From assembly GCA_943359525.1 (NCBI GenBank), contig CALRHV010000007.1, positions 1 to 45,548 on the forward strand: a stretch of DNA of 45,548 bases, given 5' to 3'. The notes under the pieces are model-generated. The model ran no database searches. It had not been told where the DNA came from and worked only from the letters and a program-made list of their open reading frames with translations. Both the position numbers and the translations under genes were made by a program. The first letter of the stretch is position 1. Each line of letters begins with the position of its first letter. This document shows positions 1 to 45,548 of the stretch, piece by piece. The DNA is from Candidatus Uhrbacteria bacterium (GTDB lineage: Bacteria > Patescibacteriota > Patescibacteriia > UBA9934).

Positions 1-11
1 TACTCGGTCTT

Positions 12-1172
12 ATGAAAATTGCCATGATTGGACAGAAAGGGATTCCGGCACAGTTCGGCGGCGTGGAAACCCACGTTGTTGAGCTTGCAACTCGCCTTAT
101 GCGCCTTGGCCATACGGTCACGGTGTATGGTCGTTCGTGGTACGTCCCAAAGGGGACTCGCCAGGTGAACGGCATTCGCGTGGTTCGCACACCGAGCATC
201 CGCACGAAGCACCTCGACACCATTACGGCGTCGTTCCTTGCGGTGCTTCATACTGCGATTCTTGTTCGTCCAGATATCTATCATTTCCATGGCGTTGGTC
301 CGTCGCTTTTGGCGTGGATTCCTCGCGTGTTCGCTCCACGTTCCACAGTGGTAACCACCTTCCATTCAATTGATCGCACACATGAAAAGTGGGGTTGGAT
401 TTCTCGTATTGCGCTTCGCTTTGGTGAGCGCGCAGCATTCGCATTTGCCGATGAAACGATTGCCGTGAGTAAGACGCTTACCAAATATGGTGAGCAGGAA
501 TACGGCCGTCGCGCAACGTATATTCCAAACGGCATTACGCCGGTACGAACATCCGTTGAGCCGTTGCTCTTGCATCCATTCGGATTGGAGCCGTTCCACT
601 ACGTTGCGATGATCGCGCGTTTGGTTCCGCATAAGGGAGCACACACGCTCATTGCGGCTTGGCAATTGGCGCACAAACGCCAGGCGGATGTGATGAAAAA
701 CATCAAGCTCGCGATTGTTGGTGGCAGTGCGTTTACCGACGCATATGTTCGCAAACTTCACGCAATGGCGGCGCATGACGATTCCATCGTCTTCACCGGC
801 TTCCAGCGTGGCGACACGCTTACCGCATTATTCTCCGGTGCGCGATTCATGGTGCATCCTTCCATAAGTGAAGGGTTGCCAATCGCGGTGCTTGAAGAGA
901 TGAGTCATGGAAAAGCAGTTATTGCCGCCGACATTCCAGAAACAATGGAAGTGGTGGCAGACTACGGTGTACCATTTCCGCAGGGCGATATCGATGCCCT
1001 CGCGGATTGCATTATTGATCTTGCAAAGGATCCAATGCAGGCGGCCGCCATTGGTCATGCTGCACGTACGTTCGTTGAGGACGAATACCACTGGGACGAC
1101 ATTGCGCAGGAAACTGCTGCACTGTATCGTCGTCATGCGATGGTGCGCCAAGGCGTATTTGCAGTCCGTTAA
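12..1172 (+). CDS. GT4-family glycosyltransferase
   Basis: N-term MKIAMIGQKGIPAQFGGVETHVVELATRL and C-term SEGLPIAVLEEMSHGKAVIAADIPE are typical of GT4 glycosyltransferases. Confidence 0.92.
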   Translation: MKIAMIGQKGIPAQFGGVETHVVELATRLMRLGHTVTVYGRSWYVPKGTRQVNGIRVVRTPSIRTKHLDTITASFLAVLHTAILVRPDIYHFHGVGPSLLAWIPRVFAPRSTVVTTFHSIDRTHEKWGWISRIALRFGERAAFAFADETIAVSKTLTKYGEQEYGRRATYIPNGITPVRTSVEPLLLHPFGLEPFHYVAMIARLVPHKGAHTLIAAWQLAHKRQADVMKNIKLAIVGGSAFTDAYVRKLHAMAAHDDSIVFTGFQRGDTLTALFSGARFMVHPSISEGLPIAVLEEMSHGKAVIAADIPETMEVVADYGVPFPQGDIDALADCIIDLAKDPMQAAAIGHAARTFVEDEYHWDDIAQETAALYRRHAMVRQGVFAVR

Positions 1173-1186
1173 TCAATCAAGCAAAG

Positions 1187-1210
1187 CCGAGTCTGAAGAG
1201 ACTCGGTTTT
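1187..1210 (+). terminator. Rho-independent terminator
   Basis: CCGAGTCT-GAAG-AGACTCGG followed by TTTT, just after the GT4 stop. Confidence 0.85.
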
Positions 1211-1237
1211 GTGTTTGAAAGGTTAAAATAATTTTTA

Positions 1238-1330
1238 TCCGTCGTTGCGAGGAGCGTAATCGCGACGCGGCAATCCAGGGGTAACCTAGATTGCTTCGTC
1301 GAACGATTACGTTCTCCTCGCAAAGACGGA
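1238..1330. repeat. Imperfect foldback intergenic repeat (MITE-like)
   Basis: TCCGTCgTTGCGAGGAGcGTAATCG ... CGATTACgttCTCCTCGCAAaGACGGA, inverted arms spanning the 93-bp unit. Confidence 0.7.
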
Positions 1331-1341
1331 GCGCGCCTTTT

Positions 1342-2535
1342 CTAATCGTTTTGAAGAACATCCTTCACAATCCTCTTACTCACAAAATCCGGCACTTTCC
1401 CCACAATGTTTTTTGATCGCAGGAACGGAATATGCGCGATGCTTGCATGGCCGGCGAAAAGCGTAGGGAGAATCTCAGATTCGCCGAACGCGTCGATGGC
1501 TTGACGAACTTGGATGAGCCCCGATCGATAGAGATGATCGCGACGGAAACCAAGGCCGGCGGCGTTTGGGTGGTGAATCCCACGAGACACGCGCAGCATC
1601 AACCGCCACGCGGTATCGAACGCCTCGTTGTCGGCATCATCGATCTTCAGTGCGATGTTGAGCTTTCGACGAGCATCGCGAATGATTTCGATGGCCGATC
1701 GGAAGTCCTCTTCCTTCGATAGTGCCGCTGCCCATGCATCCCAGAATCCAGGATCCATGGATTCTTCGGAGTGAAGCTTTTGTTGCATCGCAACGGCAAG
1801 CCCTTCGTCGGTGGCGATATATCCAGCGAGGCCTCGACCGAGCAAAAGGATCGGTGACGTCATTCCATTCGCCGTTCGGAGCGCGTGGACTTCGATTTCA
1901 TGTGTGAGCAGACGTGCGGCTCGAGCTCTTGATGCGAGAAAGTTTTTCGGAATCTTTACCGTTGGCGCACGATCGAGAGAATCACCCCGGGAAACTGAAA
2001 CACTTGGGCGATTGATGAATCGCGTGGTCCAATCGGTCATGCCGTAATGGTCGAGTGTCGCTCGAACCATGCGCTCGAACGTGACAGCATTAACCCGATC
2101 TTGGTGGGTATGGAGTTTGTGCGATCGTGCCAAAAGCGTCTCGAACTCATCGGCCAGCTCGGAGCTCGATTGAGCGCAAAGGCCGAAGAGATGATCGGCG
2201 AGCGCGCTTACGGCAGCATCGTCCTTGCGTTTCATTGCCGCGATGATCTGTGCTCGAGTGCCGAGCTCGGCGAGTTTTTCAAGATAGAGTGTGCGAATGT
2301 CCTCGGCGACTGGGATTGATGCGATGCGGTCGTGAACGGATCGGAGTGCGACGAGATACGCGGTGTCATCGAAGCGATCGAGGCGGTGGTAGACGAATGA
2401 CGGTGTGGTTCGATCGGTGATGAATCGATCTCGAGCAATGCGGGCAGCTGCTCGGTTCTGTCGAACAAGATTTGCAAATGGAAATGCTGGGAGGGTTTGG
2501 AACGTCTTAAAGAGTGCAGCGTCGATAGGTTCCAT
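1342..2535 (-). CDS. DUF1704 / MATCAP-like putative metallo-carboxypeptidase
   Basis: LLTHEIEVHALR contains HExxxH, followed by TDEGLA (QEGLA-type motif), as in DUF1704 proteins. Confidence 0.8.
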   Translation of the reverse strand: MEPIDAALFKTFQTLPAFPFANLVRQNRAAARIARDRFITDRTTPSFVYHRLDRFDDTAYLVALRSVHDRIASIPVAEDIRTLYLEKLAELGTRAQIIAAMKRKDDAAVSALADHLFGLCAQSSSELADEFETLLARSHKLHTHQDRVNAVTFERMVRATLDHYGMTDWTTRFINRPSVSVSRGDSLDRAPTVKIPKNFLASRARAARLLTHEIEVHALRTANGMTSPILLLGRGLAGYIATDEGLAVAMQQKLHSEESMDPGFWDAWAAALSKEEDFRSAIEIIRDARRKLNIALKIDDADNEAFDTAWRLMLRVSRGIHHPNAAGLGFRRDHLYRSGLIQVRQAIDAFGESEILPTLFAGHASIAHIPFLRSKNIVGKVPDFVSKRIVKDVLQND

Positions 2536-2538
2536 ACG

Positions 2539-2787
2539 TTAGGAACGTTCGGTGGGGATTTTCCACTTGTCCACGAACTGGCCAATGCCGTCCTTTGCAA
2601 GCTTGTGGCGAACGGTTGTGGTTTTATCCGCCCAGTCGAGAAGCGATGCAAGGTCGATCTTGTATCGATTTTGAACCACGATAAACTCTACGGCTTTGTC
2701 GGTAATAGCCCGGCGAATGGTTCGTGGGCTTACGCCAAAAAACTTTGCGGCTTCAGAAACAGAGAGGCGGATGGAGGCATCTTCCAT
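2539..2787 (-). CDS. Small helix-turn-helix (excisionase/MerR-like) DNA-binding protein
   Basis: RLSVSEAAKFFGVSPRTIRRAITDKAVEFIVVQNRYKI. Confidence 0.75.
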   Translation of the reverse strand: MEDASIRLSVSEAAKFFGVSPRTIRRAITDKAVEFIVVQNRYKIDLASLLDWADKTTTVRHKLAKDGIGQFVDKWKIPTERS

Positions 2788-2840
2788 AGGGTGTAATGAT
2801 TGACGACGATTTACGTCTTCTGCGAACGTTAGCCAAATTA

Positions 2841-2923
2841 CGCCCCCTCCAGCTCCCCCATAAATGGGGGAGAGCCACTCACTGACAACCTCCCCTCCAT
2901 TTATGGAGGGGTCGGGGGAGGCG
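2841..2923. repeat. Two-hairpin foldback intergenic repeat
   Basis: CTCCCCCATaaATGGGGGAG and CCCCTCCATtTATGGAGGGG hairpins inside a larger inverted repeat CGCCCCCTCC...GGGGGAGGCG. Confidence 0.7.
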
Positions 2924-3019
2924 CGATTAATCAGATTATATACAATCCCTCATAATCCTGCTAACGTTCGTGGTAATTTTGGCACTGTAATGGTTTAGCC
3001 TTGGCTTACGACTACATAC

Positions 3020-3559
3020 ATGTCAACACTTCGGGAAAAATTTCTTGCCTTCCGCGTACACCGCCATCAGGACAGCGTGGCGTACGGCGAAATCTACGAC
3101 ATGTTTGCGGACCGCATCCGACGCTTTCTGGCGTTCAAGCTTCCGCGAAATGAGGACGCAGATGAGCTGACGGGTGAAGTGTTTCTTCGAGGCTGGGAAT
3201 ACATGACGAGTGGTGCGGTAAACAATTTGAACGCGTTCTTTTTCCGCATTGCTCGCAACTTGGTCGCCGACTTCTACCGGAAGTACAAGGCCACTGAGGA
3301 ACTCGACCTTGCATCGGCAAAGGACGACGGAAAATCGGTAAGTGAAGAAATCGCCACAAAGATCGAAAGCGACGAGCTCATCGAATCGCTCCAAGGAATA
3401 AAGGATGAATACCGCGAAGTTCTCGTCATGCGCTACCTGAGTGAAATGGAAGTGGGGGAAATCGCGTCTGCTTTAGAAAAGACCTCAAATAGCATTCGTG
3501 TGCTCCTGCACCGAGCAAAGAAGGCACTTCAAGAGAAGATCGGAAAAGAGACTCTATGA
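3020..3559 (+). CDS. RNA polymerase sigma-70 family (ECF-type) factor
   Basis: Region 2 FADRIRRFLAFKLPRNEDADELTGEVFLRGWEYM and region 4 YREVLVMRYLSEMEVGEIASALEKTSNSIRVLLHRAKKAL. Confidence 0.92.
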   Translation: MSTLREKFLAFRVHRHQDSVAYGEIYDMFADRIRRFLAFKLPRNEDADELTGEVFLRGWEYMTSGAVNNLNAFFFRIARNLVADFYRKYKATEELDLASAKDDGKSVSEEIATKIESDELIESLQGIKDEYREVLVMRYLSEMEVGEIASALEKTSNSIRVLLHRAKKALQEKIGKETL

Positions 3560-4620
3560 ACAACATCGCCGCACAACTTCGCGCCGCAAAAAACCGACCT
3601 GCTGCTGGTGGCTTTTCAACAGCCAACCATGCCGCGGCAAAGCGTTCGTTGATGCTTGCGATTGGTGCGGATATTTCAGCGCCTTCGTCGGAGCCTGCAG
3701 TGAATTTGAAAACACGATACTTTGTGTGGCTTTCGCAATCTTTCATTTCACGCCCCGTCGCCATTGGTGTCGCGGGATTTGTATTAACCGTTAGCGGCTT
3801 GATGACCACGGTAAATGCCGCGCAACAGAGTTTGCCCGGCGATGTTTTGTATACGGTAAAACTCATCAACGAGCGTGCTCAGCTTCGATTGGCATCGCTT
3901 GATCGTAAGGCGGTGCTCCATACTGAGTTTGCGGAGAAGCGACTAAAGGAAGTTACGCAACTTCAATCGGATACTTCCGGTCGTGACACGAATCTCGTGG
4001 CACAAACGATCGATGCATACACGCAGGAAGTCGCTTCGGCCAATCAAAACCTCCGCGAACTTCAAGCATCGGGGAATTCAACAACAGTCGCAACGGCAAG
4101 TGAAGTACAGCAGAATCTCGTCGCACTCGACTCTGCCATTACCAATTCGGTGGGTCCAGCAGTATCGTCAGCAGAATCGACTGCAGTCACTTCGGCACAA
4201 GCAACGACGCAGGTCGCACAAGATGATTCCGTCAGCGTCGCTGTCGAGGCACACGGCGAAGCGAACTCTGAGCAATCCACTCGTGAGCTCAACGACATGT
4301 TCATTCGTCAGTTCGCGACGATCGGAACGCGGAAAGCCTTCGACGTGCACCGCCTGTCTGTTATCCGCACATCGCTCGACGTTCATGCCGATGTTCTCGA
4401 GTCTCTCAACATCATCACAGAATCAGATCTCCGTCGCTTGGAACGAAGTATCAATATCGCAGTTGCTGATGTTGCCCCAGCAATGGACATGTTCGCAACT
4501 GGCGAATATCAACTCGCCTTCGATGCATTGAAACGCGCCGAATCCGTCCTCCGCGGAATAGAGTCCACCATCGCCGACGCCGAAATCGCCATCACCACCG
4601 CACTGATGAACACGCCGTAA
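3556..4620 (+). CDS. DUF5667-containing membrane protein, possible anti-sigma partner
   Basis: Overlaps the sigma stop (ATGA). One TM then AAQQSLPGDVLYTVKLINERAQLRLASLDRKAVLHTEFAEKRLKE, DUF5667-like. Confidence 0.75.
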   Translation: MNNIAAQLRAAKNRPAAGGFSTANHAAAKRSLMLAIGADISAPSSEPAVNLKTRYFVWLSQSFISRPVAIGVAGFVLTVSGLMTTVNAAQQSLPGDVLYTVKLINERAQLRLASLDRKAVLHTEFAEKRLKEVTQLQSDTSGRDTNLVAQTIDAYTQEVASANQNLRELQASGNSTTVATASEVQQNLVALDSAITNSVGPAVSSAESTAVTSAQATTQVAQDDSVSVAVEAHGEANSEQSTRELNDMFIRQFATIGTRKAFDVHRLSVIRTSLDVHADVLESLNIITESDLRRLERSINIAVADVAPAMDMFATGEYQLAFDALKRAESVLRGIESTIADAEIAITTALMNTP

Positions 4621-4644
4621 GATTTACTTTCACCTTTCCTTCAC

Positions 4645-4669
4645 CATCGACCTCCTTTCGAGGTCGATG
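4645..4669 (+). promoter_or_regulatory. Stem-loop in the leader between the DUF5667 gene and the S-layer-like gene
   Basis: CATCGACCT-CCTTTCG-AGGTCGATG, 9-bp perfect stem, no T-tract directly after it. Confidence 0.6.
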
Positions 4670-4808
4670 CACAAGGGATTGTGAAGACACAATTCCCGCA
4701 CCCCGATATGCATTGTAAGGGAGTCCGCTTCCTTAAAGGTCGAGACCGCACGGTCATGTATATCGGTACTCTTCTTCCCTATTTTGGGAGAAAAAGACTT
4801 CAGAAATT

Positions 4809-7800
4809 ATGACAAACGTTCTTCAAACTGGGAAACGTGCGTTGTCTGTAGCGATCGCTGCAGCAACCATGCTCTTCTCTGTCGGTGCTGGCCTTTTGCA
4901 GCCTTCGGTTGCAGCAGCAGCATCCGCTGGTGACTTGATCAAGGGCACATCGCTTTCAACCGTGTACTACTACGGTTACGACGGCATGCGCTACACGTTC
5001 CCGAACGAAAAGACTTATTTCACGTGGTATTCGGATTTCTCCGATGTTTCTACGATCTCTGACAGTGCGCTCGCGGATCTTTCCCTCGCAGGAAACATCG
5101 TGTACCGCCCAGGTTCGTACTGGGTGAAAGTCCAGTCCGACGACAAGGTATACGCAGTGTCCACGGATGGAAGCATCCATTGGATTGAATCTGAGGATGT
5201 CGCTATGGATTACGCTGGCTCTTCATGGGCTGGTCATGTCCAGGACGTTCCAGATGTCTTCTTTACAGATTACACCGTTGGTACTTCTCTCATGACCGCA
5301 ACTGCGTACGACGGAATGTTGTACATGGACGGCGGTAGCTACTACATCTCTTGGGGTGGCGAAAAGCGAATGGTCAGCTCTGCTGGTCGCTCCGCTAACG
5401 GCCTCCAGGCTGGTTTCTACCTTTCTGGTAGTGGAATCGACGACAGCGCTCTCACGGCTGGCACCGAAATCACTTCTGCCGTCACATCCCTCGTGGATGC
5501 TGCGCAGACAGAAACAGATGAATCCACTGCAACGGGAGACGTGAGCATCTCGCTCGCTTCCTCCACCGCAGCATCAGCAACTATTCCAGATGCAGCATCG
5601 AGTGTTAGCGTTGCAACGTTCAAGATCACCGCAGGCGCAGCAGCAGAAATTGATGTCATGAACATCGCGCTGTTTGGCTTGGCAGATGATTCTGATATCG
5701 CAGCAAGCGGCGTGTACCTTTACGAAGGAGCCGACCGTCTCACGGACGGAAAGGGTATCAACTCTTCCACACGTAAGGCAGCTTTTGGTTCCCTTGATCT
5801 CGTATTTGCAGCGGGTGAAACTCGCTACATTTCCGTGGTGGTCGACATGGCAAATGCCGGTGTCACCACATCATTCGCTATCGGACTCGAAGGAGCTGAC
5901 GATGTTGAATCAAGCGGCGATGTTTCTGGTTCATTCCCAATCACGGGAAACACCATGAGCATTGTGAACTCTGCAGTGGGTGGCGTAACGATCATCGACA
6001 CGGGATCCCTCACGAACCCAGTGCTTGGTGCTCAGGACGCAACGCTCAGCAAGTTCCGATTGACGGCAAGCTCAACGGAAGATATTTCCGTTCAGCACAT
6101 CGCACTCAAGATTGGTGGAACTTCAAGTTCTACCGATCACTCCGACTATCAGTTGTACCAGGGCACAACATGGTTGGCATCAGGTGAGAACATTGGCAAC
6201 GACCTTGTTAATTTCGCACTCGCAACACCATTCTCCCTTGAAAAGGGTGCGGATCGTGTCTTCTTCATTACCGCAGACATTGGCGGCAATGCTGCAGAAA
6301 CCATCACCACGCACTTGGACAACCCAGCAGACCTTTACGCAACAGGTGACGACTTCGGATTTGGTGTCACAGTAACCGAGGCTGACTTCGATACTGCAGC
6401 TGAAGGTTCTTCTGTCACAATCCAGGGTGGTGACTTGACGGCGTCCTTTAGCGGTCCTTCCGCAGGAGACGTGAGCAACACCGCAAATAACTTCGTGCTC
6501 TTCGCGGGAACATTGGTCGCTCAGCGCGCAATGACCATCACGGCAATGCCAATGATTTTGACGGAAGTCGAAACATCCGGCGGTAGCGATAGCACACTTG
6601 AAGATGATCCAATTTCGGACATCCGCATCGTGAATGCCGACACTGGCGCTCTAGTGATGGGTCCTTTGGATCTTACAGAAACGGATGCTGGTGATTTGGT
6701 TGCAAACCTTGCATTTACGGATGACTTTGACATGGCTGCTGATGAAACCTTGAACTTCGAGGTTACCGCAGACATGGAGAGCACCGCAGACGCAACGGAC
6801 ACCTTCACTCTTGCTATGGACCTCACGTCTGGTTTGGCGGCACAGGACGATAATAGTGATTCCATCACGAGCATCATCCCAACCGCAAACCTTTCTGGTT
6901 TCGCACAGACCGTTGTAGCGTCTGGTCTCACGGTTTCGTTGGCTTCAACTCCAACGGGCACCAAGACCTACGTTCGCGGATCATCTGACGTAACGTTTGT
7001 TTCCTTCAACTTTGCAGCAGCTAACGGTGGTGCAATTGAAGTAACGGACTTTAGCCCTCAGGTATTGGTTGACGAAGACTCCGGTGGAACATACGTAGCT
7101 GGTACAGAAGGGACCACATTGGTCACCGATCGTATCACTTCATGTACGTTGTACGATGGAACCACCTTCATTTCCGGACCAGAGTCGATTGCAAACGCAA
7201 CGGCTATCACTGGCGGAAAGATCAACTTCGCTGACTTCTCGTACTCCATTGCAGCGGGAGTAACAGCAACACTTAGCGTGCACTGTAACTTGGCAAATGT
7301 GAACCCAGGAACGGCAGACCTCTTCGCTATTGCGAGTGCTGCTACAACGGATGTCACGGCCTTGGACAGCGAAGGAAGTGCTGCAACGGTAACCGGAACA
7401 GCGAACACCACCCCATCCATGGCGATTAGCGTCACGAACGCGGGTACGCTTACGGTGACTGCAGCATCGGATAATCCTTCTTCAGACTTCGTCTTGACGG
7501 GTTCTTCAGCAAACACGGTGTCGAAGTTCCGCTTCGATGCGGCAAACGAAGCCTTCCTTGTGAACCGTTTGACGGTTCAGGAAGCGCAGGCAGTGCTTGA
7601 CGGTCAGGCAGTTGGATTCTACGCAAACAACATTTCTCTCGTAACGGTGAGCTACCCAGATTCAACTGGTGCTACGCAAACCGCTACTGGTGCGTTGACT
7701 TCGAACGGCGTCACGTTGAACGACCTCACATTCTATGTGGGCAAGGACGACAACGCTGAAGTCACCATTAAGATCGACGTTCCAAGCACGGATCGCTCAA

Positions 7801-8849
7801 GCGGTTCCGCAACGTCAAACGAGCGTGTGACATTGGTTCTTGACGACGGTACTGGGGAAGCTCGTGCCGTTGGCGCAAGCTCCGGAACTACACTGTCTGC
7901 AACCAACGACATCACCGGCATCTCTGCTGGCGATACCGCTGGATTAGCAATGAACAAGTTCGTAGTTCGCGAAACAAAGCCAACCGTTGCCCTCAGCTCT
8001 TCTAGCCCATCTGGCGCAAAGACTCCAGGCAACCAGGAAACGCTTCGTTTCAACGTGACTGCAGCAGCTGGTGAGGACGTCGTTCTTAAGAATGTCGTTT
8101 TCTCATTCAGCGCTTCAGACAACGCAACAAGCTTATGGGATAACTGTGACACGGATGTAACGAATGGCACAGAAGTTCTTGCTTCTGGTGCAGACTTCCA
8201 CATCTACAACATGAACAAGCTCGGCACGGCAACCGCATTGGACGCTGCGAACGACTTCGTAGTATTGAAGTCGACTGGTGCAATCTGTGACGGAACAGAC
8301 GCTGACGTTGGATTTATCAAGTTGTCGCTTACCACTGCAGAGGTAATTCCAGCTGAATCTACATACGCATACGCGGTGTACTTCAACTCGGATAGCGCTT
8401 CTTCGGTGAACGACGACTCTGTGCAAATGGGTCTTGCATCTGATCCAATCACTACGAGCTACATCGAAGTGGTAGACGGAAGCAACGACACCACGCTCGC
8501 GGCTACAGATTCGACTATCACAGTCGATACCGATGCAACAACAATCTATAAGGTTGGTGATGTGATCGCGTACGACGACACAGCGGCAGACAGTGCAGCG
8601 GCTCCGGATTCGTCAGAGCGCATGCTCGTGACAACGGTGGCGGCAACACTTCTTACTGTGGTTCGTGGATACCTCGGTACAACTCCAGCGGCATACACTG
8701 GTGGAGCGACAGACGAAATCTATCGCCTCCCAGGTGCATTGCTCTGGCAGGACGACGGTTCAATTGCACTCTCCAGCACAGTGCAGGAGTATTACGGTGC
8801 ACACCTCGTCAGCAGCCTTCCAATCACTGGAAACAGCCTCTCGTTCTAA
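4809..8849 (+). CDS. Large secreted S-layer-like surface protein with repeated beta-sandwich modules
   Basis: Signal peptide MTNVLQTGKRALSVAIAAATMLFSVGAGLLQPSVAAAASAG; N-terminal GDLIKGTSLSTVYYYGYDGMRYTFPNEKTYFTWY; repeated Thr/Ser/Ala-rich ~120-150-aa modules. Confidence 0.82.
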   Translation: MTNVLQTGKRALSVAIAAATMLFSVGAGLLQPSVAAAASAGDLIKGTSLSTVYYYGYDGMRYTFPNEKTYFTWYSDFSDVSTISDSALADLSLAGNIVYRPGSYWVKVQSDDKVYAVSTDGSIHWIESEDVAMDYAGSSWAGHVQDVPDVFFTDYTVGTSLMTATAYDGMLYMDGGSYYISWGGEKRMVSSAGRSANGLQAGFYLSGSGIDDSALTAGTEITSAVTSLVDAAQTETDESTATGDVSISLASSTAASATIPDAASSVSVATFKITAGAAAEIDVMNIALFGLADDSDIAASGVYLYEGADRLTDGKGINSSTRKAAFGSLDLVFAAGETRYISVVVDMANAGVTTSFAIGLEGADDVESSGDVSGSFPITGNTMSIVNSAVGGVTIIDTGSLTNPVLGAQDATLSKFRLTASSTEDISVQHIALKIGGTSSSTDHSDYQLYQGTTWLASGENIGNDLVNFALATPFSLEKGADRVFFITADIGGNAAETITTHLDNPADLYATGDDFGFGVTVTEADFDTAAEGSSVTIQGGDLTASFSGPSAGDVSNTANNFVLFAGTLVAQRAMTITAMPMILTEVETSGGSDSTLEDDPISDIRIVNADTGALVMGPLDLTETDAGDLVANLAFTDDFDMAADETLNFEVTADMESTADATDTFTLAMDLTSGLAAQDDNSDSITSIIPTANLSGFAQTVVASGLTVSLASTPTGTKTYVRGSSDVTFVSFNFAAANGGAIEVTDFSPQVLVDEDSGGTYVAGTEGTTLVTDRITSCTLYDGTTFISGPESIANATAITGGKINFADFSYSIAAGVTATLSVHCNLANVNPGTADLFAIASAATTDVTALDSEGSAATVTGTANTTPSMAISVTNAGTLTVTAASDNPSSDFVLTGSSANTVSKFRFDAANEAFLVNRLTVQEAQAVLDGQAVGFYANNISLVTVSYPDSTGATQTATGALTSNGVTLNDLTFYVGKDDNAEVTIKIDVPSTDRSSGSATSNERVTLVLDDGTGEARAVGASSGTTLSATNDITGISAGDTAGLAMNKFVVRETKPTVALSSSSPSGAKTPGNQETLRFNVTAAAGEDVVLKNVVFSFSASDNATSLWDNCDTDVTNGTEVLASGADFHIYNMNKLGTATALDAANDFVVLKSTGAICDGTDADVGFIKLSLTTAEVIPAESTYAYAVYFNSDSASSVNDDSVQMGLASDPITTSYIEVVDGSNDTTLAATDSTITVDTDATTIYKVGDVIAYDDTAADSAAAPDSSERMLVTTVAATLLTVVRGYLGTTPAAYTGGATDEIYRLPGALLWQDDGSIALSSTVQEYYGAHLVSSLPITGNSLSF

Positions 8850-8887
8850 CGAACGCGTGCGTTTCACGGCAATTGGTTAGGAACCAT

Positions 8888-8913
8888 AACGCCCCGGAGA
8901 AATCCGGGGCGTT
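8888..8913 (+). terminator. Terminator of the S-layer-like gene
   Basis: AACGCCCCGG-AGAAAT-CCGGGGCGTT, perfect 10-bp stem. Confidence 0.85.
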
Positions 8914-8954
8914 TGGTTGCTCACTTTATCCAATTCCGCTACTATTCCCTCCAT

Positions 8955-9659
8955 ATGATGAACCGTTTTTCTCGGAAGCAGATGGTGATTGGGGCGTCGA
9001 TTCTTGTGCTTTTTGGTCTTACCGGATACGGCCTCTGGCAGGCGTGGCCACGATTGACCGATCCATATTATGGTTTGACGAAAACGATCACGGTTCAGAT
9101 GGACGACGCAACGCGAGTGTTGATTCAACAAAAGCTTGCCACGGCCCAGGCATCGCTCGCGGCGCAGCAATCGGGAACGGATGTGGATACGCAGTTATAT
9201 TTGGTGATTGCGGAGAATGAGAAGATGCTTGGTGATTTGATTGCCTCGCGAGAGATGTATGAAATATATTTGGAGGCAAAGCCAACGTCGTATACTGGAT
9301 GGAATTCGTACGCCAAACTTTTGGAGATGATGAAGGATTTGCCGAATGCGGAGTTTGCGCACAAAAAGACGATTGAGTTACTTGCCGCGGAAGAATATTA
9401 TCGTGATTACGTTGAATTTTTGCAGGCCAATTTCCCTGATCGCCGCGCAGAGGTGAAAGTGCTGCTTGACGAATCGTATACAAAGTTCTTGCAAACACCG
9501 TGGACAATGGTTGCACTCGGTGATTGGTATTTCGAGACAGGGGATTGTTTTCAAGGCGATGCTCATTACGACGTTGCGATCGCTCTCACGCCTGAGAACG
9601 CAGTGAATCTTAAAAAAGATCAGCAGGAAAAGCTTGAGATCTGTGAACAGCCGAGGTAA
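8955..9659 (+). CDS. Membrane-anchored TPR-like protein
   Basis: N-terminal TM (RKQMVIGASILVLFGLTGYGLWQAW) then TPR-like helices; start chosen at MMNRF within ORF 8913..9659. Confidence 0.65.
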   Translation: MMNRFSRKQMVIGASILVLFGLTGYGLWQAWPRLTDPYYGLTKTITVQMDDATRVLIQQKLATAQASLAAQQSGTDVDTQLYLVIAENEKMLGDLIASREMYEIYLEAKPTSYTGWNSYAKLLEMMKDLPNAEFAHKKTIELLAAEEYYRDYVEFLQANFPDRRAEVKVLLDESYTKFLQTPWTMVALGDWYFETGDCFQGDAHYDVAIALTPENAVNLKKDQQEKLEICEQPR

Positions 9660-9714
9660 CTGAACTGAGACTGATTCTTTGAGTGGGTTGGGAGGGCGGC
9701 TCGTCACCTGCATC

Positions 9715-9742
9715 ACCGATGATCCTTGGGGTCATCGGTTTT
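9715..9742 (+). terminator. Terminator-like hairpin
   Basis: ACCGATGA...TCATCGGT followed by TTT, downstream of the TPR-like gene. Confidence 0.65.
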
Positions 9743-9754
9743 GTGATATCATCG

Positions 9755-9774
9755 ATGTTAAGTGGACTTAACAT
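9755..9774. promoter_or_regulatory. Operator-like near-palindrome, copy 1
   Basis: ATGTTAAGT-GG-ACTTAACAT. Confidence 0.6.
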
Positions 9775-9810
9775 TTGCTTTTCGAATTCATTGGGCTTCT
9801 TGTAAATAAA

Positions 9811-9830
9811 ATGTTAAGTCCACTTAACAT
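9811..9830. promoter_or_regulatory. Operator-like near-palindrome, copy 2 (reverse complement of copy 1)
   Basis: ATGTTAAGT-CC-ACTTAACAT. Confidence 0.6.
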
Positions 9831-9971
9831 GTTCGTTTTCGCAAAATGCATACGCTGAGGTCGGCGATGAAACCTTGTCATCGTCACAATCACAACCCAC
9901 TCAAAGATTCACCTTCCGAGGCATAGTCACTCCATTACAACCCCTTCAAAAGATCAGTTCAGACCATTTTT

Positions 9972-10199
9972 ATGCACATCCCATCTTCTCAAAAGAAAAT
10001 GAAATTCATTTCCCGTCTCTATTCCTTCCGTATTCTTGAACCAATTTCGCAAATCGAACTCGCAAAAGAGCTTGGAATAACCCGCCAAACGCTTGCAGTA
10101 ATCGAAAAGGGCACTACGCAACCTTCATTATTCACTGCCTTCCGTATTGCCCAGTATTTCAAAACCACAATCGACGACATGTTCACATTTCGAGTATAA
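9972..10199 (+). CDS. XRE-family helix-turn-helix regulator
   Basis: ISQIELAKELGITRQTLAVIEKGTTQPSLFTAFRIAQYFKTTIDDMFTF. Confidence 0.88.
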   Translation: MHIPSSQKKMKFISRLYSFRILEPISQIELAKELGITRQTLAVIEKGTTQPSLFTAFRIAQYFKTTIDDMFTFRV

Positions 10200-10211
10200 T
10201 TGCTCTATTCT

Positions 10212-12269
10212 ATGCATTCTCGATTTTCTTCTCGCATTTTTCTCGCCGTCGCATCATCCGTATTCATTCCTTCTCTCGCCTTTGCACAAACGCCAAATGA
10301 TCCGCATTACAGCGAACAGTGGTACCTCGACGCGATTCACGCTCCAGCGGCGTGGGATATTACCACGGGATCTTCTTCGATTATCGTCGCGGTGCTCGAT
10401 ACGGGACTTGATCTTACGCATGAAGATATTGCGGAGAATTTGTGGACTAACACAAAGGAGATTGCCGGCAACGGCAAGGACGACGACGCGAACGGCTTTG
10501 TGGACGACGTGCATGGCTGGGATTTTATTGATGACGACAACGACTCTTCTCCAAGTCCGGTGAGCGATTCGCTTCCGGAGGCGGTTTCGCACGGTACTCT
10601 CATCGCCGGTGAGATTGGCGCGGTTGGCAATAATCATCTTGGCGTTTCGGGTGTAAGTTGGTCGGTAAAGATTATGCCGGTTCGAATGTTGGACGATCAG
10701 GGTGGCGGAACCGAATTTGATGCCGCAAATGCTATTCGATACGCGGTGCGGAATGGTGCGAAGGTGATCAATTTGAGTTTTGCGGGAAACGAGGCACACA
10801 CCGCGCTGCAGAACGCGGTAAAAGATGCGTACGCCAAGGATGTTGTGGTGGTTGCAGCAATGGGAAACGATGCACGAGACACTAATACGAACCCGGTGTA
10901 CCCAGCGTGTTTGCGAACCACAGACGACGATTGGGTGATTGGTGTTACGGCAATCACGGCAGAGAATCAAGGAACATCATTTACAAACTACGGCACAATT
11001 TGTGCAGACGTTGCTGCGCCGGGAGCGAATATCTACGGCTTGTCGTACAAGAACACGAGTGAAGGATATCCAGACGCGTACCAGGGTTCCTGGAGCGGCA
11101 CGTCAATGGCATCGCCGCTTGTTGCTGGCGCCGCGGCACTGTTGTTCTCAGAGTATCCAACGCTTTCTGCTGGTGACGTACGAAACATCATCAAGCTTTC
11201 CGTGGATCCGGTGAATATTCGTGGATTTTCTTCTGGTGAACTTGGCGCAGGCCGACTGAACATTGAACGCGCTTTGATCATGGCATCAGCATACGCTCCG
11301 GCTGTTGAGCCATCGGTGACTACCAGCGAGACCTCAACAAAAATCGACGTCGCAACAGGGTCCGATGATATTCTGCGCTATTCTTTCGCGATTTTCGGTG
11401 CGCCGGCAGGCGTTGCTCCAGTGGTTGATGTTCGGCGTGCCGACGGATCGGAATACGCGAAGTTTGCGGCGTATTCAAATAATTTCCGTGGGGGAGTTCG
11501 TGTGGCAACCATCAACAATGACCACGACCAAACGCCAGAAATCGTCACTGGTGCTGGCGAATCCGGCGGTCCGCATATTCGGGTATTCAAAGCATTTGGC
11601 GCGGTTGTTCACGAATTTTTCGCGTACGACAAAGCGTCGAGCCACGGCGTTTCCGTTGCAGTTGGTGACATTAATGACGACGGCGAGGACGACATCGTCA
11701 CAGCGGTTGGCGCAGGCGTGAGCCAAGATGTTGTTGTGTGGAGCGAGAGTGGGACAGAGATCTTCCGATTTCCTGCGTCGGTGTTCCCAACAAGCTCTGT
11801 GCTCTCGGTTTCAACTGCGGACATCGATGCAGACGGCGCCGATGAGGTGACGATCACTGGAATGATCGATGGAATTATCCACGTTGCGGTGTATGACAAC
11901 GACGGAAAATTCCTTGTGAGCTTCGCTCCGTTTCCTACAGCGAAATCAATTAGCGTTTCTGCGGGAGACCGCGATGGTGATGTGATCGACGACATTTTCG
12001 TAAGCAACATGACGTTGGGAAACACGGTGAACGTTGTAACAAAGATCGGCGCCTTGAACGGGGTTTTTACTCTTCAGGATCAGTTGCCTTCCGGCAATTC
12101 CACAATTGGCGTCGATCTCGATCTTGATGGCCGAGATGATATGATGGCGTTGGAAAGCGTGGATGCTGGTTTGGTGACGCTCATGTCGTCGGACGGAAAA
12201 ACGGTTTTTGGATCATGGCGGGCACCAACATTTGGCACAACCCTTGGTGCGTTCTTTACGGGCTGGTAA
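10212..12269 (+). CDS. Secreted S8 (subtilisin-like) serine peptidase with FG-GAP/VCBS-like repeats
   Basis: Signal peptide; VAVLDTGLDLTHEDI (Asp), SHGTLIAGEIGA (His), GTSMASPLVAGAAALL (Ser); C-term GDINDDGEDDIV-type repeats. Confidence 0.93.
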   Translation: MHSRFSSRIFLAVASSVFIPSLAFAQTPNDPHYSEQWYLDAIHAPAAWDITTGSSSIIVAVLDTGLDLTHEDIAENLWTNTKEIAGNGKDDDANGFVDDVHGWDFIDDDNDSSPSPVSDSLPEAVSHGTLIAGEIGAVGNNHLGVSGVSWSVKIMPVRMLDDQGGGTEFDAANAIRYAVRNGAKVINLSFAGNEAHTALQNAVKDAYAKDVVVVAAMGNDARDTNTNPVYPACLRTTDDDWVIGVTAITAENQGTSFTNYGTICADVAAPGANIYGLSYKNTSEGYPDAYQGSWSGTSMASPLVAGAAALLFSEYPTLSAGDVRNIIKLSVDPVNIRGFSSGELGAGRLNIERALIMASAYAPAVEPSVTTSETSTKIDVATGSDDILRYSFAIFGAPAGVAPVVDVRRADGSEYAKFAAYSNNFRGGVRVATINNDHDQTPEIVTGAGESGGPHIRVFKAFGAVVHEFFAYDKASSHGVSVAVGDINDDGEDDIVTAVGAGVSQDVVVWSESGTEIFRFPASVFPTSSVLSVSTADIDADGADEVTITGMIDGIIHVAVYDNDGKFLVSFAPFPTAKSISVSAGDRDGDVIDDIFVSNMTLGNTVNVVTKIGALNGVFTLQDQLPSGNSTIGVDLDLDGRDDMMALESVDAGLVTLMSSDGKTVFGSWRAPTFGTTLGAFFTGW

Positions 12270-12278
12270 TTCACATCT

Positions 12279-13289
12279 ATGTCTCTAGAACAAAAAACGG
12301 CAGTCGTCACGGGAGGCGCGGGATTCATTGGATCGTTTCTTTGCGAGGCCCTGCTCCGTGAAGGAAATCGAGTGATTTGTATCGATAACTTTTCCACTGG
12401 TCATGTACGCAACATTGAAGGGCTTCTGCGAAATCCTGACTTCCAGTTCCTACGTATCGATGTCAACGACGCGTTTGACCTTGGATCCTTTCCGGAATTG
12501 GAGCCGTTTAAAGTGAAATTCATTGGCGTTCACGAGGTGTATCACCTTGCAATGCCAACTATTTCGAAAGGGTTTGAAGAGTTCCGCATTCCAACATTGC
12601 TCACCAACAGTGTGGGCACACGAAACATGCTCGACGTTGCTGTAAAATATAAGGCGAAATTCTTACTTGCGTCGAGTGCGGTGATTTACGGAAATCGTAT
12701 TCCCGAGAAAAAGCTTTTTGACGAGGAACATCTTGGCATCGTCAACCATCTCACACCACGTGCTCCATACAATGAGGGAAAGCGATTCGCGGAAACCATG
12801 GTGACGACGTATGCGAGTGTGCATCATTTGGACGCCAAGATTGCGCGCATCTTCCGAACCTTTGGGCCACGAATGCCGTTGTTCCAGGGCCACCAAATTT
12901 CAGATTTTGTGCTTTCGGCGCTCGATAATAAACCGCTTGCGATTTCTGGCGACGAATCGACGACGACGGCGCTCGTGTATGTTTCTGATGTTGTTGATGC
13001 GCTTATCCGATTAATGCGTGCCGAGCCAAGCGTGGGTCCGGTGAATGTGGGAAGCGATGTTGAATTGCCAATGCGCGACGTTGCAGCGTCTATCATCAAA
13101 CTTGCTGAAAGCACATCGGAGATTGTGTATGAGGCTGCACCTCCGTTTTTAACGCAGATGGGTTTGCCGGATTTAACGAAGGCCCGAAATCAGCTGAGCT
13201 GGATTCCGTTGGTGCGTTTGGACGATGGTTTGGCCAAAACCATTGATTACGTGCGTGCAAACAAGCTTCTCTTGACCAACGGCGCGTAG
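12279..13289 (+). CDS. NAD-dependent epimerase/dehydratase (UDP-glucuronate decarboxylase-like)
   Basis: VVTGGAGFIGSFLCEALL; APYNEGKRFAETM (YxxxK); SDR extended fold. Confidence 0.9.
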   Translation: MSLEQKTAVVTGGAGFIGSFLCEALLREGNRVICIDNFSTGHVRNIEGLLRNPDFQFLRIDVNDAFDLGSFPELEPFKVKFIGVHEVYHLAMPTISKGFEEFRIPTLLTNSVGTRNMLDVAVKYKAKFLLASSAVIYGNRIPEKKLFDEEHLGIVNHLTPRAPYNEGKRFAETMVTTYASVHHLDAKIARIFRTFGPRMPLFQGHQISDFVLSALDNKPLAISGDESTTTALVYVSDVVDALIRLMRAEPSVGPVNVGSDVELPMRDVAASIIKLAESTSEIVYEAAPPFLTQMGLPDLTKARNQLSWIPLVRLDDGLAKTIDYVRANKLLLTNGA

Positions 13290-13308
13290 CTCGCCACACT
13301 TGAGGTGT

Positions 13309-13989
13309 ATGAAGATTGTTGCGGTTATTCCAGCATATAATAAAGGAAAAGCACTTACAGAATCTGCTATCGCCGACGCGGCAGGGTTTGTGGACGCTGT
13401 GGTAATGATTGACGACGGATCGACGGACGACACTTCTTCCATTCCTTCGACGGATCGCGTTATTGTGCTTCGTCATATTCTCAACCGCGGACAAGGTGCT
13501 GCACTGCAAACCGGAGCCGATTTTGCTCTCCACCATCTTGGTGCAGACGTTATTGTTCACTTTGACGCCGACGGCCAAATGCGTGGTGATGAAATTCTAA
13601 TGATGACGAAGCCAATCGTTGATGGTGATGCAGATGTTGTGCTCGGCTCTCGATTCCTTGGCGCGCCAGCCAAAGATATGCCGATGATTCGCAAGGTTCT
13701 CGTGCGTCTTGGTACGCTGTTCACCGTGGCGTTGTCTGGCATTCGTGTTACCGATACACACAATGGATTTCGGGCACTTTCTCGTCATGCGGCATCGTCG
13801 ATGCGCATTACTATTGACCGAATGGCGCACGCGTCGGAAATTCTCGACTTGGTGAAGACGAAGCGTTTGCGATACGTTGAACGACCGGTGACGATTTCGT
13901 ATTCTGCGGAGACGTTGCAGAAGGGGCAGTCTACCATAAAGGCGCTGATGACAATCAAAGATATTCTCAAGAAAAAAGTTGTTGGCTAA
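13309..13989 (+). CDS. GT2 glycosyltransferase (dolichol-phosphate mannosyltransferase-like)
   Basis: MKIVAVIPAYNKGKAL...VVMIDDGSTDDT...VHFDADGQM...GSRFLG. Confidence 0.92.
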   Translation: MKIVAVIPAYNKGKALTESAIADAAGFVDAVVMIDDGSTDDTSSIPSTDRVIVLRHILNRGQGAALQTGADFALHHLGADVIVHFDADGQMRGDEILMMTKPIVDGDADVVLGSRFLGAPAKDMPMIRKVLVRLGTLFTVALSGIRVTDTHNGFRALSRHAASSMRITIDRMAHASEILDLVKTKRLRYVERPVTISYSAETLQKGQSTIKALMTIKDILKKKVVG

Positions 13990-13991
13990 AT

Positions 13992-14330
13992 ATGATGTTT
14001 CAACTCTTTCTCATTGCATTTTCTGCGTACGCCATTGCACGATCGCTCAAACAATACTCGCGCAAGCAAGTGTCGAAATACTGGGTTGTGGTGTGGTCGG
14101 TGTTGTGGGTCATCGTCATTGGCGTGGCATTGATGCCGCAGGCAACGGATCGCATTGCCGCATTTGCTGGCGTTGGTCGTGGAGCCGATCTTTTGGTGTA
14201 TCTTGCGGTGACATTTTTGCTCTACGCTGTGTTGCGCTTAATGGTGCGTCAGCAGAAAATGAGTGAAGAAATTACTGCACTTGTTCGCACAATCGCAGTC
14301 GATCACCCAAAACATCATGATCGATCATAA
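13992..14330 (+). CDS. DUF2304 membrane protein
   Basis: ~110 aa, three TMs, GRGADLLVYLAVTFLLYAVLRL, adjacent to GT2. Confidence 0.82.
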   Translation: MMFQLFLIAFSAYAIARSLKQYSRKQVSKYWVVVWSVLWVIVIGVALMPQATDRIAAFAGVGRGADLLVYLAVTFLLYAVLRLMVRQQKMSEEITALVRTIAVDHPKHHDRS

Positions 14331-14343
14331 TGTGGATGTGTCA

Positions 14344-15453
14344 ATGCGGATCGCGATTGTTACTCCAGTCTATCCGCCATATCGCGGCGGCATTGGTACA
14401 GTTGCAGATCATGATGCGCGATGTCTTCGCGCGCTCGGAGCAACGGTTGATGTGTTTACACCGGCACACAACGTTCTTTCAAAAGCCGAAGCGGGAGTTG
14501 CTCGCTTACAACCTTTTTACGCTTGGGGGAACGGCGCCGTGTTGCTGACCCTCATTTCGAAACTTCGCGGGTACGACGTTGTTCATTTGCACTATCCTTT
14601 TTTTGGCAGCGACGTTCTTGCGGCATTTGCGGCGAAGCTTTGGAATATTCCACTCGTTGTCACATATCACATGAAACCGAGGGCATCGGGAATTCTTGGA
14701 CTTACGTTCCGAACGTATCGATTCGTTCTTGAGCCATTCATTTTCCGGTCAGCACGATTGTTGCTGGTGAGCTCGAAGGAATACGCGCAAGAACACGGCG
14801 TTCACCATAGGAACATGGAGGCATTGCCATTTGGTATTGATACTGAGCGTTTTATTCCTGGCGATCGTTTCGCTGCTCGCCGATCGTTCGGCCTGCACGA
14901 AGACGTTCCGACGATTCTCTTTGTTGGCGGGCTTGATCGCGCACATTACTTTAAAGGAGTCGATGTGCTCCTTTCTGCGTGCGCGGCCATGACGACATCG
15001 TGGCAGCTGTTGATTGTCGGCGACGGGAACAATCGAAGATCATTCGAGAAGCTTGCAGCCGATCTTGGAATCACCGATCGCGTTCACTTTGCGGGATCGG
15101 TTCTATTCGAAGATTTACCAAGAGCGTATCAGTCCGCTGATGTGCACGTGTTGTCATCCATCGATCGTTCAGAAGCATTTGGGCTCGTCACGCTCGAGGC
15201 GATGTCAAGCGGCGTGCCAAGTATTGTTTCTGATCTGCCCGGCGTCCGGTCGTTGATTGTTCCCAACGAGACAGGAATGTGTGTTCCGCCAACAGATTCG
15301 GTGTCGTTGGCAGCGGCACTCGACCGATTCTGCGGAGATGAAGATTTCGCTAGGCATTGCGGAGAACGCGCGAGAATCCGTGCCTGTACACTGTATGATG
15401 AGAGAATTCTTGCGAAGCGGCTCGTTGAGGTATACAACACATGCATCGTATGA
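14344..15453 (+). CDS. GT4 glycosyltransferase
   Basis: MRIAIVTPVYPPYRGGIGTVADHDARCLRALGATVDVFTP; SEAFGLVTLEAMSSGVPSIVSDLPG. Confidence 0.92.
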   Translation: MRIAIVTPVYPPYRGGIGTVADHDARCLRALGATVDVFTPAHNVLSKAEAGVARLQPFYAWGNGAVLLTLISKLRGYDVVHLHYPFFGSDVLAAFAAKLWNIPLVVTYHMKPRASGILGLTFRTYRFVLEPFIFRSARLLLVSSKEYAQEHGVHHRNMEALPFGIDTERFIPGDRFAARRSFGLHEDVPTILFVGGLDRAHYFKGVDVLLSACAAMTTSWQLLIVGDGNNRRSFEKLAADLGITDRVHFAGSVLFEDLPRAYQSADVHVLSSIDRSEAFGLVTLEAMSSGVPSIVSDLPGVRSLIVPNETGMCVPPTDSVSLAAALDRFCGDEDFARHCGERARIRACTLYDERILAKRLVEVYNTCIV

Positions 15454-16664
15454 AGATTGGAATTATCACAAATCTCTATCCACCACATGCTCGCGGTGGT
15501 GCTGAAAACGTTATTGTTCGAACGGTTGAACAGTTGTTGGGAATGGGGCACGACATTTTTATTATTACCGGTCAGCCAAAAAACAAGGGTTCCGGAATTT
15601 CACTGACGAAGACGAGCATTGAACGTGTGTATCGATTCTTTCCGAAGAATATATATTTCACCATCAACGACTACAAATACGCGTGGCCCGTTCGTTTGCT
15701 CTGGCATATTATTGACGCATTTTCGTTTAGTGGAAGTTCTGCGGTGTCGTCTATTCTTGCGGACGAAAAACCAGATGTCGTCGTGACGCACAATGTGAAA
15801 GGCATTGGTTTGCGTATTCCCGGAGCAATTCAAGCGATGCACATTCCTCATGTACATATCCTGCATGATCTGCAGTTGGTCGTTCCTTCTGGACTTCGGA
15901 TGTTTGGACAGGAAAAAGAGCTGTGGTATTCCAAGCCTGGATACATCATCTACCGCGCGATCTGCCGAGCACGACTTGGCAAGCCATCGCTCGTGGTTTC
16001 GCCTTCGCAATTTCTTATTGATGAGCATAAGAAGGTTGGATATTTTAAGGACACCGATGTTCGGTGCGTTCCAAACCCTTCGCCGAAACCTTCCGATGTT
16101 CTTCGTGATCCGTATCGGAGCGGTCCACTGCGGTTGCTCTTTATTGGGCAGTTGGGCTATCACAAGGGCCTTTCGTTTTTACTCGACGCATTTTCGAAGT
16201 ACGAAGGCGACGCGCGCCTGCACATTGTTGGTGGTGGTCCGTTACGGGCGTTGGTCGAGGAGCGTGTGCAACACGATAAGCGTATTGTGTATTTGGGGTA
16301 TACGCCACAGGAGGAGGTTATGAAATGTATTGCGGCGGTTGATGCAGTGGTGGTTCCAAGCTTGTGTTACGAAAACTCTCCAACGGTGATTTACGAAGCG
16401 CTGTCGGCGGGCATTCCGTTGATCGCGTCGAGAATCGGTGGTGTTGACGAGCTCATTCAAGACGGAAAAACGGGCATGCTTTTTACGCCCGGTGACGAGA
16501 CGGATGTGTTGCGAGCTATTCGAGCGATGGATGCCGAGAAGGATGCATTTGTTACTCGTGGTGAGGTCATGCGAGAAAGTGTCGCGCCATATTCTCTTGC
16601 AAAATACGCAGAACGATTTGTTGAGTTGCTCACCGAGGCTATTGCGCGCTCGCTTCGCTCCTAA
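15450..16664 (+). CDS. GT4 glycosyltransferase
   Basis: MKIGIITNLYPPHARGGAENVIVRTVEQL; ENSPTVIYEALSAGIPLIASRIGGVDE. Confidence 0.92.
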   Translation: MKIGIITNLYPPHARGGAENVIVRTVEQLLGMGHDIFIITGQPKNKGSGISLTKTSIERVYRFFPKNIYFTINDYKYAWPVRLLWHIIDAFSFSGSSAVSSILADEKPDVVVTHNVKGIGLRIPGAIQAMHIPHVHILHDLQLVVPSGLRMFGQEKELWYSKPGYIIYRAICRARLGKPSLVVSPSQFLIDEHKKVGYFKDTDVRCVPNPSPKPSDVLRDPYRSGPLRLLFIGQLGYHKGLSFLLDAFSKYEGDARLHIVGGGPLRALVEERVQHDKRIVYLGYTPQEEVMKCIAAVDAVVVPSLCYENSPTVIYEALSAGIPLIASRIGGVDELIQDGKTGMLFTPGDETDVLRAIRAMDAEKDAFVTRGEVMRESVAPYSLAKYAERFVELLTEAIARSLRS

Positions 16665-18645
16665 AAATAAATATTGTTGTTTCCCCGCCATCAACAGCAA
16701 ACCAGTTATCGGTTTGCTGTTTTGCGTTTTCAATAATTGCATTGCTTTTCCACCAATAATCACTGACGACAAAATATGCCTTTGAAACGCCTGCGAGATT
16801 CATTGCTGTGAGCGCGGTTTCTTTTGTTGGTGCGGTGTCGACCATGGAGAGATACGACTGATACAGCGCGCCACCGGTTGGAATAGGGTAGTAAAAAATA
16901 TCTGTGTGGTAGTACTTTCGGAATCCAAATTCTTGAAGAGCAGCTGCAGCCGTTGCCTGATTCGATAGCACAATGTAGTCCGCATGTTCTGCCTCGCGTT
17001 GGTGAATTGCGTACACGGTGTCAAAATCTGCCTGGCTCACGTTGAATGCCGCTGATCGTACATACCCATCGTGGCGCGGATACAGGCCGTAGACTGCTGC
17101 TGAACTCACAATGAAGAGCACGACGAACGCGGCCGCAGAGTGAGATTGTGAAGATCGTGCAACACGATCGGCGATTGTTCGAAGTGCTTCATCGGCAATC
17201 GGCAACGCAAAGAGTGTTGCGATGAGAAGTAAGCGGAGCGCGAAATCCTGCCGTTCATAATCGATGAGATACGAAAAGTCGATTCCAAGGGAAACGATTG
17301 CGAAGGAAATGAAGAGTGCGAGCGTCATGATCCCCGCATCATTCGCGGACGCGATTCGAGATCGATACCGCAGGACGATCCCGACAACAGCCAGAATAAG
17401 AATGATGGACGAGATGTTGCCGATGATGAGATACAGCGCATCAAGCCAGGTATTTCCTTGCGAAAAGAAGAATCCGGTGAGGGGAAGCTCGTTGAGTTTC
17501 CAGAGGTGATCGAAAGAGAAGCTCATCGGCGCTTTGCGTATCATTGCTTGCGCCGCAAACATCAACGGCAATGCAACTGCGCCGCCAACGGCGAGAAGTG
17601 ATCGGGCGATCGTTTTCATTGGAGACTGATCCCAGACACGCGTCGCACAAAATGCCACAAAGAAACACGCTGGAACTCCGGCAATTGGGTGAGTGATGAG
17701 CGCGGCAATTGCGAAGATGGATGGCGCGATGAGATCGCGATAGCGCTGAATCGATTTCGGGATCGTTACGATCGTCAGGATCGTAAACACATATGCGAGT
17801 GATTGTGGCGTTGTCGTTACAAAATTACTCAGGGCGATGAGAAGGATTGCGATTCCTGTTGGCAATCGTCGTGCCGCAATTGTGAGTGTGATTGCTGCGA
17901 TGAGTGGAACGAGAAAGGCGTCGATTACTGCAATCGGGATTCCTCCAAGAATGTTCCCGAACAGTTCGATTGCGTATTCTCCAATGTAATACAGTGGCTT
18001 TGGGGCGATTGTTCCGTGCTCTGCAATGTGAGCGATGGTTGCTCGGTGGAGGAACGGATCGAATCCGTAGCCAAGAGGGAAAAGGACGGTCGCCGATGCA
18101 AAAATCGAGAAGAGCGTTGCAAAGAGCGCGAGGGATCCGAGGAGTTTCGATCCGCGATGGAGGAGTACAAGGCTTGCGACGAGTGCGATTGCTGGAGCAA
18201 TGATTGAGATCGGCGAAAGAACAAGCCATGGTGACCGCACAGCGTCGGTGATTGGAGTAGAAAGAATCGCCTGCCACCAGGCCACAATCGAAACGATCGC
18301 GATGAGAAGGAGCGCGACGGTCTGACCTCGGTTTGCTCCGAAGATCGTTTGGGGGAGGCTCGGTTCAGTGCGCGATCGCCATCCTCGCGTCGCGAATACA
18401 ATCCCACCGATCATGACGGCTGCGGCAATGCTGAGCGTGAGGACATGTACTGATGTGAGATAAAACACCACGGTGCCTCCAATCGAGAAGCAGGCCGTCG
18501 CGAGAAGAGCGCCAATAGCAGTGGCGATTCCGCGGGTTTCGGCGGGGAAGAGCGTTGCGCCAATTCGGCGCCCGAGCACCGTCAAAATGCCGAAAATGAG
18601 AACGAAGCTCAAGAAAATGACAGCCATAGCGTATACTGTGATCAA
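16639..18645 (-). CDS. Polytopic membrane protein (GT39/oligosaccharyltransferase-like topology)
   Basis: 668 aa with many TM helices and a soluble C-terminus; family not certain. Confidence 0.65.
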   Translation of the reverse strand: MITVYAMAVIFLSFVLIFGILTVLGRRIGATLFPAETRGIATAIGALLATACFSIGGTVVFYLTSVHVLTLSIAAAVMIGGIVFATRGWRSRTEPSLPQTIFGANRGQTVALLLIAIVSIVAWWQAILSTPITDAVRSPWLVLSPISIIAPAIALVASLVLLHRGSKLLGSLALFATLFSIFASATVLFPLGYGFDPFLHRATIAHIAEHGTIAPKPLYYIGEYAIELFGNILGGIPIAVIDAFLVPLIAAITLTIAARRLPTGIAILLIALSNFVTTTPQSLAYVFTILTIVTIPKSIQRYRDLIAPSIFAIAALITHPIAGVPACFFVAFCATRVWDQSPMKTIARSLLAVGGAVALPLMFAAQAMIRKAPMSFSFDHLWKLNELPLTGFFFSQGNTWLDALYLIIGNISSIILILAVVGIVLRYRSRIASANDAGIMTLALFISFAIVSLGIDFSYLIDYERQDFALRLLLIATLFALPIADEALRTIADRVARSSQSHSAAAFVVLFIVSSAAVYGLYPRHDGYVRSAAFNVSQADFDTVYAIHQREAEHADYIVLSNQATAAAALQEFGFRKYYHTDIFYYPIPTGGALYQSYLSMVDTAPTKETALTAMNLAGVSKAYFVVSDYWWKSNAIIENAKQQTDNWFAVDGGETTIFIFRSEASAQ

Positions 18646-18675
18646 TTGATTTTAATGGTACACGTGAATTGATCT

Positions 18676-19257
18676 ATGTCCCAGCGCGGCTTCGCAAAAC
18701 TCTATCCACACGATTACGTCATGAAGTATACGTTCGTGCCGTTGGTGCCCAGGTTCGTTCAGCCGAATCACATCACATTGTTCCGCATGGTTCTCACGCC
18801 GTTTGTGGTGTGGATTCTTGTGCTCGGCGACTATCGTCTTGGAATTCCGTTGTTTATTCTTGCGGCGTTCACTGACGTTCTTGATGGATCGGTTGCGCGT
18901 ATTCGGCGGCAAATCACACCGTGGGGCATTTTTTTTGATCCTATTGCAGACAAACTTCTCGTTGGCAGTGTTGCGTTGACGGTGGCACTAAAGTATTTTC
19001 ACCCGATTTTGGTATTTGTTGCCATTGGTCTTGATCTGTTGCCGGCGATGGTTTTTTTATCGAGGAAAAATCCCGGGAATCAGATGATGACGGCAAATGT
19101 GTGGGGAAAGGCGAAGATGTTTATGCAGTTTGTTGCACTCACGATGCTGTTGATTGGTATTTTTTATGGGTCTGATACGTGGATTGTGGGCGGAGAGTTT
19201 GTACTTGGAGCCTCGCTCCTGTTTGCCATAATCGCCGCAGTCACGTATTCCTTATAG
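18676..19257 (+). CDS. CDP-alcohol phosphatidyltransferase
   Basis: DVLDGSVARIRRQITPWGIFFDPIADK matches DGxxAR(x8)GxxxDxxxD. Confidence 0.92.
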   Translation: MSQRGFAKLYPHDYVMKYTFVPLVPRFVQPNHITLFRMVLTPFVVWILVLGDYRLGIPLFILAAFTDVLDGSVARIRRQITPWGIFFDPIADKLLVGSVALTVALKYFHPILVFVAIGLDLLPAMVFLSRKNPGNQMMTANVWGKAKMFMQFVALTMLLIGIFYGSDTWIVGGEFVLGASLLFAIIAAVTYSL

Positions 19258-19260
19258 CGT

Positions 19261-20889
19261 ATGACCCTTAGGAATCGATGGATTCTGCGTATTGCGTCGC
19301 TCGGAATTGTTGCGCTCACCATGGGCTGGCTCACGCTTGGCACCGATGGAGTTTTCGCGTCGCCCGACGAAAACGCAAACGCATTTTTTGCGCAAAAGTT
19401 TTCGGAAACCGGATTGATGGCTGCATTTGAGCCGTTGAATGCCGTTGCCCAGGGCCTGATTCACCCACGATCGATGATTGCGCCAGGGACAACGATTCTT
19501 CCAACGAGTTTTCTTGGTTTCCCTTTCATGACCGGCGTCTTCCGATTCGTCTTTGGAGTATTCGGTATGCTTGTTTTTACGCCGATGATCGCTGTGCTCG
19601 GAGTCGTGGCTCTATGGTGGACGGTTCGGCGTCTAACTCATGATGAGCTGCTCGCAGATCTCTCTGCACTATTCATGCTCATCCATCCGGCATTCTGGTA
19701 TTACGGCGCAAGGGTCATGATGCCGAATGTTGCCTTTGTTTCGATGCTCGTGATTGGTGTTGCTGTGTTTGTTCTCGCGAGTTCGAAGCGGTCGCCATTC
19801 ATTGGACTCATTGCCGGATCGATTTTCACTATCGGTTTAACGATGCGACTTGTCGAAGCGCCGATTGCGATGGTTATGATTGCGATGGTTGTCGTTGCGT
19901 ATCGAAAAGTATTGCCGTGGAAGGTTTTCTGCGGCGTTGTCATTGGTGGATCAATCGTTCTCGCTTTGTATCTCGTCGCAAATTCCGCACTTTACGGATC
20001 GGCGCTCACAACAGGCTACACATTGCCTGATACACGATCGGTTGCTGATGCCGCGGTGTCGATCTCGCCTTTCGCAACGATGAGTCATCTCCTTCTTCCA
20101 TTTGGGTTCCATCCGAGAGCGATAGCGACGAATGTCTTTCATTACGGTTGGTGGTTATATCCGATTTCATCCACACTCGCCGTGATCGGTGCCTGGTTTG
20201 CATGGACAGTGAAGGAGCATCGAAAAGCGTGGCGCACATTTGTGGTGTGTCTTTGTGTTGCTTCGATGTGGATGATTGTGGTGTACGGGAGCTGGTCCAT
20301 TGCAGATAATCCCGATCCTAAGGCGGTGACGATTGGAAATTCTCACGTCCGATATTGGTTGCCGTTGTTTGTTGCGTCGAGCGTGCTTGCAGCGCTAGCG
20401 TTGATCCGATCCATGCGCTGGATGATCGCGCGTATGAAACGAACAAGAAATAATATTTCATATCAATATCGCCAAATTGTTTCGGCGATATTGCTCGTGT
20501 TCGTGATTATTTTCATGAGCGTGCAGACTGTTTTTTCAGGATCGGATGGGCTGATCGCAGCGCGCGCTGCAGCGATTGCGTCTATTGAAAAGCGAACAAC
20601 TGTTCTCGCGAACACGGAAAGCGATGCTGTCGTCATCGTCGATCGCGCCGACAAATATCTCTTCCCACACCGTCGCGTGATTGTTCCACTACGATCGGAT
20701 TTCACGTATGCCGCGATGCCAACGCTCGCGCCAATTGTTCCGTTGTATTACTTTGGAATTACCTTCCCGGAATCTGACCTCGAGTACTTAAATAGTGAGA
20801 AGTTGGCAGCGATGGGATTAGCAATCGCGCCGATTGTGACGGTTCAGAACGAGACGCTGTATCGTATTAAGATAAGGAATTTCGAATGA
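19261..20889 (+). CDS. Polytopic membrane protein, possible GT39-like glycosyltransferase
   Basis: N-terminal TM then DGVFASPDENANAFFAQKFSETG, multiple TMs. Confidence 0.65.
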   Translation: MTLRNRWILRIASLGIVALTMGWLTLGTDGVFASPDENANAFFAQKFSETGLMAAFEPLNAVAQGLIHPRSMIAPGTTILPTSFLGFPFMTGVFRFVFGVFGMLVFTPMIAVLGVVALWWTVRRLTHDELLADLSALFMLIHPAFWYYGARVMMPNVAFVSMLVIGVAVFVLASSKRSPFIGLIAGSIFTIGLTMRLVEAPIAMVMIAMVVVAYRKVLPWKVFCGVVIGGSIVLALYLVANSALYGSALTTGYTLPDTRSVADAAVSISPFATMSHLLLPFGFHPRAIATNVFHYGWWLYPISSTLAVIGAWFAWTVKEHRKAWRTFVVCLCVASMWMIVVYGSWSIADNPDPKAVTIGNSHVRYWLPLFVASSVLAALALIRSMRWMIARMKRTRNNISYQYRQIVSAILLVFVIIFMSVQTVFSGSDGLIAARAAAIASIEKRTTVLANTESDAVVIVDRADKYLFPHRRVIVPLRSDFTYAAMPTLAPIVPLYYFGITFPESDLEYLNSEKLAAMGLAIAPIVTVQNETLYRIKIRNFE

Positions 20890-20925
20890 CACGAAACGAA
20901 CGATTCAACGGGTGGCGCCGAGGGC

Positions 20926-21063
20926 ATCGCGAGCGCCAGTGGCGAGGATACATTCTTCAAACGAGCACACGCCCCACAGCTGCAGTCGAACACCGTTCGA
21001 CGTTGCAGCGTAGGGGATTTGCGCGGAGTGCAGAAGAATGTATCCGAGCCACCAGCGTGCGAT
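20926..21063. repeat. Long imperfect foldback element or structured RNA
   Basis: Exact 13-bp arms GGATACATTCTTC (20946-20958)/GAAGAATGTATCC (21033-21045), outer ATCGC/GCGAT and GTGGC/GCCAC, central hairpin GCTGCA-g-TCGAAC-acc-GTTCGA-cgt-TGCAGC. Confidence 0.65.
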
Positions 21064-21068
21064 AGTCA

Positions 21069-21095
21069 CTGGATCCCCGCCTACGCGGGGATGAC
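21069..21095 (+). repeat. 27-bp dispersed palindromic repeat, copy R1
   Basis: CTGGATCCCCGCCTACGCGGGGATGAC. Confidence 0.9.
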
Positions 21096-21108
21096 GGAAA
21101 GAATCGAT

Positions 21109-22599
21109 ATGAAAAAACTTTTTACAAAATTCTTCTTCATCATTGTGGCCTCTGCGCCATTCCTTTGGCTTTCGTGGCTTTCATCGTCACCGAGTGGGGA
21201 GCGTGAGGTATCGTGGGCTCCGGGATCGATCTCGCCGTTTGTGCAGTCGCCGTTGCCCGCAGAGCGTGTTTCCGAGGTTCATGATTCTGATCGAGGATCG
21301 TCCGTAACAATCGAGAGCGAACCAGTCTATTTCTCTGTCTTTCCGCCATCGGACGATTTCACAAGCGCCGAAGTATCTCTCGAGTTCGATCCACACGATG
21401 CCTTTGCTGTGGAGCTTGGCGGCATGACGAATCTTGCGGCGTACGCATTCGATTTTCATGCGTTGTCGAATTCAATGCTTGAGAATCTTTCATGGAATGT
21501 TCTTCCGAATGCCGATTCGTCATCAGCACTGATGGTATTCGCGAAAGACGACGTGAAAGCCGCTGCGCAGGATTTTGCACTGCATCAGCCGTCTCGGAGT
21601 TCGGTTGTCACGTATCGTGCAACATTGCCGGGAGCGTATCGTGAATCGTCGTACGTTCCGCTTGGTCACGAGCAGACGTTTTCGATCTCGTTGCGGGGAA
21701 GTCACGAGTATGTCACGTACATCAAAAATGAATCGTTCCATCTTGCGCTTCGGTATCAAGATATTAATCGCACGTTTGGTGCGGACGAGGGCTATATTCG
21801 CGTGTTCGATGAACGCGGAACGGTGATGTTGGAAAAGGCGATTATCGATGATGGGAATATCAGTGAAGATCAGACGTATTCATTGCACGACATCGTTCTT
21901 GATGGGAAGGGATGGTCAGAAGGCGTGTATCGTGTGGAGCTTTCGGGGACATCGGACATTATGTGGCGTCAGCTTGTGGCGAGCCAGCGGTACATGGCGT
22001 TTAAGAATCGATTGTATGTTGGTGACGACGTGGGATATCTCACCAACGATCGTAAAACGTCGTTCGTCACGAACAGTAAAACGATCGCATTCGAAACGTT
22101 TCACGCAGACTCCGCACACCACGTCACACTTGGCGCTTCGATCGTGGGTATTCCGCAGAGTCATGTGCTGACGAGGGCAACAATTCCCGATAATGGAATG
22201 ATTGTTGGACTCACCGATGCTGGCGACATCAAAATGACGGGGGAGGGGAAGTTTGCGCCTTCAGCACAAGCATTTTTTGATCCCGATCCTCGTCCGCTTA
22301 CGACGCAGACGAATCTTGAGGATCCGACGATTCGATACGTGTATGCGAATCTTCCAGAATCGATCGTGAACGCGGACGGCTGGAGAACTGCGAGCACAAC
22401 ATTCAACCTCGCCGACCTCGCAAAGGAAGCCGGAGCGTACAAATTCGCTCTCTCGCTTCCCGGTCTTGCGACTGACCAGAAGACGATCGACGTCCATCGA
22501 TTCACCGTGACGTTCCGTAAAGAACCGATCTCGCTCTTCGCCGCGATGAAGCTGGAGATCCGCCGCTGGCGCAACGCGGTTTATGATCGACTCTTCTAA
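21109..22599 (+). CDS. Secreted/membrane-anchored hypothetical protein
   Basis: MKKLFTKFFFIIVASAPFLWLSWLSS signal/TM; beta-rich body; start chosen inside ORF 21019..22599 because the upstream extension translates the R1 repeat. Confidence 0.65.
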   Translation: MKKLFTKFFFIIVASAPFLWLSWLSSSPSGEREVSWAPGSISPFVQSPLPAERVSEVHDSDRGSSVTIESEPVYFSVFPPSDDFTSAEVSLEFDPHDAFAVELGGMTNLAAYAFDFHALSNSMLENLSWNVLPNADSSSALMVFAKDDVKAAAQDFALHQPSRSSVVTYRATLPGAYRESSYVPLGHEQTFSISLRGSHEYVTYIKNESFHLALRYQDINRTFGADEGYIRVFDERGTVMLEKAIIDDGNISEDQTYSLHDIVLDGKGWSEGVYRVELSGTSDIMWRQLVASQRYMAFKNRLYVGDDVGYLTNDRKTSFVTNSKTIAFETFHADSAHHVTLGASIVGIPQSHVLTRATIPDNGMIVGLTDAGDIKMTGEGKFAPSAQAFFDPDPRPLTTQTNLEDPTIRYVYANLPESIVNADGWRTASTTFNLADLAKEAGAYKFALSLPGLATDQKTIDVHRFTVTFRKEPISLFAAMKLEIRRWRNAVYDRLF

Positions 22600-22600
22600 T

Positions 22601-22927
22601 ATGTCGATTTCTCGATTTGGTTTCATTGTCACGCTCCTCGTCTATCTCGGCCTTCTTTTCGCCGAGTATCTTCGTCCTGGCTTTGTCTCGAACGCGATGA
22701 ACGCACATGTGTTGTGGGTGGTGATTGTTGGATTCGGTGTTTACGATCTCGTCGTCGATTCGCGGTTGATCGAAGAAAAGCGATCGCGAGTATCTACACT
22801 CGGATCGATTATCGCGGGAGTTCTCCTCGCCCTCATCGTTTGGCATCTTGGCGCAATTTTCGGCGATATGCGGCTGTTCTTTGCACTCGCCGTTGGTATT
22901 CTGCCGATGGTGCTGCTGAGGAAATAA
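22601..22927 (+). CDS. Small multi-TM membrane protein
   Basis: MSISRFGFIVTLLVYLGLLFAEYL... three or four hydrophobic segments. Confidence 0.6.
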   Translation: MSISRFGFIVTLLVYLGLLFAEYLRPGFVSNAMNAHVLWVVIVGFGVYDLVVDSRLIEEKRSRVSTLGSIIAGVLLALIVWHLGAIFGDMRLFFALAVGILPMVLLRK

Positions 22928-22970
22928 AAAATCATCATTTCGCGCTGATACTTCTATATTCTTTAGTTCA

Positions 22971-22997
22971 GTCATCCCCGCGTAGGCGGGGATCCAG
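22971..22997 (-). repeat. 27-bp dispersed palindromic repeat, copy R2
   Basis: GTCATCCCCGCGTAGGCGGGGATCCAG, exact reverse complement of R1. Confidence 0.9.
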
Positions 22998-23003
22998 AAT
23001 GTT

Positions 23004-23312
23004 ATGAAACAATACTTCGTCTACATCATGGCGAGTACAAAAAATGGAACACTGTACATCGGATCAACGTCCGATCTTCCGGGTCGGATAACACAACATC
23101 AACAAGGATTCATTGAAGGATTCACGAAAAAGTATAATGTAAAGACTCTCGTATACTTTGAGGAGATTGGTGATGCATATGCAATGGTGAGTCGTGAGCG
23201 TCAGCTCAAGAAGTGGAATCGAGATTGGAAGATTCGTTTGATTGAAAAAACGAATGTTGAATGGAATGATCTCGATATTGGACAGTCTGGATACCCGCCT
23301 ACGCGGGTATGA
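23004..23312 (+). CDS. GIY-YIG family nuclease
   Basis: YFVYIMASTKNGTLYIGSTSDLPGRITQHQQG ... SRERQLKKWNRDWKIRLI. Confidence 0.93.
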   Translation: MKQYFVYIMASTKNGTLYIGSTSDLPGRITQHQQGFIEGFTKKYNVKTLVYFEEIGDAYAMVSRERQLKKWNRDWKIRLIEKTNVEWNDLDIGQSGYPPTRV

Positions 23313-23313
23313 C
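23287..23313 (+). repeat. 27-bp dispersed palindromic repeat, copy R3 (compensated variant)
   Basis: CTGGATACCCGCCTACGCGGGTATGAC; contains the TGA stop of the GIY-YIG ORF. Confidence 0.9.
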
Positions 23314-23352
23314 TTAAAGTGAATATGGTTAAACAAGAAATTCCATGAAATA

Positions 23353-23396
23353 AAAAAGCCCCCGATACGGACAGAACCGTACAGGGGTCTCTTTTA
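23353..23396. terminator. Bidirectional terminator-like hairpin
   Basis: AAAAAAGCCCCCGATACGG-ACAGAA-CCGTACAGGGGTCTCTTTT. Confidence 0.75.
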
Positions 23397-23446
23397 TAGT
23401 GATGGTGATACTATAGCATAAAATACGTTTTCGTCAATATTCTTCT

Positions 23447-23860
23447 ATGCCTTGTCTCTTCTGTTCCATCATCGCCGGGGAGATCCCATGCCACAAGGTT
23501 TACGAAGATGAGTTGGTTATCGCATTTCTCGACATCGGCCCAGTGAGCACTGGCCACACGCTTGTTCTTCCAAAGGCTCACGCGGAAAATCTCGAGGCTG
23601 GATCGGTCACCGATGCAGAGTGTTTGATGTTGGCCGTTTACGCGATCGCTCCTTCGATTCTGAAGGCCGTCGGTGCAGACGGCTACAATCTTGGCATGAA
23701 CCATGGCGAATGTGCCGGCCAAGATGTGATGCACACGCATCTCCACATTATGCCCCGTACCAATGGTGTGCCGCGATCGTTCACAAAGACGCATCCATCG
23801 CAGGACGAACTTGCGACAACGGCGGAGAAGATTCGAGCTGAGATACTTAAAGTTGGCTAA
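23447..23860 (+). CDS. HIT family protein
   Basis: CLFCSIIAGEIPCHKVYED and HTHLHIMPR histidine triad. Confidence 0.95.
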   Translation: MPCLFCSIIAGEIPCHKVYEDELVIAFLDIGPVSTGHTLVLPKAHAENLEAGSVTDAECLMLAVYAIAPSILKAVGADGYNLGMNHGECAGQDVMHTHLHIMPRTNGVPRSFTKTHPSQDELATTAEKIRAEILKVG

Positions 23861-23913
23861 TCTTAGCTTGATCCTTGCTGGATTGGCCTCAGAAACGTAG
23901 AATACCAGGTATT

Positions 23914-24933
23914 ATGAAGGTCTTTGTAGCTGGATCGGCGGGATTTATTGGGACGAATTTCGTGAGAATTCTTCTTCGCGATCGGCCGGATTGGGATGTG
24001 TTGAGTTTTGATGCCCTCACGTACGCCGGCAATCCAGAAAACCTTGAGGAGCTCGCAACGAATTCGCACCATCGTTTCGTTCAAGGCGACATCACCAATA
24101 CTGAGGCTCTCGATCGCGCGGTGGTCGAATTCGCACCGGATGCGATCGTCAACTTTGCCGCAGAGACTCACGTTGATCGGTCGATTCACGGTTTTGCAGA
24201 TGTATTCGTTCGCACGAACGTCATTGGAGTGCAGAATATTTTGGAAGTGGTGAAAAAGAGGAGCATCTCTCGTTACGTGCAGGTCTCTACAGACGAAGTA
24301 TTCGGAGCTCTTGATCTTGATGACGGGAAAATCTTTACCGAAGATACCGCGTTCGCCCCAAACTCGCCGTACGCGGCATCAAAGGCCTCTGGCGATTTGT
24401 TGTGTCGTGCATATTTCAAGACGTATGGTACGCCGGTTATGGTGACGCACTGTGGGAATAATTACGGACCGTATCATTTTCCGGAAAAGATTATTCCGTA
24501 TTTTATTACGCTTGCGATGAATAATAAACCGTTGCCACTGTACGGCGACGGACTTCATGTCCGTGATTGGGTTCATGTTGAAGATCATGGGCGTGCAATT
24601 CTTGCGGTGCTTGAAAAGGGGGAGATCGGTCATTCGTACAACGTGAGCGCTGATAATGAACGATCAAATATTGATCTCGCAAAGATGATGTTGCGTATTC
24701 TTGGAAAGGACGAATCTTCAATAGTGTTCGTTACGGAGCGCCCAGGGCACGATCGCCGATACGCTATTCAGCTGAGTGTCGCACTCGCCGCCCTCGGATG
24801 GTCGCCAAAGTACGATGCAGCACATTTTGAACAAGGCCTTCGTGAAACTATTGAATGGTTTCAGTCCCATAAAGATTGGGCTGATCGAGCAATTGAGAGG
24901 GCAAAAGGAGTAAATAATCATATTGCGTCGTAA
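23914..24933 (+). CDS. rfbB: dTDP-glucose 4,6-dehydratase
   Basis: MKVFVAGSAGFIGTNFVRILL; VQVSTDEVFGAL; SPYAASKASGDLLCRAYFKTYGTPVMVTHCGNNYGPY. Confidence 0.93.
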   Translation: MKVFVAGSAGFIGTNFVRILLRDRPDWDVLSFDALTYAGNPENLEELATNSHHRFVQGDITNTEALDRAVVEFAPDAIVNFAAETHVDRSIHGFADVFVRTNVIGVQNILEVVKKRSISRYVQVSTDEVFGALDLDDGKIFTEDTAFAPNSPYAASKASGDLLCRAYFKTYGTPVMVTHCGNNYGPYHFPEKIIPYFITLAMNNKPLPLYGDGLHVRDWVHVEDHGRAILAVLEKGEIGHSYNVSADNERSNIDLAKMMLRILGKDESSIVFVTERPGHDRRYAIQLSVALAALGWSPKYDAAHFEQGLRETIEWFQSHKDWADRAIERAKGVNNHIAS

Positions 24934-24936
24934 CCT

Positions 24937-25800
24937 ATGAAAATTCTTATTTTCGGCAAAGGCTACATCGGAAATCGTTGTAAAGATGCATGGGGGGATT
25001 CGGCCATTATGTCCGATGTTCAGGTTCGATCGAAAGAAGACGCGCTCGAAGAAATCCGTCGTCATCAACCGGACGCAGTGTTTAATGCCGCTGGGGTTCG
25101 AGGTCAGCCAAATGTTGATTGGTGTGAGACAAATCAGATGACGACAATTCTTGGGAATACAAAGCTACCGATTATCCTCGCAGAAGCTTGTCAGGAGGCC
25201 GGAATATATTTATTGCACATCGGATCGGGGTGTATTTTTTACGGTGACTCTCCGCATGAGGATAAGGCGTGGCGTGAAAATGATTTTGGGAATCCGATTC
25301 CAGTGTATTCACGAAGTAAATGGGCGGCAGATCTTGTGCTCTCTACATTGCCGAATGTCGGAATCGCGAGAATCCGCATGCCGATTGATCACGTGCCGTC
25401 CGCAGGAAATCTTATTGATAAACTTGCGGCGTTCACGAAAGTTATCGATGTTGAAAATAGCGTGACGATTATCGATGACCTTGTGAATGTGTTTTGGCAG
25501 ATGATGGAAAAGAAAGCGTCTGGGATTTTTCATGCCACAAATCCCGGAACGATTCGTCACCGAGATGTTCTTGCGCTCTATGAGGAGCTCGTTGACTCAT
25601 CACATACATGTGAGTGGATTCCGAATGACGATCTTGTAAAACTCGGGCTTGCAACAAAAGGGCGATCGAATAATTTCTTGTCATCAACTCGTTTGGCGGA
25701 ATTCGGCATCACGATGCGGCCAGCGATGGAGGCTCTTCGGGACACTATGGAAAAATACGCTGCGGCAAAGAAGCTTGCGGCAAATGCTATTTCCAGCTAG
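24937..25800 (+). CDS. Bifunctional 3,5-epimerase/4-reductase-like protein (UER1/NRS-ER-like) in dTDP-rhamnose synthesis
   Basis: VFNAAGVRGQPNVDWCE, GSGCIFYGDSP, YSRSKWAADL, RIRMPI, SVTIIDDLV, GIFHATNPGTIRHRDVLALYEE resemble plant UER1 / RHM C-terminal domain. Confidence 0.75.
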   Translation: MKILIFGKGYIGNRCKDAWGDSAIMSDVQVRSKEDALEEIRRHQPDAVFNAAGVRGQPNVDWCETNQMTTILGNTKLPIILAEACQEAGIYLLHIGSGCIFYGDSPHEDKAWRENDFGNPIPVYSRSKWAADLVLSTLPNVGIARIRMPIDHVPSAGNLIDKLAAFTKVIDVENSVTIIDDLVNVFWQMMEKKASGIFHATNPGTIRHRDVLALYEELVDSSHTCEWIPNDDLVKLGLATKGRSNNFLSSTRLAEFGITMRPAMEALRDTMEKYAAAKKLAANAISS

Positions 25801-25811
25801 GGTTTTTCTAT

Positions 25812-26885
25812 ATGAAAGCTCTTATTGCTGCTGGTGGGCGGGCAACGCGGTTGCGTCCAATTACGTGGACGCGAAATAAGCACCTTATTCCGCTTGCGAA
25901 TAAGCCGATGTTGGCGAACGCCATTGAGAAGCTGGTGGATGCGGGGATTACCGAAATTGGTATCAACATTAATCCAGGCGACACGGAAATTGCCGCAGCA
26001 TTTGGTGACGGTTCCGCGTACGGTGCGAAAATTACGTATCTTGAGCAGCAAGGCGGGCCGCTTGGCTTGGCGCATATCGTCAAGAATGCAAAGCCATTCC
26101 TTGGAACGGATTCGTTCGTGTTTTATCTTGGCGACAACATTATTCTCGGAAGCCTTCGACGATTCATTGAGCGCTTTGAAAAAGGCGATCTCGATTGCTT
26201 GCTCGCGCTTTCTCGCGTTCCGGATCCGGAACGATTCGGTGTACCAATGATCGAGAACGGTCGCATCACCAAAGTGATCGAAAAGCCGAAGGAACACATT
26301 TCCGACTTTGCGGTGACGGGAATTTATTTGTACAACACAAAGATTTTCGATGCGGTTGAGTCAATCGCTCCAGGACCTCGGGGTGAGTACGAAATCTCCG
26401 ATGCGCACACCTGGATGATTGATCATGGCGCAAATATTGGATTCGAGGAGATCACGGGTTGGTGGAAGGACACGGGGACGCCGAAGGATTTGCTTGAAGG
26501 AAACGCGTTGCTTTTGAATGATCGTCAGGCATGGCAGATCCGCAACGAAGGAACAGTAGACGCAACAGCGGTTGTTCGCGGAGACGTTTCAATAGGAAAG
26601 GGAACCGTCGTTGGAAAGAATGTGATTATCCGTGGACCTGCAGTGATCGGCGAGAATGTTGTGCTTGAGGATTGCTACATCGGTCCGTACTCATCAATCG
26701 GGAACAGCGCAAGGATTCATGGCGCGACTATCGAAAACACGATCGTTTTTTCTGGAGTAACGGTGAAGGACTGTCATATTGTCGACAGCTTGCTTGGCCA
26801 AAACGCCACCATCACCAAGGCGGCGAGCTATCCTCCGCGTGGTCACCGATTGATCGCCGGCGATAACTCGGCCATTGAACTCTAA
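25812..26885 (+). CDS. Glucose-1-phosphate thymidylyltransferase, long form with left-handed beta-helix
   Basis: MKALIAAGGRATRLRPITWTRNKHLIPLANKPML; C-terminal hexapeptide-type repeats. Confidence 0.92.
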   Translation: MKALIAAGGRATRLRPITWTRNKHLIPLANKPMLANAIEKLVDAGITEIGININPGDTEIAAAFGDGSAYGAKITYLEQQGGPLGLAHIVKNAKPFLGTDSFVFYLGDNIILGSLRRFIERFEKGDLDCLLALSRVPDPERFGVPMIENGRITKVIEKPKEHISDFAVTGIYLYNTKIFDAVESIAPGPRGEYEISDAHTWMIDHGANIGFEEITGWWKDTGTPKDLLEGNALLLNDRQAWQIRNEGTVDATAVVRGDVSIGKGTVVGKNVIIRGPAVIGENVVLEDCYIGPYSSIGNSARIHGATIENTIVFSGVTVKDCHIVDSLLGQNATITKAASYPPRGHRLIAGDNSAIEL

Positions 26886-26898
26886 CGTTGTGCCAAAG

Positions 26899-27669
26899 AT
26901 GTCCATCATCATCGTGAGCTGGAACGTTCGCGATCTGCTCAAACAGAACCTCGCGCAACTTTTCGCATTACGACATGATGACTTTCCGATTGAGGTTTTT
27001 GTGGTGGACAACGGATCAGTGGACGGTTCGGCGCAGATGATTCGTAACGAATTCCCTTGGGTTCACTTGGTGCAGAACGACTACAACGCCGGTTTTGCAA
27101 AAGCGTGTAATCAAGCGATGCGCATGGCAAAAGGTGATGTGATTCTGCTTTTGAATCCCGACACGCGAGTAGAGACTGGCACGCTGGAATTGACGCATCG
27201 TCAACTTATGGAGCATCGCGAGATCGGCGTGTTCGGTGTGCGGCTTCTTGATGAGAAGGGTGACATTGTTCGATCGGTTCGGCGGAACCCAACGCTCCGA
27301 GATCAGCTTGCAATCTTCCTAAAGCTTCCGCATTTCTTTCCTACGATGAATGACCGATATCTGGCGAAGGATTTCGATTACGCAATTTCACAAGATGTCG
27401 AGCAGATTCGTGGATCGTATTTCGCGTTCCGTCGTGAGATTTTGGAGTACGTTGGCATGCTCGATGAACGCTTTTTTATTTGGTTCGAGGAGGTGGATTT
27501 TTGCAGACGTGTTCGTGCGAGCGGGCTGCGGATTCGATACTGCGCAGAAGCGGTGTGCCGTGATTTTGTGGGGAAAAGTTTTGCACAAGTGTCGGTATGG
27601 AGGAAACAGCGAATGTTTTTTACGAGTGCGTGGAAGTATTTTTGGAAGTGGGGATTCCGTAACGAGTAA
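26899..27669 (+). CDS. GT2 glycosyltransferase (rhamnosyltransferase-like)
   Basis: MSIIIVSWNVRDLLKQNLAQL...VVDNGSVDGSAQMI...NAGFAKACNQAMRMAKGDVILLLNPDT. Confidence 0.93.
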   Translation: MSIIIVSWNVRDLLKQNLAQLFALRHDDFPIEVFVVDNGSVDGSAQMIRNEFPWVHLVQNDYNAGFAKACNQAMRMAKGDVILLLNPDTRVETGTLELTHRQLMEHREIGVFGVRLLDEKGDIVRSVRRNPTLRDQLAIFLKLPHFFPTMNDRYLAKDFDYAISQDVEQIRGSYFAFRREILEYVGMLDERFFIWFEEVDFCRRVRASGLRIRYCAEAVCRDFVGKSFAQVSVWRKQRMFFTSAWKYFWKWGFRNE

Positions 27670-27672
27670 TCT

Positions 27673-28575
27673 ATGCGTCTTGCCCTTCATCTTTCCACGT
27701 ACAACGGATCCGAATTCTTGCCGGGCCTATTTGCGTCGCTTGAAGCGCAGACGGACCAGGATTGGATTCTTCGTGTTCGCGACGACGGATCAACTGCAGA
27801 CGAGCTTGTGGTTACTCGAGCGCTTGTTGCGCAATACGCCACACGTCGACAGGCCGATTTTGAATCCGGTGTGAATATCGGCTTCGCGGTGTCGCATCAG
27901 GAAATGTACGAACGACATGATGAAGAACTCGTGCTTTTAGTGAACCAAGATGTGCTTTTTACGCCAACGTACATCGCTACAGTTCGAAAATACCTTGAGG
28001 AACATTCGGACGTTGCAGCGGCGGCGGGATCGATCCTCCGATGGACGTGGAGCACAACACACGAACCGAGACTGACGAGCATTATCGATTCACTGGGGCT
28101 CGCAAAAGCTCGATCGCATAAAGTGTACGACATCGCTTCGGGTGTTGCGCTTGAAAATTGTACTGAGCAGAAGGTTCCGGTGTTCGGAATTTCTGGGTGT
28201 TTGCCGATGTATAAACGATCCGCACTTGGAATAACACTCTTTAATCCGGCATTCGTGATGTACAAAGAGGATGTTGACGTCGCATATCGTCTGCAAAAGA
28301 TTGGCATGAAGTCTGCGCGAGTTCCGGGAGTGACCGCGTATCATTTCCGAACGTTCCAGTCATCGATATTTCACAAGGGAGTAAGCGCGCGATTCCAAGA
28401 GCTTTCGTATCGGAATCATTGGCGGAACCTTTCTCGTCATCTTTCATGGAAGGATTGGATGCACGATGGTTGGGCTATTCTGCCCTTTGAGATTGCGAAG
28501 GTGGGATTCTTTCTTGCCACCAAGCCTATTGTGCTCTGGCGGACGCTTCGATATTTTTTCGCAAAACACGTATGA
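27673..28575 (+). CDS. GT2 glycosyltransferase
   Basis: MRLALHLSTYNGSEFLPGLFASLEAQTDQDWILRVRDDGSTAD. Confidence 0.9.
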   Translation: MRLALHLSTYNGSEFLPGLFASLEAQTDQDWILRVRDDGSTADELVVTRALVAQYATRRQADFESGVNIGFAVSHQEMYERHDEELVLLVNQDVLFTPTYIATVRKYLEEHSDVAAAAGSILRWTWSTTHEPRLTSIIDSLGLAKARSHKVYDIASGVALENCTEQKVPVFGISGCLPMYKRSALGITLFNPAFVMYKEDVDVAYRLQKIGMKSARVPGVTAYHFRTFQSSIFHKGVSARFQELSYRNHWRNLSRHLSWKDWMHDGWAILPFEIAKVGFFLATKPIVLWRTLRYFFAKHV

Positions 28576-29405
28576 CATACGACGTTGCAGTCATCATGGT
28601 GTCGTACAACAAAATCGTTGACGAGTGTTTGCCGTCGGTAAAACGTGCAATTGCGGCATCGCCACTGAAAATTGCATTTGTTCTTGTGGACAACGGATCG
28701 CCGGATTTGTGTGCACATGAATTAGTGAAAGAGCATTTGCCGAATGCGACAATTATTCTTCGCGACAAAAATTACGGCTTTGGAAGCTCCTGCAATCGTG
28801 CGGCACAGGAGGTTGGTGCTGAGTTTTTCTTTCTTTTAAACCCAGACACCGTTCTGGTCGATGAGACGATTTTTGATCGCTTGCACGCGTTCATGCTCGA
28901 GAAACCGTGGACGGGAATTGTTGCTCCGCGTATTCACCATCTTACCGGCGAGCTGCAAGAAACGCATCGTCGATTTCCAAAATGGTACATGCCGATTGTT
29001 CAGCGAACTATGCTGGCGAATACGGCGTTTGGGCAAAAATATGCAGATCATTTTTTGATGCGAGAACGCGTCCTGCGGGATAGGCGACTTGTGGATTGGG
29101 TGCAGGGCTCTGCGATGTTCATTTCTTCCTCGCTGTATAAAGAACTCGGGGGATTCGATGACCAGTTTTGGATGTACTTTGAAGACATCGATTTGTGTCG
29201 TAGGGCGTGGGAGCATCATCGTCCGGTGTATTATTTCCCAGATGTCGTCTTGCATCACGCGTACGGGAAGGCTTCGGCGACTCCCGGCGGATATATCAAA
29301 AATCTTTTCACCAATCGTCCACTCCGAGCACATATCATGAGTTGGTTGCGATATCAGTGGAAGTGGCGCCCGTTTACAGGGAAGGCGATTGCAACAAAAA
29401 TGTAG
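28572..29405 (+). CDS. GT2 glycosyltransferase
   Basis: VAVIMVSYNKIVDECLPSV...VLVDNGSPD...NYGFGSSCNRAAQEVGAEFFFLLNPDT. Confidence 0.93.
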   Translation: MTYDVAVIMVSYNKIVDECLPSVKRAIAASPLKIAFVLVDNGSPDLCAHELVKEHLPNATIILRDKNYGFGSSCNRAAQEVGAEFFFLLNPDTVLVDETIFDRLHAFMLEKPWTGIVAPRIHHLTGELQETHRRFPKWYMPIVQRTMLANTAFGQKYADHFLMRERVLRDRRLVDWVQGSAMFISSSLYKELGGFDDQFWMYFEDIDLCRRAWEHHRPVYYFPDVVLHHAYGKASATPGGYIKNLFTNRPLRAHIMSWLRYQWKWRPFTGKAIATKM

Positions 29406-29408
29406 CGT

Positions 29409-30506
29409 ATGCCTCCAAAAGTCGTTGTGCAGATCATCACGTATCGCACGGAGGGAATCGAGTCCGAGCTCGACGAGCTTTTCGATAGTCTTGCGAGGGT
29501 TCGTGCGCCAGAAGGTGGTTGGGTTCTTGCGATTATCGACCAGCCATCGGCACTCGGAAATCTTCGAGAATATTTGGAATCGAAAGTAAAACCTCGGAGC
29601 GGAATCGATCTCCCCGAAGTTGTTTGTGTTTTTAGCGATGAGAACGATGGCTTCGCCGGTGGACATGTAAAACTGTACGAATCGGTGCGCGATCGGAACG
29701 CAGAGTTTGTGTATCTTCTTAACCAAGATGCGCACGTTGATGCGAACTTTTTGACGTCGATCGTGCAATACGCAGAATCGAATCCCAATTCGGTGATTAT
29801 CCAGTCACGAATCATGCGCGCGCAGAATCCCGATCAGTACAACTCTGCCGGAAACGCAATGCACTTCCTTGGATTCGGATTCTCGTTAAAGAATGGGGAA
29901 GTGCGCGAGGGGGAGTTAGGAGGGGATTTCTTCTACGCCTCCGGTGCCGGCATGCTTATCCGTTCATCGATTATCGACCAGATCGGCGGCATGTTCGATC
30001 CGTTGTACTTCATGTATCACGACGACGTGGACATTTCTTGGCGCGCGCGGCTTGCGGGTTTCGATATTAAATTCGCTGACGATTCCGTTATCTATCATCG
30101 CTACGAATTTTCACGCAGCATGAAGAAGTTTTTTTGGATGGAACGCAATCGTCATCTCACGAATTTGTGTAATTATCAGATCGGAACCCTCCTCTTTATC
30201 GCGCCGCCGATGATTGTCATGGAGCTCGGCACGTTGCTTTTTGCCTTCCGATCGGGTTGGTGGAAGGAAAAGCTTCGATCGTGGGCGTTTTTTGGGAAGC
30301 GATCCACGTGGCAATACATCATTGAACGCCGTCTGCTCATTCGATCCCTCCGCGTCCAATCAGACCGGGACATGTTGGAACACATGACGGGCGTCATCAC
30401 CGCCCAGGAAACCGAGAACCCAATCATGAATTTCGTCGTAAATCCGGTCATGAACGCGTATTTTTGGGTATTAAAGAAACTTTTAAAGTTCGTCATCCCC
30501 GCGTAG
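29409..30506 (+). CDS. GT2 glycosyltransferase; last codons lie inside repeat R4
   Basis: DENDGFAGGHVKLYESVRDRNAEFVYLLNQDAHVD; ends ...LLKFVIPA* within GTCATCCCCGCGTAG. Confidence 0.9.
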   Translation: MPPKVVVQIITYRTEGIESELDELFDSLARVRAPEGGWVLAIIDQPSALGNLREYLESKVKPRSGIDLPEVVCVFSDENDGFAGGHVKLYESVRDRNAEFVYLLNQDAHVDANFLTSIVQYAESNPNSVIIQSRIMRAQNPDQYNSAGNAMHFLGFGFSLKNGEVREGELGGDFFYASGAGMLIRSSIIDQIGGMFDPLYFMYHDDVDISWRARLAGFDIKFADDSVIYHRYEFSRSMKKFFWMERNRHLTNLCNYQIGTLLFIAPPMIVMELGTLLFAFRSGWWKEKLRSWAFFGKRSTWQYIIERRLLIRSLRVQSDRDMLEHMTGVITAQETENPIMNFVVNPVMNAYFWVLKKLLKFVIPA

Positions 30507-30518
30507 GCGGGGATCCAG
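30492..30518 (-). repeat. 27-bp dispersed palindromic repeat, copy R4
   Basis: GTCATCCCCGCGTAGGCGGGGATCCAG, identical to R2. Confidence 0.9.
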
Positions 30519-30531
30519 AGTGTTTAAAATA

Positions 30532-30557
30532 TGGATCCCCGCCTACGCGGGGATGAC
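30532..30557 (+). repeat. Dispersed palindromic repeat, copy R5, inverted partner of R4
   Basis: TGGATCCCCGCCTACGCGGGGATGAC; 26-nt perfect inverted repeat with R4, 14-nt loop. Confidence 0.9.
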
Positions 30558-30607
30558 AGGTGAACTCACCATTTCGCTAATCTCAGCCACTTTCTCTGCT
30601 TTTCCCC

Positions 30608-30636
30608 TTGAAAAAAGGCCATTTTTGTGCTATAGT
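30608..30636 (+). promoter_or_regulatory. Sigma70-type promoter
   Basis: TTGAAA-17 nt-TATAGT upstream of the 30691 gene. Confidence 0.75.
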
Positions 30637-30690
30637 TATTCGTCACAGTGACTCAAAACCCCGGCCATTTGGCCATTCTCCAGGTACTTC

Positions 30691-31011
30691 ATGTTCAATC
30701 TTCTCTGGCACATTGCCTTCGTTGCTCTACCCTTTCTTGGATTGGTGTTGGGGCACGAGGTCTTCTTCCCTTCCGCAGAAACGAGGGAGGATAAATATCT
30801 TGAGAGCTTGCCGAAGCGCTTCGTGATCGCCACGGTGGTCATGCTCGTCCTAGCGGGGAACATGTATAGCGTGCCCTCCCTCAACGTCGTGTTCATCGGC
30901 GAGCGCCACGAAACGCGTATGCTGCTCGGAACGTTCCTCGGTCCGGTTCTCTACGTCGTCAGCCTCTTGGTGAATGGCGTGCTGAAGATCGTCTCGCGCA
31001 GCACGATCTAG
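30691..31011 (+). CDS. Small membrane protein, unknown function
   Basis: 106 aa, hydrophobic segments, strong promoter upstream, two hairpins downstream. Confidence 0.7.
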   Translation: MFNLLWHIAFVALPFLGLVLGHEVFFPSAETREDKYLESLPKRFVIATVVMLVLAGNMYSVPSLNVVFIGERHETRMLLGTFLGPVLYVVSLLVNGVLKIVSRSTI

Positions 31012-31075
31012 CCCGTCACGTTTCACCCTCCCGCGGGGGCCGAGGACATCACTCGGCCGCCTGTCATCAACACGC

Positions 31076-31122
31076 GCACCCGGTGCGGCAGAGCCCTGAC
31101 GCTCGCCGCGTCGGGTGCTTTT
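31076..31122 (+). terminator. Rho-independent terminator
   Basis: GCACCCG...CGGGTGC followed by TTTT; a second hairpin GGCCGAG-GACATCA-CTCGGCC lies at 31038-31058. Confidence 0.75.
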
Positions 31123-31181
31123 GGTTACAATGCTTTCTTTGTTTTACGTTGATGTTCGATTTGTCGTAGTACAATAGTGTC

Positions 31182-31700
31182 ATGAAACGCCCGCCGAAAA
31201 TTCTTTGGGTGCTTGCCTCGTTTTCTGGTGTTGCTGCGATTGCGGTGTTTGCGTGGTTTGGATATTTCTCTGAATATTTTCTTTCTCAGATGAGCGATGG
31301 GGAATTCTCGTCGCAGTCTGCGTTGCTTCCTCCACGTTGGCAGACGTATCGTTCTGATGTGTGGAGTGTAGGACATCCATCAGATTTTGAGGCGCACACA
31401 CGAGCTGACGGTGCGGTGCGGTTTCTACCGAGTGGAGCAGTGGAAAAGAAAACATATTTTCTTGTTACGCAAGAATCAACAACGCTCGACGCATACAGAA
31501 TTGCTCGCGATGCGGAAGGATTTCTTGCGCCAACCGATGTGATGATCTCGAATTACGCAGCGGCAAAATACGTCATTGGCAACAACCACACCGAATACGT
31601 TGTTTCGTATCACGACGGCGTTATTATCGTTTCTTCCGACGACATCGATGACGAAACTATCGCGATTATGTTCGCGACGTTTACCATCAAGACGGAATAG
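31182..31700 (+). CDS. Membrane-anchored hypothetical protein
   Basis: N-terminal TM (ILWVLASFSGVAAIAVFAWFGYF), soluble C-terminal domain. Confidence 0.65.
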   Translation: MKRPPKILWVLASFSGVAAIAVFAWFGYFSEYFLSQMSDGEFSSQSALLPPRWQTYRSDVWSVGHPSDFEAHTRADGAVRFLPSGAVEKKTYFLVTQESTTLDAYRIARDAEGFLAPTDVMISNYAAAKYVIGNNHTEYVVSYHDGVIIVSSDDIDDETIAIMFATFTIKTE

Positions 31701-31823
31701 AACGCCTTCCTTTGGCCCATTTTCGACTCAGATCATCGGAAACTTCTTCAACGTACCAAGAAGTACGTCTCAGAAGCTTTCCTCGATCTTCATCGAAACT
31801 GGTCACAAATTAAGGCGTTCTAT
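31697..31823. repeat. 127-nt rod-like foldback element between convergent genes
   Basis: Perfect 12-bp ends ATAGAACGCCTT/AAGGCGTTCTAT; central ACGTAC-CAAGAA-GTACGT; intermediate GAAA-CTTCT/AGAAG-C-TTTC. Confidence 0.7.
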
Positions 31824-31831
31824 ATCGGTTC

Positions 31832-33022
31832 TTACTGCGTCAATGCGACCTTCCAGATTCCAGTGATTCCGTCCACGGTGCCGAAGAAGGTGAGACTCTT
31901 TCCAGTGGTGTCTGGCCACATGTTTACAATGGATGCGCCTTCTACGAGTGTTGTTGTGGTTCGTGTTTCGTATTTTTCACGTTCGATAGCAATGATTTTC
32001 GATGCGGTAGCAAAAAAGAGCGCGCGGTCGCTAGAATGCCAGGCAAGCGCAAGAATCGGTTCGCTTTGTCGTGCAATGAATATACGTTCGCCGGTTTGCG
32101 GATTGTAGATGTCTATTTCGTTTCCATCGGATGCTGCAAGAAGATTGTCTGTTGGACTTTCGGAAAGCAACGCGGTTGCGAGGTCGATTTGTGTGACGAA
32201 TTGTGTTTTGAGGTTCACAAGATACGCGCGGTCTCGAGTGTCTTTGAGAATGGCGATGGTCGAATTTCGGAAGGCGACGGTGTACGTGCTCGACGAAAGG
32301 AGAGTGACAAGTGCATCGGTACTGGTCAGCCGCATTTCAACATTCGATCCGTTATCAATGAAGGAATATTCGGGAAGCGCGTTCATTGCATCGACAACTT
32401 CATCTTTGTTGAGCAAGGTACCCGTCTCTGTATTGATAGCCATGGTGTCGTGCGGGAGCTCGTCATCGACGGTGAGCAGAAGCGTCGACTGGTCGTTATT
32501 GAGCTCGATGTGTGTGATTGCGTCCCCAACATCGTCAGAGAGTTTTCGTTGTAATCGTGTCACGGTGTCGTATCGCCATACCTCATGCACACGACCGGAT
32601 TCAACGAGGAGATACACGAATCGTCCACTCCGATCGCCAACAACAGAGAGCGCATTTTCTTCAAGGAGAAGCGTCGGTTTTGCGTCGGAGAATAAGAGGG
32701 CTGTGATATATGTTGTTGATCCACTGCCAACATGAACATGCTGGTTCCATGATCGGTATCCAGTTTTTTGTAGGAGAACATCGTAATCGTCTGGGGTGAG
32801 GCGTTGCGCAACGTACGGCGTTTTCTCAGCGATGAGCGCGTTGTTCATTGTAACGCTGGCGCCGCGGGGCAATGTGGTGATAGCGATAACTCCCGTTCGT
32901 TGCACGCGAAATGTTGTGAGATTGAGCCGATATCCAGCGGTATACAACACGATCATCGGGGCGCCGATGACGAATATTGTGAGGAAAACAAAGAAAATTC
33001 CATTTCGTACTCGTCGGTGCAT
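31832..33022 (-). CDS. Membrane-anchored protein with PEGA-like domain and beta-propeller-like region
   Basis: N-terminal TM; GVIAITTLPRGASVTMNNALIAEKTPYVAQRLTPDDYDVLLQKTGYRSW is PEGA-like. Confidence 0.75.
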   Translation of the reverse strand: MHRRVRNGIFFVFLTIFVIGAPMIVLYTAGYRLNLTTFRVQRTGVIAITTLPRGASVTMNNALIAEKTPYVAQRLTPDDYDVLLQKTGYRSWNQHVHVGSGSTTYITALLFSDAKPTLLLEENALSVVGDRSGRFVYLLVESGRVHEVWRYDTVTRLQRKLSDDVGDAITHIELNNDQSTLLLTVDDELPHDTMAINTETGTLLNKDEVVDAMNALPEYSFIDNGSNVEMRLTSTDALVTLLSSSTYTVAFRNSTIAILKDTRDRAYLVNLKTQFVTQIDLATALLSESPTDNLLAASDGNEIDIYNPQTGERIFIARQSEPILALAWHSSDRALFFATASKIIAIEREKYETRTTTTLVEGASIVNMWPDTTGKSLTFFGTVDGITGIWKVALTQ

Positions 33023-33167
33023 GGAGAAAGTATAGCAGAATCGGCGCGTTGGTTCGACGGTTCGTTGTGTGATAGGATGAAAGTAATCCCATGTGCACGT
33101 TGTTTATCCACGTGGCCTTGAGGCGAGGGAGGGATCGCCCAGGTAGTCTGCGTAAAGCATATATTTT

Positions 33168-33491
33168 ATGCTCGATAAGAAAGATATTCAGTTTCTGGAA
33201 AAGATGTTCGCGAAGGTCACTGAAAATATGGTAACCAAGGACATGCTTCGCGACGCGCTTCACGAGAACAATGAAATTTTCGGTCATCAGTTGAGGCGCG
33301 AAATGCGTGATGAAATTCATGCCGTGGTGAACGGAGCCGTTTTTGCATCGGAAAAACGCCTTACAAAGCTCATCATGGATACAAAAGAAGAAATTCTCGA
33401 CGGCGTGGCCGATATCATTGGCAACGAAATCATTCCCCAAATCGACGATCTCGAAGTCCGGACCCTTCGATTAGAACACCGAGTTGCGTAG
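33168..33491 (+). CDS. Small coiled-coil protein, paralog of 38285-38608
   Basis: 107 aa; shares RDEIHAVVNGAVFASEKR-type block with the 38285 ORF. Confidence 0.7.
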   Translation: MLDKKDIQFLEKMFAKVTENMVTKDMLRDALHENNEIFGHQLRREMRDEIHAVVNGAVFASEKRLTKLIMDTKEEILDGVADIIGNEIIPQIDDLEVRTLRLEHRVA

Positions 33492-33519
33492 ATTCCATTG
33501 AAAACATCGCTAATATTCG

Positions 33520-33540
33520 CCGAAAAGCTTGACTTTTCGG
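33520..33540 (+). promoter_or_regulatory. Hairpin overlapping the -35 of the DGR target promoter
   Basis: CCGAAAAG-CTTGA-CTTTTCGG. Confidence 0.6.
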
Positions 33541-33557
33541 CCATTTTTTGCTATAGT
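33529..33557 (+). promoter_or_regulatory. Sigma70-type promoter of the DGR target gene
   Basis: TTGACT-17 nt-TATAGT. Confidence 0.75.
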
Positions 33558-33602
33558 GTAGTGGTGACTTCACTGCATTCTTCCCCCTCCCCGGAGCCTT
33601 CA

Positions 33603-34109
33603 ATGGACCTTTCCACCGCCACTTCCCTCGTTGTCGACCTGTTCTCCGATACCAGCCTTTACGGCATCAACAAGCGGGAGAAGCTCCTGGCGCTCCTCGC
33701 CGAGAAGCCCCCGATCGGCGGCGTCATCGTGCGTCTGCTGACGCTTGATCCCAAGTTCGACTACGTGAACCCCAACATCATCGACGCGAACTTCCCAACC
33801 ACCGTGGAGCCATCCCTCGAGGGAGCTCGGCTCGACAAGATGGTCGGTTCCCGTGAGTCCATCCTCGCGCAGCTCAAGCAGGACAACCGTCGCGCGGCCA
33901 ACGCGGCAGAGCTTCTTCTCTACGGGGTGAAGAATCCCGAAGAGCAGAGGAAGTACTGGATCTGGGCTCTGGCTCAGGTCTGGGTTGGTCCCGACGATCG
34001 TCACGGGTACGCAGTCGTGCTGGGCGTGAGCGGCGGCGAGCGGGTCGCGCGCCTCAACGATGTCGCGGGCGTGAGTGCCTACGATCGCATCCTCTCCTTC
34101 CCGCTGTAG
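33603..34109 (+). CDS. DGR target (variable) protein
   Basis: C-terminal 134 nt is the VR; protein ends WVGPDDRHGYAVVLGVSGGERVARLNDVAGVSAYDRILSFPL; start at MDLSTATSL within ORF 33498..34109. Confidence 0.88.
   Translation: MDLSTATSLVVDLFSDTSLYGINKREKLLALLAEKPPIGGVIVRLLTLDPKFDYVNPNIIDANFPTTVEPSLEGARLDKMVGSRESILAQLKQDNRRAANAAELLLYGVKNPEEQRKYWIWALAQVWVGPDDRHGYAVVLGVSGGERVARLNDVAGVSAYDRILSFPL
33976..34109 (+). repeat. DGR variable repeat (VR)
   Basis: Ungapped 134-nt match to TR; 16 of 16 mismatches before the 3' conserved block are at TR adenines. Confidence 0.95.
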
Positions 34110-34121
34110 AGTTCGGCGCTT

Positions 34122-34164
34122 GGAACCTTGGGTTCTCGGCGCTGGTGCTCAAACCCTTGGTTCC
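34122..34164 (+). other. Stem-loop/cruciform just downstream of VR
   Basis: GGAACCttGGGTT (34122-34134) / AACCCttGGTTCC (34152-34164), 12 nt after VR. Confidence 0.6.
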
Positions 34165-34169
34165 TACGG

Positions 34170-34200
34170 CCGGGCCTGTCTCACGAAGACGGGCCCGGTT
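34170..34200 (+). terminator. Terminator of the DGR target gene
   Basis: CCGGGCCTGTCT-CACGA-AGACGGGCCCGG then TTT. Confidence 0.8.
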
Positions 34201-34456
34201 TCGCGTTTGATATACTTCTTTTTGGAAAGTAGATGCGAAGGCTTGCGGCTACGGCTTCGAGCGATCGAAATCTGGAAATGATGGAATATGCCAGAAGGCG
34301 TCTTTGCACTGCGAAGCGTCGTGCGCTGTCGTCAATTTCCCAAAACATGAACTCTATTGGTGCAACAATTGGTGAGAGCACGGGCTCCAAAATATATTCA
34401 GCCCGAAGGACTGACGACGGGTGGTGGTATGGATGGTTGTTACACGCATTGGTAGG

Positions 34457-34590
34457 AGGTCTGGGTTAATCCCGACGATCGTCACGAGTACGCAGTCGTG
34501 CTGAACGTGAACGACGGCAAGCGGAACGCGAACCTCAACGATGTCGCGAACGTGAATGCCAACGATCGCATCCTCTCCTTCCCGCAACAG
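34457..34590 (+). repeat. DGR template repeat (TR)
   Basis: A-rich at variable codons (AAC/AAT) relative to VR; not in an ORF in the VR frame. Confidence 0.95.
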
Positions 34591-34600
34591 GGTTTATGAT

Positions 34601-34629
34601 CATTCCTGGCGAGAATATCGTCAGGAATG
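34601..34629. terminator. Strong hairpin 3' of TR and at the avd stop codon
   Basis: CATTCCTGGCGA-GAATA-TCGTCAGGAATG. Confidence 0.65.
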
Positions 34630-34950
34630 TTCTTTTACGAAGGCTATCCATCCTCCGAGCGCTTTTCCAACTTCGATGAGTGGAGCAGAGAGGGAATGGT
34701 ATTTCTTTGTGTCAATGAATTTGAGCTCCCAGGCCGTGGTGATAAAGAACTTCAAAGCATCAAATTTTACGCTCGTTTGCCGCAGGATGAGAAGCTTTTC
34801 ATTTCTGGGGCTGTAGGCCGCGAGAAAGATGCCTTCAAGAACATCACAAAAAAGCAGATCAATTTTTGTGCCGAGGGTATATCGCGAAACCCTTGGAAAG
34901 TTTATGAGAATGCCTTGCCAAGATTGATAAAGACTATTGAGTGTATGCAA
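34621..34950 (-). CDS. avd: Avd-like DGR accessory protein (four-helix bundle), antisense to TR-RT
   Basis: LYQSWQGILINFPRVSRYTLGTKIDLLF...AAYSPRNEKLLILRQTSVKFDALKFFITTAWELKFIDTKKYHSLSAPLIEVGKALGGWIAFVKE; start uncertain because of a G10 tract. Confidence 0.85.
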   Translation of the reverse strand: MHTLNSLYQSWQGILINFPRVSRYTLGTKIDLLFCDVLEGIFLAAYSPRNEKLLILRQTSVKFDALKFFITTAWELKFIDTKKYHSLSAPLIEVGKALGGWIAFVKEHS

Positions 34951-36004
34951 GATCGGAGCATCAGTGCGGACGTTTTCGGGGGGGGGGATTCATAAAAGAA
35001 GGGTTTTTGATTTGAAATTTGAGAATGTTGTGTCGATGGAGAATTTGCTCGCAGCGTGGGAAGAATTTTTCGCAGGGAAACGAAAGAAGCCAGACGTTTT
35101 AAAGTTTAAAGAAGACCTTCTCATAAATATTCGCTTGCTTCACAACGATCTCGTCGCCCATCGATATGAACACGGATCATATTACCATTTCGTCGTGAAG
35201 GATCCGAAACGACGTGATATTCATAAGGCTTCGGTGCGCGATCGACTATTACATCACGCGATCCATCGAAAGCTGTACCCGTTGTTCGATCGTATTTTCG
35301 TTGCCGATTCATTTTCTTGTAGAATCGGAAAAGGAACGCACAATGCGATGAATCGATTTCGTGTGATGCATCGAAACGTGAGTCAGAATAATACAAAAAC
35401 ATGCCGGGTACTGAAACTTGATATTCGAAAGTTTTTCGCGAGTATTGATCACGATATTCTGTTGTCGCTTTTGTATAATTGGATTCCAGATCTCGAATTA
35501 ATGTGGCTGTTTGAACGAATTATTTCGTCATTTTCAGCGCTCGACTCTCAAAGAGGCCTTCCTCTTGGGAATCTTACGTCGCAACTGTTTGCGAATGTGT
35601 ATTTGCACGAACTTGACGCGTTTGTGAAGTATCAACTTAGGGCAAAGAACTATATTCGATATGCGGATGATTTCGTTCTACTCTCGTCGTCACAAGAAGA
35701 ATTGAAAAAGTATCTTGACGCGATTCGAACAGTTCTCGCTGATCAGCTTCGCCTCACACTTCACCCCAAGAAAATCGAACTGCGAACAATTTCGTCCGGG
35801 GTCGACTTTTTGGGATGGATTCACTTTCCATCGCATCGTATTTTGCGAACGTCGACGAAAAACCGAATGATTCGTCGGCATCGGACAGATCTCAGTGAGC
35901 ACGTGCATTTCTCGTATTTAGGAATGGTCGGTCATGGAAATACGCATGAACTCCAGATCGCGCTTGCGAATGAGTATTGGCTCTTTGGAGAGAAGGATTT
36001 TTAA
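34937..36004 (+). CDS. DGR-type reverse transcriptase
   Basis: IRYADDFVLL catalytic motif, LPLGNLTSQLFANVYLHELD (DGR-type LGxxxSQ), GKGTHNAMNRF; true start uncertain (35012 or 35036 possible). Confidence 0.95.
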   Translation: MSVCKIGASVRTFSGGGIHKRRVFDLKFENVVSMENLLAAWEEFFAGKRKKPDVLKFKEDLLINIRLLHNDLVAHRYEHGSYYHFVVKDPKRRDIHKASVRDRLLHHAIHRKLYPLFDRIFVADSFSCRIGKGTHNAMNRFRVMHRNVSQNNTKTCRVLKLDIRKFFASIDHDILLSLLYNWIPDLELMWLFERIISSFSALDSQRGLPLGNLTSQLFANVYLHELDAFVKYQLRAKNYIRYADDFVLLSSSQEELKKYLDAIRTVLADQLRLTLHPKKIELRTISSGVDFLGWIHFPSHRILRTSTKNRMIRRHRTDLSEHVHFSYLGMVGHGNTHELQIALANEYWLFGEKDF

Positions 36005-36044
36005 GATTCGATTCAGCTCCTCTCCTGTGCTACCATTCCTCCAT

Positions 36045-37277
36045 ATGCGTTTTTCTCGTTCGCCACTTTCGGCGCCTTTGTGGGCGTTTGGTGCGGTGTT
36101 GGTTGCGGTACTGTGTGTGGCGACGGGGTATGCAGTTGGTGCTCAGCAGTCTGCTCAGGCTGTTGTTCCTGTTGGTGAAGGACACGTTACGAATCAAGGA
36201 TTTATTCCGCCGGACGTGAGCAACGACGCGGATTTTGCGACGTTCTGGGAGGTGTGGCGAGCAGTTCGAGCAGCGTATGTGGATCAGCCGGTTTCTGAAA
36301 AGAATTTGTATTATGGTTCCATTAGCGGAATGGTTGCATCGTTAAATGATCCCTATTCCACATACTTTACGCCGGAGGACGCTCAGGCATTTGACGAGCA
36401 GCTTGCGGGAAGTTTTTTTGGCATTGGTGCACAACTCGACATGAAGGATGATCAGATTGTTGTTGTAGCACCGTTGCCGGGAACGCCAGCCGACCGTGCA
36501 GGGCTTCGAACAGGCGACAGTATTGTCGCGATTGATGGGGTAACAACGGACGGCATGAATATCTACGAAGCGGTGAGTCATATCCGCGGAGAAAAGGGAA
36601 CTGCGGTAGTGTTGAGTATTCTTCGCGACGGCGCAGCGGAAACGCAGGCTTTCTCAATTGTTCGCGACGAAATTACGGTGGACAGTGTGACATACGCCAT
36701 GAAAGACGATCACGTTGCAGTGATTGAGATTTCGATGTTTAATGAAGATACTTCTTCGCTCTTTGCGAAGGCCGCAGAAAACGCGGTGAAAGACGGTGCA
36801 ACGAGCATCGTGCTCGACTTACGGAATAATCCAGGGGGATTGCTCGATTCCGCTATTGATCTTGCGGGATATTGGATTCCAAAGGGTGGAACTGCGGTTA
36901 TTGAAGACGTCCGCGGAACACAGACGAAATATCCAACGTCCGGTTCTGGGAGTTTGAAGGATATTCCGACGGTTGTTCTTGTGAATGGAGGATCGGCGTC
37001 TGCGGCAGAAATTCTTGCCGGTGCGCTGCAAGACACGCATGGGGCTACGGTTATTGGCGAACAGACGTTCGGAAAAGGATCAGTGCAAGAATATCGCGAT
37101 CTTCCGGATGGTGGTGCGGTAAAGATTACTGTTGCGCGGTGGCTTACTCCACTTGGCCGTTCGATTGATAAACAAGGGATTGCTCCAGACAGCGTTGTCC
37201 CTCTGACGATTGAAGACGTTCATGCAAACCTCGATACCCAATTCAACGCGGCACTCGATTTCCTCCAGAAGAAATAA
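36045..37277 (+). CDS. S41 family C-terminal processing peptidase with PDZ domain
   Basis: NDPYSTYFTPEDAQAF, PDZ GTPADRAGLRTGDSIVAIDG, VLVNGGSASAAEILAGALQD. Confidence 0.95.
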   Translation: MRFSRSPLSAPLWAFGAVLVAVLCVATGYAVGAQQSAQAVVPVGEGHVTNQGFIPPDVSNDADFATFWEVWRAVRAAYVDQPVSEKNLYYGSISGMVASLNDPYSTYFTPEDAQAFDEQLAGSFFGIGAQLDMKDDQIVVVAPLPGTPADRAGLRTGDSIVAIDGVTTDGMNIYEAVSHIRGEKGTAVVLSILRDGAAETQAFSIVRDEITVDSVTYAMKDDHVAVIEISMFNEDTSSLFAKAAENAVKDGATSIVLDLRNNPGGLLDSAIDLAGYWIPKGGTAVIEDVRGTQTKYPTSGSGSLKDIPTVVLVNGGSASAAEILAGALQDTHGATVIGEQTFGKGSVQEYRDLPDGGAVKITVARWLTPLGRSIDKQGIAPDSVVPLTIEDVHANLDTQFNAALDFLQKK

Positions 37278-37839
37278 AGGAGAGGAAGAGCGTCATCGAA
37301 CAGAGGTCTCTGCTGGAGGCCTCGTGTTTAAGCGTGTCAACGGGCTGGTATACTTTGCAATGGTAAAGGACTCATACGGGAAGTGGGCGTTTCCCAAGGG
37401 TCATGTTCGGCAGGATGAATCCTATCGCGATGGCGCAACTCGTGAGATTCGCGAAGAGATGGGACTGTCCGGTCTGCGTATGATCTGTCGACTTGATACG
37501 ATCGACATCTGGTTCCGTGATCGGTTCGTCCACAAAGGAAAGCTCGTGCACAAATATATTCACTACTTCTTGTTTGAAGCGGACAAAGACGCCACGGTGC
37601 ATCGGCCAAAGCCGCAAGAACAAGGCGAGACAATTCGTGCGGTGGGATGGGTTCCGGCAAGGGATTTGCTCAGGCGCTCGAGTTATCGCGACATGATCCA
37701 CATCATTAAGAAAGCGTTACGACTATGCTCGTCTCCCTCCTCAACGACGTCCGTGCCCTCGGCCCCAAAGGCGCCATTGTCGACGTCCCCGAAGGCTACG
37801 CCCGAAGCTTCCTCTTCCCTGAACACCTTGCGGTTTTAG
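37210..37839 (+). CDS. NUDIX hydrolase (ORF boundaries overlap both neighbours)
   Basis: GKWAFPKGHVRQDESYRDGATREIREEMGL Nudix box. Confidence 0.82.
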   Translation: MKTFMQTSIPNSTRHSISSRRNKGEEERHRTEVSAGGLVFKRVNGLVYFAMVKDSYGKWAFPKGHVRQDESYRDGATREIREEMGLSGLRMICRLDTIDIWFRDRFVHKGKLVHKYIHYFLFEADKDATVHRPKPQEQGETIRAVGWVPARDLLRRSSYRDMIHIIKKALRLCSSPSSTTSVPSAPKAPLSTSPKATPEASSSLNTLRF

Positions 37840-38156
37840 CAACGAAGGACGTAGTGGCAGCCGACAAGGCTCTTGACGACCGGCCAAGGGAAACTAAGAC
37901 TGAACGCGAGGAGCGCGAGCTCGCTGCCGAAATTGACGGCCTCGAAATTGTGCGGTCGGTGAAGGAGGAAAAGGGAATCCCAGCCTTAGCAATTGAGAAG
38001 GAGGACGTGAAGCAGGGGCTAAAGGAGCTCGGATTCAAAGTTCCCTTGCAGTGTATTTCGATGAAGCCGCTGAAGGAATTTGGAACGTTCGAGGTTCCTG
38101 TTTTGTTCCCATCCGGATTCGAATCCCAACTTTCCGTCATTATCGAAGCGGCGTAA
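37725..38156 (+). CDS. rplI: Ribosomal protein bL9
   Basis: MLVSLLNDVRALGPKGAIVDVPEGYARSFLFPEHLAVLAT. Confidence 0.93.
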   Translation: MLVSLLNDVRALGPKGAIVDVPEGYARSFLFPEHLAVLATKDVVAADKALDDRPRETKTEREERELAAEIDGLEIVRSVKEEKGIPALAIEKEDVKQGLKELGFKVPLQCISMKPLKEFGTFEVPVLFPSGFESQLSVIIEAA

Positions 38157-38284
38157 TGCGGCTTTCGGTGATTCGTCGTTTGCCGAACAATGACGGTTGA
38201 GTTTTCCACTGGTTCGGTGTTCTCAATTTTGATACCATAGAAAAGTCTTATCCCCACGAGACGTTTATTCTTTATTTTTGGATT

Positions 38285-38608
38285 ATGCTCAACAAAAATG
38301 ATGTGACAATGCTTCGTGGGATGTTTGTGGAAGTTCTCGATGATCGGGATGTTCAGTGGAAAGCCGATCTTGATCAGCGATTTCATGATTTTAAACACGA
38401 AATTCGCGATGAAATTCATTCAGTTGTGAACGGAGCTGTTTCGGCTTCAGAAGCCCGAATGATGAATCGAATGGATGGCTCGCTCGAGCGAGTGAAGGTT
38501 GAAATCATCGATGCGATTGGAGAGATCCTTGATGAATCAGTCCTCCCGCAGATTTCGGATCTTCAAGTGGACATGCGACGAGTAAAGAATCATCTCCAAA
38601 TGGCCTAA
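38285..38608 (+). CDS. Small coiled-coil protein, paralog of 33168-33491
   Basis: IRDEIHSVVNGAVSASEARM block shared with the 33168 ORF. Confidence 0.7.
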   Translation: MLNKNDVTMLRGMFVEVLDDRDVQWKADLDQRFHDFKHEIRDEIHSVVNGAVSASEARMMNRMDGSLERVKVEIIDAIGEILDESVLPQISDLQVDMRRVKNHLQMA

Positions 38609-38611
38609 TAC

Positions 38612-38636
38612 AAAGCTCCGCCCCGGCGGAGCTTTT
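38612..38636 (+). terminator. Rho-independent terminator
   Basis: AAAGCTCCGCC-CC-GGCGGAGCTTTT. Confidence 0.85.
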
Positions 38637-38643
38637 CGTTTCT

Positions 38644-40272
38644 ATGCATCATCGATTTATATTCATTGTAGGTGGCGTGATGAGTGGCGTGGGAAAGGGA
38701 ACGAGTAGCGCCGCGCTTGGATTAACGCTGAAGGCAAGAGGATTTGTGGTGACCGCGGTGAAAATTGACCCGTATGTGAACGTGGATGCGGGGACGATGA
38801 ATCCGGTGGAACATGGCGAAGTATTTGTGACGATCGACGGCGATGAGACGGATCAAGACATCGGGAACTACGAGCGCTTTCTTGATGAGAACATCACATC
38901 GGTGAACTACATGACGACGGGTCGCGTGTATCAGTCGGTGATCGAGCGCGAACGAAGAGGGGATTATCACGGAAAGTGTGTTGAAGTTGTGCCTCGCGTG
39001 CCGGAAGAGGTGATCGACCGTCTCGAGAAGGCGGCGAAGAAGGCGAAAGCGGATTTCGTTTTGGTCGAGATTGGCGGGACGGTCGGCGAATATGAAAATA
39101 TTCTCTTTCTCGAAGCAATCCGCATGATGAAACTGAAGAGTCCCGATGATGTTCGTACCGTGCTCGTCAGCTATCTTCCAGTTCCACCGTCCATCGGTGA
39201 GATGAAAACCAAGCCAACGCAGCACGCGGTTCGTGAAGTGAATCGTATCGGGATTAACCCCGAGTTCCTTATATGTCGATCGGAAGTCGCGCTCGACGCT
39301 CCTCGTCGCGAAAAGTTGAGTCGATTTTGCGGTGTGCATCCTTCACACATCATTACCGCGCCGAATGCAAAATCGATCTACGAAGTACCGAAGCTTTTCG
39401 ACGAACAAGGGTTCGCGGATTCTATGGTGAAGTCGTTTCGCATGAAATCGCGGACAACGCCGGATCTCAGTGCATGGGACTCGCTTGTTCATACGATCGA
39501 AGCCGTCGATCGTCCAGTCCGCATCGGCGTTATTGGAAAATACTTTTCAACCGGCGACTTCATTTTATCGGACGCGTATCTCTCTGTTCTCGAGGCGATT
39601 AAGCACGCTGCGTGGAGCATCGGTAGAAAACCGGTGATCGAATGGTTGAACTCGGAAGCGTATGAACAGGATCCTTCGAAGCTCAAGGAGCTCGATGCAT
39701 ACGACGGTGTACTTGTTCCTGGCGGATTTGGCTCGCGGGGTATTGAAGGGAAAATGGCGGCGATCACCTATGTCCGCGAACACAAGATTCCGTACTTCGG
39801 TATTTGCTACGGAATGCAATGCGCGGTGATTGAATTTGCGCGATCGGTTCTTGGCCTTACCGATGCACACACTACGGAGATTGCACCGAAGACGAAGAAC
39901 CCCGTCATCCATTTGATGAACGGCCAGGGCAAGAAACTGAAGGGAACTGGCATCGGTGGAACGTTGCGGCTGGGGTCGTATCCTTGCGACCTCAAGGCCG
40001 GATCGACCTCTCGTGAATCGTATGGATCGGATCAGATCTCAGAGCGCCATCGCCACCGATACGAATTCAATAACGATTATCGTCAGCGCCTCATCGACGC
40101 CGGTCTCGTCATCGCTGGCACATCGCCTGATGATCGCTTGGTCGAAATCATCGAGGTTACCGATCACCCCTTCTTCGTTGGCGTACAGTTCCATCCAGAA
40201 TTCCAGTCACGACCGTTGCGGCCACATCCGTTGTTTGTGAGTTTCCTCAAAGCTGCGGCGAAAGGTCGTTAG
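38644..40272 (+). CDS. pyrG: CTP synthase
   Basis: GGVMSGVGKGTSSAALGLTLKARG; glutaminase PYFGICYGMQCAVIE; VQFHPEFQSRPLRPHPLF. Confidence 0.98.
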   Translation: MHHRFIFIVGGVMSGVGKGTSSAALGLTLKARGFVVTAVKIDPYVNVDAGTMNPVEHGEVFVTIDGDETDQDIGNYERFLDENITSVNYMTTGRVYQSVIERERRGDYHGKCVEVVPRVPEEVIDRLEKAAKKAKADFVLVEIGGTVGEYENILFLEAIRMMKLKSPDDVRTVLVSYLPVPPSIGEMKTKPTQHAVREVNRIGINPEFLICRSEVALDAPRREKLSRFCGVHPSHIITAPNAKSIYEVPKLFDEQGFADSMVKSFRMKSRTTPDLSAWDSLVHTIEAVDRPVRIGVIGKYFSTGDFILSDAYLSVLEAIKHAAWSIGRKPVIEWLNSEAYEQDPSKLKELDAYDGVLVPGGFGSRGIEGKMAAITYVREHKIPYFGICYGMQCAVIEFARSVLGLTDAHTTEIAPKTKNPVIHLMNGQGKKLKGTGIGGTLRLGSYPCDLKAGSTSRESYGSDQISERHRHRYEFNNDYRQRLIDAGLVIAGTSPDDRLVEIIEVTDHPFFVGVQFHPEFQSRPLRPHPLFVSFLKAAAKGR

Positions 40273-40278
40273 AAACAC

Positions 40279-40306
40279 AAAATCCCAGCCGATCGGCTGG
40301 GATTTT
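40279..40306. terminator. Bidirectional terminator between convergent pyrG and rpmA
   Basis: AAAATCCCAGCCGATCGGCTGGGATTTT perfect palindrome. Confidence 0.9.
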
Positions 40307-40314
40307 GGTTGCGA

Positions 40315-40608
40315 TTACGCGGTAACTTCCACTGCTGGCTTGATGGAGACGAAGGTGCGGAGCTTGAGCTTTCCAGTGAAGTCTGGCACGCGCTTTTTCA
40401 TGAAAGAGACTACTCCGTCTGCAACGGCGTAGAGTGTAAAGTCTTTACCGCAGCGTACGTTCTTTCCTGGATGTGCTTTGGTTCCACGTTGGCGAAGGAT
40501 GATTTCACCAATTTGAACCTGTGTACCATCGGAACGCTTGACTCCAAGGCGTTTTGCTTGGGAATCACGGCCGTTTCGTGTAGAACCTTGGGCGAGTTTA
40601 TGAGCCAT
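40315..40608 (-). CDS. rpmA: Ribosomal protein bL27
   Basis: [61 protein letters not shown]. Confidence 0.97.
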
Positions 40609-40743
40609 ACATTGGGTAAGTGCCGAGCGCCGATCACAGTGATCGGGGCGGCTAACGTGGGGTAGATTAGCCTAATTCCTAGGGAGCGTCAAGCACAGAC
40701 TGGGGCTATCCGTGGATGAAAAGTGGGGTATACTGTGAAAAGT

Positions 40744-40980
40744 ATGAGAAATGCGATTTTGGCTGCTTTGGAGGATATTCGAGGGAATTTGCGACTTCAC
40801 CGTGGCGGAATCGATTTAGTGAGCCTGGATGAGGATGCCGGGATCGTTACCTTGCGATTTACCGGTGCCTGCGCCGGCTGTGCGCTTTCGGACATCACGA
40901 TGAAGAAGGGGATCGAGGTGGTGTTGTGCGAACGGGTGCCGGGCATTCGGAAAATCCTTACCGCTGATTCTCATGCCTAA
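40744..40980 (+). CDS. NifU C-terminal-domain-like protein
   Basis: LHRGGIDLVSLDEDAGIVTLRFTGACAGCALSDITMKKGIE, CxxC motif. Confidence 0.9.
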   Translation: MRNAILAALEDIRGNLRLHRGGIDLVSLDEDAGIVTLRFTGACAGCALSDITMKKGIEVVLCERVPGIRKILTADSHA

Positions 40981-41365
40981 AATTGCCGTCGAACGAAAGG
41001 GACGCGTCGCATCGCTGTTGAGCGTGCGATATTTTCGACTGTGCGTTGGGCTTTCCGCAGGTTTCATTGTGTTGTCGGTCGCGTTACTTCTCTGGCGCTT
41101 GTTTCCAGAAATCTACGGGAAGGAAGTGATCCCGTTGCATTACAATATTCACTACGGTGTGGATTGGACGGGGGCGTGGTGGCAAATTTTTGGATACCCG
41201 GCCGCGGGCGCTCTGCTGTGTGTGGTGAACACCGTTGTTTTACTCATGCTCGTGAAGCGCGAACCGATGCTTGCTCGCGTCGTCCTTGTTTCCACGGTTG
41301 TTCTTACGGGTTTTCTGTTCCTTTCTACCGTCTTCGTCGTTCTTATGAACATTGTGTATGGTTGA
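40973..41365 (+). CDS. Small membrane protein
   Basis: 130 aa, three or four TMs, overlaps flanking genes by a few bp. Confidence 0.7.
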   Translation: MPKIAVERKGRVASLLSVRYFRLCVGLSAGFIVLSVALLLWRLFPEIYGKEVIPLHYNIHYGVDWTGAWWQIFGYPAAGALLCVVNTVVLLMLVKREPMLARVVLVSTVVLTGFLFLSTVFVVLMNIVYG

Positions 41366-42422
41366 CGCTTTCGCAATCACAAAGATTCTCCTGCTTGGCA
41401 CCGCGAGTTTTGTGGTGGCGATTTGTTGGACGCCGCTTTTAACGCACGTCTTGTATAAATTTCGGCTGGGAAAGTCTATTCGGAGTGCGGTGACCGCGCC
41501 GATGTTTGCCAAGCTCCACGCAAAAAAAGCGGGTGTTCCAACTATGGGCGGTGTGTTGATCTGGGGAACGGTTGGTGCGATGGCGGCGTTTTTTTCTGCG
41601 TGCTATTACTTTGCGCCGACGAGCGCGCTTGGTGAATTACACTTTCTTTCGCGTTCGCAGACGTGGCTTCCAGTTGCCGCGCTTGTTGCTGCGGGAATTG
41701 TTGGGCTGGCGGACGACTTCATGAATGTGTTCAAGATTGGTTCACACGGTGGTGGTTTGCATGTTCGTCATCGTTTGTTGTTGTACGCGGTGGTGGCGGC
41801 GGTTGGTGCATGGTGGTTCACGGCGAAGCTTGGGTTTGATTCGTTGCACGTTCCGTTTGTTGGCGACGTTGTTGTTGGCGTTGTTCCGTATGCATTCTTT
41901 TTCATCGCTGTTATTGTCGCAACATCGTTTTCGGTGAATCAAACCGACGGTCTCGACGGATTGGCCGGCGGTACATTAGCAAGCGCATTCGGCGCGTATT
42001 CGTTAATTGCCGTCATGCAAGGCCGATACGACCTCGCGGCATTTTGTGCTGTGGTGATGGGCGCGTTGTTCGCATTCCTTTGGTTCAACATTTATCCGGC
42101 ACGATTCATTATGGGCGATACTGGTGCGATGTCGCTTGGGGTTACGTTGGGTATTGTGGCGATGATTACGAATCAACCGCTTTTGCTTCCACTCATCGGG
42201 TTTATCTTTGTTTTGGAAATGATGACGACTATTTTGCAGATAGGATCCAAAAAACTCTTCGGAAAGAAGATTTTCCTTATTGCGCCAATCCACCATCATT
42301 TTGAGGCGCTCGGATGGCCTGAGCCAAAGGTGGTTATGCGGTTTTGGGTGATTTCTTGGATTACTGCCGCCTTTGGTGTGCTGCTCGCGTTGCTCGACAT
42401 TGCAACGAATACCTCGCCTTAA
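41358..42422 (+). CDS. mraY: Phospho-N-acetylmuramoyl-pentapeptide-transferase
   Basis: KKAGVPTMGGVLIWGTV; NQTDGLDGLAGG; FIMGDTGAMSLG; PIHHHFEALGWPEPKVVMRFWVIS. Confidence 0.97.
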   Translation: MVDAFAITKILLLGTASFVVAICWTPLLTHVLYKFRLGKSIRSAVTAPMFAKLHAKKAGVPTMGGVLIWGTVGAMAAFFSACYYFAPTSALGELHFLSRSQTWLPVAALVAAGIVGLADDFMNVFKIGSHGGGLHVRHRLLLYAVVAAVGAWWFTAKLGFDSLHVPFVGDVVVGVVPYAFFFIAVIVATSFSVNQTDGLDGLAGGTLASAFGAYSLIAVMQGRYDLAAFCAVVMGALFAFLWFNIYPARFIMGDTGAMSLGVTLGIVAMITNQPLLLPLIGFIFVLEMMTTILQIGSKKLFGKKIFLIAPIHHHFEALGWPEPKVVMRFWVISWITAAFGVLLALLDIATNTSP

Positions 42423-42426
42423 TGGT

Positions 42427-43545
42427 ATGGCGTTTTTTGGAGGAATGCGAAACGCGGATCGAACATTCCTTGCGTTGCTTGGTGGGTTGGTGTTGCTTGG
42501 CCTGGTGTTGCTTGCGTCCGCTTCTGGTCCAACGGGTTTTGTGAAGTTTCACGACACGTATTACTTTTTGAAACATCAGATCATTTTCGGACTGATTCCG
42601 GGTACGATCGGATTCCTTGTTGCGAGCCGTGTGCCGTACACGACGTATCGACGATTTGCTGGAGTGATGTTGTTGATTTCAATCGTGCTTTTGCTCTCCG
42701 TCTTTATTCCTGGTCTTGGCACCGATCTTGGAACGTTCGCGCGGCAATGGATCCATATTGGCTCGTTTACCGTGCAGCCATCTGAACTGGTGAAGCTTAC
42801 GTTCTTATTTTACATCGCCGCATGGATGGAGAAACGTTCAGAACACGAGATTCGCGATGTGCACAGCGGACTTATTCCGTTCGCGATTGTGCTCTCCGTG
42901 GTGATGGGATTGCTGCTCCTTGAACACGACACAGGAACACTCGGCGTCATCGTGATTATGGCCCTCGGCGTGTATTTCTCCGCTGGTGCACCGTTTCGAT
43001 ACTTCGCGCTGTTCGGTGGCGCTGGCGTTGGGTTGCTTGGATTGCTTATTACGTTCTCCCCGTATCGTGCCGCGCGATTCATGACGTTCCTGCATCCTGA
43101 ACTTGATCCAAAGGGCGTTGGATATCATATCAACCAGGCCTTGCTTGCAGTGGGAAGTGGGGGATTCTTTGGACGAGGATACGGGCATTCGTTACAGAAG
43201 TTCCAGTATCTTCCAGAAGTTGCCGGGGATTCTATCTTCGCTGTCATTGCGGAAGAACTCGGATTCCTTTTAACGACGGCATTCCTTATTTTGTACGTTG
43301 GATTCATTCAACGCGGTTTCAAGATCGCTGCAGCTGCGAACGATGCATTTGGTCGATATCTCGTCGTGGGCGTGATGTCCTGGATTGGCGCGCAGGCATT
43401 TTTTAACATCGCCGCCATGGTTGGTGTGCTCCCAATTACCGGTGTGCCGCTGCCTTTGGTAAGCTACGGCGGAACCGCGCTTGCCGTAACCCTCACCGCG
43501 CTCGGCGTCGTCGTCAATGTCTCCTCGCACTCGAAGAACGTATAA
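42427..43545 (+). CDS. ftsW: FtsW/RodA/SpoVE family (SEDS) protein
   Basis: RQWIHIGSFTVQPSELVKL; ITGVPLPLVSYGGTALAVTLTALGVVVNVS. Confidence 0.95.
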   Translation: MAFFGGMRNADRTFLALLGGLVLLGLVLLASASGPTGFVKFHDTYYFLKHQIIFGLIPGTIGFLVASRVPYTTYRRFAGVMLLISIVLLLSVFIPGLGTDLGTFARQWIHIGSFTVQPSELVKLTFLFYIAAWMEKRSEHEIRDVHSGLIPFAIVLSVVMGLLLLEHDTGTLGVIVIMALGVYFSAGAPFRYFALFGGAGVGLLGLLITFSPYRAARFMTFLHPELDPKGVGYHINQALLAVGSGGFFGRGYGHSLQKFQYLPEVAGDSIFAVIAEELGFLLTTAFLILYVGFIQRGFKIAAAANDAFGRYLVVGVMSWIGAQAFFNIAAMVGVLPITGVPLPLVSYGGTALAVTLTALGVVVNVSSHSKNV

Positions 43546-43552
43546 TGAAATT

Positions 43553-44641
43553 ATGAATCCCTCTGAACATCACATCGTCTTTACCGGAGGGGGCACGCTT
43601 GGGCCAGTAACGCCTTTGCTTGCGGTTGCGGCAGAATGGCGAAAACGTGATCCGCATGTGAAGTTTACGTGGATTGGCACGCCCGATGGTCCAGAACGTT
43701 TGGTAGTTGAATCTGTAAAGATTCCGTTTCTTGCGCTCTCTGCCCCAAAGTTTGATCGTACGCGGCCGTGGACGTGGATTATTGCGCCAATCCAGCTTTT
43801 GACAAGTACGATTCGTGCCGGACGAATGCTTGCAAGTCTTGAGCCGACCATGATCATGACGGCTGGCGCATATGTGAGTGTTCCAGTTGCCTTTGCTGCT
43901 GCGGTGATGCGGATTCCTTCCTGGGTGCATCAGCTCGATATCGTTGTTGGTTTGGCGAATAAACTGATGGCACCGTTCGCGAAACGTGTGAGTGTGACGT
44001 GGGAAGAAAACGTAGCGAGTTTTGGCGCGAAAAAAACATTTGTCGTTGGTGCGATGATTCGTCCGTTCTTGCGATTAGGCGATGCACAGATGGCACGTGA
44101 ATTGTTCGGTCTTCCGTCCACGAAACCAACGGTACTCGTCGTCGGCGGCGGCACAGGATCCGCGCGAATGAACGAACGATTCTCCGTGATCGGCCCGGAA
44201 CTCGTCCGTCATGCGAACGTGATTCACATTACTGGCCGAGGAAAAATGCTGAGCTCGCTCGAAACCATTGGCGATGGATATGTGACGAGGGAATTCATCG
44301 GCGAAGGCATGGCCGACATTTTGGCGCTTGCCGACGTGGTGGTGTGTCGTGCTGGAATGGGAACGTTGGCGGAGGTTGTTGCACTCGGAAAGCCAACGAT
44401 TATTCTTCCACTTGAAGGACAGCAAGAGGCCAACGCGAAAGCGCTCGAGGATCGGGGTGCAGCAGAAGTACTTAAACACGTCACGCCACAAACATTGCTG
44501 CAATCGATTTTACGATTAGTGGAAAACCCCGAACGTCGCGAGGCGTTGACGACGAAAGTTCGAACGGTGTTCCCAACGAATGGTGATGAACGGATCGTCC
44601 ACGAGGCGCTGAGAATATTGAATGAAGAGGCTGCGGGTTAG
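43553..44641 (+). CDS. murG: UDP-N-acetylglucosamine-N-acetylmuramyl-pentapeptide transferase
   Basis: VFTGGGTLGPVTPLLAVAAEWRK; VCRAGMGTLAEVVALGKPTIILPLEGQQEANAKALEDRGAAEVL. Confidence 0.93.
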   Translation: MNPSEHHIVFTGGGTLGPVTPLLAVAAEWRKRDPHVKFTWIGTPDGPERLVVESVKIPFLALSAPKFDRTRPWTWIIAPIQLLTSTIRAGRMLASLEPTMIMTAGAYVSVPVAFAAAVMRIPSWVHQLDIVVGLANKLMAPFAKRVSVTWEENVASFGAKKTFVVGAMIRPFLRLGDAQMARELFGLPSTKPTVLVVGGGTGSARMNERFSVIGPELVRHANVIHITGRGKMLSSLETIGDGYVTREFIGEGMADILALADVVVCRAGMGTLAEVVALGKPTIILPLEGQQEANAKALEDRGAAEVLKHVTPQTLLQSILRLVENPERREALTTKVRTVFPTNGDERIVHEALRILNEEAAG

Positions 44642-44851
44642 CCGATTTTCTTGCGCTGAGCGTATTTTTCAACTATATTTTTTCCGGAGGTGCTCAATGC
44701 TTCGTTCATATCATCGTTCCAACCAGAAATACAAAGAAAAGCCAATAAACACGAGCATTTTGCTGGAAATGACCTGTGTACAAGTTTTGGGGACTTTTCT
44801 GCAAAAGATTCGACGTTCTTTGGCGACGAGATGTGTTAGAATTTCAGCAAT

Positions 44852-45331
44852 ATGAAAGACAAAAAATCTCAAACTAATAGAACGAATCAACTATTCCAAA
44901 TGGTAGGCATCGGAGTCGCCGCTGCCCTATTCTTTATTCTTGGCGGTATCGTCTTTTTCCATTTTACCGATCCCGTGATGCATTTCCAAAACGATACATC
45001 GGAGACCGCAGATGTGATTATGTTGTTACAAAATCATGATGACAATGGATTCTATCTTTCTCAAACGCTACACATCGAATCAGGAACGGAAATCAAAGAA
45101 AGTATCGGATTCGAGTCTGTTCGTTGTCTGTACGTGAATACGCAAGGCAGTGAGTACTCCAGTGTTTTTGATGCAGATCAGTATGATGTAAAAGACGGCG
45201 CACCAAAACGTACCTACATCGACGTATCGTCTCTTGTGAGTAGCGCATCAGCATGTCCGCTGGATCAAACCGAGTTTCAAGTAGGAGTTCGTAACCGTAC
45301 ACAGCTCTCCCGCGATAAGTGGCCAAAATAG
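44852..45331 (+). CDS. Membrane-anchored hypothetical protein
   Basis: One N-terminal TM (LFQMVGIGVAAALFFILGGIVFFHF), soluble 120-aa domain. Confidence 0.65.
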   Translation: MKDKKSQTNRTNQLFQMVGIGVAAALFFILGGIVFFHFTDPVMHFQNDTSETADVIMLLQNHDDNGFYLSQTLHIESGTEIKESIGFESVRCLYVNTQGSEYSSVFDADQYDVKDGAPKRTYIDVSSLVSSASACPLDQTEFQVGVRNRTQLSRDKWPK

Positions 45332-45398
45332 GATATCAATCAATACGATGATAAGTTTTTTTGCGATAACGAAAAAGTAATATGCCAAACAAGCCCGG

Positions 45399-45548
45399 TG
45401 TGGAGTGGACCCCGTACACTAGACACACTTCCCCAGGAGGAGGGAAAATATCTACCATATGGGAAAGCACGTTGACGCAGCCGTGAAACAGGCTGCCCTC
45501 GAGGACATCAAGAATGGCATGAAGGTCTCGGAGGCCGCGGCGAAGCAC
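45399..45548 (+). mobile_element. Left end of an IS (probable IS3-type), truncated by the window edge
   Basis: IR-like TGTGGAGTGGACCCCGTACACTAGACAC followed by ATG at 45459 encoding MGKHVDAAVKQAALEDIKNGMKVSEAAAKH, transposase OrfA-like HTH start. Confidence 0.65.

Follow-up and report, generated by a model that had tools for sequence, protein, structure and literature searches.

A predicted phase-variation switch in the avd gene of a diversity-generating retroelement from Candidatus Uhrbacteria

Organization of the retroelement

Does this Candidatus Uhrbacteria genome carry a complete diversity-generating retroelement (DGR), as an earlier note made from the DNA letters had claimed, and what sets the locus apart from others of its class? 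The window, that is, the whole stretch of 45,548 nucleotides that was analyzed (contig CALRHV010000007.1, here C7), contains all of the parts which had been named: a target gene with a C-terminal VR, a TR, an Avd-like gene and a reverse transcriptase (RT) with the motifs LGNLTSQ and YADD (Table 1). The locus is confirmed as a real DGR of the ordinary working type. "Complete" holds with regard to the parts but not to the reading frame of avd, which is broken in the assembly at a G10 tract by a reversible frame-shift. The target - TR - antisense avd - RT order, which had been called unusual, is the norm of the clade: avd was antisense to RT in 136 of the 136 loci of Patescibacteria (CPR) in which it was found. 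The special feature of the locus is the frame-switching tract, located in avd or, in other genomes, in RT.

Table 1. Features of the DGR locus, in window coordinates
Feature	Position	Strand	Basis or remark
Promoter-like site, 5' of target	33529..33557	+	TTGACT-17-TATAGT, extended TG; consensus scan
Target gene (168 aa); putative C-type-lectin-like domain with VR at the C-terminus	33603..34109	+	ORF, AlphaFold, Foldseek
VR, final target codons	33976..34106	+	Repeat comparison (direct repeat runs to 34113)
Inverted repeat directly 3' of VR, candidate hairpin/cruciform for DGR homing	34122..34164	+	DNA fold
GC-rich hairpin, probable target terminator	34166..34206	+	DNA fold
TR	34457..34588	+	Repeat comparison (direct repeat runs to 34594); like the TR/VR pair on contig C13
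avd (accessory variability determinant), antisense to RT	34621..34993	-	ATG 34993; frame broken at tract
Predicted phase-variation switch: G10, read as C10 on the avd strand	34978..34987	+	
DGR RT, start TTG 35012 or ATG 35036	35012..36004	+	LGNLTSQ, YADD, RVT_1

The VR and TR form a direct repeat of 138 nt with 86% identity (33976-34113 and 34457-34594, offset 481), the TR being located downstream of the VR. TR adenines account for 18 of the 20 mismatches over the full repeat (14 A>G, 3 A>T, 1 A>C); the other two lie within or directly 3' of the target stop codon. Within 33976-34104, 16 of 16 mismatches were at TR adenines. In 122 related loci, 2065 of 2181 VR/TR differences were confined to adenines, in a search which favours adenine mismatches.

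Based on its motifs and its best match among solved structures, the RT is of the DGR type. It matched RVT_1 in Pfam (E 1e-24), and the best structural match was PDB 8ub7 ("Reverse transcriptase", E 4e-42), which we take to be the BPP-1 DGR RT, as against approximately 1e-16 for group II intron RTs; a closer affinity to group II intron or retron RTs, the outcome held beforehand to count against a DGR, was not observed. A search of IMG/VR contigs with the RT revealed no relative. The Avd product matched bAvd of Pfam with an E value of 6e-11, over the gathering score, and DivGenRetAVD of NCBIfam with 5e-17, under the cut-off of that model. The target start is most likely ATG 33603 rather than TTG 33498. 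Its AlphaFold model had a mean pLDDT of 86, and the 50 Foldseek matches shown were all to C-type lectin or NK-receptor lectin-like domains, although weak (E approximately 0.04 or worse); the modelled protein may well be a standard DGR target of the C-type-lectin-like kind. A novel target fold was considered and found no support, the model being lectin-like on these weak matches.

The count of promoter-like sites in the region was not above that in shuffled sequences, and the site upstream of the target is suggestive at most. The stretch 34100-34215, which contains the two hairpins of Table 1, gave a DNA fold z of -4.1; homing of the BPP-1 DGR requires an inverted repeat after the VR (PMC3240598). 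The stretch before the TR (34225-34460) was conserved at 70-83% in six of six compared DGR loci of the genus and is probably part of the TR RNA; an Rfam search of the window gave no match.

The repeat tract in avd

The 5' end of avd reads ATG AAT followed by ten C. With 10 C the product is a 10-codon peptide, while tracts of 9 C and 12 C give proteins of 123 and 124 aa, respectively. As assembled, the gene has no in-frame start codon before the poly-C tract, and on contig C7 the Avd frame runs into a stop just before it.

A second DGR was identified on contig C13 with the same order as on C7, namely a small coiled-coil-like gene, target, TR, antisense avd and RT. Its RT is 65% and its target 35% identical to those of the window, and its TR/VR differences are likewise at adenines. 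The avd tract on C13, at 14882-14890, consists of nine C and is also out of frame, a full-length Avd requiring 8 or 11. The 864,550-base genome holds three G/C runs of at least 9, two of which are at the two avd genes. The third (L088, G000:C10:14459-14468) is intergenic and lies near a HigA-like gene. By a hand tally over 23 genomes of the family, approximately 21 of 45 G/C tracts of at least 9 were located at DGR avd or RT genes. Other phase-variable gene families were also sought and dropped: the remaining poly-C tracts of the family lacked avd or RT, and by eye they belonged to no recurring family.

Two further elements are associated with these loci. A 110-bp leader, 92% identical between 33060-33180 and C13:16708-16816 (minus strand), occurs within the genome at the two DGR loci only, 5' of the small coiled-coil-like gene, and is also present at L048 and L049; it is possibly a structured RNA or a cassette boundary. 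Five small coiled-coil-like genes (33168-33491, 38285-38608 and one each on contigs C13, C12 and C3) form one family for which Pfam gave no match above cut-off, and members sit upstream of both DGRs.

Distribution of tracts among Patescibacteria

RT searches gave matches in 85 genomes from 193 relatives and in 116 genomes from 380 of the phylum, and 145 CPR DGR loci were examined. These loci are related to one another and the counts are not independent. A simple repeat was found in 120 of the 145, at the 5' end of avd in 96 and inside RT in 24, with no locus carrying both. The units were G8-13 (mostly G9-13), GA, CT, TG and CAAT; within the avd-RT span they were mononucleotides, dinucleotides (21) or a tetranucleotide (1), and no tri- or hexanucleotide unit was found there. 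Beyond that span very few simple repeats were present in the CPR loci. Outside CPR, 18 DGRs carried on phages or plasmids of other bacteria were examined, and none had a tract.

Of 85 loci sampled in order of score, 62 had the tract in avd, one had it in RT and 22 had none, and among the 20 top-scoring loci of the phylum 18 had the avd tract. The second site, inside RT, was predicted from split RT matches, and G9-12, GA7-10, CT16 and AG8 tracts were found there, mostly with a frame-shift. Because 40 loci (two sets of 20) were chosen mainly for a broken RT match, the share of RT tracts should not be read as a prevalence, and their ON/OFF ratio is biased. Twenty-two of the 24 RT tracts lie near motif 4 and two near the C-terminus. 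The latter, G10 and G9 in L150 (G007:C21) and L151 (G007:C23), represent a third tract site.

The tract differs in unit or length between loci with the same flanks (L074/L078, L066/L098 and L132/L141), the flank-conserved pairs showing (CAAT)7 against G12 at 92% identity, GA20 against GA18, and G10 against G12. On the RT tree the tract changed its location 22 times and its unit 30 times, which is fewer than after shuffling, yet many; tract type is therefore inherited and also replaced.

Because avd and RT have head-to-head starts, separated by 18 bp in this locus, the tract also falls a short way 5' of where RT begins. The poly-G could then serve as a spacer of the RT promoter, as in Neisseria porA, tuning RT transcription, with its place in avd being incidental, and by eye TAnnnT was seen directly 3' of the G run in several loci. 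We regard this as very unlikely: 24 loci have their tract within the coding sequence of RT, the CT and GA tracts at the avd site reach 40 nt and are too long for -35/-10 spacing, and a promoter scan gave no site at the tract. In addition, the avd frame could be followed upstream to the tract without a stop in 94 of 95 loci, compared to 44 and 36 for the other two frames. The N-terminal peptide MxQLxFH of avd was left out as coding evidence because the N-terminus of RT, which overlaps it, is by eye its complement.

Frame states and selection

As assembled, with one assembly per species and draft homopolymer lengths that may err by one, avd was in frame (ON) in 32 and out of frame (OFF) in 63 of the loci with an avd tract. 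Among tract-less loci 13 of 14 were ON (Fisher p 3e-5 against tract loci, seven loci with C6-7 only, mixed ON and OFF, being left out of the test). Avd bodies were intact in 91 of 95 tract loci and in 60 of the 63 OFF loci, and a comparison of the avd genes of C13 and L047, both OFF, gave pS 0.17 and pN 0.00. At the sequence level the OFF genes are thus intact and under purifying selection. The VRs of OFF loci were diversified to the same extent as those of ON loci.

These results bear on whether the frame-shifts are assembly errors or the mark of DGRs in decay. The genomes are draft MAGs, in which homopolymer frame-shifts are a common error. Tracts at the same sites in genomes of many families, including GA, CT, TG and CAAT units, argue against both possibilities, as do the intact Avd bodies, pN far below pS and diversified VRs, and we consider this reading scarcely credible.

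A further explanation for genes that are mostly out of frame but remain intact under purifying selection is programmed slippage, during transcription or on the ribosome, at a tract of fixed length, with Avd or RT made constantly at a low level and no genetic switching. In the genus of the window, five loci in which the sole usable ATG precedes the tract (C7, C13 and L046-L048) are all OFF by the same single base, a pattern that another start or slippage in these loci could explain. Over the wider set the offsets fell into the three frames in the numbers 27/40/28, as expected for random phase, and roughly a third of the avd loci are already in frame. Moreover, the tract site also accommodates dinucleotide and tetranucleotide repeats, 14-40 nt long, and its unit and length vary among relatives. 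Fixed slippage is accordingly judged improbable, to about the degree of a promoter spacer.

Translation of Avd might instead begin at a later TTG or GTG, which would make the tract irrelevant. In the window a TTG is present at 34950, and in 38 of the 63 OFF loci an in-frame GTG or TTG lies between the tract and the Avd domain, where it might give rise to a truncated Avd. In 22 OFF loci, however, no ATG, GTG or TTG occurs in this interval, and a later start leaves the RT tracts, the mutual exclusion of avd and RT tracts, the non-triplet units and the absence of tracts from the non-CPR DGRs unexplained. This alternative is highly improbable.

Proposed mechanism and significance

The reading which very probably applies is that of a DGR of ordinary working type whose activity is gated by a contingency tract, by slipped-strand phase variation in CPR. 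RT and Avd would copy the TR RNA with adenine errors, and the copy would replace the VR at the end of the lectin-like target. The ten-C tract after the avd start codon would gain or lose units in replication, Avd being translated at n = 9 or 12 and cut off at about ten codons at n = 10. Since Avd is required for DGR homing, cells would switch randomly between a diversifying and a locked state. In the reconstituted BPP-1 DGR, inactivation of Avd or RT left background activity, both being essential (PMC12875486). In other Patescibacteria the switch would lie at the same avd site with other units, or in RT just before motif 4. Neither MutS nor MutL domains turned up in the 21 genomes searched, this one and 20 relatives, while 11 of 14 control genomes were positive, and therefore short repeats should slip often. 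The anatomy, the tract position, the frame states, the recurrence over the phylum and the purifying selection on OFF genes are observed; we infer that lengths of the tract differ among cells of one population and that they control mutagenesis.

It is likely, although with somewhat less confidence, that the Patescibacteria have combined a contingency switch with a DGR, such that the hypermutator is ON in a minority of cells, which explore, and OFF in the rest, which keep a binder that works. On this view the switch would have arisen repeatedly, in two genes of the element, and stochastic gating of DGRs would have been selected across the phylum.

The literature search revealed no report of a DGR with a slipped-strand, homopolymer or phase-variation switch, and earlier mention in CPR DGR surveys is possible. 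The 2026 reconstitution paper termed natural DGR regulation an exciting frontier (PMC12875486), while a 2012 survey set contingency loci against DGRs as alternatives and noted recently frame-shifted RTs (PMC3521204). If the proposal is true, a contingency locus controls a hypermutator, and a large share of CPR DGRs carries a switch which can be read from DNA, the tract length telling whether a cell can diversify or not; the question could then be tested in existing metagenomes. In the part of the survey by Roux et al. that treats them, Patescibacteria DGRs (clade 2) are described as having significantly lower activity (PMC8144416), and the switch could help to account for this. Automated annotation may label such avd and RT genes as missing or as pseudogenes.

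Comparison with known systems

The locus shares with the DGR of Bordetella phage BPP-1 (mtd/avd/TR/brt) the RT, Avd, adenine-only TR/VR changes and a hairpin after the VR, and the target may likewise be C-type-lectin-like. It differs in the antisense, head-to-head orientation of avd relative to RT, in a TR that precedes avd, and in the frame-switching repeat that avd carries. The 18 non-CPR DGRs have no repeat, and their avd, where annotated, is on the RT strand. With DGR clade 2 (Roux et al. 2021, PMC8144416), to which the window DGR is assigned by host phylum rather than by RT tree position, it shares the Patescibacteria host and, as far as the clade is treated in that part of the survey, short cellular targets without known domains. 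Accessory genes and repeat tracts, both present here, are not mentioned in the same part of that account.

The closest parallel to the tract is found outside the DGRs. In the phase-variable genes of Neisseria, Haemophilus and Campylobacter, slippery repeats flip expression on and off at random. The features common to those contingency loci and the CPR tracts are mono-, di- and tetranucleotide non-triplet repeats near the 5' end or within the gene, and random ON/OFF frames. Here too the tract is in coding sequence with a non-triplet unit, unit and length vary on conserved flanks, and ON and OFF frames both occur in a gene under purifying selection. Two differences stand out: the hosts have no detected mismatch-repair genes, and the gene switched is the engine of a diversity generator instead of a surface structure or a methyltransferase.
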